Of a stretch of DNA of 41,536 bases, positions 1 to 41,536 are shown piece after piece (position 1 is the stretch's first letter; every line of letters begins with the position of its first letter). Origin of the DNA: Nitrospira sp. LK70 (GTDB lineage Bacteria > Nitrospirota > Nitrospiria > Nitrospirales > Nitrospiraceae); the NCBI GenBank assembly GCA_011090425.1, contig PHGD01000025.1:1-41536 (forward strand), read 5' to 3'. The notes under the pieces are model-generated. The model saw nothing but the letters and a program-made list of their open reading frames with translations. It made no database searches and had not been told where the DNA came from. The translations under genes and the position numbers were made by a program.

Positions 1-7
1 TTTCTAT

Positions 8-49
8 CCGCGGGGCTTGATTACGATAAACATCAAAATAGCCCCGCGG
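8..49 (-). terminator. Possible hairpin terminator downstream of tRNA-Arg
   Basis: A perfect 10-bp inverted repeat (ccgcggggct at 8-17, agccccgcgg at 40-49) encloses a 22-base loop. Read on the minus strand it lies about 20 bases after the tRNA 3' end and is followed by a short mixed A/T run, not a clean U-tract. It could end the tRNA transcript or be a stray palindromic repeat. Confidence 0.4.
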
Positions 50-67
50 TTCAACCGAAGGTTGGTA

Positions 68-144
68 TGGTGCCCCCGATACGAATTGAACGTACGACCC
101 GCGGTTTAGGAAACCGCTGCTCTATCCAACTGAGCTACGGGGGC
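68..144 (-). tRNA. tRNA-Arg (anticodon CCU), CCA encoded
   Basis: On the minus strand the 7-bp acceptor stem gcccccg/cgggggc (138-144 with 72-78) closes a normal cloverleaf. The D arm contains agctcagttggatagagc, the anticodon stem gcggt/accgc holds loop ttcctaa (anticodon CCT), and the T arm contains the gttcaattc core. The discriminator base is A and the 3' CCA is encoded at 68-70. It decodes the AGG arginine codon. Confidence 0.93.
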
Positions 145-354
145 GTGACCGTAGTTTCATTGGTTTGTGGTTCCTTGTCAAGCCCGTTGCTCACTTCGGT
201 TCCAGTTTCAGTCACGGATAGGACCAGCGTCAATCGGGAATTGGTGAAAGAGAGCTGTCGCTGGTGGTAGCGTAAGTATGCCTGGAGATACGGAGTTTTG
301 GAGCACGTGAGATGGATGCACGAAGCCAAGAAGGTCGCTTCTTCTGGAGGTCCT

Positions 355-858
355 ATGCAGTACGTGTTGCAGCTGATAGTCGTGGCCTTGATCTGGGGGA
401 ATATCGAGGGGGCTCAAGGGCTTGATGCGGGGAGCCGGGAATCCTTAAGGGGAATCTCAGGAGTGGGGGTGGTGGTTGAGGACATCAATCCCGAGGCCTC
501 AGCTGATGGTCTCTCGCAAGATGCGATCCGGACGGCAGCCGAGTTGATCCTCCGCTCAAAGGGCATTCGAGTCATCACCAACGTAGAAAGGACGCGTTTG
601 GGATCAGCACCGTATCTCTACATCAATGTCAACACGCTGAAGGAGGAGTTAGGGTTGTACGCCTATGCTGTAAACGTGGATCTCAAACAAGTGGTTGGAT
701 TGTTGTCGATCAAAAACGCGCAGGCCTGGGGAGCCACCTGGTCTGCGAGTGTTGTTGGGGCAGTGGGAGAAGCGAATGTGCTCCAAATTATAGCCAATGC
801 GGTCGAGCCTCTGGTCAAAGATTTTGCTCACGATTTCTTGTCGGTCAACCCACGATGA
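355..858 (+). CDS. Small exported protein of unknown function
   Basis: A 167-residue protein. The reading frame is open from 298, but the ATG at 355 is preferred because a ggagg box (346-350) precedes it and it puts a hydrophobic signal peptide (residues about 3-20, MQYVLQLIVVALIW) at the N terminus. The mature part is alpha/beta-like, with the patterns GVGVVVEDINPEA and PYLYINVNT and an aromatic-rich middle (LGLYAYAVNVDL). It ends near FLSVNPR. I recall similar short periplasmic proteins with these patterns in environmental Gram-negative genomes, but I know no function. It stands alone between the tRNA and the convergent lexA-like operon. Confidence 0.75.
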   Translation: MQYVLQLIVVALIWGNIEGAQGLDAGSRESLRGISGVGVVVEDINPEASADGLSQDAIRTAAELILRSKGIRVITNVERTRLGSAPYLYINVNTLKEELGLYAYAVNVDLKQVVGLLSIKNAQAWGATWSASVVGAVGEANVLQIIANAVEPLVKDFAHDFLSVNPR

Positions 859-953
859 AGGGTAGCCTCTGGGTCATTAACCGACGAACTGCATAGATTT
901 CACACCAACGAGGAGTCGGACTTTCGTTTCGGTAGAGTGGTTCATGTTCGCTC

Positions 954-1664
954 TCAAGGCTCTGTATAGACGGGTATGGCTTCCAACGGAATTTCCTCTG
1001 TCACTACTTTCCCCTGCACCTCATACACATGGACGCAACGGTTGCTCATCGAGCGCAATATGGTAAACAGCCGATGGGCTGGAGCCGTTGGCATCGGAAC
1101 GGAGGGACAGGGGCAGAGCAACGAAAATCCTTGCAGCGTCAAGTGTCCCACCGATTCGATCATGCGGTCCGTAAGACGCCTGACCTCGTGATCTGTCAGG
1201 CCAGGGGCACATAGCGTTTCAAGGAGGCCGGATATCACTGCCGTGCGAGCTTGATAACGCTCCAAGGCGCCAACCAAACACTGAGACATCAGCCGTTCCA
1301 ATTGTCGTGCACTGAAGGCTCGAGCCACATGGATCATCGTCAGCACTTTCCGAGGCTGTTGCCTGCGACTGCGAGCTAGTCTTCCGATGATGAACGCATC
1401 GAACGCGTGGATTCCATCCAGAAACACGACTGGCTGGCCGGACAGGGCGCGATCGACGAGAACTTGTGCGGCGATTCGTGAGGCAGCCGGATGACCATAC
1501 AATACGGTCAACCGATCAGATGGATTCAGCGCAACCAGAGGGATGGATGGACCTTCTGTTTCAGCTTTTGCATGTCCGGACCGTGACGAGAGTTTGTGAC
1601 GGAGACTTTCCCCGCCTGTGACCGGTAACTGCGCAGTTCCTCCTCTCGCTTCTGTGCCTCTCAT
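954..1664 (-). CDS. Degenerate Rad51/RecA-like protein, last gene of the lexA-like operon
   Basis: A 236-residue protein from the ATG at 1664, chosen for its ggagaagg box seven bases upstream and its 14-base spacing from the previous stop; an ATG at 1691 is the alternative. Residues about 52-130 follow the order of a Rad51/RadA ATPase core. The segment VVFLDGIHAF (79-88) sits where RadA has the IDTEGTF strand. PRKVLTMIHVARAFSARQ follows and matches the family's VLxNIxVARAFNxxHQ pattern. The Walker A lysine region is replaced by GHPAASRI (57-64), and the catalytic glutamate of DTEG is missing, so ATP hydrolysis is unlikely. I infer a non-catalytic recombinase paralogue, perhaps comparable in role to ImuA. 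Its operon with a LexA-like repressor suggests a DNA-damage role. The family itself is not identified. Confidence 0.65.
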   Translation of the reverse strand: MRGTEARGGTAQLPVTGGESLRHKLSSRSGHAKAETEGPSIPLVALNPSDRLTVLYGHPAASRIAAQVLVDRALSGQPVVFLDGIHAFDAFIIGRLARSRRQQPRKVLTMIHVARAFSARQLERLMSQCLVGALERYQARTAVISGLLETLCAPGLTDHEVRRLTDRMIESVGHLTLQGFSLLCPCPSVPMPTAPAHRLFTILRSMSNRCVHVYEVQGKVVTEEIPLEAIPVYTEP

Positions 1665-1678
1665 ACCACGGCCTTCTC

Positions 1679-1861
1679 CTATCCACAGCATCCGCCGGCA
1701 AATACCTGCCGCTGCCGGTATGCATTCCAGCAAGTTGGGCAAAGCTGGACCGCGGAATGCGTAAAGCCGTCGATCGATACCATCCGCCGTTCGACCACGG
1801 TTCCACAATCGGAACAGGGTCCTGTCGTCGTTGATGGTGAGCTATGTTCTTGGACCGTCAT
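1679..1861 (-). CDS. Small four-cysteine (zinc-ribbon-like) protein
   Basis: A 60-residue protein with two CxxC pairs: C16-S-D-C19 followed by Gly, and C41-P-T-C44. It ends in an unusual GGCCG tail. This spacing (21 residues between knuckles) is typical of a small zinc ribbon, so metal binding is likely. Its ATG overlaps the end of the upstream 82-codon gene by 20 bases, which indicates translational coupling. The downstream Rad51-like gene starts 14 bases after its stop. I do not recognise a named family. The position inside a LexA-like operon is the only functional hint. Confidence 0.6.
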   Translation of the reverse strand: MTVQEHSSPSTTTGPCSDCGTVVERRMVSIDGFTHSAVQLCPTCWNAYRQRQVFAGGCCG

Positions 1862-2090
1862 GACTCGCCAGCTTTGTATTCGAACGTATAGGTTGATTGC
1901 AGACTGTCGACATGAACTGGCTTCTCTGCTTGGATCGCATGACGCTTCGAAAACGCTCCATCACTAATCCTATCGTGCTTAGTTGCGATCCCCACTGGAT
2001 GCTCTGCAATCTATTGTCCAGTGCTGCCACCGTTCTTTCCAAATCCATCAAGTGGTCTTTTATTAAGGTTGTTCGCTCTGTTGCGATCAT
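1842..2090 (-). CDS. Small helical protein in the lexA-like operon
   Basis: An 82-residue protein from the ATG at 2090, which has a strong aaaggag box seven bases upstream. The longer frame to 2228 is rejected because it overlaps the lexA-like gene out of frame and lacks a ribosome site. Residues about 5-60 are charged and heptad-like (DHLMDLERTVAALDNRLQ), suggesting a coiled coil; the C-terminal 25 residues are polar and probably disordered. It starts 19 bases after the LexA-like stop and overlaps the next gene. No family recognised. It may act as a dimerising adaptor for its neighbours, which is inference only. Confidence 0.6.
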   Translation of the reverse strand: MIATERTTLIKDHLMDLERTVAALDNRLQSIQWGSQLSTIGLVMERFRSVMRSKQRSQFMSTVCNQPIRSNTKLASHDGPRT

Positions 2091-2109
2091 CGTTGCTCCT
2101 TTCGAGTGA

Positions 2110-2658
2110 TTAGACGGCGCAATGCCGAATGACGCCGATGACAATGCCTTCGATATGAAATTCGTCCGATGGCCGGACGATAATCGGCTGCATGTGGTCG
2201 TTGGCCGGATGAAGTTCAATGCGCCCACTCTTCTTGAAATATGTCTTGATTGTGGCTTCGCGATTGACCAAGGCGACGACGGTTTGCCCGTTTTTAGCCG
2301 TTTCCTGTTTGCGCACGACTACCAGATCGCCTGGCAAAATCCCGTCATCTTTCATTGACTCGCCCTTTATCTTTAAGGCGAAAGTCTCACCGCCTCGCAG
2401 CATGCTCGGTGGTATGTCCACGAGTTCCGATTGCGACACCGGCTCGATGGGTGAGCCGGCTGCGACCAGGCCAGCCATAGGAATCTCGGTTTTCTGTCGC
2501 AATTGATCCAGCACCACCGATACAACACCAGGAATCTTCCGCATGCCGGACTCATATCGCGCCACAGATACCCGTGTGGTGTGCAAGGCATCAGCAAGTT
2601 GCTGCTGCGTGAACCCTAATCCTTCTCGAATACGTTTTAGGTCTCTCGGCTTCAACAT
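2110..2658 (-). CDS. LexA-like repressor with XRE helix-turn-helix and S24 protease domain
   Basis: A 182-residue protein. Residues 5-40 form an XRE-type helix-turn-helix (FTQQQLADALHTTRVSVARYE), unlike the winged helix of canonical LexA. Residues about 60-175 are an S24/LexA autoprotease domain with an Ala67-Gly68 cleavage bond (VAAGSP), catalytic Ser101 (GESMKDDG) and Lys138 (REATIK). All residues for RecA-stimulated self-cleavage are present, so it should repress DNA-damage genes and probably its own operon. Three small genes follow it closely on the same strand. The start lacks a good ribosome site. No second, canonical lexA is in the window, so whether this is the main SOS regulator or a phage-type paralogue is open. 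Confidence 0.85.
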   Translation of the reverse strand: MLKPRDLKRIREGLGFTQQQLADALHTTRVSVARYESGMRKIPGVVSVVLDQLRQKTEIPMAGLVAAGSPIEPVSQSELVDIPPSMLRGGETFALKIKGESMKDDGILPGDLVVVRKQETAKNGQTVVALVNREATIKTYFKKSGRIELHPANDHMQPIIVRPSDEFHIEGIVIGVIRHCAV

Positions 2659-2667
2659 GTATCCATT

Positions 2668-2695
2668 GGTAACATACCTGCTCCTTTTCTGTCAA
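2668..2695 (-). promoter_or_regulatory. Possible promoter and operator of the lexA-like operon
   Basis: On the minus strand a perfect TTGACA (2690-2695) lies 17 bases before a weak TTACCA. Between this and the start codon is a palindrome, ggta-aca-tacc (2668-2678). A related ggtaacacc occurs at 2763-2771. An autoregulatory operator here is plausible for a LexA-like protein, but the assignment is weak. Confidence 0.3.
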
Positions 2696-2816
2696 CAGGG
2701 CTCAGACGATCGCAAGGCTTTTTCATGGAACGTTTCGAATTAGTCGGCAATGTTGATGAAACGGTAACACCTCGAGATGTGGTGTTTGAATCTCATTTCG
2801 TATCAATGACTAAAAA

Positions 2817-2981
2817 CTAGGCAAGAGACTCATTGCAGACGTATGTCGCCTCTTCGGGCGATAGGAAAGAGTTTTGTCCACAGGCTTATTCTCAGAAACT
2901 GGGGAGAGAGTAGAGTGGGATCCGGGGATCACCGCACCAGCCCTCACCCTTCATGAGGAGCGAGCGAGAGCCTGTGCCTAG
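2817..2981. ncRNA. Possible structured RNA or long hairpin region, identity unknown
   Basis: The roughly 450 bases between the lexA-like gene and thiI have no convincing gene but much pairing potential. A ctaggc (2817-2822) pairs with gcctag (2976-2981). Nested inside is an 8-bp helix, cacaggct (2879-2886) with agcctgtg (2969-2976), which competes for base 2976. A local hairpin, tcgcc/ggcga, lies at about 2845-2861. A further helix, gccgagg (2983-2989) with cctcggc (3077-3083), lies beside it. On the plus strand a weak ttgaat / taaaaa promoter pair precedes 2817; on the minus strand the closing helix is followed by ttttt. The size (about 165 nt) is compatible with a 6S-like RNA, but I cannot match conserved 6S, RNase P, SRP or tmRNA motifs. 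Confidence 0.3.
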
Positions 2982-3106
2982 GGCCGAGGCCTGACACCGA
3001 ACAGAAGCACCGTCGTGTACGAGCACGGCATAGGGACCGGCGTCGAGTCAAGGCAGACTTCACGCGACTTCATGATCCTCGGCTCCAAACAGAAAAAGTC
3101 TACGAG

Positions 3107-4294
3107 TTATGCGGTTGAGGAGGGGAACAAGAACTCGGTCAACTCCGCCTTCTCCACACCTCGTTTTACCAAGGTGGCAACATCGATCAGGTGTTCGACC
3201 TTATGCACATCGTCAAGGCGAGTTTTTGTACTCGGATGGGGCGGCACAAATAGCTTGCAACAGTCCTGGTCCGGCTCGATCGATGTCTCGTAGGTGCCGA
3301 GACGTTTGGCTTCGTCGATGATCTCACGTTTATCCATGCCGATCAGCGGGCGGAGGATCGGCAGCTCCGCTGCTTCGTCAATCGCACACAAGTTCTGAGG
3401 CGTTTGAGAAGCCACTTGGCCCAGGCTATCACCGGTCACCAGCGCCCAACACTGCTCTCTTCTGGCCAGTTCCTCGGCGATCCGAACCATCATTCGCCGG
3501 TAGAGCACGACTCGAAATGGAGCGGGCGTATTGATGACGATTTCGCGTTGGATCTCTCCAAAGGGAACCACATAGAGGCGCGATTCGTATTGAAAGGTGG
3601 TGAGGTGCCGCACAAGTTCGTGAACTTTTTCTTCCGAAGCCCGGCTGACCAATGGCCGCCCCGAAAAATGGATGAAGGAAGCAAGGCAACCGCGCTTCAC
3701 CATGCGATAGGCGGCTACAGGTGAGTCGATCCCCCCCGAAATCAGGCAGGTGATCTTTCCGCTTACGCCGACCGGCATACCGCCAGGACCTTCGATCTTT
3801 TCCGCCGAGCAAAACGCTTCCTTCGATAGAAGTTCGACATAAATGGTCAAGTCAGGATTCTTCAAGCTGACTTTCTTGCCGGTTCTGTTACAGACCGCTG
3901 CACCAAGAGCTCTTTCTATATCCATTGAGGTCAGAGCCAAACGCTTGTCGGCCCGTTTGGCTGTGACCCTGAACGTGGTGAAGGATTGTGATTCAATTTC
4001 TTCGAGGACGGCCGTTGTGAGCACATCCAAATTGGGATTGCTTAATTCAAGCGGGACCACACGGCCCAGCGAAAAATTGACGATCCCGCATACAAGTCTG
4101 AGCCGGTCTCGAACCACCTCGAGGGAGGCTTCTAGCGGGAGCCGGATCCGGATTCGACTGTGAAGATCCTCGACCTGTCGAATTCCGACATCCTTGAGAG
4201 CGGTCCGAATGTTCTTAATGAGGCATCGCTCGAAGTAGTCCCGATTGTTCCCCTTAAGAGCAAGCTCGTGGTAATGGGCGATGACACAACGCAT
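3107..4294 (-). CDS. thiI: tRNA 4-thiouridine synthase ThiI (no rhodanese domain)
   Basis: A 395-residue cytoplasmic enzyme that adenylates tRNA uridine 8 for sulfur transfer, and in some bacteria also supports thiazole synthesis for thiamine. The N-terminal ferredoxin-like and THUMP domains cover about residues 1-170. The PP-loop ATP site SGGIDSPVA begins near residue 185, followed by the GDSLGQVASQTPQNL segment typical of the family. The C-terminal rhodanese domain of E. coli ThiI is absent, as in many bacteria, so sulfur must come from a separate carrier. A cysteine pair sits in DQDCCKLFVPPHP. The gene lies downstream of trxB on the same strand, 68 bases apart, possibly co-transcribed. Confidence 0.95.
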   Translation of the reverse strand: MRCVIAHYHELALKGNNRDYFERCLIKNIRTALKDVGIRQVEDLHSRIRIRLPLEASLEVVRDRLRLVCGIVNFSLGRVVPLELSNPNLDVLTTAVLEEIESQSFTTFRVTAKRADKRLALTSMDIERALGAAVCNRTGKKVSLKNPDLTIYVELLSKEAFCSAEKIEGPGGMPVGVSGKITCLISGGIDSPVAAYRMVKRGCLASFIHFSGRPLVSRASEEKVHELVRHLTTFQYESRLYVVPFGEIQREIVINTPAPFRVVLYRRMMVRIAEELARREQCWALVTGDSLGQVASQTPQNLCAIDEAAELPILRPLIGMDKREIIDEAKRLGTYETSIEPDQDCCKLFVPPHPSTKTRLDDVHKVEHLIDVATLVKRGVEKAELTEFLFPSSTA

Positions 4295-4362
4295 ACCGGA
4301 GATAGGGTGAGGTCGAGGTTAAGGTGGAAGATCTTTCCTTCCGTGAAAGCCCAACCTTTGCC

Positions 4363-5286
4363 TCAACCGTGGCTTGAGGTTTCTAAGAACCGCTCGGCGT
4401 CGATCGCAGCCATGCAGCCCGTACCGGCCGCGGTAATGGCTTGGCGATAATGGGAGTCTTGCACATCCCCGGCCGCAAACACACCAGGGACATCGGTGGT
4501 TGTTCCGTGAGTGGTTATGAGATAGCCGGCCTGGTTCATCTTCAGCTGGCCTGCGAAGAGCGCTGTATTCGGGCGGTGCCCGATCGCCAAAAAGAACCCG
4601 GCACAGGGCAAATCCCAGACTGTTCCGGTGACGACGTTCCTGATTCGGGCACCGGACACGACATCCTGCCCAAGAACATCTTCGACGACGCTGTTCCAGA
4701 CAAAGGTAATTTTTTCATTCTGCATGGCTCGGTCTTGCATGATTTTGGAAGCGCGAAGTTTGTCACGACGGTGAACAATCGACACTTTGTTGGCGAACTT
4801 AGTGAGAAACGTTGCTTCCTCCATCGCGCTGTCTCCGCCGCCTACGACGACGAGTTCTTTGCCTCTAAAGAAAAACCCATCGCAGGTTGCGCAACTCGAC
4901 ACACCGTGTCCCCACAAGCGCTTTTCGTTTGAGAGACCAAGCGTGATCGGGGAGGCGCCGGTCGCGATGATCAACGTCTTGGTTTTAAGGGTTTCCTCAC
5001 CATCCACAACGATTTGAAAAGGCCGAGTCTTGAGATCGACAGATGTGACGTCTCCGGTCTTGAAGGCGGTTCCGAACCGCTCTGCTTGGGCGCGCATCTC
5101 TTTCATTAACTCTGGCCCCATGATGCCCTTTGCGAAACCAGGGTAGTTTTCGACTTCCGTGGTCGTCGTGAGCTGGCCGCCGGCTTGCCAGCCTTCGATG
5201 AGTAGGGGAGAGAGGTTCGCACGAGCAGCATAAATCGCTGCGGTGAGTCCGGCCGGACCGGATCCAATAATAACGACGGTATGCAT
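4363..5286 (-). CDS. trxB: Thioredoxin reductase
   Basis: A 307-residue flavoprotein from the ATG at 5286. This start places the FAD motif VVIIGSGPAGLTAA at the N terminus, as in the family; a GTG six codons upstream is an unsupported alternative. The redox-active pair is C-A-T-C (SCATCDGFFF, near residue 129), followed by the NADPH-binding VVVGGGDSAMEEA and HRRDKLRA motifs and a C-terminal FAD segment (GVFAAGDVQD). It passes electrons from NADPH to thioredoxin in the cytoplasm. Length is normal for the family. The neighbours thiI and coaE share the strand, but the spacing does not prove an operon. Confidence 0.95.
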   Translation of the reverse strand: MHTVVIIGSGPAGLTAAIYAARANLSPLLIEGWQAGGQLTTTTEVENYPGFAKGIMGPELMKEMRAQAERFGTAFKTGDVTSVDLKTRPFQIVVDGEETLKTKTLIIATGASPITLGLSNEKRLWGHGVSSCATCDGFFFRGKELVVVGGGDSAMEEATFLTKFANKVSIVHRRDKLRASKIMQDRAMQNEKITFVWNSVVEDVLGQDVVSGARIRNVVTGTVWDLPCAGFFLAIGHRPNTALFAGQLKMNQAGYLITTHGTTTDVPGVFAAGDVQDSHYRQAITAAGTGCMAAIDAERFLETSSHG

Positions 5287-5389
5287 GGTCAGTGACTGTA
5301 TCACAGCGAAGGAGGAAGAAGGTAGGACGTTATTGTAGTTTCATAGCAAGAGGCAGATGGAGGGAATTCTCCGGTAAGCAAACAGCCTG

Positions 5390-5989
5390 TCACAGGGAGC
5401 GAAAGTTTTCAAAAAGTCGGCTGACGTCCCGAGAAAGGCTTTGCCGATGTTTTGTTCCATCGAGTACGTAGTCTGCTCGAAGTCGTTTCATCGCAAGCGG
5501 CATCTGACTGTCGATTCGCCGGAGAGCCTCGGTTCTGGTGAAGCCGTTCCGCTTTTTCAGCCGCATGACCTGGGTTTCGCGATCAGCTGTCACGACGACT
5601 GTCTTGTCTACCCGCTTATCGATACCGGCTTCGAAGAGCAAAGGGACATCGTAAATTACGACGACCTGCGGATTGCTTTGGGCCGCTTGTCTGGTAAGTC
5701 TGGCCTGTTGTTGGGCTACACGAGGGTGGATGATTTGTTCCAGCTTTCGAAGCTCTGTTCCGTCACCAAACACGATCTGTCCGAGGACTTGCCGATTGAT
5801 CGTTCTGTCAGGGTTCAGGACGGATTTTCCGAATCGGCGTACGATGTCCCGCCATGCCGGTTTGCCTGGCTGGACAACCTCGCGCGCCAATTCATCGGCA
5901 TCGATCACGATGGCACCGCATTTCTTGAACATCTTCGCCACGGTGCTTTTTCCAGTGGCGACGCCTCCAGTGAGTCCGATCAGGATCAT
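5390..5989 (-). CDS. coaE: Dephospho-CoA kinase
   Basis: A 199-residue kinase that phosphorylates dephospho-CoA to coenzyme A, the last step of CoA synthesis. The start at 5989 puts the P-loop LTGGVATGKST directly at the N terminus, as in the family. The adjacent IDADELAREVV segment, the VYDVPLLFEAG motif and the lid region with RLKKRNGFTRTEALRRIDSQMP are all typical. The open frame continues upstream to 6862 without a stop, but that part lies antisense to the beta-helix gene and resembles no kinase, so it is not coding. The divergent gene starts 81 bases away, so both promoters must fit in that short gap. Confidence 0.94.
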   Translation of the reverse strand: MILIGLTGGVATGKSTVAKMFKKCGAIVIDADELAREVVQPGKPAWRDIVRRFGKSVLNPDRTINRQVLGQIVFGDGTELRKLEQIIHPRVAQQQARLTRQAAQSNPQVVVIYDVPLLFEAGIDKRVDKTVVVTADRETQVMRLKKRNGFTRTEALRRIDSQMPLAMKRLRADYVLDGTKHRQSLSRDVSRLFENFRSL

Positions 5990-6070
5990 GGCGGCGGAGC
6001 TTATCACGTGATAGGTTCGGCAAGAAACCGCGATTGACATCCTTGGTTCTCCGCTTGTAAGAATTTCGGT

Positions 6071-7099
6071 GTGCGACGACTCCTCCATATCGCATCCGTT
6101 TGCTGTTTCATTGGTTCCGGGTCTGGTGTTGCCGGGACCGATGCCGTGCCGTCTAGTCCACGGATGATCACCGTTGCACTCGACGGATCGGGAGATTTCT
6201 ATTCGATTCAAGAGGCGGTCGATAGTGCCGGGAAAGGCGACACGGTGCTGATCAAGGCAGGGACCTACGCTCAAGATTTGACCGTTCATAGCAAAGAGAA
6301 GATCAAGATTGTCGGAGCGGGAGTCGAGAAAGTCGTCTTGCTTGGACGAGATGAGCTGGTCGGTGTGCTGCATGTGGGTAAATGGCCGTATGGGGCGACG
6401 GATATTGAGATCAGCGGTCTTACGATCAAGGAGCATGGAGGGCATGCCCTCGGCATTTTCAACGGAAACCGCATCACGCTGCGTCAGATTCATGTGAAAG
6501 GAATGGTCTTCGGTCAACAAGTAGAAGATGTTCGCATCGAAGACTCCGTGATCGGGGAGAGTGAGACGACGGGCTTGCACTTTTCTGATTCTCAGGTCCT
6601 TCTGATCGGAAATTTTATCCATGATAACGACCACGGTGTCAACGTGACCGGCAAGTCTTCGGTTCGGCTCGATCGCAATATCATCACCCGAAATTTGTTC
6701 GAGGCCGTCGTGATCGACGACCAGGCAAAAGCGGTTTTGGTGAGTAATACTCTGGTTAAGAACGGAGGCGGAGGGGCATTCCTGGGTTTGTCCACGATTG
6801 AGGCATCGGGGAATATTCTGAGCCTTAATAAAGTGGGCTTTCTCATTGCCGCCTCGAGTCAAACCAAGACCTCATACAACGCCTTGTTCAATAATGAGGT
6901 GAACTACATGCGAGCCGGGTCGCCGAACATGCATGCGCCGGAACTCCAGGCGGAGTCGGATATGATGGCCGATCCTCGTTTTGTCGATGCCGAGCATGAC
7001 GACTTTCGACTGAAGCCAGACACGACGTTGCTCAACCGCGGAGAGTTTCGTTATCTTGGAGCACTTCCTCCGCTTCTGACCCCCGCACACAATCGTTAA
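6071..7099 (+). CDS. Secreted right-handed beta-helix (pectin-lyase-fold) protein
   Basis: A 342-residue protein starting at GTG 6071, with a signal peptide of about 22 residues (RRLLHIASVCCFIG). Residues about 33-300 show repeating beta-helix coils: DFYSIQEAVDSAGKGDTVLIKAG is the classic first turn of NosD/pectinesterase-like folds. Later coils have the patterns ISGLTI, RITLRQIHV, VRIEDSVIG, VLLIGNFIHDNDHGVNVTG, VRLDRNIITRN and LVSNTLVKNGG. No polysaccharide lyase catalytic residues can be assigned. Likely periplasmic or surface exposed; it may bind carbohydrate or serve as a scaffold. It stands alone and diverges from coaE. The ribosome site is weak, so the start is less certain than the frame. 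Confidence 0.82.
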   Translation: MRRLLHIASVCCFIGSGSGVAGTDAVPSSPRMITVALDGSGDFYSIQEAVDSAGKGDTVLIKAGTYAQDLTVHSKEKIKIVGAGVEKVVLLGRDELVGVLHVGKWPYGATDIEISGLTIKEHGGHALGIFNGNRITLRQIHVKGMVFGQQVEDVRIEDSVIGESETTGLHFSDSQVLLIGNFIHDNDHGVNVTGKSSVRLDRNIITRNLFEAVVIDDQAKAVLVSNTLVKNGGGGAFLGLSTIEASGNILSLNKVGFLIAASSQTKTSYNALFNNEVNYMRAGSPNMHAPELQAESDMMADPRFVDAEHDDFRLKPDTTLLNRGEFRYLGALPPLLTPAHNR

Positions 7100-7251
7100 T
7101 AACCACCGTTGAAACAATGAGTTAGAGAGTGCCTCTGATGTGAGGGAATGCGTATGGTATGCTGTCTCTGTACCACGAATCCTTCCGGTCCATTCCTCAA
7201 TTAAAGTAACGTCACAAGCCCGCCGAGAAGGATTCAACCAGGAGGTTTCCC

Positions 7252-7437
7252 TTGGCTAGCTTCCGCAGTAATCTTGAAAAGCTGTCGGGTGAAAGCATCC
7301 CCTCGCTCATGGATATGGAGTCCGGCAAGTTGGTCGGGGCTGTGCTTCCTATGTCTGAACAGGCTCAAATCCAGATGCGGAACAGCATCGAAGTCATTGA
7401 GTACCTGTTGAATCAGGAACGAGTGGTCTGGAGCTAG
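7252..7437 (+). CDS. Small conserved-looking protein of unknown function
   Basis: A 61-residue, soluble, mostly helical protein. It begins with TTG at 7252, and a strong aggagg box lies about ten bases upstream. The gene ends inside a clear intrinsic terminator (7428-7458), and an extended -10-like tggtatgct lies at about 7155-7163. Promoter, ribosome site, frame and terminator together make a self-contained unit, which supports a real gene despite its size. The sequence (NLEKLSGESIPSLMDMESG, then SEQAQIQMRNSIEVIEYLLNQ) shows no motif I recognise, no membrane span and no cysteines. Confidence 0.65.
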   Translation: MASFRSNLEKLSGESIPSLMDMESGKLVGAVLPMSEQAQIQMRNSIEVIEYLLNQERVVWS

Positions 7438-7458
7438 GCATTCGACTCCGGCTTTTTT
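7428..7458 (+). terminator. Intrinsic terminator of the 61-residue gene
   Basis: The stem ctggag (7428-7433) pairs with ctccgg (7446-7451), including one G-T pair, around a 12-base loop and is followed by c then six Ts (7453-7458). It overlaps the stop codon of the gene. The 220 bases from here to the glucosidase start hold no gene that I can support. Confidence 0.6.
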
Positions 7459-7678
7459 CAGTGCAATCCCCTCCATTAATATTCAGTGTCTCTTCCTCTC
7501 CTCTATTGAAGATGTGTGTAAGACTCCCGCTTTCCTCTCTACTTCCGACTAGTATGTCCTTTAGGAAATATACGAGAGACCGAAAAGAGGAATGAGTCCA
7601 GGTCGTTGCATCGAGCGAACACCGACTTGATTCTTGCCCGTATGGCGGTGCATCGTAGCCCCTTTGCGCTTCTAACTC

Positions 7679-10381
7679 GTGAGTACAGTGAGAGATCCAG
7701 TGGGGAACGCAGTTCGGACACCCGCTCCCGTTCAAACTCCTTCATGCGCTGAGCGGCAACGGCTTGACGAAGATGCAATTCGCAAGCAGCACTGGAAGCG
7801 GTGGGGGCCGTACTTGAGTGAACGTGCCTGGGGAACGGTACGTGAGGACTACAGCCTTCACGGGACGGCCTGGGAAGCCTTTCCTCATGATCATGCTCGC
7901 TCGCGCGCCTATCGGTGGAACGAAGACGGGCTTGCCGGGATTTCAGATCGCCATCAATACATCTGTTTTGCCGTCGCACTTTGGAATGGACGCGATCCCA
8001 TTCTGAAGGAGCGCCTATTTGGTTTGACCGGTACCGAAGGGAATCACGGAGAAGATGTAAAAGAATACTATTTCTATTTAGATTCAACGCCAACCCATTC
8101 GTACATGAAGTATCTCTATAAGTATCCTCAGGCAGAATTTCCGTATGGCAAGCTCGTAGAGGAAAACCGAAGTCGGAGACGTGAAGAGCCGGAATATGAG
8201 CTGATCCATACCGGAGTTTTCAATGAGAATCGCTACTTCGATGTGGTGGTGGAATATGCGAAGGCGACGCCGGAGGAGCTTCTGATCCGTATTCAAGTGA
8301 CAAACCGAGGACCGGATCGTGCCGAATTAACGCTGTTACCCACTCTATGGTTTCGGAACACGTGGTCGTGGGGAATCGATGCCCGTCGGCCGAGAATGCG
8401 CGAAGGAAAAGCTGCCGATGAGATGAGCGTGATGGAATTGGATCACGAATATTATGGAGCACGTCGCCTATGGTGTGAAGGAAAGCCCGCATTACTCTTT
8501 ACTGAAAATGAGACGAATACGCGCCGATTATACGGTGACCAAGATGGCGTCAAGTATGTGAAAGACAGTTTTCATGACTACATCGTCCAGGGTCGAACAG
8601 ATGCGATCAATCCTGAGAAGATCGGCTCGAAAGCTGCCGCCCACTATCAACTGGCACTCTCTCAGGGCGCATCGGAGACCATTCGCCTGCGTCTGACCAA
8701 TAGCACAGAAGCGCCTGGGATTGAAGTTCAAGCGTTCGATGAGCTCTTCGCGCAACGTATCCATGAGGCCGATGAGTTTTATGACGAACTGGCTCCGGCT
8801 GGTCTTTCCGAGGATGCAAGGCTGGTGCAGAGACAGGCGTTCGCTGGTTTACTCTGGAGCAAACAATTCTACCATTATGACATGAAACGCTGGCTGGTCG
8901 GTGATCCAGGAATGCCTGAACCTCCCCTTGAACGTCTTCGTGGACGCAACTCAGACTGGACACATCTTTACAATGCCGACGTGATCTCCATGCCGGATAA
9001 ATGGGAGTATCCCTGGTATGCGGCTTGGGACTTGGCATTCCATTGCATTCCCCTCTCCCTTGTCGACTCAACCTTTGCTAAAGAACAGCTCATTCTGATG
9101 TTGAGAGAATGGTACATGCACCCGAACGGTCAGATTCCGGCGTATGAGTGGGCATTTGGCGACGTCAACCCTCCGGTTCATGCCTGGGCTGCGTGGCGAG
9201 TCTATAAGATTGAGAAGAAGCGAAGGGGAGTCGGTGATCGAATTTTTCTCGAGCGAGTGTTCCATAAGTTGTTGTTGAACTTCACCTGGTGGGTCAATCG
9301 AAAAGATGCCGAGGGGAAGAACATCTTTCAAGGGGGGTTTTTGGGACTCGACAACATCGGCGTCTTTGATCGGAGCGCTCCGTTGCCGACCGGTGGTCAT
9401 ATCGAACAGTCGGACGCGACAAGTTGGATGGGGATGTATTGCCTCAATATGCTCTCGATCGCACTCGAGCTGGCGCGTGATAATCGAGCATACGAGGATG
9501 TGGCGAGCAAGTTTTTTGAGCACTTCGTCTATATCTGTCGAGCCATGAACAACATCGGCGGAGAAAAAATCGAGCTCTGGAATAGGGAAGACGGATTTTT
9601 TTATGATGTGCTGCACCTTCCTGATGGACAAACCCTTCCGCTCAAGGTCCGATCTCTAGTCGGACTGATCCCGCTTTTCGCCGTAGAAACACTGGACTCC
9701 GAGTTAGTCGATCGCCTCCCACGGTTTAAGCACCGCATGCAGTGGTTCATCGAAAATCGCCCCGATTTCAGCGCTCATGTCGAAACCCATTCACATGACG
9801 GAGGAATACGGAGATTTTTGTCTCTGGTCAACCCCACAAGGCTCAAGTCGGTGTTGCGGTACATGCTCGACGAAGAAGAATTCCTCTCCCCCTACGGCAT
9901 CCGAGCGCTCTCACGCTACCACAAGGACCATCCCTATGTGCTTTCCATCATGGGCAGAGACTATCGGGTCGATTATGAACCTGCCGAATCAAGCACGGGG
10001 TTATTCGGAGGGAATTCGAACTGGCGAGGCCCCATCTGGTTTCCGGTTAACTATCTACTGATCGAGTCGCTCCAGAAGTTTCATTACTTTCTTGGGAATG
10101 AGTACAAGGTCGAGTATCCGGTACGATCAGGTCGATTAGCCACATTAGATGAGGTTGCTTCCGAACTGTCCCGACGGCTGACTCATATTTTCCTTCGCGA
10201 TAAAACCGGCCGACGCCCGGTCTATGAAGGCACAAACAAATTCCAGGAAGATCTTTTCTGTCGAGACGCCATTCTTTTCTACGAGTATTTTCATGGTGAT
10301 AATGGTGCCGGTCTCGGGGCCAATCATCAGACAGGATGGACCGGACTTGTCGCCAAGTTGATTCAGCAGTCGGGGGAATAG
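7679..10381 (+). CDS. GH63-like glucosidase (MGH1-type alpha/alpha-barrel glycoside hydrolase)
   Basis: A 900-residue cytoplasmic protein (no signal peptide). The N terminus carries the family's [32 protein letters not shown] signature in short pieces: [18 protein letters not shown], then [21 protein letters not shown]. The C-terminal two thirds form the (alpha/alpha)6 barrel of mannosyl-oligosaccharide-glucosidase-like enzymes, with [36 protein letters not shown], and near the end [18 protein letters not shown]. These hold the expected acidic catalytic residues, including D in AWDLAF and E in PAYEWAF. It probably trims alpha-glucosides in glycogen or trehalose-type metabolism; the exact substrate is unknown. 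The GTG start at 7679 has only a poor ribosome site. A debranching-enzyme remnant follows directly. Confidence 0.88.
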
Positions 10382-10391
10382 GACGACGCCG

Positions 10392-10560
10392 ATGAAAGTT
10401 GAGACAGTTGCTTGCCGGAATGCCGGTCGGGCACCGAGCGTTGAATGGCTGGATACAAACGGCCGCTGGGGGGTTGCATCGGGAACCGTTTCGCGTGCCA
10501 ATACGAGACACCCCGAGGTACCGATTCCGACTGGAGCGGCCTGCTCATCTCACCGCAAAC
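10392..10560 (+). pseudogene. Remnant of a glycogen-debranching-enzyme gene start
   Basis: The frame from ATG 10392 encodes VEWLDTNGRWGVASGTVSRANTR, which matches the N-terminal GDE signature (EWLxTNGxGGxASGTVxGxNTRRYHGLL). After NTR the similarity moves between frames: a PRY-like piece in one and SGLLISPQ in another. The frame from 10392 closes at 10622 and nothing of the catalytic domain follows. This looks like the first 50-60 codons of an amylo-alpha-1,6-glucosidase left by deletion and frameshifts, next to a related glucosidase. The remaining bases to 10681 show no gene. Confidence 0.55.
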
Positions 10561-10681
10561 TAAGTCCTCGCCAAGCCGAATTAGTGCCCACACCGGAACG
10601 GATTGGTTTCTTGCTCTCTTGACAGAGTTCGCAAGCATCCGTAGTCTGAACGTGCTGGATATGTTGGGAGGACTCAGTACG

Positions 10682-11227
10682 ATGGCATGCGTTATACCGA
10701 ACCGAAATGGCCAGCTAGTCATGGCATATACGGTGATGTTGTCGCTGTTAGGTTTTGCCGCACCTTGCGTGATCTTTGCCGACGAGATGGCAAAGGAGTC
10801 CGTGTTGCCGCTTGGAGCAGCGAACAAGGCGGTTCACGCAGCATTAGAGGCCTGCAAAAAAGATGGATATCGAGTGAGCGTGTCCGTGGTGGATCGTGCC
10901 GGCGTCCTTCGCGCGATGGGACGTGCCGACGGTGCCGGGCCGCATACAGTGGATAGTAGCCGGAAGAAAGCCTATACAGCAGCAAGTGTGCGGCGCCCTA
11001 CCAGTGAGCTAGCCGATCTCATCATGAAAGTTCCCACCTTGCAGGCCCTTCGTGACATGAATGCCGAGATCCTGATACTGGGTGGAGGCCTCCCCATCGA
11101 GATCGGAGGAGAACTGGTCGGGGGAATCGGCGTCGGTGGCGCACCGGGGGCCCATCTGGATGATGCTTGCGCCCAGGAGGGGCTTGATGCGATCGGTGCA
11201 GCGTCCAAGGTGCCCGCAACCAAGTGA
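10682..11227 (+). CDS. Exported GlcG/HbpS-like protein
   Basis: A 181-residue protein. The ATG at 10682 is chosen because a gggagg box lies ten bases upstream; the open frame to 10445 crosses the debranching-enzyme remnant and is not coding. A hydrophobic signal sequence spans about residues 14-33 (MAYTVMLSLLGFAAPCVIFA). The mature part is a GlcG/HbpS (DUF336) domain: AANKAVHAALEACKKDGYRVSVSVVDRAG, then SRKKAYTAAS, and the glycine-rich GGGLPIEIGGELVGGIGVGGAPGAHLDDACA with the final DACAQEGLDAIG helix. Family members bind haem or other small cofactors and many are periplasmic. The specific role here is unknown. It overlaps the next gene by four bases (GTGA), so the two are translated together. 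Confidence 0.85.
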   Translation: MACVIPNRNGQLVMAYTVMLSLLGFAAPCVIFADEMAKESVLPLGAANKAVHAALEACKKDGYRVSVSVVDRAGVLRAMGRADGAGPHTVDSSRKKAYTAASVRRPTSELADLIMKVPTLQALRDMNAEILILGGGLPIEIGGELVGGIGVGGAPGAHLDDACAQEGLDAIGAASKVPATK

Positions 11228-11679
11228 GAGGACGACTGTGGGCTACTGTGATGGGAAGCGTGATGCTGTCGATTGTGGGTTGCAACAGCAGGACTCCTGA
11301 GCCCGCCTCCGCAGTAATTCCTTCGGTGCAACTTCGGCTGACTATCGTTAGGACTGCAACGGACCCATTTCTCCCGCGATTTAATCTCACCTTGAACGTC
11401 AGAGGTCCAGGGGGGTGTTCCTCGACAACCGAGTTGTTTCCCGATACCGGACATGTGGGTCGACGAAACATTTATCACGCGCCAAAAGGCATGGTGTATG
11501 TGATCGGACAGTATGATGCGCGCATCGTCGATTCACAGGACTGTCATACGAGCTTGTCAGAATTTCGTCATCTCGATCGTAATGTCGTGTTCGTTGGAAG
11601 CTTTGATCAAGATGAAGAACAGCAGTGGGCCTACTTTGCCGCTGCCCATCGCCCCGAGCTACCATTCGAGAAACACTAA
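11224..11679 (+). CDS. Predicted lipoprotein of unknown function
   Basis: A 151-residue protein. The GTG at 11224 overlaps the stop of the GlcG-like gene. Residues 1-20 form a short lipoprotein signal ending in a lipobox (VMLSIVGC), so Cys20 is probably lipidated. The mature domain is beta-rich, with two later cysteines (GGCSST and QDCHTS) that could form a disulfide in the periplasm. Motifs such as NIYHAPKGMVYVIGQYDAR match no family I know. The coupling suggests it works beside, or is exported together with, the GlcG-like protein. Confidence 0.72.
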   Translation: MRGRLWATVMGSVMLSIVGCNSRTPEPASAVIPSVQLRLTIVRTATDPFLPRFNLTLNVRGPGGCSSTTELFPDTGHVGRRNIYHAPKGMVYVIGQYDARIVDSQDCHTSLSEFRHLDRNVVFVGSFDQDEEQQWAYFAAAHRPELPFEKH

Positions 11680-11719
11680 GATTCTTCCACATCACCTAAT
11701 ATTGAGGAATGTTGACAGT

Positions 11720-11935
11720 ATGCAGCAACCGATCGTCGGGTATCATCAAGATGAGTACGAAGATTGGGTGGCGGATCTAGCCTGTGGCCACGGACAACAC
11801 GTACGGCATCAACCTCCATTCACGAATCGCCCTTGGGTGCTCACCGCCTTCGGACGGGACCAGTATTTGGGAACCTTTTTGAATTGCAAGAAGTGCGAGG
11901 AACCGGACGTTGATCCTCCTCCGACTTCGGGATGA
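11720..11935 (+). CDS. DUF3565 family protein
   Basis: A 71-residue protein with the full DUF3565 pattern: QPIVGYHQDEYEDWVADLACGHGQHVRHQPPF, then NRPWVLTAFGR and a closing CKKC. The CGHxQHxRH segment plus the CxxC look like a compact metal site (Cys, His, Cys, Cys). The ATG at 11720 follows the family start MxQPIVGYH; the open frame extends upstream only as a shadow of the lipoprotein region. Function is unknown; homologues have been annotated as pressure-regulated, without firm basis known to me. It is a separate unit, 40 bases after the lipoprotein gene. Confidence 0.85.
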   Translation: MQQPIVGYHQDEYEDWVADLACGHGQHVRHQPPFTNRPWVLTAFGRDQYLGTFLNCKKCEEPDVDPPPTSG

Positions 11936-12085
11936 ATTCCGCCCATCCATTTTCTTTCATCATAACGCGAAGAAAAACAGGCCGATCGGACCGTGGCTTA
12001 CGACAGAGCTGTTCGGACCTCTTGACAGGGAGTAAGGGTTTGTTCGACAACCGTCGGCAGGTTCTCAAAGCTGACCAAGAAATCC

Positions 12086-14884
12086 ATGTTGTCCCAACGA
12101 TACCAGATAGCCGTTCTGCTTGGGCTGGTGACGGTCTTGAGCTGCTATTTGTTGTTGCCGTTGGGTGCCTCCTATCTCTTGACGAATAGACTTCGTGACT
12201 ATGGGTACCGCAACGTCATCCTTCAGCTCGGCTATCCGGGCTGGGGGCAGATGCGCATTCCCGTCGTCTCGTTTCAACAGGATTTGGGCCAGGAACGACT
12301 GATGGTCTCGCTGACGGATGCAGAGATTCACTATGACCCGGCTCAGCTGCTTCAAGGGCGTGTCGGTCGCATTGTCTTGCGAGACACGGCAATCCATGTG
12401 TTGAACGTGCCGTCCACAGATTCCCTCGCGCAAGATGCAAAGGATACGGAGCGGCTTGGTGACATGGAATCACCGTGGCGATTGTTGACGGCGGGGGATC
12501 TCTTACGCAATTTCCCGATCCTCCCGTTCGACGAGTTGCAGCTGGATCACCTCACTATTTTTCGTGAGCAGGCGACGGGGCCGCTTCGTAGAGTGACGAT
12601 TGATGGGAGTTTGACCTATAGCGGCAGAGAGGTGGAAGGTCGCCTCGCGTTTCGTGGACGTGATACCGCATCTTACAGCCTCGTCGTAGTAGGGCATTCC
12701 GCCAGTACCTGGTCGGTGACCTTGGCGTCGCAACGATCGCAAGCGGCGCCGATTGTTTCCTTGCGGTCGCAAGCGCGTCCCGACGGCTCACAGATTCAAA
12801 TCAATGGGAGCCTTCAGGTCAATGTGCAAGAACTCGCTCCATTCATCGCACTCCTTGTCCCGATCGGGTCGGAACTGGAGAAGGTCACGGGAGAGGTGGC
12901 GATAGACTGGGCGGGAATTGCCGATGCGGAGGCCGCGCTCAAATCGTTGTGGGAAGACGAGCGCACACATCTGGACGGCACTATGCGAGTCAATGTCACG
13001 CTGCCGGCACTGAAAGGCGTGGCCAAAGATATTGCTGTCGCTTATGTGGGTAGATTCGGAGGGAATGCCACTCAGGTCGACTGGGCCATGAGCCCCGGTG
13101 TCTTACTGACCGCGACGATCAATACCCAACCGCGCATTATTCCCGAAGCAGTTCGTTTGATACTTCCTCATGGGGATCAGCCGGTGCGGATTGAGAATAA
13201 GAAACCTGTGCAAGGGACTTTCTATTGGAAGGAAACCTCCATACGTACGGTGGCGCAAGGACCGTTGCATGTAACGTACGGTCGAACACCGGAACCATTG
13301 GTTGCACAATTCGAGACCACCCGCGCCGAGGGCCTTGGAAATGAGTTGGTGTTCGTCGAAGGAGCCTATTACCTGGAGGGGATCCTTCCAAAGGCCATTG
13401 CCGATCGGCTTTCAGCGAAAGAGGCGACAGGAAGAGTTCAGGGGACGGTAAAGCTGGCTCGGACCTATATACGTGGAGTGCTATTACCACCATCTTCAAT
13501 TACGGCGAAACAGGTCGGACATGGCCCCACACTCATTGCAAATGTTACGTTGAATCTGTCGGAACCGCTGGCAGTTGAATGCGATCTGACGACGATCCAC
13601 TGCAGTGGGGGAGCAATGATCGCGACGGTTCGCGCTCCGACTGTGAGACTAGGTAGTCGAAACTTTCACCTCGCGCAAGGCGTCTTAAGACTTCAGGAGG
13701 CAGAAACGACCAAGGCTGCATGGGCTGCGCAGGGGACCTTGTCGGTCGCCGGGGTGAGTCCGGAACAGGGTTCTTGGTGGCCTTCAACGAGTGATTGGGC
13801 AGTCACGTTTTCGGCTGATCAGATGGGCATCAGGGCCGACCTTCGAGTCGGTACCCCGACGCATGCGGGGTTGGTGACCGCCAGGATCGAACAGCCCCTG
13901 CAGAAGACGCAAGGAGTCATGCACGCTGTCATCGGTCCGCTGACGTTCAACGACACCGATCGGCGGCTCAGTCGGATGGTCATGGGTCTTCCCCCTTCAG
14001 CCGATCTCATCGATGGAATGTTCACAGCCGCCGTCGATGCGTCCTGGTCGAGCGACTTGCCTGACCGGATCAATATGATGAATTCGGTATCGGCGACCGC
14101 GAAGGTAGTAGCCGAGGACCTGTCCGGTCACTACGCCGATTATGCCGTAAGAGGCTTGAGCACCACGCTGGTGTTAGCTACTCAGGGGTTTGAGTCAATT
14201 GTCATGACACAACCAGCCTCGATCTTTGTGGCGACAGTACAGAACGGTGTGGAGGCTGCTGATCTTACGGCTTCCTACCAGATGAGATGGAAACTGTCGG
14301 ATGATTTACCGATTCTCGATGTCAGCGACTTCCAGTGCGAAATATTTGGAGGAACGATCCGCAATCCAGGTCCTGTGGTAGACTTGACCAAGCCACCGGT
14401 CACCACGACGTTTTCTCTGCAGAATCTCGATCTCGCACAAATTCTCAGCGTGGAACAACAGAAGGGACTTCATGGAACCGGAACCCTTCACGGGACTCTT
14501 CCCGTTACCATCACGGCGGGTGGGATCATCGTCAAAGACGGAGTGATCGAGGCACAGCCTCCCGGTGGTACCATACGGTACGCATCGACGCCCGAATCAT
14601 CAAAGATGCTTTCAGAGTCAGATCGACAACTTCAGCTCGTCGCGCAAGCGCTCACTAACTTTCAGTACTCGCTGTTGCGCGTCGACGTGCAATACGGCGA
14701 AACTGGAATGTTGGATCTGAATGCTCGGCTGGAAGGCAGGAATCCGGACCTCAGGGATACTCCCCCGATTCACTTCAACCTGACCGTGCAGGAGCACCTC
14801 CCCACGCTCCTCCAAAGCCTTCATATGGTCGAGGATGTCCATGGGACTGCCGAAAGAAAATACAGACGCCAAGGGTCATTATGA
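12086..14884 (+). CDS. ydbH: YdbH-like inter-membrane phospholipid transport protein (AsmA-like)
   Basis: A 932-residue protein with one N-terminal membrane anchor (residues about 8-32, IAVLLGLVTVLSCYLLLPLG). A very long beta-rich periplasmic region follows, as in the AsmA-like bridge proteins TamB, YhdP and YdbH. The C-terminal 150 residues carry the YdbH signature: LHGTGTLHGTLPVTI, GGIIVKDGVIEAQPPGGTIRY, the SDRQLQLVAQALTNFQY helix and LRVDVQYGETGMLDLNARLEGRNP. In E. coli YdbH spans the periplasm as a hydrophobic groove carrying phospholipids to the outer membrane, partnered by lipoprotein YnbE and by YdbL. Here the next gene, overlapping by ATGA, encodes both partners in one chain, which confirms the assignment. 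The 150 bases before it show no other gene. Confidence 0.88.
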   Translation: MLSQRYQIAVLLGLVTVLSCYLLLPLGASYLLTNRLRDYGYRNVILQLGYPGWGQMRIPVVSFQQDLGQERLMVSLTDAEIHYDPAQLLQGRVGRIVLRDTAIHVLNVPSTDSLAQDAKDTERLGDMESPWRLLTAGDLLRNFPILPFDELQLDHLTIFREQATGPLRRVTIDGSLTYSGREVEGRLAFRGRDTASYSLVVVGHSASTWSVTLASQRSQAAPIVSLRSQARPDGSQIQINGSLQVNVQELAPFIALLVPIGSELEKVTGEVAIDWAGIADAEAALKSLWEDERTHLDGTMRVNVTLPALKGVAKDIAVAYVGRFGGNATQVDWAMSPGVLLTATINTQPRIIPEAVRLILPHGDQPVRIENKKPVQGTFYWKETSIRTVAQGPLHVTYGRTPEPLVAQFETTRAEGLGNELVFVEGAYYLEGILPKAIADRLSAKEATGRVQGTVKLARTYIRGVLLPPSSITAKQVGHGPTLIANVTLNLSEPLAVECDLTTIHCSGGAMIATVRAPTVRLGSRNFHLAQGVLRLQEAETTKAAWAAQGTLSVAGVSPEQGSWWPSTSDWAVTFSADQMGIRADLRVGTPTHAGLVTARIEQPLQKTQGVMHAVIGPLTFNDTDRRLSRMVMGLPPSADLIDGMFTAAVDASWSSDLPDRINMMNSVSATAKVVAEDLSGHYADYAVRGLSTTLVLATQGFESIVMTQPASIFVATVQNGVEAADLTASYQMRWKLSDDLPILDVSDFQCEIFGGTIRNPGPVVDLTKPPVTTTFSLQNLDLAQILSVEQQKGLHGTGTLHGTLPVTITAGGIIVKDGVIEAQPPGGTIRYASTPESSKMLSESDRQLQLVAQALTNFQYSLLRVDVQYGETGMLDLNARLEGRNPDLRDTPPIHFNLTVQEHLPTLLQSLHMVEDVHGTAERKYRRQGSL

Positions 14885-15351
14885 ATCGAGCCATGCAGAG
14901 CGGAACCTTACGGATAGGCGTCGGCGCGTCGGCGTGGCTCATGCTTCTTCTGACCTTAGCGGCTTGTGCTCCACGGGGGGAGGTTGCGGCGCCGGAGAAA
15001 CCGATCACAATCAACCTCAATGTGAAGATTGATCATGAGATTCGACTGAAAGTCGACAAAGACTTGGATCAGATCCTGTCGAATGAGAACGGACTGTTGG
15101 ATGAAACGAAAGCAAGGGGGTTGGTCGGTGAGAAGAGCAACGGCTATCTGGGGGCGGTGAACCCATCCAATGCTGAAGCTCAAGCGGTGATAGTGAGCGT
15201 CAATCAGAAGCGGCGGCAGGCCTATGAAGATATTGCAAAGCGAAACCTCACCAGCGTCCAAACGGTGGAAACGCTCGCCGGAGATAAATTCATTCAGAAT
15301 GCTAAGCAGGGACATTTCATTGAACGTCCGAGTGGGTGGATCAGGAAATAG
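14881..15351 (+). CDS. Natural YnbE-YdbL fusion lipoprotein
   Basis: A 156-residue protein. Residues 1-29 form a lipoprotein signal with lipobox LAAC. Residues about 29-70 match YnbE: VAAPEKPITINLNVKIDHEIRLKVDKDLD. Residues about 75-156 match the YdbL domain (DUF1318): ARGLVGEKSNGYLGAVNP, AQAVIVSVNQKRRQAYEDIAKRN, TVETLAGDKFI and a terminal GWIRK. In E. coli these are two separate genes (ynbE and ydbL) after ydbH. Here one reading frame holds both with a short linker and no intervening stop. It starts inside the ydbH stop codon (ATGA), so synthesis is coupled. Placing YdbL on the outer-membrane lipoprotein would tether the chaperone-like domain next to the bridge end. Confidence 0.87.
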   Translation: MNRAMQSGTLRIGVGASAWLMLLLTLAACAPRGEVAAPEKPITINLNVKIDHEIRLKVDKDLDQILSNENGLLDETKARGLVGEKSNGYLGAVNPSNAEAQAVIVSVNQKRRQAYEDIAKRNLTSVQTVETLAGDKFIQNAKQGHFIERPSGWIRK

Positions 15352-15354
15352 CCA

Positions 15355-15999
15355 CTATCCGTAGCGATCGTTCTTCCACGGGAGCGCGGTATTCGAATAC
15401 CCGCGGACTTCCCAAAACCCCTTCTCATCCTTATCTGAAAACGTAATTTCCTTCACCCACTTAGCCCCTTTCCAGGCATAGCGTTTCGGAACGATCACAC
15501 GGACCGGCCCCCCATGGTCTCGGGACAGGGGCTTGTCGTTCCAGCTATGGGCCAGCAGCACATCGTCATCGCCACAGGCCTCAAGCGGGAGGTTCGTCGT
15601 GTAGTCGTCGTAGGACTTGAAGAGGACAAACCGCGCAAGCGACAGAGGTTTCACGACGGAAACGAAATATTTGAAGCTCACGCCTTCCCAGTCGTTGTCA
15701 TATCGGCTCCATGAAGTCACGCAATGGAAGTCCGACCGGTTTTTGAATTGGGGTTGTGCCAGGAATTGCTCCCACGTCAAGACAAGCGGGTGAGCGACAA
15801 ATCCGCCGATGCTGAGCTTCCACTCGCCTAATGGAATCTCCGGCTTGAAGCCTAGGTCCAGCACAGGAAAGTTGTCGACGAGGTGTTGGCCTGGGGGCAA
15901 GCGATCATCGCCCTCATAAAAAACTTCTCGTTCTTCACCTCCTCGCCGAGCCCGAGCCCATTGTTCTTTGGTCCTTGTCAGCCTGCTCGATTCGTCCAT
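15355..15999 (-). CDS. Soluble sulfite-oxidase-like molybdopterin protein
   Basis: A 214-residue protein with the oxidoreductase molybdopterin-binding (sulfite oxidase) fold. Key parts are LSIGGFVAHPLVLTWEQFL, the cofactor-ligating cysteine in FHCVTSWSRYDNDWEGVSF, TNLPLEAC, and HGGPVRVIVPKRYAWKGAKWV. The ATG at 15999 is chosen because an aaggagaggg box precedes it; an upstream GTG at 16018 would place that box inside the gene. Unlike MsrP/YedY there is no twin-arginine signal or membrane segment, so the protein appears cytoplasmic unless exported with a partner. Substrate is unknown. It converges with the YnbE-YdbL gene, with three bases between the stops, and diverges from the MerA-like gene. 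Confidence 0.85.
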   Translation of the reverse strand: MDESSRLTRTKEQWARARRGGEEREVFYEGDDRLPPGQHLVDNFPVLDLGFKPEIPLGEWKLSIGGFVAHPLVLTWEQFLAQPQFKNRSDFHCVTSWSRYDNDWEGVSFKYFVSVVKPLSLARFVLFKSYDDYTTNLPLEACGDDDVLLAHSWNDKPLSRDHGGPVRVIVPKRYAWKGAKWVKEITFSDKDEKGFWEVRGYSNTALPWKNDRYG

Positions 16000-16175
16000 T
16001 TCGTTTCCCTCTCCTTCCACACAGAGTACGGGAATTGAACATCATCTAGCAACCTACTGACCGGCGGCCATTCGCCACAAATCGGGCAACTCAGCATTTC
16101 GTCGAACAGCCTCCATAGGCACCACTCACTCGCCGCTTGCATCGATTGACGATCTGCACCAAAGGATGTCAGGCT

Positions 16176-17762
16176 ATGACCACGCAACCCATCACAAGAG
16201 TGATCGGAATGAGCGAGCATGACCAATCTCTGATGCTTCCGGACGACGAATATAATCAAGCGCTCGTCGCCAATGTGCATCCTGCCGATTGGATCAATCC
16301 TGAGCCGACAGGTCGTTATAACATCGTCGTGATCGGTGCTGGGACCGCCGGATTGATCACGGCCGTCATCGCCGCGAGCCTTGGAGCGAAGGTCGCCTTA
16401 ATCGAAAAGCATCTGATGGGTGGCGACTGTCTCAATGTTGGGTGCGTACCGTCTAAAGGCGTGATTCGAGCAGCCAGAGCCTGGGCCGGCTTGCGGAAGG
16501 CCGCGGAGTTCGGGCTCCATATTCCCGCCGGCGTGAGGTATGACTTCGGCGCAGTGATGGCGCGCATGAGGAAATTGAGGGCCCGCATCAGCCAGAACGA
16601 CTCAGCCCAACGGTATGCCAAACTGGGTGTGGACGTGTATATCGGCAGCGGACGTTTTCTCGGTTTTGAAACGGTCCAAGTAGAAGGTCCGTCCGGTAAT
16701 CGGATTCTCACCTTCGCGAAAGCCGCTGTTTGTACTGGTGCGCGAGCGGCCATACCCGATATCCCCGGCCTTCAGGAAGCCGGTTACCTGACGAACGAAA
16801 CCATCTTTTCTCTGACTGAGCTGCCGCAGCGTCTCGGTGTCATCGGGGCCGGACCTATCGGATGCGAGCTGGCGCAGTCCTTTGCCCGCTTTGGGAGCCA
16901 GGTTTATCTGATCGAAGCGATGCATGGCATCCTACCGAACGAGGATCGAGATGCAGCGGGTATCGTTGAACAACAGATGCTTCGCGATGGTGTGAAGCTG
17001 CTCTGCTGCGGAAAATATCTGAATGTGGAAAAGACCGCAGGCGGTAAACGTCTGACAGTCGATTCGCATGGCCGACAGTACGATGTCCTCGTCGACGAGA
17101 TTCTCGTCGCGGTGGGTCGGATTCCGAACGTAGAGAGGATCGGTTTGGAGACCGCTGGAGTCTCGTACGATAAGAATGGGATCAGGGTGAATGTCCGATT
17201 GCAATCGACCAACCCCAAGATTTTCGCGGCCGGTGATGTCTGCTCACGCTATAAGTTTACACATGCCGCTGATGCCATGGCACAAATTATCATCCAAAAC
17301 GCGCTGTTCCCTCACCCCTTGGGCTTGGGCTACGCCACTGTCGAATCGTTGAACATGTCCTGGTGTACGTTCACCGAACCGGAACTCGCCCATGTCGGCC
17401 TGTATGAACGAGACGCCACGGAAAAGAGAATCGAGGTTGAAACCTATACATATGGATTGGATGAAATTGATCGAGCAATCCTGGATGGAGAGGAGGACGG
17501 GTTCGCGCGGATTCACATTCAAAAAGGAACGGACAAAATTCTTGGCGCGACGGTCGTGGCGGCCCATGCCGGCGACATGATCAGTGAATTCTCTGTCGCC
17601 ATGAAGGGTGGGGCGGGGGCCAAAGCGATAGCCGGTACCATCCATCCTTATCCAACTCAGGCCGAGGTGAATAAAAAAGTGGTGAATCTCTGGCGAAAAG
17701 CGCACTTCACACAGGGAACGAAACGCTTCCTCACGAAGCTGTTCGCCTGGATGAGACGATAA
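16176..17762 (+). CDS. MerA-like pyridine nucleotide-disulfide oxidoreductase
   Basis: A 528-residue flavoprotein. The ATG at 16176 has an aaagga box nine bases upstream. After a 45-residue leader come the FAD site YNIVVIGAGTAGLITA and the redox-active cysteines in GGDCLNVGCVPSKG. An NADPH/NADH-binding segment (LGVIGAGPIGCELAQSFARFG) and a central domain follow, then a C-terminal dimerisation domain (AHAGDMISEFSVAMKGG). It belongs to the mercuric reductase/dihydrolipoamide dehydrogenase family, but it lacks a heavy-metal-associated domain and the C-terminal vicinal cysteines needed for mercury. True mercuric reductase activity is therefore unlikely, and the substrate is unknown. The stop overlaps the next start by one base (TAATG), tying it to the DUF3047 gene. 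Confidence 0.88.
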   Translation: MTTQPITRVIGMSEHDQSLMLPDDEYNQALVANVHPADWINPEPTGRYNIVVIGAGTAGLITAVIAASLGAKVALIEKHLMGGDCLNVGCVPSKGVIRAARAWAGLRKAAEFGLHIPAGVRYDFGAVMARMRKLRARISQNDSAQRYAKLGVDVYIGSGRFLGFETVQVEGPSGNRILTFAKAAVCTGARAAIPDIPGLQEAGYLTNETIFSLTELPQRLGVIGAGPIGCELAQSFARFGSQVYLIEAMHGILPNEDRDAAGIVEQQMLRDGVKLLCCGKYLNVEKTAGGKRLTVDSHGRQYDVLVDEILVAVGRIPNVERIGLETAGVSYDKNGIRVNVRLQSTNPKIFAAGDVCSRYKFTHAADAMAQIIIQNALFPHPLGLGYATVESLNMSWCTFTEPELAHVGLYERDATEKRIEVETYTYGLDEIDRAILDGEEDGFARIHIQKGTDKILGATVVAAHAGDMISEFSVAMKGGAGAKAIAGTIHPYPTQAEVNKKVVNLWRKAHFTQGTKRFLTKLFAWMRR

Positions 17763-18517
17763 TGACAGGACGGGTGAGGGCGTCGGTTTGTCTCCTTGCT
17801 TGGGCGATGCTCATGTCACCCAGCGCCAACAGCCTTGTCTGGGCTCAAAATCCATCGACGTTGGAAATCGGGAAGTTTTCAGCCGCCTCCGAGGGAGCAG
17901 CACTGCCCGACGGGTGGAAGCCGCTCACCTTTCCGAAGATTCCGAAGCAGACACGGTACGAGGTCGTCAAGGACGGTGGCAGGCTGGTCGTAAAAGCCGT
18001 GAGCGAGGCGTCGGCTTCTGGGCTAACCAAACAGGTCAAAATAGATCCTAAGGACTTCTCTATTGTGCGGTGGCAGTGGAAAGTCGAAAATTTGCTTCAG
18101 ACCAGCGATGTCACGAGAAAAGACGGCGATGATTATCCGGCTCGACTCTACATTACCTTTGAATACGACCCGGACAAGGCGACTGTAGGAAAAAAACTGA
18201 AGTATAAAGCTGGCCGGGTGTTGTTCGGGGACATTCCCATCGCCGCCATCAATTATGTCTGGGAAAGGAAAGCGCCGGTCGGCGCAGTGATCGACAATGC
18301 CTATACGGATTTCGTCAAAATGGTGGTCGTCGAAAGCGGACCACAAAACGTCGGCACCTGGATGGACGAAGAACGGAACATCTATGAGGATTATACAAAA
18401 GCCTTTGGAGAAGAGCCGTCGATGATCAACGGCGTGGCGATCATGAGCGATACGGACAACACGAAGGAACGAGCGACCGCCTATTACGGCGACATTACCT
18501 TCGTCAAAGGCAGGTGA
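17762..18517 (+). CDS. Exported DUF3047 protein
   Basis: A 251-residue protein with a signal peptide of about 28 residues (VRASVCLLAWAMLMSPSANS, cleaved near WAQ). The DUF3047 domain fills the rest. It has the motifs LPDGWKPLTFPKIPKQTRYEVVKDGG, FSIVRWQWKVENLL, DGDDYPARLYITFEYD, INYVWERKAP and MSDTDNTKERATAYYGDI. The beta-sandwich-like family is periplasmic and uncharacterised. Translation is coupled to the flavoprotein gene (TAATG). A soluble cytoplasmic oxidoreductase coupled to a periplasmic protein implies shared regulation rather than direct contact. A strong hairpin follows the gene. Confidence 0.88.
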   Translation: MTGRVRASVCLLAWAMLMSPSANSLVWAQNPSTLEIGKFSAASEGAALPDGWKPLTFPKIPKQTRYEVVKDGGRLVVKAVSEASASGLTKQVKIDPKDFSIVRWQWKVENLLQTSDVTRKDGDDYPARLYITFEYDPDKATVGKKLKYKAGRVLFGDIPIAAINYVWERKAPVGAVIDNAYTDFVKMVVVESGPQNVGTWMDEERNIYEDYTKAFGEEPSMINGVAIMSDTDNTKERATAYYGDITFVKGR

Positions 18518-18544
18518 AATGAGGAACGGTTGAGTCCAAGACAA

Positions 18545-18574
18545 GCGGGCCGGTGTGAATTTCACTCGGCCCGC
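18545..18574. terminator. Strong hairpin between convergent genes
   Basis: gcgggccg (18545-18552) and cggcccgc (18567-18574) form a perfect 8-bp stem, extended by gtg/cac with one bulged T. It sits between the ends of two convergent genes and probably ends transcription in both directions, although neither side has a U-tract. Confidence 0.5.
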
Positions 18575-18590
18575 TGAGTGGATGCAGGCG

Positions 18591-18986
18591 TTACTGAATC
18601 GAGTTGGCAAAACCGTTGCGGGTGATTTCGGCGCGTACGATGTCGCCGACCTTCTTGCTGCCGCGCAATTGTTTGGTTTCCCGGCTTACGTAGAGTTGAA
18701 TTTGATTCCCTTCGAAGTCTTCGACCGTATAGACATTGCCTTTAATATATTTCACGGTGCCGCCGATTGTCTTCCATGCCGGTCCCGGCTTACGGTCCGA
18801 TCGATCAGCAGAGGGGAGGGAGGGAGATTTCCCTGTTGAAGCCCCTACCTCCATTGCGGCTGACGAATCGACGCCCGATTTCTTCGCGTCCTTTGAGCTT
18901 GCGGCTGCTATGGACGGGATAACCAAAGAAAGAGCGACTAGACATCCCAGAACACCTGGAAGGATCTTCATGCGATGAATCTTCAT
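18591..18986 (-). CDS. Small exported protein with a C-terminal beta-barrel-like domain
   Basis: A 131-residue protein. The ATG at 18986 has a near-perfect aggaggtg box four bases upstream. The signal peptide covers about residues 1-30 (ILPGVLGCLVALSLVIPSIAAA). A polar, Ser/Lys-rich linker follows (about 31-70). The last 60 residues look like a small OB-like barrel: GGTVKYIKGNVYTVEDFEGNQIQLYVS, then KVGDIVRAEITRNG. This resembles the short DUF5666-type exported domains found in periplasmic proteins, though I cannot name the family. Function unknown. It is a single gene with convergent and divergent neighbours. Confidence 0.78.
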   Translation of the reverse strand: MKIHRMKILPGVLGCLVALSLVIPSIAAASSKDAKKSGVDSSAAMEVGASTGKSPSLPSADRSDRKPGPAWKTIGGTVKYIKGNVYTVEDFEGNQIQLYVSRETKQLRGSKKVGDIVRAEITRNGFANSIQ

Positions 18987-19533
18987 TAAGCACCTCCTGG
19001 TACAAACGATGTGAATTGCACGAGTGTGCAGCAAAGTACGTGCCGATCGAGACTGCTCTGGAAATGATGACTCTTCGTCAGTTACAGAAAATTGCTGCGG
19101 GGAAACACTGCGTTTCAATGAGACCGGAGAAAAAACGGCACATGGTTGGGCAAAATTGCACGGCGAGCGTCACACAGGTTAATCCCAATGCTCTCACAGC
19201 GCGCGACGAGCGGCTGGTTTTCTCAATTGGCACCTGCAATGCCTTCGTCATCAAAGGCATTCTCGATCAGTATTCGCCGATGACCACTGTCGGGTGCTAT
19301 CTCAATCCAGCTATTGTCCCCGATGCACGCAAGGTCGTGAAGATGGGCATTGGGCGAAGCTTCCTCAGAGTGCTGCTCATCATTCTCCACGTCGAGTTGC
19401 GTCTGGCGGTTCTCCCTCGCGCATTTTTCCAAGATATCCGTTAACTATCTATGCTTTCGTTTTCGACGGAACTGTTCTATTCATGATCGAGTGCGGCATG
19501 TCGTGTAAATAGTGACCCTGCTAAAATGCGCGC
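18987..19533. other. Intergenic stretch without a convincing gene
   Basis: About 550 bases between two divergent genes. The longest plus-strand frame (19016-19444) has unlikely composition, no ribosome site and no motif. A minus-strand frame at 19223-19432 is hydrophilic and equally unsupported. The stretch should hold promoters for both flanking genes and may be the relic of an older gene. Confidence 0.5.
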
Positions 19534-22182
19534 ATGGATGTCATTGCCACGCATAACAACGCGGATTTCGATGGGCTTGGCTCCATGGTCGCCGCGCGCA
19601 AACTGTTTCCGGATGCCAAGCTGGTCTTGCCGGCTGGGGGCCAGGAAGCTGTCCGCAATTTTCTTGCCGTGCACGATCTCGACATCACGAAACTCAAAGA
19701 TCTCGATCTCTCACAGATCACCCGGCTGGTGCTGGTCGATACGCAGGACTCCGACCGGATCGGAGCGCTTAAATCGTGCATCGGGAATCCAGCAGTCGAA
19801 GTGGTCGTATTTGATCATCATGTCGAACCGGATTCATCCTGTGCCGGTTGTTCGAAGCAATCGATCATTGCATCGGTCGGAGCAACGACGACACTTCTCA
19901 TCGAACAACTTCGACGGTGGCACATTCCCGTGACGCCGTTTGAGGCAACGGTGATGGCCCTGGGCCTTTATGAAGAAACCGGGTCGTTCACCTTTACCTC
20001 CACGACCAGCCGCGATCTTGAAGCCGGGGCGTTTCTCATCGCAGCCGGCGCGGATCTGAATATGGTGGCGAAGATCCTGCACCGTCCTCTGGATCCTGAT
20101 GCCGTCGCGTTGCTGAACGATTTGTTGGAACACAGCGAAGTGCATTACCTGGAAGGCCGCAAGGTCTTGGTGGCCACGAGCACGGTTGATCGCTGCCGCG
20201 GAGAAGCAGCCGACGTCGTGCATAGACTCGTCGAATTACAGGGTGTCGATGCCGTCCTTGTGGCAGTGATGATGGCAGACCGAGTGGAAGTGATCGGGAG
20301 AAGCCGCAGGCCTGAGATCGACGTCGGTTGGGTCGCACGGGAATTCGGAGGAGGAGGCCACGCCGTGGCGGCAGCCGCTGCGGTTAAAGGACGGACGCTT
20401 GCGGAAGTCAAGGAGAGGATCGTTCACCTGCTGACCACACACTATCGCCCGACGCTGCTGGCCCAGGATGTCATGACCCACCCGGTAAAAGCGATCGAGG
20501 TCGATATCAGCGTGACTGAAGCGGGACAGCGGATGACGGCCTATGGGTTGAATGTTTTTCCCATCCTGGATGAAAAAGATCATTACACCGGCCTCGTCAG
20601 TCGGGAGTCGATTCAGAAAGCCTTGTTTCATCGGCTCGGCAGGTTGGCCGTGCGCGACATCATGCAGACCGATGCCTATACGGCGCAGCCGGACACTCCG
20701 TTTCATGAGATCGAAACGGCCATGATCGAACGAAACCAGCGGTTTGTGCCGATCATCACAGAGTCGAAAATCGTCGGCGTCATTACCAGGACGGATCTGT
20801 TGCGGACCTTGCACGACGATGTGCTGAAGGTGGCTCGAATGCGGACGATGCGCCCGAGCGAAACCGAAGCTGAGGGTGGAGGGTCGCGCCGGAACGTCAA
20901 GAGGCTGTTGCGAAGCCGCTTGCCGCAGCGCCTGGTGACGGTGCTGGAAGAGGCCGGTCAATTGGCTGACCGCTGCGAGGTCCCGCTCTTTGTCGTCGGC
21001 GGCTGCGTGCGAGACCTCTTACTTGGCATCGAGAACCTGGATTTGGACCTGGTGGTCGAAGGCGACGGAATCGCCTTCGCGCGAAAGCTCGGTGAAGTGC
21101 TGCAGGCACGAGTCAAGGTGCATGAGCGATTCGGCACGGCCATCTTGCTGTCGGCGGATGGCTTCAGGCTCGATGTGGCCACCGCAAGAACAGAATATTA
21201 CGAATATCCGACCGCCCTCCCGACAGTGGAGCAAAGTTCCATCAAGAAAGATCTCTATCGTCGAGATTTCACCATGAACGCACTTGCCGTCCGGTTGAAC
21301 GAAAAGGGGTTCGGGGATGTGCTCGACTTCTACGGTGGGCAACGGGATCTGAATGACAAGGTCATCCGAGTCTTGCACGGGTTGAGTTTCGTTGAAGATC
21401 CGACCCGAGTCTTTCGAGCTATCCGTTTTGAATCCCGGTTCGGGTTTCGTTTAGGAAAGGACACAACGGCGTTGATCGCCGGCGCCGTCAAGATGAATCT
21501 GTTTGAACGATTGTCCGGCCATCGTCTGCTGGAAGAACTGAAACTGCTGCTGGGCGAGCGGGAGCCGAAACAGGCGATCAAACGATTGGCAGAACTCAAT
21601 CTCTTGAAGTTCATCCATCCGAAGCTGAGTTGGTCGGACCGGTTGAACAGGTTGTTGGCCTCACTCGAGGAAACCGTCGATTGGTACCGGCTACTCTACT
21701 TAGATCGGAGGATGGAAACCTGGTTAGCCTACGTGATGGGGCTTCTGGAGCTATTGCCGGAGCGTGCTGTGAAGGACGTGTTTAAGCGGTTTCCCTTTTC
21801 CGAGCAGGAAGCGGCCAGGCTCAAAATGGCTCGCGTGGGCTGTCACAAGGTGATTCGAAAGCTTGCAACGAAGCGATCGCTCAAACCGGCAGAAGTGTAC
21901 CACCTCTTGTCGGGACTATCCGATGAGACGCTCTTGTTCCTCATGGCGAAGAGCAAAGGAGAAACAGTCAAACGGCAGGTCTCGGCTTTCCTTACGACCT
22001 ATCAGCAGGTGAAGCCGATTCTGACTGGCACCGATCTCAAGATGATGGGATTAAAACCAGGTCCGCAGTTCAAAAAGATCCTTGACCGACTGCTCGATGT
22101 GCGGCTGAACGGAGAGATCAAGACGGAAAGGGAAGAGAGGGATTTGGCAATGAAGCTTGTCGAGTTGAAAGCGGATGGTTAG
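19534..22182 (+). CDS. DHH-CBS-CBS-tRNA nucleotidyltransferase (A-adding or CCA-adding type)
   Basis: An 882-residue multidomain protein. Residues 1-310 form a DHH phosphoesterase plus DHHA1 unit: THNNADFDGLGS, VDTQDSD, VFDHHVEPD, and FGGGGHAVAAAA. Two CBS domains follow at about 315-430 (AQDVMTHPVKAIEVDISVTEA and VRDIMQTDAYTAQPDTPFHEIE). Residues about 465-880 are a class II nucleotidyltransferase: VVGGCVRDLLLGIENLDLDLVVEG, YRRDFTMNALAV, and VRVLHGLSFVEDPTRVFRAIRFE-like text (seen as DPTRVFRAIRFESRFGF). The last 300 residues are helical. Organisms with this architecture, such as Aquifex and Deinococcus, use it as the A-adding enzyme beside a CC-adding partner. Which bases this one adds cannot be read here. 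The DHH part may act as an oligoribonuclease or pApase. Confidence 0.92.
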   Translation: MDVIATHNNADFDGLGSMVAARKLFPDAKLVLPAGGQEAVRNFLAVHDLDITKLKDLDLSQITRLVLVDTQDSDRIGALKSCIGNPAVEVVVFDHHVEPDSSCAGCSKQSIIASVGATTTLLIEQLRRWHIPVTPFEATVMALGLYEETGSFTFTSTTSRDLEAGAFLIAAGADLNMVAKILHRPLDPDAVALLNDLLEHSEVHYLEGRKVLVATSTVDRCRGEAADVVHRLVELQGVDAVLVAVMMADRVEVIGRSRRPEIDVGWVAREFGGGGHAVAAAAAVKGRTLAEVKERIVHLLTTHYRPTLLAQDVMTHPVKAIEVDISVTEAGQRMTAYGLNVFPILDEKDHYTGLVSRESIQKALFHRLGRLAVRDIMQTDAYTAQPDTPFHEIETAMIERNQRFVPIITESKIVGVITRTDLLRTLHDDVLKVARMRTMRPSETEAEGGGSRRNVKRLLRSRLPQRLVTVLEEAGQLADRCEVPLFVVGGCVRDLLLGIENLDLDLVVEGDGIAFARKLGEVLQARVKVHERFGTAILLSADGFRLDVATARTEYYEYPTALPTVEQSSIKKDLYRRDFTMNALAVRLNEKGFGDVLDFYGGQRDLNDKVIRVLHGLSFVEDPTRVFRAIRFESRFGFRLGKDTTALIAGAVKMNLFERLSGHRLLEELKLLLGEREPKQAIKRLAELNLLKFIHPKLSWSDRLNRLLASLEETVDWYRLLYLDRRMETWLAYVMGLLELLPERAVKDVFKRFPFSEQEAARLKMARVGCHKVIRKLATKRSLKPAEVYHLLSGLSDETLLFLMAKSKGETVKRQVSAFLTTYQQVKPILTGTDLKMMGLKPGPQFKKILDRLLDVRLNGEIKTEREERDLAMKLVELKADG

Positions 22183-22579
22183 CAGGTTCTTGACAAGAAT
22201 AGTCTCCGCATTTGTTGTCCAGACGCACTGATAGAATTGATTCTCTACAGGAAAATCTTTCATGCTTTCATTTTTGCGGCAAGAACTGCCTCAACATGAT
22301 CCCAAAGCGATGCAGTTCATATTTCAGAAGTAAGATGACGCGCGACCGTTGGGAAGAAACAAAGGTGTCGGAAAATGCAATGGTAACGGGAGTTTTTTGC
22401 AGTTCGCTGAGTCTGATAATCCGGCTACGTGCGATCGTCTTGTCTGGAGAACGGCTGAAAGAGCCTACCGGTAGGGCCATTAATTAAGGCTGAACGCCTC
22501 TGACTTTTCCCTCCGTTTTTGAACATATTCTCACCAGCGATCACCTCCGCATCAGATCGACAGGAGTGACCATAGGCGT
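22183..22579. other. Region upstream of the nuo operon
   Basis: About 400 bases with no supported gene. Short frames on both strands lack ribosome sites and family motifs. The nuo promoter should lie here, but I cannot pick a convincing -35/-10 pair. The palindromes at 22464-22490 are the most notable feature. Confidence 0.5.
22464..22490. promoter_or_regulatory. Two adjacent palindromes upstream of nuoA
   Basis: cctaccggtagg (22464-22475) is a perfect 12-base palindrome. It runs into gccattaattaaggc (22476-22490), a near-perfect 15-base one. They end 89 bases before the nuoA start. Dyads of this size are typical of operator sites, but a chance or structural role is possible. Confidence 0.3.
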
Positions 22580-23044
22580 ATGTCTATCAACGACGCGATG
22601 ATGATTTGGCAGGTCTGTATCTACGGGTTAGCTGTAGGCCTTGTGATTGTCGTCATGTTGGGATTCCCAGCGTTGCTTGGTGAGCGTCACTGGAAGAAAT
22701 CCGAACGTCGATCCGAAAGCGCGACCGTCATTCCCTATGAATCTGGTATTTTGCCGACCGGCAGCGCTCGAGTTCGTCCGCCGGTGCAATATTACTTGGT
22801 CGCCATGTTCTTCGTCATTTTCGATGTTGAGGCGGCTTTTCTTTATGCCTGGGCGGTAGCTGTGCCAGAAACCGGCTGGCTTGGCTTTATCGAAGTGACG
22901 ATTTTTGTCGTTCTTCTCTTGGCAGCCCTCATCTATTTATGGCTCACCGGGGCCCTGAACTGGAATACACAGTATCAACGGTCGCCTGTCCATCACCTCC
23001 GTACAGCAAAGATCAAGGAGCGGCACGATGACAGGGTGGCGTAA
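22580..23044 (+). CDS. nuoA: NADH-quinone oxidoreductase subunit A
   Basis: A 154-residue membrane subunit of complex I, first gene of a 13-gene operon. Three membrane helices are visible at about residues 10-35, 70-95 and 105-130. The conserved loop between helices 1 and 2 contains [14 protein letters not shown], and the second span has [23 protein letters not shown] with the acidic residues linked to quinone-site coupling. A C-terminal tail of about 25 residues follows. The gene overlaps nuoB by 17 bases. The ribosome site is weak (an aggag 13 bases upstream). Confidence 0.95.
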
Positions 23045-23735
23045 CGGAAGGCTTGAGGGTGTGCGCATGAATGAGGGCGGTGACGGCCCGTTGACTTCCG
23101 TTGTCGGTCAGTCTGTGCTCTTCGCCAAGCTTCAAGACTTACTGGCATGGGGACGAACGAATTCCCTCTGGCCCCTGAACTTCGGCCTGTCTTGCTGTTT
23201 CGTCGAAATGGCGACGAGTCTCACCAGCGTATACGACGTTGCCCGGTTCGGCGCAGAAGTGGTACGAGGATCACCACGCCAGGCCGACGTGTTGGTCGTG
23301 TCGGGAACGGTGTTCATGAAGGTCGCTCCGGTCATCAAGCAGCTCTACGAACAGATGATGGAGCCGCGTTGGGTGATCTCGATGGGTTCCTGCGCGAATT
23401 CCGGAGGCATGTTCGACGCCTACTCGGTCGTACAGGGTGTCGACAAGTTCCTGCCGGTGGACGTCTATATGCCGGGCTGCCCTCCACCACCACATGCCTT
23501 CATGGAATGCCTTCTGCTCCTGCAGAACAAGGTCGCATCTGAGCGTCGGCCGTTGAGCTGGTGGTTCGGCCCGCAAGAGGTCCAGCAACCCATAATGCCC
23601 TCGATGCGGGATGCGAAACGAGAGGAGCGGACTCGTCAGCGCGAATATCACGCCATCGATGTGTTACCTCGGACCGATCTGCTCTCCCCCCACTTTGCAG
23701 GACAACCAGTCGATCCTTCGAATCCGAAACCATGA
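23028..23735 (+). CDS. nuoB: NADH-quinone oxidoreductase subunit B
   Basis: A 235-residue subunit carrying cluster N2, the [4Fe-4S] centre that reduces quinone. Ligands are the adjacent cysteines in [10 protein letters not shown] (about 56-57), the one in [10 protein letters not shown] (about 122) and the one in MPGCPPPP (about 151). The start at 23028 has an excellent aaggag box and lies inside the end of nuoA; an in-frame ATG at 23067 is the alternative. A C-terminal extension of about 50 charged residues follows the core. The stop overlaps the nuoCD start (ATGA). Confidence 0.96.
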
Positions 23736-25528
23736 CCCCACGATCATCGGCCATGAAAGATACTTCGACGGGTGAACGGGCCGGAGTGGTGGCGGAGCTT
23801 GAAGGTCGCTTCGGTTCGGAAGGATTTCTGACGGCAGCGCAATACACGAAGGACGAGATTCCGACGATTTGGATCGAGAAGAACCGGTTGCGTGAGACGC
23901 TCCGTTATCTACAATCTGAAATTCCCCATCCTTTTCCCATGCTGTTCGACTTGAGTGCGACGGATGAACGATTACGCCGGCACCATGAAGGATTGCCGAT
24001 CGGTGTCTTTACCGTCTTCTATCACCTCTTTTCATTCGATCGGAACCAATCGATCCGCATCAAAGTGCCGCTCAAGGGTGAGGTCCTCTCACTGCCGTCG
24101 ATCGTCGATCTGTGGCCGAACGCCGACTGGTACGAGCGAGAGATCTACGACATGTTCGGCATTGGATTCGACGGTCATCCATTTCTCCGGCGTCTCCTCA
24201 TGCCGCCCTGGTGGGAGGGTCATCCGCTTCGCAAGGATCATCCAGCGCGTGGGACGGAGATCGGTCGGTTCCAATTTCCGCCGGAGAAGCTCGTCATGAC
24301 ACAGGAGGCGCTGCAATTCAAGCCCGAGGAGTGGGGCTTATCCCGCACACATCACGACCCGGACTTCGACTATATGTTCATCAATCTCGGCCCAGCCCAT
24401 ACCGGCACGCACGGCGTCCTCCGACTCGTGACACAGCTCGCGGGTGAAGAAATCATCAACATCGTGCCTGATATCGGGTTCCACCATCGAGCCCAGGAAA
24501 AAATCGCCGAACGGCAGACGTGGCATACGTTCATTCCCTATACCGACCGCGTGGACTATCTCCAGGGCGTGCTGAATGAGATGCCGTACTGTCTCTCGGT
24601 CGAACGGCTGGCCGGCATTGACGTGCCGACACGAGCACAAACCATCCGTGTCATGATGTCCGAATTCTATCGGCTCGCCAGCCATCTCGTCTGGTACGGC
24701 ACCTTTGCGCAGGATATCGGTGCCTTGTCTCCTGTCTTTTATATGTTCAACGATCGAGAGCGAATCCATGCGATCACAGAAGCGATTTGCGGCGGCCGTA
24801 TGCATCCAAACTGGTTCCGCATCGGCGGAGTCGCGCAGGATCTCCCGATTGGGTGGGATAAGCTGATCCATCAGTTCGTCGATTGGTTTCCAAGCCGGCT
24901 CGATCAGTACGAACGCCTCGTGATGGACAACCCGATTTTCAAAGAACGGACCGTCGGGATCGGTGCGTTTTCACTCGAGGACGCCATCGCCTGGGGCGCC
25001 ACCGGCCCGATGTTGCGCGCCTGCGGCTTGCCCTGGGATTTGCGCAAGGTGCGTCCGTACTCCGGCTATGATCAGTTCGACTTTGAAGTCCCGGTCGCGT
25101 CAAACGGGGATTGTTATGATCGAGCGGTGGTGCACGTCTTGGAGATGCGCCAATCGCTGCGGATTATTCGCCAGTGCCTCGACTCCATGCCGGCCGGTTC
25201 CTATAAGTCACTCGATCCGCTCGCGACACCGCCGCTGAAGGAACGCACAATGCACGACATCGAAACGCTCATCCACCATTTTGTAGGGGTGAGTTGGGGG
25301 CCGGTGCTTCCACCAGGCGAGGCGGAAGTTCCCACGGAATCGTCAAAAGGCCAGACTAGCTATTACTTGACGAGTGATGGGGCTCAGGTCTCATACCGCA
25401 CGAGAATCCGCACTCCCTCGTTCGCCCACATTCAGATGGTGCCGTTCATGGCGCGTGGCGAACTGTTGTCGGACCTTTTAGCCGTGCTCGGAAGTGTGGA
25501 CTACGTGTTGTCGGATGTGGACCGGTGA
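23732..25528 (+). CDS. nuoCD: NADH-quinone oxidoreductase fused subunits C and D
   Basis: A 598-residue fusion, as in E. coli. The ATG at 23732 overlaps the nuoB stop; the open frame reaches back to 23561, but that part is antisense-like text of nuoB in another frame. NuoC occupies about residues 20-190, with [43 protein letters not shown] broken over its signature. NuoD begins near residue 210 with [16 protein letters not shown], whose histidine and the later tyrosine region form part of the quinone pocket. It ends with [14 protein letters not shown], the family's usual terminus. Peripheral arm subunit. Confidence 0.96.
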
Positions 25529-25543
25529 GGTGAGACGAGAAGG

Positions 25544-25610
25544 CGTTATTCGTGAATCGTGAATCGCAAGAAGTGTCCTGCGTTTAACGAGTACCGTGTA
25601 ACGATCAACG
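25544..25610. repeat. Palindromic repeat, copy 1 (nuoCD/nuoE junction)
   Basis: An imperfect inverted repeat. The left arm carries cgttattcgtgaatcgtg and aatcgcaag. The right arm carries tgcgtttaacgag and aacgatcaacg, the same text reversed and complemented with changes. The same arms recur at the E/F and H/I junctions. It separates genes that elsewhere in the operon overlap. Confidence 0.75.
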
Positions 25611-25613
25611 AAC

Positions 25614-26078
25614 ATGTTGACAGACATTGAGCGCCACGAGCTTGAAGCTGCAGTGAAACACTACCCCGACAAACGGGCGGGAGCCATCGACGCCTTGCTG
25701 ATCGTACAGCGAAGACGTGGGTGGATCTCGGATGACTCGGTCCTCGACATTGCACAATTCCTCGGTATGACGGGCGAGGATGTGGATAGCATCGCGACGT
25801 TCTACAACCTCATCTTTCGCAAGCCAGTCGGTCGGCATGTCGCCTTCGTGTGCGACAGTATCAGTTGTTGGATCATGGGGTACGAACAGGTTTGCGCCCG
25901 GATCAAGGAACGCTATGAAATCGAACCGGGGCAGACGACGCGCGACGGGCGCCTGACATTCTTGCCGATCGCCTGTTTGGGACATTGCGAACGGGCGCCG
26001 GCCATGATGATCGATCAGGATGTCTACGGCTGCGTCACGCCCGACAAAGTTGAAAGCATCGTGGAGAAATATCGTTAA
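25614..26078 (+). CDS. nuoE: NADH-quinone oxidoreductase subunit E
   Basis: A 154-residue thioredoxin-fold subunit with the [2Fe-2S] cluster N1a. The four ligands are C80, C85, C121 and C125 (CDSISC and CLGHC), with the same spacing as in E. coli NuoE. The N-terminal helices include GAIDALLIVQRRRGWISDDSV. It works with NuoF and NuoG in the NADH-oxidising tip. Its stop codon TAA (26076-26078) lies inside a palindromic repeat (cgttaatcg), so the last residues may have been set by the repeat insertion. Confidence 0.95.
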   Translation: MLTDIERHELEAAVKHYPDKRAGAIDALLIVQRRRGWISDDSVLDIAQFLGMTGEDVDSIATFYNLIFRKPVGRHVAFVCDSISCWIMGYEQVCARIKERYEIEPGQTTRDGRLTFLPIACLGHCERAPAMMIDQDVYGCVTPDKVESIVEKYR

Positions 26079-26112
26079 TCGCAAGAGCGCACTCTGGCGT
26101 TTGACGAATAAT
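26073..26112. repeat. Palindromic repeat, copy 2, truncated (end of nuoE)
   Basis: A shorter copy of the same family: cgttaatcgcaaga at the left, gcgtttgacgaataa at the right. The left arm provides the nuoE stop codon. A full copy follows 20 bases later, so the E/F junction holds two. Confidence 0.65.
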
Positions 26113-26131
26113 GGAGAGCGAGGGATTAAGA

Positions 26132-26198
26132 CGTTAATCGTGAACCGTTAATCGCAAGACGTTTCCTGCGTTTAACGAATCACGGTTAACGAATAACG
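26132..26198. repeat. Palindromic repeat, copy 3 (nuoE/nuoF junction)
   Basis: The most symmetrical copy: left arm cgttaatcgtgaaccgtta then atcgcaag, right arm tgcgtttaacgaatcacg then gttaacgaataacg. The arms pair over about 25 positions with few mismatches. It ends three bases before the nuoF ATG, so the ribosome site of nuoF lies inside the repeat. Confidence 0.8.
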
Positions 26199-26201
26199 AA
26201 G

Positions 26202-27506
26202 ATGGAACGTCCGCTCACTCAATACATCCATCCAGACGGCCCCCCGCGATGGCTACCGGAATACCTCAAGGGCGGCGGGTATCGCAGCCTACAAACGTTC
26301 GCCGCCGGGATGGCGCCTCAAGATTTGCAACGGTTGGTCGCCGAAGCAGGACTGCGGGGTAGGGGTGGGGCTGGGTTTCCGACGGCCAATAAGTGGAGCT
26401 TCGTACCGATGGGGTCCGATGCGCCGAAACCGAAGTATATCGTCGCGAATGCTGATGAGATGGAACCGGGCACGTTTAAGGATCGTGTCCTCTTGGAAGG
26501 TGAGCCTCATGGCCTCGTGGAAAGCATGATCATCGCCGGCTATGCCTTAGAAGCGGAGGTCGGCTTCATTTTTCTGCGTGGGGAATATCATCGGTCTGCA
26601 GAGCGACTGACCCAAGCTATTGCGGAGGCCTATGTAGAAGGGTATCTGGGCAAGCCTCTTCCGGGGACAGAATTTCGCTTTGACCTCCATCTCCATGCCA
26701 GCGCTGGCCGGTACATCTGTGGAGAGGAAACGGCGCTGCTCAATGCGCTGGAAGGCAAACGAGCGATTCCTCGGGCGAAACCTCCATTTCCACAGACAGT
26801 CGGCCTCTGGGGGCAACCGACGATCGTGCAGAACGTCGAGACGTTATACAACCTTCCTCATATCGTGAACCATGGATCTGCTTGGTATCGCGGTTTGAGC
26901 CGTAGTAAGGACGGCGGCACGAAAATCTACGGGATAAGCGGTCGCGTCACGCATCCTGGATGGTGGGAACTGCCGTTCGGCACGACGGCGCGTGAGTTAT
27001 TGGAACAGCATGCCGGCGGAATGGTCAATGGCGCGAGCTTCCGAGGGTTGCTGCCCGGCGGCGCTTCCACGGCATTTCTGACCGAGCAACAGCTCGATCT
27101 CGCCATGGACTATTCTTCGATCCCGCCTGAGGTCGGCCGTCTCGGGACCGGCACCATGATCGTGCTCGACGACCAAACCTGTCCCGTGGGGTTCGTGCTG
27201 AATTTAGAAAAGTTTTTTGCCCGCGAATCCTGCGGGTGGTGTACGCCTTGCCGGGAAGGATTGCCGTGGGTGGCGCGAATACTTGAGTCCTTCGAGGAAG
27301 GACGCGCCACCCACGATGATCTGGCGCTGCTGGAGATGCATGCCAAGTTCCTCGCTCCCGGCCATACATTCTGTGCCCTCGCGCCCGGCGCGACAGCCCC
27401 GTTGCAATCGGCATTGAAATACTTTCGCGACGACTTCATGCAGCATATATCTTCAGGAAGCTGTCCCTGGAGTAGAAAGCAGAAACGCGAAAGGGTCTTG
27501 GTATAG
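26202..27506 (+). CDS. nuoF: NADH-quinone oxidoreductase subunit F
   Basis: A 434-residue subunit that binds NADH and FMN and holds [4Fe-4S] cluster N3. GLRGRGGAGFPTANKW (about 50-65) is the nucleotide/FMN loop. ICGEETALLNALEGKR lies mid-protein. The cluster ligands are in ESCGWCTPCREG (about 343-352) and the later HTFCALAPGA (about 390). The NADH dehydrogenase site is therefore complete. The ATG sits three bases after a palindromic repeat, and the only purine-rich segment upstream is the repeat's own aataacgaag. Confidence 0.96.
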   Translation: MERPLTQYIHPDGPPRWLPEYLKGGGYRSLQTFAAGMAPQDLQRLVAEAGLRGRGGAGFPTANKWSFVPMGSDAPKPKYIVANADEMEPGTFKDRVLLEGEPHGLVESMIIAGYALEAEVGFIFLRGEYHRSAERLTQAIAEAYVEGYLGKPLPGTEFRFDLHLHASAGRYICGEETALLNALEGKRAIPRAKPPFPQTVGLWGQPTIVQNVETLYNLPHIVNHGSAWYRGLSRSKDGGTKIYGISGRVTHPGWWELPFGTTARELLEQHAGGMVNGASFRGLLPGGASTAFLTEQQLDLAMDYSSIPPEVGRLGTGTMIVLDDQTCPVGFVLNLEKFFARESCGWCTPCREGLPWVARILESFEEGRATHDDLALLEMHAKFLAPGHTFCALAPGATAPLQSALKYFRDDFMQHISSGSCPWSRKQKRERVLV

Positions 27507-27510
27507 TTTT

Positions 27511-30270
27511 ATGGCTTCCATCATTGTCGATAACCAGGCCTACACAGTCGACGAACGGCAAAATTTGCTCGCCGCCTGTCTCGGAATCGGACTGAACTTG
27601 CCGTACTTTTGCTGGCACCCGGCGATGGGATCAGTCGGTGCCTGCCGCCAGTGCGCCGTCAAACAGTTCAAAGACGAACATGATCGTTGCGGTCGGTTGG
27701 TGATGGCCTGCATGACTTCGGCTTCCGACGGCACTCGCATTTCGATCGACGATCCTGAAGCGAAGGCCTTTCGCGCGTCGATCATTGAATGGCTGATGGT
27801 GAATCATCCGCACGACTGCCCGGTGTGTGACGAAGGAGGAGAGTGTCATTTACAAGACATGACGGTCATGACAGGCCATGTCTACCGTCGTTACCGGTTT
27901 CCTAAACGGACTTATCGTAATCAGGATCTCGGTCCGTTCATTCGGCACGAGATGAACCGGTGCATCCAATGCTACCGCTGCGTCCGATTCTACCGAGACT
28001 ACGCGGGTGGGCGAGACCTCAATGTCTTCGGCGCACATGACGCGCTCTATTTCGGCAGAGAACAAGACGGGACGCTGGAGAATGAATTCAGTGGGAATCT
28101 TGTAGAAGTCTGTCCTACCGGAGTCTTCACCGATAAGACCCTGTTCCACCACTATACGAGGAAGTGGGACCTTCAATCAGCCCAATCGATTTGCCCCCAT
28201 TGCAGCCTTGGCTGCAACACGACGCCAGGGGAGCGCTACGGCATTTTGCGTCGGATCACGAATCGGTTTAACAGCGAAGTGAACGGGTATTTTATTTGCG
28301 ATCGAGGGCGGTTCGGCTACGAGTATGTCAACAGCGACAACCGGATCAAGCGAGCCCTTCTGCGGCCGGAACTCGATCGCACCAAGCCGGCCAAGCCGGA
28401 AGGAGTGCCGCAAATCCTCGGGGTCGCAGCGGACCGCCTACGACGCGCTCGCGGGATCGTTGGAATCGGCTCGCCTCGTGCCTCGCTGGAGGCCAATGTG
28501 GCGCTCCGTTCCTTGGTCGGACCGCATCAGTTTTTTCTTGGGATCGACGAGTACGAACACAAGCTCCTTTCCACCATTCTCAATATTCTTAGGAACGGAC
28601 CGGTGCCCTCCGCTTCCATTCACGACGCAGAACAATCAGACGCCGTCTTCGTTCTTGGCGAAGATCTCTTGAATGACGCTCCCCGATTGGCGCTTGCTCT
28701 TCTACAGTCAGTTCGACAACAGCCGATGGAACGGGTCGATGAGTTGAAGATTCCCCGATGGGACGAGGTGGCGGCGCGCAACGCCGTGCAAGACAGGCGA
28801 GGCCCTTTGTTCGTAGCCGGCTATCGGCGCACCTGGTTCCATGATTATGCGACGGACAGCTATTTCGCCGCACCAGACGACATCGCGCGTCTAGGATTTG
28901 CGGTCGCTGGAACAATCGGAGCTGATGCGCCGTCCGTTCCCGAGCTCACCAACGAAGTGCGTGGCCTCGCTCAGCGCATCGCCGACGCACTGACCCAAGC
29001 GAGGCGCCCCCTGATCATTGCCGGTATGGGAAGCGGCTCTCAGGCGACGATCGAAGCTGCCGCCAATGTCGCGTGGGCCTTGCGCCAGAGAGGAAAGCAA
29101 CCGCGGCTCAGTTTCGTTCTCCCGGATTGTAATAGCTTAGGTCTCGCGTTGCTGGGCGGCGAAAGTTTGAATGGGGCGTTCGACTCGATCAGTCAGGGAA
29201 AGGCCGATACTGTCATCGTGCTGGAGAACGACCTGTACCGACGCGCGGAGCAGGCAAGAGTCGATGCAATCTTTGATGCCGCAAAAACAGTGATTGTGAT
29301 CGATTCCCTCGAGCATCGCACGACGGCGCACGCCGACGTGCTGCTGCCTGCTGCCACATACTCGGAATCCGATGGGACGCTCGTGAACCAAGAAGGGCGT
29401 GCCCAGCGGTTCTATCGAGTATTTGTGCCGGATGGTGACATCACAGAAAGTTGGCGGTGGGCGAGAGATCTCGCCCACGCGAAATCACAGGAGACTGAAG
29501 GCTCGACCGGGGTGGCAACCTGGCGCAATTTCGACGATGCGGTCGCCGGTACTGCGGCGGCTGTTCCTGAGCTGGCACGGATTGGAGAGGTGGCACCGTC
29601 CGCCGACTTTCGTGTGGCAGGCCAAAAAGTTCCGCGGCAGCCGGATCGGTATAGTGGACGCACGTCTCTGTTGTCCCACCTGACCGTCCACGAACCTCGA
29701 CCTCCAACCGACCCCGATACTCCGCTGGCCTTTTCGATGGAGGGGTACCGAGGACCAATTCCATCACCGCTGATTCCACAATTCTGGAGTCCCGGATGGA
29801 ATTCCATCCAAGCCTTGAACAAATACCAAGACGAAATCGGCGGCCCGCTGCGTAATGAGATGCCCGGTCTGCGGCTCATCGAGCCGGTTGCGACGAAGGC
29901 GCCCTTTTGGTTCACCGCCGTTCCACCTCCATTCAAGTCTACTCCTCATCGATGGCTGCTGTTGCCACTATCCGCTGTGTTTGGGGGCGAGGAGCTCAGC
30001 TGTCGATCTCAGGCGATTGCCGAACGGATGTCAGAACCTTTCATATCTTTGCATCCTTCAGATGGAGCGCGGCTTAGCTTGGAAGACGGACGCACGATTG
30101 AATTGGCGTTGCAGAGAACGACCTATCGCCTTGCCGTGCACTTCGATCCTTCGATACCGGCCGGCACGGCAGGCCTATTCCTTGTACCTGATGGATCTGG
30201 GCTGAGATTGCCGGTGTGGGTCGATCTATCCGAGGCGATCAAGACCGGACGGAAACGGAGGGTCGCGTGA
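27511..30270 (+). CDS. nuoG: NADH-quinone oxidoreductase subunit G
   Basis: A 919-residue iron-sulfur subunit. The N terminus has the [2Fe-2S] N1b site ([12 protein letters not shown]-like text, seen as [11 protein letters not shown]). The His-ligated N5 region follows ([16 protein letters not shown]), then [13 protein letters not shown] for N4. CPHCSLGCN at C228 plus a later [10 protein letters not shown] give the extra N7 cluster found in E. coli-type NuoG. The rest is a molybdopterin-oxidoreductase-like fold that binds no cofactor in known complex I. Length is close to the E. coli protein. It starts five bases after nuoF and overlaps nuoH (GTGA). Confidence 0.96.
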
Positions 30271-31232
30271 TCGACTGGAGCCACACCGCGTTGACGATCG
30301 TCGTCATCCTCGGTGGCGCTCTGACGCTGGCCGGATTGCTGATCTGGGTTGAACGTCGACTGCTGGGAATCTGGCAGGAACGGTACGGGCCGAACCGTGT
30401 AGGGCCCGGCGGTCTCCTGCAAGCACTCGCGGATATGATCAAGATGTTCACCAAAGAAGACTGGATTCCGCCCTTCGCGGATAAGGCGGTCTTCGTGCTC
30501 ACACCGGCCATCGTCGTCATCACGGCATTGATGTCATTCGCTGTCGTGCCGATCGCCCCCGGCTTCGTCGTCGCCGATCTCAACATGGGGATCCTGTTTT
30601 TTTTGGCCATGTCGAGCCTCGCCGCCTACAGTGTGATCATCGGAGGGTGGGCATCCAACAGTAAGTTCGCGTTTCTCGGCAGCCTTCGAGCGATCGCGCA
30701 ACTGTTGAGTTATGAAGTGTTTATGGGGCTGTCATTGATGGGGGCTGTGCTCCTGGCAGGATCCTTCAACCTCAGCGACATCGTGGAAGCCCAACGGCAT
30801 CTTTGGTTTGTCGTTCCCCAATTTCTTGGTTTTCTAGGTTTTTTTATGGCTGGACTGGCTGAAGCACATCGCACGCCGTTCGACATGCCGGAAGCGGAAG
30901 CTGAGCTGGTCGCCGGCTACCATGCGGAGTACAGCGGGATGAAATTCGGGATGTTTTTTGTCGGCGAATACCTCAGCGTCATCGTACTCTCGGCGATGAT
31001 CGTGATCCTCTTCTTCGGCGGATGGCACGGACCTTGGTTGCCGCCGGTAGTGTGGTTTTTCTTGAAAACCTCCGGCTTCATTGTACTGATCTTCCTCATT
31101 CGAGCAACCTGGCCTCGGGTACGTTTTGATCAACTGTTGTCGTTCGGTTGGAAGGTGGTGATGCCGCTCGCATTGATCAATCTCCTTGTCACTGGAGGGA
31201 TCGTGCTGGCCCGAATGGGAGAGGGACGTTAA
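30267..31232 (+). CDS. nuoH: NADH-quinone oxidoreductase subunit H
   Basis: A 321-residue membrane subunit with about eight helices that forms the quinone channel with NuoB and NuoD. The GTG at 30267 overlaps the nuoG stop and has a ggagg box; the frame to 30216 is read-through of nuoG. The first loop has [24 protein letters not shown], and the second ends in [34 protein letters not shown] is the conserved acidic loop at the quinone site. The stop codon TAA is part of a palindromic repeat (cgttaaacg). Confidence 0.96.
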
Positions 31233-31292
31233 ACGTGAATCGTGAATCGCGGGAACCAGAATTCTTCTCCGTTTAACGATTAACGAATAACG
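31227..31292. repeat. Palindromic repeat, copy 4 (nuoH/nuoI junction)
   Basis: The left arm cgttaaacgtgaatcgtg begins within the last two codons of nuoH and contributes its stop. The right arm is ccgtttaacgattaacg then aataacg. The centre (gggaaccagaattcttctc) differs from the other copies, as expected for a palindrome whose arms are conserved and loop is not. Confidence 0.78.
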
Positions 31293-31305
31293 AAACGTGA
31301 GAGCC

Positions 31306-31836
31306 ATGACATACGTACTGAACCTACTCACGGGTCTCTGGATCGTCTTCAAACGAACATTTACAAAACCTGTCACGGTTCAGTATCCGGAAGAACGACC
31401 CTATTTGCCTCCACGCTGGCGAGGACGAATCGTACTCACCCGAGATCCGGACGGAGAAGAACGTTGCGTCGCCTGCCATCTCTGCGCAGTGGCTTGTCCC
31501 GTTGATTGCATCGCGCTACAGGCCACTGAAGACCCGACCGCTCATGAGCGCCGCTATCCGGAATTCTTTCGGATCAATTTCTCGCGCTGCATCTACTGTG
31601 GATATTGTGAAGATGCCTGTCCCACCTATGCAATCCAGCTCGTCCCGGATTTTGAACAGAGCGAATATGCGCGTCGAAACATGGTCTACGAAAAGGAAGA
31701 TCTCCTAATCAGCGGTACCGGCAAGTATCACGGCTATAACTTTTATCGAGTCGCCGGTGTGAACATTCGCGATAAAGACAAGGGTCAAGCTGAAAACGAA
31801 CTCCCGCCGGTGGATGTGAGGAGTTTGATGCCGTGA
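31306..31836 (+). CDS. nuoI: NADH-quinone oxidoreductase subunit I
   Basis: A 176-residue ferredoxin-like subunit with clusters N6a and N6b. The ligand motifs are [12 protein letters not shown] (about 54-65) and [12 protein letters not shown] (about 95-106), each with the classic CxxCxxCxxxCP spacing. The N terminus has an amphipathic helix that rests on the membrane ([17 protein letters not shown]). A GTG three codons upstream could also start it. It relays electrons from NuoG to NuoB. The gene is separated from nuoH by a palindromic repeat. Confidence 0.95.
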
Positions 31837-31847
31837 TTACGGCGAGC

Positions 31848-31945
31848 CGGCGAGAAGAGCGAGACGGGCAGGACAGGGGCGACGAGGACACACATCGAGG
31901 ACAATAGCGAGTCTCGCCGCTCTCGCTTGTCGCGTCTGTCGGGCG
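31848..31945. repeat. GC-rich inverted repeat at the nuoI/nuoJ junction
   Basis: The left side has cggcgagaagagcgagac and the right side cgccgctctcgcttgtcgcg, imperfectly complementary over about 25 positions around a loop of about 40 bases. Sequence and GC content are unlike the other nuo repeats, so it belongs to a different repeat family. Confidence 0.5.
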
Positions 31946-31956
31946 TGAATTGGACT

Positions 31957-32454
31957 ATGGAAATTCTTTTCTACATCGCCGCTGCCGTAACTCTCCTGGC
32001 GACTGTGCGTGTCATCACCCATGTGCATGCCGTCCACGCGCTGCTCTATCTGGTCGTGGCGCTCATCGCGCTGGCTCTGATCTTCTATTTGCTCGGCGCT
32101 CAGTTTGCCGCAGCGCTGGAGATCATTATTTACGGCGGCGCCATTATGGTGCTCTTCATTTTTGTGGTGATGCTCTTAGGGCCGCTCGCTGTCGAGCAGG
32201 AAAAGAGTTGGCTCACGCCGGGAACATGGGTGGGACCAAATGTGCTGGCCCTAGTGCTGCTTGGGGAGGTGGGATATCTCATTGCTGCCGGAGACCATCT
32301 ACCGATTGACTTCATGGAGACCCGCCGGAAAGGCGTATCCATCGTCCTTTATGGGCCCTACATCATTGGGGTGGAATTAGCTTCGATGTTGCTGCTTCCC
32401 GGTCTGATCGGCGCCTATCACTTGGGTCGTCGCGTGCCGAAGGAGTCTCGTTGA
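31957..32454 (+). CDS. nuoJ: NADH-quinone oxidoreductase subunit J
   Basis: A 165-residue membrane subunit with five predicted helices. The ATG at 31957 gives the normal N terminus [20 protein letters not shown]. The third helix, with [20 protein letters not shown], is the conserved pi-bulge segment that takes part in coupling. The first helices and the [25 protein letters not shown] stretch match the family. It overlaps nuoK by one base (TGATG). The frame upstream to 31927 crosses the I/J inverted repeat and is not needed. Confidence 0.94.
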
Positions 32455-32753
32455 TGCTCACGACGCATGCGCTGGTGCTGGCCATCATGCTCTTTTGCAT
32501 CGGATTGGTCGGTCTCTTGAGTCGACGTAACGTTCTCTACATGTTGCTGTCGCTCGAAATCATGCTGAACGCGGCAAGTTTGGCATTCATTGCCGGGGGA
32601 GCCCGCTGGGGACAGGCAGACGGTGAAATCATGTTTTTGTTCATCCTCACGCTGGCGGCGGCTGAGGTCTCCGTCGCACTCGGTATCGTGCTCCAGCTCT
32701 CATACCGGTTCCAGACATTGGACGCGGATGCATTCAGCGAGATGAAAGGGTGA
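32454..32753 (+). CDS. nuoK: NADH-quinone oxidoreductase subunit K
   Basis: A 99-residue membrane subunit with three helices, homologous to the MrpC subunit of antiporters. The glutamates of proton translocation are visible in [13 protein letters not shown] and in the third helix ([18 protein letters not shown]). Length is standard. The ATG at 32454 has a good aaggag box and uses the last base of the nuoJ stop. Confidence 0.95.
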
Positions 32754-32777
32754 TGAGTTTGTAATTGTGCCCTGTGC

Positions 32778-34763
32778 ATGAACTCGCAGGTAGCATCTCA
32801 AGTAAACCTCGTGACGGGATCTCAGATGCTCAGGTTGCTTTGGCTTATCCCAGCCCTACCGCTCGCCGGCTTTCTGCTGTTAGCCCTGTTCGGTGGCCGT
32901 TTGTCTCGTCGACAGGTCGCGCGGGTCGGTTGCGGTTCTGTGGGAGCGGCGGCCCTCATCACCGCACTCGTCGGCGCAGATTTCCTCCGAGCCTTTCCCG
33001 ATCGTCCTTCCTACCATCAAATGCTGTGGAAGTGGATCGACACGTCCGAGATGACCGTCGGAGTCTCCTGGTACCTGGACGCTCTCTCACTCCTTATGGT
33101 GGCGGTTGTCACCGGCATCGGTTTTTTGATCCATTTGTACTCGGTCGAATACATGTCTGGCACCGGGGAGGCGGGCGTCTCGGCGCCGGCGGGGCGGGCG
33201 GGTGAGGACCATCAGGGGTATGCGCGGTTCTTTGCCTACATGAATCTGTTCGTGGCAGCCATGCTGACGCTGGTGCTGGCAGACAATCTGCTTCTGCTCT
33301 ACCTCGGCTGGGAAGGTGTGGGGCTGTGCAGCTACCTCTTGATAGGTTTTTGGTATCGCGAACCGGAATACGGCGCCGCCGCGCAGAAGGCCTTTATCGT
33401 AACCCGCATCGGAGACACGGCTTTTGCCGTCGGCCTCTTCATCCTCTTTACTCAACTGAAGAGCTTGTCGATACAACAGGTCCAGACTCTTGCCGCTGAG
33501 GCTTGGCCGATTGGCTCGAACGTTGCCGTGATCGTGGCCGTTCTATTTTTGGTCGGGGCGCTCGGAAAGTCGGCGCAGCTGCCGCTTCAAGTTTGGTTGC
33601 CGGACGCCATGGCCGGTCCCACTCCGGTCAGCGCTCTCATCCATGCGGCAACGATGGTGACGGCAGGTGTCTACCTCATCGCTCGTATGCATCAACTCTT
33701 TGAGCTCGCGCCGTCGGTGCAAGAGGTCGTCGCGATGATCGGCCTGCTGACCTTGCTCCTCGCTGCTTGCAGCGCGCTGGTTCAACGCGACATCAAAAGG
33801 GTGCTCGCTTATTCGACGATGAGCCAGATCGGATATATGTTTCTTGCACTTGGCGTCGGAGCCTGGTCCGCTGCTCTGTTTCACTTTCTGACCCATGCAT
33901 GTTTCAAGGCATTGCTCTTTTTAGCAGCTGGATCCGTCATCCACAGCCTCGGACATGAGCAGGACATTTTCCGCATGGGTGGCCTCCGGCGTCGGCTGCC
34001 GTTGACGTTTTGGACATTCCTGATCGGGGCCGCTGCGATGTCCGGTGTGCCCTTCATCACATCCGGATTTTATAGCAAGGACTGGATCTTGTGGTCTGCC
34101 TGGTCGTCACCCTTGAGCCATCGTTGGATCTGGTTCGGCGCGTTACTCGGGACGCTGCTCACCGGACTCTACAGTTTCCGGTTGCTCTTTCGGGTCTTTT
34201 TCGGAGAGGTCCGTACTCAACCGATCGGCGAACCAGGTGTCGCGATGCGCGTTCCTCTTCTGGTGCTGGCTTTCCTCGCTGTCACAGTCGGCTTTCTTGA
34301 GCTACCCCGCACGCTTGGTGATCTGCCTCTGTTTAGCCGGTACCTGTCACATGTTTTGCCGGCGATTGAGACAATCCCAGGGATGGATAAGTCGGTTGAG
34401 GCCCTTGTACAGATCGCCGTCACATTCTCAGCACTGCTCGGGATGGGGCTGGCCGCAGTCCTGTTCCTTCCACGAGCCACCTTCGTTGATCGACTCGCAG
34501 GAACATCATTGGGTCGTGCCCTGGTGATATTTTGGCGAGGAGGGTGGGGCTTCGATCGCATGTATGACGGACTGATCGTACGGCCCTGGCTCCATCTTAC
34601 CCGTGAATCAGGCGAGCTCATTGACCGGGGTTACGAATCACTAGCTGTTGCAGCTGAATCCTTCCATGTTTGGTTGAGTCGAACTCAAACGGGTCACGTC
34701 CGTTGGTATGCCGCGACCGTTGCTGTCGGCGCTCTTGTGTTACTCGGTCTGTTTGCGATGTAA
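32778..34763 (+). CDS. nuoL: NADH-quinone oxidoreductase subunit L
   Basis: A 661-residue antiporter-like subunit at the distal end of the membrane arm. Core motifs are NLLLLYLGWEGVGLCSYLLIGFWYREP, AMAGPTPVSALIHAATMVTAGVYLIAR, KRVLAYSTMSQIGYMFLALGVGAW and THACFKALLFLAAGSVIH; these hold the conserved glutamate and lysines of the proton channel. The C terminus ends in the usual long lateral-helix region. An in-frame ATG at 32826 (MLRLLWLIPALPLAGF) may be the true start, since neither has a good ribosome site. Between helices 3 and 4 there is a Gly/Ala-rich insert of about 14 residues (GEAGVSAPAGRAGE) encoded by very GC-rich DNA. Confidence 0.95.
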   Translation: MNSQVASQVNLVTGSQMLRLLWLIPALPLAGFLLLALFGGRLSRRQVARVGCGSVGAAALITALVGADFLRAFPDRPSYHQMLWKWIDTSEMTVGVSWYLDALSLLMVAVVTGIGFLIHLYSVEYMSGTGEAGVSAPAGRAGEDHQGYARFFAYMNLFVAAMLTLVLADNLLLLYLGWEGVGLCSYLLIGFWYREPEYGAAAQKAFIVTRIGDTAFAVGLFILFTQLKSLSIQQVQTLAAEAWPIGSNVAVIVAVLFLVGALGKSAQLPLQVWLPDAMAGPTPVSALIHAATMVTAGVYLIARMHQLFELAPSVQEVVAMIGLLTLLLAACSALVQRDIKRVLAYSTMSQIGYMFLALGVGAWSAALFHFLTHACFKALLFLAAGSVIHSLGHEQDIFRMGGLRRRLPLTFWTFLIGAAAMSGVPFITSGFYSKDWILWSAWSSPLSHRWIWFGALLGTLLTGLYSFRLLFRVFFGEVRTQPIGEPGVAMRVPLLVLAFLAVTVGFLELPRTLGDLPLFSRYLSHVLPAIETIPGMDKSVEALVQIAVTFSALLGMGLAAVLFLPRATFVDRLAGTSLGRALVIFWRGGWGFDRMYDGLIVRPWLHLTRESGELIDRGYESLAVAAESFHVWLSRTQTGHVRWYAATVAVGALVLLGLFAM

Positions 34764-34768
34764 ATCGT

Positions 34769-36493
34769 ATGGTCCTCTGGTTCCTCATACTCATCCCCCT
34801 GCTTGCCGCGCCCCTCGCGTGGATGGGACAACAGTGGTCCCGCCACGCTGCTCGCTGGATCGCGATCGGTGCGTTGTCCATCGATCTGCTCCTGGCCCTT
34901 CTGCTATGGAGCCAAGACCACTGGTTCCAGGACTCAGGCCAGGGTTCATGGCTCTTAGAAAGTCAAACCAGCTGGATTCCCCTGTGGGGCATCAGTCTAC
35001 ATCTCGGCCTCGATGGTCTGAGTCTAGTGCTCATCCTCTTGACGGCCTTCATCGGCATTATCGCCATCATCGCTTCCTGGACAGAAATCCAGACTCGGGT
35101 CGGGTTCTTTCACTGTAACGTACTGCTGGCCCTGGGCGGGGTCATCGGGGTGTTCCTGGCGATCGATCTGTTTCTGTTTTTTTTCTTCTGGGAAGTCATG
35201 CTGGTACCCATGTATCTCCTGATCGCCATCTGGGGACATGAACAGCGCCGGCACGCCTCGTTCAAGTTCTTCTTGTTTACTCAAGCTGGTAGCCTGATGC
35301 TCCTCGTCGCGATCATCGCCTTGGCGCTACTTCATCAACATGCGACGGGAAGACCCAGTTTCGACTATGCCGATCTCATGGGACTGGCGCTGAACAGTGG
35401 GATAGGCTGGTGGCTGATGCTGGCGTTCTTCATCGGCTTCGTGGTGAAGCTGCCGGCGCCGCCCTTTCATTCGTGGCTGCCTGACACGTACGCAGAAGCT
35501 CCAACCGGCGCGAGTATCATCCTCGCCGGGATTTTAGCGAAAACCGGCGCCTATGGATTGCTCCGTTTCACGATCCCGTTGTTTCCAGGCGCGATCAGTG
35601 AGTTCGCCCCTATCGCCATGGGACTCGGCGCAATCGGGATTCTCTACGGGGCTGTCTTGGCCTGTGCCCAAACGGATATCAAACGACTGGTGGCCTACAG
35701 CAGCATCAGCCACATGGGTTTTATCCTGCTCGGCGCCTTCGCAGGGACTGAATTGGCGCTGCAAGGAACGGTGATGCAACTGGTGGCGCACGGGCTGAGC
35801 ACCGGCGCCCTCTTCATGTTGGCAGGCGCGCTTCAAGAGCGTCTCCATACGAGGGACATGCGACAGATGGGAGGATTGTGGGGAGTGATTCCACGTCTGG
35901 CGTCGATGGCTCTGTTCTTTGCGCTGGCTTCTCTCGGCCTGCCGGGCTTGGCAAATTTCATCGGTGAATTTCTCGTCCTGTTCGGATCCTTCTCCGCTCA
36001 GCCATTCTTGACCATCTTGGCATCGATCGGCATGGTCATGGCCGCAATCTATTCCCTTGCCATGATGCAACGAACATTCTTTGGTCGGCAACGGGAAACC
36101 CGTATTGCACCGGACCTGTCGAATATCGCATTTGGAACATTGCTGCTCATCGCAGTCCTACAAGTCTGGCTTGGGCTCTATCCGAGGCCGGTGTTGAGCA
36201 CCACGATGCCGGTCATGGGAACGCTCGTACCGCCGGCACCCAAGCTGACTCGCCCGCCATCGGAATTCTTGCCCTCGTCCGACAGCTTTGCCCGCCTACG
36301 CGGGAAGCCACGGCTGTTAAGCCGTGAAGGAATGCAGGGGGTGTCCTCCGAAGCCGTGGCGAAGGAGAACCGGCTTCGGCGAGGTGTCGCCGAAGAATCA
36401 TCAGGAAGCACGGCTGCCTGTCTCTCCGCAGTAGTCTGCTACGGAGGATGGATCAAGCCGTGGATCTCCACCTCTCACGTGAGTGCTCCATGA
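34769..36493 (+). CDS. nuoM: NADH-quinone oxidoreductase subunit M with an abnormal C-terminal tail
   Basis: A 574-residue antiporter-like subunit; E. coli NuoM has 509. The ATG at 34769 lies five bases after the nuoL stop. Residues 1-500 are typical: GVFLAIDLFLFFFFWEVMLVPMYLLIAIWG, PLLPDTYAEAPTGAS-type loop (seen as SWLPDTYAEAPTGASI), DIKRLVAYSSISHMGF, and RDMRQMGGLW. Similarity to the family ends near LGLYPRPVLSTTM. The last 75 or so residues are polar, have no membrane span and are encoded by DNA full of hairpins (36309-36446). The frame stays open through this segment and ends at the ATGA overlap with nuoN. The tail is probably a translated palindromic insertion. Confidence 0.93.
   Translation: MVLWFLILIPLLAAPLAWMGQQWSRHAARWIAIGALSIDLLLALLLWSQDHWFQDSGQGSWLLESQTSWIPLWGISLHLGLDGLSLVLILLTAFIGIIAIIASWTEIQTRVGFFHCNVLLALGGVIGVFLAIDLFLFFFFWEVMLVPMYLLIAIWGHEQRRHASFKFFLFTQAGSLMLLVAIIALALLHQHATGRPSFDYADLMGLALNSGIGWWLMLAFFIGFVVKLPAPPFHSWLPDTYAEAPTGASIILAGILAKTGAYGLLRFTIPLFPGAISEFAPIAMGLGAIGILYGAVLACAQTDIKRLVAYSSISHMGFILLGAFAGTELALQGTVMQLVAHGLSTGALFMLAGALQERLHTRDMRQMGGLWGVIPRLASMALFFALASLGLPGLANFIGEFLVLFGSFSAQPFLTILASIGMVMAAIYSLAMMQRTFFGRQRETRIAPDLSNIAFGTLLLIAVLQVWLGLYPRPVLSTTMPVMGTLVPPAPKLTRPPSEFLPSSDSFARLRGKPRLLSREGMQGVSSEAVAKENRLRRGVAEESSGSTAACLSAVVCYGGWIKPWISTSHVSAP
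36309..36446. repeat. Hairpin-rich segment inside the 3' end of nuoM
   Basis: Three hairpins in a row: cacggct/agccgtg with loop gtta (36309-36326), cttcggcga/tcgccgaag with loop ggtg (36374-36395) and ctccg/cggag with an inner cag/ctg (36424-36446). The word ccacggct or its complement recurs at about 36308, 36320, 36352, 36409 and 36456. This density is expected of an inserted intergenic repeat, not of a membrane-protein gene. Confidence 0.7.
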
Positions 36494-37986
36494 CCCTACA
36501 AGATCTCGTCGCCCTGTCACCCATTCTCCATCTCGGTGCGTTCTCCATTGTGATAATGCTCGTGCTCGCCGTCAGGCGACACCATGCGACCATCGCCCTC
36601 TTATCGTTCCTGTCGTGCCTGCTCACCCTTGCAACTCTGCCTTGGGCGGCGACGTCGGCACCGCGAACCGTGACGGCGTTGCTGATCGTGGATGGGTATG
36701 CCTTGCTGTACATGGGACTCTTGCTAAGCGCGACGATGGTCGTCATCTCACTGTCGTACCGCTATTTGAAGCTTCATTTTATTGAGCAGGAAGGAGTGGA
36801 AGAATACTACCTGCTCCTCTTACTCGCCACCTTCGGCGGACTGGTTCTGACAGTTTCTGCGCATTTCGTATCATTCTTTCTCGGGCTCGAGCTGCTCGGT
36901 GTGTCCCTGTGCAGTTTGATCGGGTATCTGCGGACCAGGCGCCACCCGCTGGAAGCAGCTGTGAAATACCTTTTGATTTCCATATCCGCTTCCACCTTCC
37001 TGCTTTTCGGCCTGGCCCTTCTCTATTTCGAAAGCGGCTCCATGACGTTTCGCGGGGTGGGCACGGTGGTGGAAACGGGGCAGGCAGTTCCAAGCCTCTG
37101 GCTGGGAGGCTTTGTCCTGGTCCTTGTCGGAGTTGCCTTGAAGCTCGGGCTGGCGCCGTTTCATATGTGGATTCCAGATGTCTACCAGGGAGCTCCGACT
37201 CCCATTACGGCTTATATTGCGACGGTGTCCAAGGGAGCCGTCATCGCGCTGCTGCTTCGCTTCGCGACCGATGTAGGGGTTTTGAAAATCGACGCCCTTG
37301 TACATCTGTTCGGCCTACTCGCTGTTTGTTCGATGGTCACGGGGAACGTGCTCGCGCTTTTCCAACAGAATGTCAAACGGCTCTTGGCCTATTCATCGAT
37401 CGCGCACTTCGGGTATTTGCTCGTGGCTCTGTTGGCCGGTGGCTCTGCAGCCGCTGCAGGCGCTGAAGCCGTCACCTTCTATGTGATCGTCTATTGTGCC
37501 ATGACCTTAGGCGCCTTTGGCGTGGTGACGGTGTATTCAAGCGAGGTAGGAGACAAGGATCGGTTCGAGGACTATCAAGGTTTGTTTTGGACTCGTCCCT
37601 GGCTCGCCGCCGCGCTGACACTGAGCCTGTTGTCGCTGGCCGGTATCCCGGTGACGGCGGGATTCATCGGGAAGTTTTATGCGATTGCAGCCGGTGTTGA
37701 CGCCGGCCTTTGGTGGCTCGTGTTAGCCCTGATCGGAAACAGCGTCGTCAGCTTGTACTATTATCTTCGACTGATCGTGACGCTGTTCGACGAGGAGCCG
37801 GCGCCGGCAACCCTCCCTCACGAGCGGGCCGTGCAGTCGACCGAGGCGGCAGGCTGGACGGCCGTCTTCTCTCTGGGGCTCGTCGCCTCGATCATTCTGT
37901 TGCTAGGAGTCTATCCAGGACCACTGATGGAGTTCATCCGAGATTCTGTCAGCAACCTGGTCATGGTGGTTGTGCAGAGACGATGA
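36490..37986 (+). CDS. nuoN: NADH-quinone oxidoreductase subunit N
   Basis: A 498-residue antiporter-like membrane subunit, last gene of the operon. The ATG at 36490 overlaps the nuoM stop (ATGA); the frame back to 36448 is the tail of nuoM in another register. Typical segments are EEYYLLLLLATFGGLVLTVSAHFVSFFLGLELLGVSLCSLIGY, LGLAPFHMWIPDVYQGAPTPITAYIATVSKGAVIALLLRF, and NVKRLLAYSSIAHFGYLLVALLAGG. Length is close to E. coli NuoN (485). A MITE-like element follows 38 bases after the stop. Confidence 0.95.
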   Translation: MTLQDLVALSPILHLGAFSIVIMLVLAVRRHHATIALLSFLSCLLTLATLPWAATSAPRTVTALLIVDGYALLYMGLLLSATMVVISLSYRYLKLHFIEQEGVEEYYLLLLLATFGGLVLTVSAHFVSFFLGLELLGVSLCSLIGYLRTRRHPLEAAVKYLLISISASTFLLFGLALLYFESGSMTFRGVGTVVETGQAVPSLWLGGFVLVLVGVALKLGLAPFHMWIPDVYQGAPTPITAYIATVSKGAVIALLLRFATDVGVLKIDALVHLFGLLAVCSMVTGNVLALFQQNVKRLLAYSSIAHFGYLLVALLAGGSAAAAGAEAVTFYVIVYCAMTLGAFGVVTVYSSEVGDKDRFEDYQGLFWTRPWLAAALTLSLLSLAGIPVTAGFIGKFYAIAAGVDAGLWWLVLALIGNSVVSLYYYLRLIVTLFDEEPAPATLPHERAVQSTEAAGWTAVFSLGLVASIILLLGVYPGPLMEFIRDSVSNLVMVVVQRR

Positions 37987-38023
37987 AGAATCTTGGATTC
38001 CGCAGGTGACCCCTTTCCTTCTC

Positions 38024-38107
38024 GTCATTCCCGCGTGCTTCAAGCAGGAATCCAGGAAAGCTGGAACGACTGGATGCCCGCTTCCGCGCCGCAGGCGCGG
38101 GCATGAC
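38024..38107. repeat. MITE-like element after nuoN
   Basis: Terminal inverted repeats gtcattcccgcg (38024-38035) and cgcgggcatgac (38096-38107) match at 11 of 12 positions. Inside are the words caggaatccagg and ctggatgcccgc. This is the widespread dispersed repeat of the cattcccgcg...ggaatccagg type found in many environmental bacteria. It could also act as a transcription barrier for the nuo operon. Confidence 0.7.
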
Positions 38108-38251
38108 CCCTCTCTCTCCTGAGACCGTGTCCTCCTCCCATCTTGCGAGGTTTCTGATCGCTCGCTCGTGATTGCCAGCGTTCAACTGCGGAATCCGAGA
38201 TAACCGATGAGCGAGGACAGTGCCCATTCTTGCTCCAAGGTCCCCTTGAAA

Positions 38252-38280
38252 TTGCTTTGTCCAGAGGGCTGGCATAGAAT
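38252..38280 (+). promoter_or_regulatory. Likely promoter of the toxin-antitoxin pair
   Basis: TTGCTT (38252-38257) and TAGAAT (38275-38280) are separated by 17 bases, and the antitoxin start codon follows 26 bases later with an aaggag box at 38295-38300. The fit to a sigma-70 promoter is good at both boxes and in spacing. Confidence 0.45.
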
Positions 38281-38306
38281 CGCGGGACACAACGAAGGAG
38301 ATAGCG

Positions 38307-38528
38307 ATGTCGGCTCCCAAGCGTCCGCTCATCACTACATCGCCCGAAGTGCTCGGCGGGACTCCAGTATTCACAGGAACGCGTGTGCCGGTACAAACGC
38401 TGATTGAATACCTGGAAGGCGGCGAGACGATCGACGACTTCTTAGAAGGTTTTCCCACTGTCACGCGGGAGCAAGTGATCGCCTTTCTTGAAGAAGCAAA
38501 AGCGCGGATGCTCCCCGTCGCCTCGTGA
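38307..38528 (+). CDS. DUF433 antitoxin
   Basis: A 73-residue protein of the DUF433 family, a winged-helix DNA-binding fold used as antitoxin. The signature is intact: ITTSPEVLGGTPVFTGTRVPVQTLIEYLEGGETIDDFLEGFPTVTREQVIAFLEEA, given here in its parts PEVLGGTPVFTGTRVPV and TIDDFLEGFPTVT. An aaggag box six bases upstream supports the start. It overlaps the downstream toxin gene by four bases (GTGA), the normal layout for this pair. It probably represses its own promoter and neutralises the toxin. Confidence 0.88.
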   Translation: MSAPKRPLITTSPEVLGGTPVFTGTRVPVQTLIEYLEGGETIDDFLEGFPTVTREQVIAFLEEAKARMLPVAS

Positions 38529-38851
38529 GAATTCTACTGGACGAGTGCGTTGACCGCCGGTTTGCCAAGGAAATCACGAGGCATGAGGTGGTGACCGTCC
38601 CGCAAGCGGGGTGGGCAGGCATCAAGAACGGTGAACTGCTGACGCTCGCTCAGGAACAGTTTGATGTGTTCGTGACCGTTGACCGAAATCTCTCCTTCCA
38701 ACAGAACCTTTCGCAGTTCACCATAGCCGTAGTCGTGCTCCAGACTCCAACCAACCGTTTAAAAGACCTTCGACTGTTGGCACCGAAACTACAAAGCGTG
38801 TTGCCGATGCTCGTCAAAGGCCAAGTCCGCTGGGTGAGTCTCTCACCATGA
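38525..38851 (+). CDS. DUF5615 PIN-like toxin
   Basis: A 108-residue protein starting at GTG inside the antitoxin stop. It has the DUF5615/PIN-like pattern: RILLDECVDRRFA at the N terminus with the first acidic residues, GWAGIKNGELLTLA, and FVTVDRNLSFQQNL with the later aspartate. Such proteins are putative ribonucleases. The acidic residues expected for metal binding (D6, E7 and the D of TVDRN) are present, so it may be active. The IS110 region begins directly afterwards. Confidence 0.86.
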   Translation: MRILLDECVDRRFAKEITRHEVVTVPQAGWAGIKNGELLTLAQEQFDVFVTVDRNLSFQQNLSQFTIAVVVLQTPTNRLKDLRLLAPKLQSVLPMLVKGQVRWVSLSP

Positions 38852-38932
38852 GAGACAAATCGCGGTGGCAAGAGGCATGGTAGCGACTGGTTCCTTCATG
38901 ATGGGCAAGATATCAAAGCCTTGTATCTATAG

Positions 38933-40060
<1,128 letters not shown>

Positions 40061-40194
40061 GAGAGCCTGGACTCCATGGCGATCGTCGTTCCTACGCCAA
40101 CTGTGTGCGAAGAATTTTCACCGGGAATCTGAAAATTCGCGATTTGGCACTTGACAGCGCGGACAGTTGCTGACCCCAATGTCTCCCCTGCTGA

Positions 40195-40407
<213 letters not shown>

Positions 40408-40553
40408 CAGAGCACGGACTCGACGGAGATCGTCGTTCGTCGACCAATTGTGTGCGGCAATTTTTCACGGGTGAATCACAAAACACCCAGTTTGGCTCTT
40501 GACAGCCAAGACGGTTGCTGACCCCGTATTTTTTCTGATACTAGCACATCTAA

Positions 40554-40637
40554 ATGTTCTACAATCGTACCCGTCGACACAGCCATCTGAGCGGGGTCAG
40601 TCCGGATGCGTTTGAAGCCGTGTCGAAGCGGGCTTAA
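40554..40637 (+). pseudogene. C-terminal scrap of an IS3-family transposase (OrfB)
   Basis: Twenty-seven codons, FYNRTRRHSHLSGVSPDAFE plus a short tail to a TAA at 40635-40637. They match the end of IS3-family OrfB, where the integrase domain closes with YNxxRxHSxLxxxSPxxFE. Everything upstream has been replaced by the IS110 remnant. The right inverted repeat of the element follows directly (40639-40665). Confidence 0.8.
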
Positions 40638-40638
40638 C

Positions 40639-40665
40639 GGTGTCCGTAAAAGTCTGGGAAGTCCA
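40639..40665. repeat. Right-end inverted repeat of the IS3 scrap
   Basis: The 27 bases after the OrfB stop begin ggtgtccgtaaaag and end gggaagtcca. Their reverse complement lines up without gaps with 41393-41419, matching at over half the positions, including tttt and ggaca. It marks the outer edge of the old IS3 element. Confidence 0.55.
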
Positions 40666-40724
40666 ACTTGCCCCCATGTATTCCGAGAAGCTTTTTGTGC
40701 GTCTAGCCAAAACCGGAGGTTGAG

Positions 40725-41392
40725 ATGCTCAATCTGTTAATCATTCCAAAGGGTGTCGCCATGGGGCTCATCGTCCTGATACTTTCCGCCTGTCATCACA
40801 TGGTCCTAACAAAGGTTCACAAGAAAGATAAGAGTCCTCCTGGCCTGACTTATTATCTTCCAAAGAAATTGGTCAAGGTTACTGTCACACGTAAACCGGT
40901 ATCGTCCGATCGCATGAAAGCCCTCTCCAAAGCGGTCGAAGAGTCGAAGGCAGGTTCTGAAAAGGCGAAGAAAGAATTCGAATCCGCCGATGAGGCAGCA
41001 AAGTTTGCCGACAAGGTTGTGACTAAATTGAACGCGGCATCCGATACAGATGCAAAGGCAATTGCGATTAGGAAGGCAGCTCAATTGAAGGCAGAGGCCA
41101 ACACACTGAAAGATAGGTTAAAGGAAGCTGAGGAGAAAGCGCAGCGCACACTTGAGCTATATGAAGCCGCAATTGCCGAAGAAGCTGGAACAAGAGAGAT
41201 AGTGGACCAACTATCGGAAGCACGGCAGGCACGTGCGGATGAAAATAGGGCAGAAGGGGCACTAGCGCAAGCAGATGCCAAGCTCCAAAAAGATCCGACC
41301 AATTCTGTTCTTCAAGCCGAACGCCGAAGAGCGGGAGCTGCATTAGTCGAAGCTAAAAACAAGAGAGTGGCTGCTGTTCAGAAAGTACAACG
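40725..41392 (+). CDS. Coiled-coil lipoprotein gene interrupted by an IS3-type element
   Basis: The frame opens at ATG 40725 behind a ggagg box and stays open to the window edge, but native sequence ends near codon 222, where an IS3-type end begins. Residues 1-23 form a lipoprotein signal (GLIVLILSAC). Residues about 35-60 hold GLTYYLPKKLVKVTVTRKP, a motif I associate with exported proteins of unknown function. Residues about 65-220 are Ala/Glu/Lys-rich heptads (coiled coil). Codon use is less GC-rich than in the nuo genes, suggesting accessory DNA. The protein is C-terminally truncated and ends in IS-encoded residues. Confidence 0.72.
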
Positions 41393-41536
41393 TGAAGTTA
41401 CCCCCGTTTTTTGGACAGGTCGTGAAGCCAAGATTGTGGTAGAACGACCATCGCAAAAATCGGGAGGCACTGATGGCGCAGAAACGAAAGACGCATGGGG
41501 AGGAGTTCAAAGCACGAGTGGCCGTGGAGGCAATCA
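41393..41536 (+). mobile_element. Left end of an IS3-family element, runs off the window
   Basis: tgaagttacccccg at 41393 begins a stretch that aligns with the inverted repeat at 40639-40665, then leads into an OrfA gene start. The element sits inside the lipoprotein frame. Confidence 0.65.
41473..41536 (+). CDS. IS3-family transposase OrfA, N-terminal fragment
   Basis: The ATG at 41473 follows a ggagg box. Only 21 codons are visible (MAQKRKTHGEEFKARVAVEA), matching the start of IS3-family OrfA, where K-x(3-5)-EFKxxVAxEA opens the DNA-binding helix-turn-helix. The gene continues beyond the window. Confidence 0.82.
   Translation, partial: MAQKRKTHGEEFKARVAVEAI

Follow-up and report, generated by a model that had tools for sequence, protein, structure and literature searches.

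What does a RadA-like protein do in a lexA operon when the DNA polymerase that is encoded next to its relatives is missing from the genome? The question is raised by four genes near one end of the window, by which we mean the whole stretch of DNA analysed here (positions 1 to 41,536 of contig PHGD01000025.1 of Nitrospira sp. LK70).

The lexA operon and its repressor

The ORF reading of the window places a lexA-like gene, two small genes termed H82 and CxxC and a RadA-like gene on the minus strand, in a tight operon (Table 1). The first 20 nucleotides of CxxC are shared with the end of H82, and ribosome-binding sites are found before H82 (AAAGGAG) and before the RadA-like gene (AGGAGA). The original prediction, made from the letters of the window, had described this four-gene operon, and its coordinates, overlaps and ribosome sites were borne out. 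For lexA, CxxC and the RadA-like gene, the dN/dS ratios lie clearly under 1, and for H82 most of them do. A tRNA-Arg (CCT) gene lies at the contig edge (68-144, minus strand), about 800 bases past the RadA-like gene, and a transposase of the IS110 family is encoded far away at 38948-40060, after the genes of respiratory complex I.

Table 1 Features of the lexA operon, listed from the promoter to the last gene
Feature	Position in the window	Strand	Characteristics
-35 hexamer TTGACA of the lexA promoter	2690..2695	-	TTGACA/TTGACN equally distant in nearly all orthologous loci
Predicted LexA operator TGTTACCAATGGATACA	2658..2674	-	palindrome conserved at the same place in orthologues
lexA-like XRE-S24 repressor	2110..2658	-	182 aa; Ala67-Gly68, Ser101, Lys138
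H82	1842..2090	-	82 aa, helical; conserved tail FMSxVCNxxxRxNTK; no family match
CxxC	1679..1861	-	60 aa; four invariant cysteines (CxxCG...CxxC)
iRadA, orphan (RadA-like gene)	954..1664	-	236 aa; ATPase-dead RadA/Rad51 core; PPB2 and PolB2 missing

The repressor has Pfam matches to Peptidase_S24 (9.3e-30) and HTH_3 (2.9e-8) and resembles LexA sequences of the PDB (1.4e-23). It exceeds the cut-off of the NCBIfam lexA family TIGR00498 (126.9 bits, cut-off 110.95), with an alignment that starts only at position 74 and thus covers the C-terminal part. The self-cleavage signature of the S24 domain, consisting of the site Ala67-Gly68 and the Ser101/Lys138 pair, is intact, just as the original prediction had read it at the head of the operon. 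The DNA-binding part belongs to the XRE type (HTH_3); the classical winged-helix DNA-binding domain of LexA was not found with Pfam and TIGR00498. Judged by these motifs, the repressor is expected to be an XRE-S24 variant that works like LexA.

In nearly all orthologues, the palindrome TGTWACCAWTGGWTACA lies right behind TTGACA and reaches as far as the start codon of lexA. In the window, the predicted operator covers the -10 region of lexA and extends to the A of the ATG, thus the transcript probably has no leader, or hardly any. The operator pattern has no mismatch at lexA, and the entire genome of the window contains just two sites with at most one mismatch; the reversed pattern, used as control, has no match at this threshold in the same genome. 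The only other match, on contig C176, lies just before the ATG of an operon that encodes a putatively inactive Y-family protein (iPolY) and the polymerase DnaE2, and the same pairing of operators, at lexA and at iPolY-DnaE2, is repeated in three relatives (G012, G057, G100). The LexA regulon is predicted to be tiny, and we infer that LexA binds to this operator and is cleaved when triggered by RecA. Further operator-like matches in G057 (L166, L172) and on contig C96 of the window's genome are not near-perfect palindromes and were taken as chance matches; no ORF starts close to the one at L166.

The RadA-like protein is almost certainly an iRadA

iRadA, an ATPase-dead homologue of RadA, is known as part of the PolB2 translesion mutasome, which consists of iRadA, PPB2 and PolB2 and in which iRadA assists PolB2, an error-prone polymerase; lexA is found in the same bacterial operons, for example in the order lexA-iRadA-PPB2-PolB2 in Leptospirillum, and haloarchaea have an extra iRadA-PPB2 pair (Makarova 2014, PMC4104785). 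A model of the PolB2 mutasome has been presented (Timinskas 2025, PMC11791011).

Searched alone, the RadA-like protein of the window has no good family match in Pfam, NCBIfam or PHROGs. When a profile of its family was compared with the PDB, all 18 matches were RadA, Rad51 or Dmc1 (best 5.5e-5), and eight of 13 family members match Pfam Rad51 (best 2.1e-5). In the AlphaFold2 model, the core of the window protein reaches a pLDDT of about 96, and this predicted fold is that of RadA (Foldseek 1.4e-10; Z 19.3, 2.8 Å over 178 residues), so that the RecA/RadA-type fold for which the original prediction had suggested structure prediction as a check was found. The N-terminal helical domain of RadA is absent: the model aligns from residue 40, while residues 1-38 have pLDDT values below 50 and no secondary structure.

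The catalytic motifs agree with the original prediction too: Walker A is replaced by GHPAASRIA, which has no lysine, DTEG is replaced by DGIH, which has no glutamate, and the segment IHVARAF...Q is kept. The loss of ATPase active-site residues that characterises iRadA is thus seen in the window protein, which is expected to be unable to hydrolyse ATP. Its identity is 39% to the PolB2-linked iRadA of G030 and 27-42% to other PolB2-linked iRadAs, and both identity and tree make it an orthologue of those iRadAs that are encoded together with PPB2 and PolB2. We are therefore nearly certain that it is an iRadA of the PolB2 type. It belongs to a described family (PMC4104785, PMC11791011) and is not an uncharacterised single case.

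Relatives have the full cassette, the window's genome has lost PPB2 and PolB2

Of 98 genomes, 18 have an iRadA orthologue, at 20 loci, and lexA is adjacent at all 20. The gene order is conserved rather than scattered, and this recurrence indicates that the operon is more than chance. In a second collection, a search with the single protein gave no match; a search based on the alignment gave 28 named loci, 26 of them with lexA beside iRadA.

Downstream of iRadA, several relatives encode a 96-residue protein that starts with MGRT (PPB2) and then a family-B DNA polymerase (PolB2); PolB2 neighbours match PF00136 with 3e-39 and 5e-38. The cassette occurs in the forms lexA-iRadA-PPB2-PolB2, lexA-H82-CxxC-iRadA-PPB2-PolB2 and lexA-CxxC-iRadA-PPB2-PolB2. 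Most of the 28 named loci continue into PPB2-PolB2. Five of those with a contig that runs on do not, among them Nitrospira moscoviensis NSP M-1 (complete chromosome) and Nitrospira sp. BO4, and genome searches found no PolB2 in the genomes of any of the five. Likewise, the genome of the window (99.98% complete) has no PolB2, no PPB2 and no family-B polymerase at all and, with these two components missing, no working PolB2 mutasome.

In a phylogenetic tree, the PolB2-less iRadAs (ten rows) form one clade with a support of 90/76, and 91% of the bootstrap trees require a single change. The simplest history suggested by these sequences is thus one old loss of PPB2 and PolB2. Elsewhere, iRadA is truncated (G010) or broken (G025) and PolB2 is decaying (G026, G046); the two damaged iRadA genes indicate that iRadA is dispensable. 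A second copy of lexA-H82-CxxC-iRadA, on a 10.6-kb contig of G012 (L024), is close to a gene of the phage integrase family, which hints at mobility. In G037 and G044 (L077, L083), the ORF that comes after CxxC is one antisense to the window's gene at 298-858, apparently a version of the site free of iRadA.

Orphan iRadA is under purifying selection

On the window's branch, orphan iRadA has dN/dS ratios of 0.23-0.31 at dS values from 0.12 to 1.6, with p<=2.7e-5 in close pairs; for pairs of PolB2-linked iRadAs of Nitrospira, the ratio is 0.07-0.23. About 20 positions that are constant in at least 90% of the PolB2-linked iRadAs are changed on the window's branch, including GANxFDPF to GIHxFDAF, TCHQM to SARQL, YD at 152-153 and W233. 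Most of these positions are unchanged on the sister branch, which likewise has no PolB2. When the sequence is aligned with RadA, several of the changed positions fall around the Rad51-type groove (the FxxA groove of RAD51), which we take to be the site that is predicted to hold PolB2. It is very probable that iRadA is retained and functional without PolB2, and the fact that the protein is kept under selection with the polymerase gone suggests that it has taken on a different role in the damage response.

A possible polymerase replacement under the same predicted operator

The operon on contig C176 encodes, behind the predicted LexA operator, a Y-family protein, DnaE2 and a Fic-domain protein. 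The Y-family protein lacks the catalytic acidic residues and is thus predicted to be inactive; it has a clamp-type motif (QLSLF) and a C-terminal end that is RecA-NT-like, LSLALDQIRAKFGERALSWGR. RecA N-terminal motifs of such Y-family proteins bind RecA or ImuA (PMC6511836), and systems of iPolY and DnaE2 that have no ImuA are known (PMC6511836, PMC12926913). iRadA itself is encoded in the lexA operon, outside the iPolY operon.

Strong iPolY matches are present in seven of the eight distinct orphan-iRadA genomes (G000, which is the window's genome, G012, G018, G052, G057, G099 and G100) and in one of the 18 PolB2 genomes (G030), a contrast that follows clades and has a Fisher p of 9e-5, uncorrected for relatedness. 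This distribution fits a change of the LexA-controlled polymerase from PolB2 to iPolY-DnaE2, with iRadA staying. The remaining orphan-iRadA genome (G098, locus L132) has neither PolB2 nor iPolY-DnaE2 according to a genome search.

The Fic/DUF4172 protein is encoded directly after dnaE2 (L115:8527-9696), and G057 and G018 have a related ORF in this position. Many Nitrospira have a second class of lexA, which heads operons of the type lexA2-iPolY-dnaE2-DUF72 (L094-L098 and L102, in G018, G006, G012, G024 and G036); DUF72 is also reported near PolB2 (PMC11791011).

Possible functions of iRadA without PolB2

The explanation that we favour, with moderate confidence, is a LexA-autoregulated, damage-inducible operon in which iRadA was left over from a PolB2 mutasome and was kept as an adaptor, perhaps with iPolY-DnaE2 or RecA as its new partner. 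RecA filaments on damaged DNA would trigger cleavage of LexA at Ala67-Gly68, the operator at the lexA promoter would clear and H82, CxxC and iRadA would be made, while the same LexA would release the distant iPolY-DnaE2 operon. iRadA would then act in translesion synthesis as a structural adaptor that does not hydrolyse ATP; its Rad51-type groove, formerly holding PolB2, would now most likely be offered to the co-induced iPolY-DnaE2 or to RecA. Both the adaptor role and the new partner are what we infer. That iPolY-DnaE2 in particular is the partner is a tentative proposal, and we are, if anything, slightly more cautious about its most specific version, namely that a RadA paralogue of archaeal type was deprived of its family-B polymerase and then recruited anew, with the controlling LexA unchanged, as the RecA-type subunit of the unrelated iPolY-DnaE2 mutasome, which has no ImuA. 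If true, this re-recruitment would be a natural swap of a subunit between two translesion machines.

Somewhat less likely than a role at iPolY-DnaE2 is that orphan iRadA acts on the SOS switch itself, jointly with H82 and CxxC, either by capping or modulating RecA filaments or by tuning the cleavage of LexA. The close tie of iRadA to lexA in both collections, which persists after the loss of the polymerase, would agree with this, as would the survival of iRadA in G098. Moreover, the presence or absence of iRadA in a genome makes almost no difference to the RecA-NT-like tail of iPolY, thus RecA alone may suffice as partner of iPolY. However, the link to lexA is older than the loss of PolB2 and may be inherited rather than functional, and lexA-H82-CxxC is kept throughout the genus without iRadA.

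It is improbable that iRadA no longer has a function and is decaying as a relic of the PolB2 cassette. The loss of PPB2 and PolB2, the damaged iRadA and PolB2 genes of some relatives and the many changed positions are what decay would produce, but the ORFs are intact across the clade, dN/dS is low even in close pairs in which both genomes are PolB2-less, the changes are common to the branch and not random, and the core fold is predicted with high confidence.

It is highly unlikely that the protein is the ImuA of a normal ImuA-ImuB-DnaE2 mutasome, a family to which the original prediction had linked it: it is RecA-like and ATPase-dead, and LexA is predicted to control it along with a Y-family protein and DnaE2, but profile and fold are those of RadA/Rad51, its orthologues adjoin PPB2-PolB2, and no protein of 59 genomes (the window's and 58 relatives) reaches the ImuA cut-off (NF033429). 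There is no ImuA family among the NCBIfam matches of the window protein, and the one weak ImuA match in its genome is an ORF of RecA size on another contig.

Comparison with known systems

The operon shares with the PolB2 mutasome the iRadA family, the dead ATPase site, the absence of the N-terminal RadA domain and the adjacent lexA, and close relatives carry the full cassette; it differs by the genome-wide absence of PPB2 and PolB2, by the presence of H82 and CxxC between lexA and iRadA and by the changes at many positions that are near-invariant in PolB2-linked iRadA. Like the ImuA-ImuB-DnaE2 mutasome, it combines LexA control with an ATPase-dead protein of the RecA superfamily that is predicted to share its regulation with an inactive Y-family protein and DnaE2, but here this protein is derived from RadA and encoded in the lexA operon, and no ImuA was found in the genome. 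ImuA-less iPolY-DnaE2(-RecA) systems (PMC6511836, PMC12926913) likewise have an iPolY with RecA-NT-like tail adjoining DnaE2; the difference is the presence of iRadA under the same predicted LexA operator. The logic is also that of systems in which a RecA-type subunit serves a translesion polymerase, but this operon has no umuC/umuD and its subunit is RadA-type and ATPase-dead.

What is new here is thus a lexA-linked PolB2 cassette that was reduced to iRadA and kept, while the iRadA family was already known. Two papers on the PolB2 mutasome treat bacterial iRadA as a partner of PolB2 (PMC4104785, PMC11791011); a search of PMC11791011 by terms found no mention of Nitrospira or of PolB2-less iRadA, and other literature may exist. 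The long-lived clade without PolB2 and PPB2, which includes N. moscoviensis, separates the function of iRadA from that of the polymerase and offers a natural experiment on the contribution of inactive recombinase paralogues to translesion synthesis. With PolB2 and iPolY-DnaE2 nearly excluding each other and a LexA regulon predicted to be so small, the replacement of a polymerase under one regulator becomes directly testable.

H82 and CxxC

At almost every lexA locus examined in the genus, lexA is followed by H82 and CxxC, with or without iRadA. H82 had been described as an 82-residue helical protein and its AlphaFold2 model is indeed one long helix (residues 2-64). The invariant cysteines of CxxC (C16, C19, C41, C44) are spaced as in zinc ribbons and the protein is likely to be one, judging by this spacing; comparison with PDB sequences gave weak matches only. 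Its dN/dS is 0.11-0.24.

The original prediction had further proposed that the three products downstream of lexA form one complex. Their joint operon stands, but iRadA is an optional addition to a genus-wide lexA-H82-CxxC unit and its own partners PPB2 and PolB2 are missing, so the products need not form one complex.

We rejected H82 as a displaced PPB2, which would make the operon a mutasome short of its polymerase only and is highly unlikely: both proteins are small and helical (about 82 and 96 residues), but they coexist in one operon (G030, G032, G051, L129-L131), H82 has no MGRT start and is found across the genus without iRadA, and the profile comparison gives a probability of 3.6%. In several other families of the order, a Y-family gene and dnaE2 come immediately after lexA.
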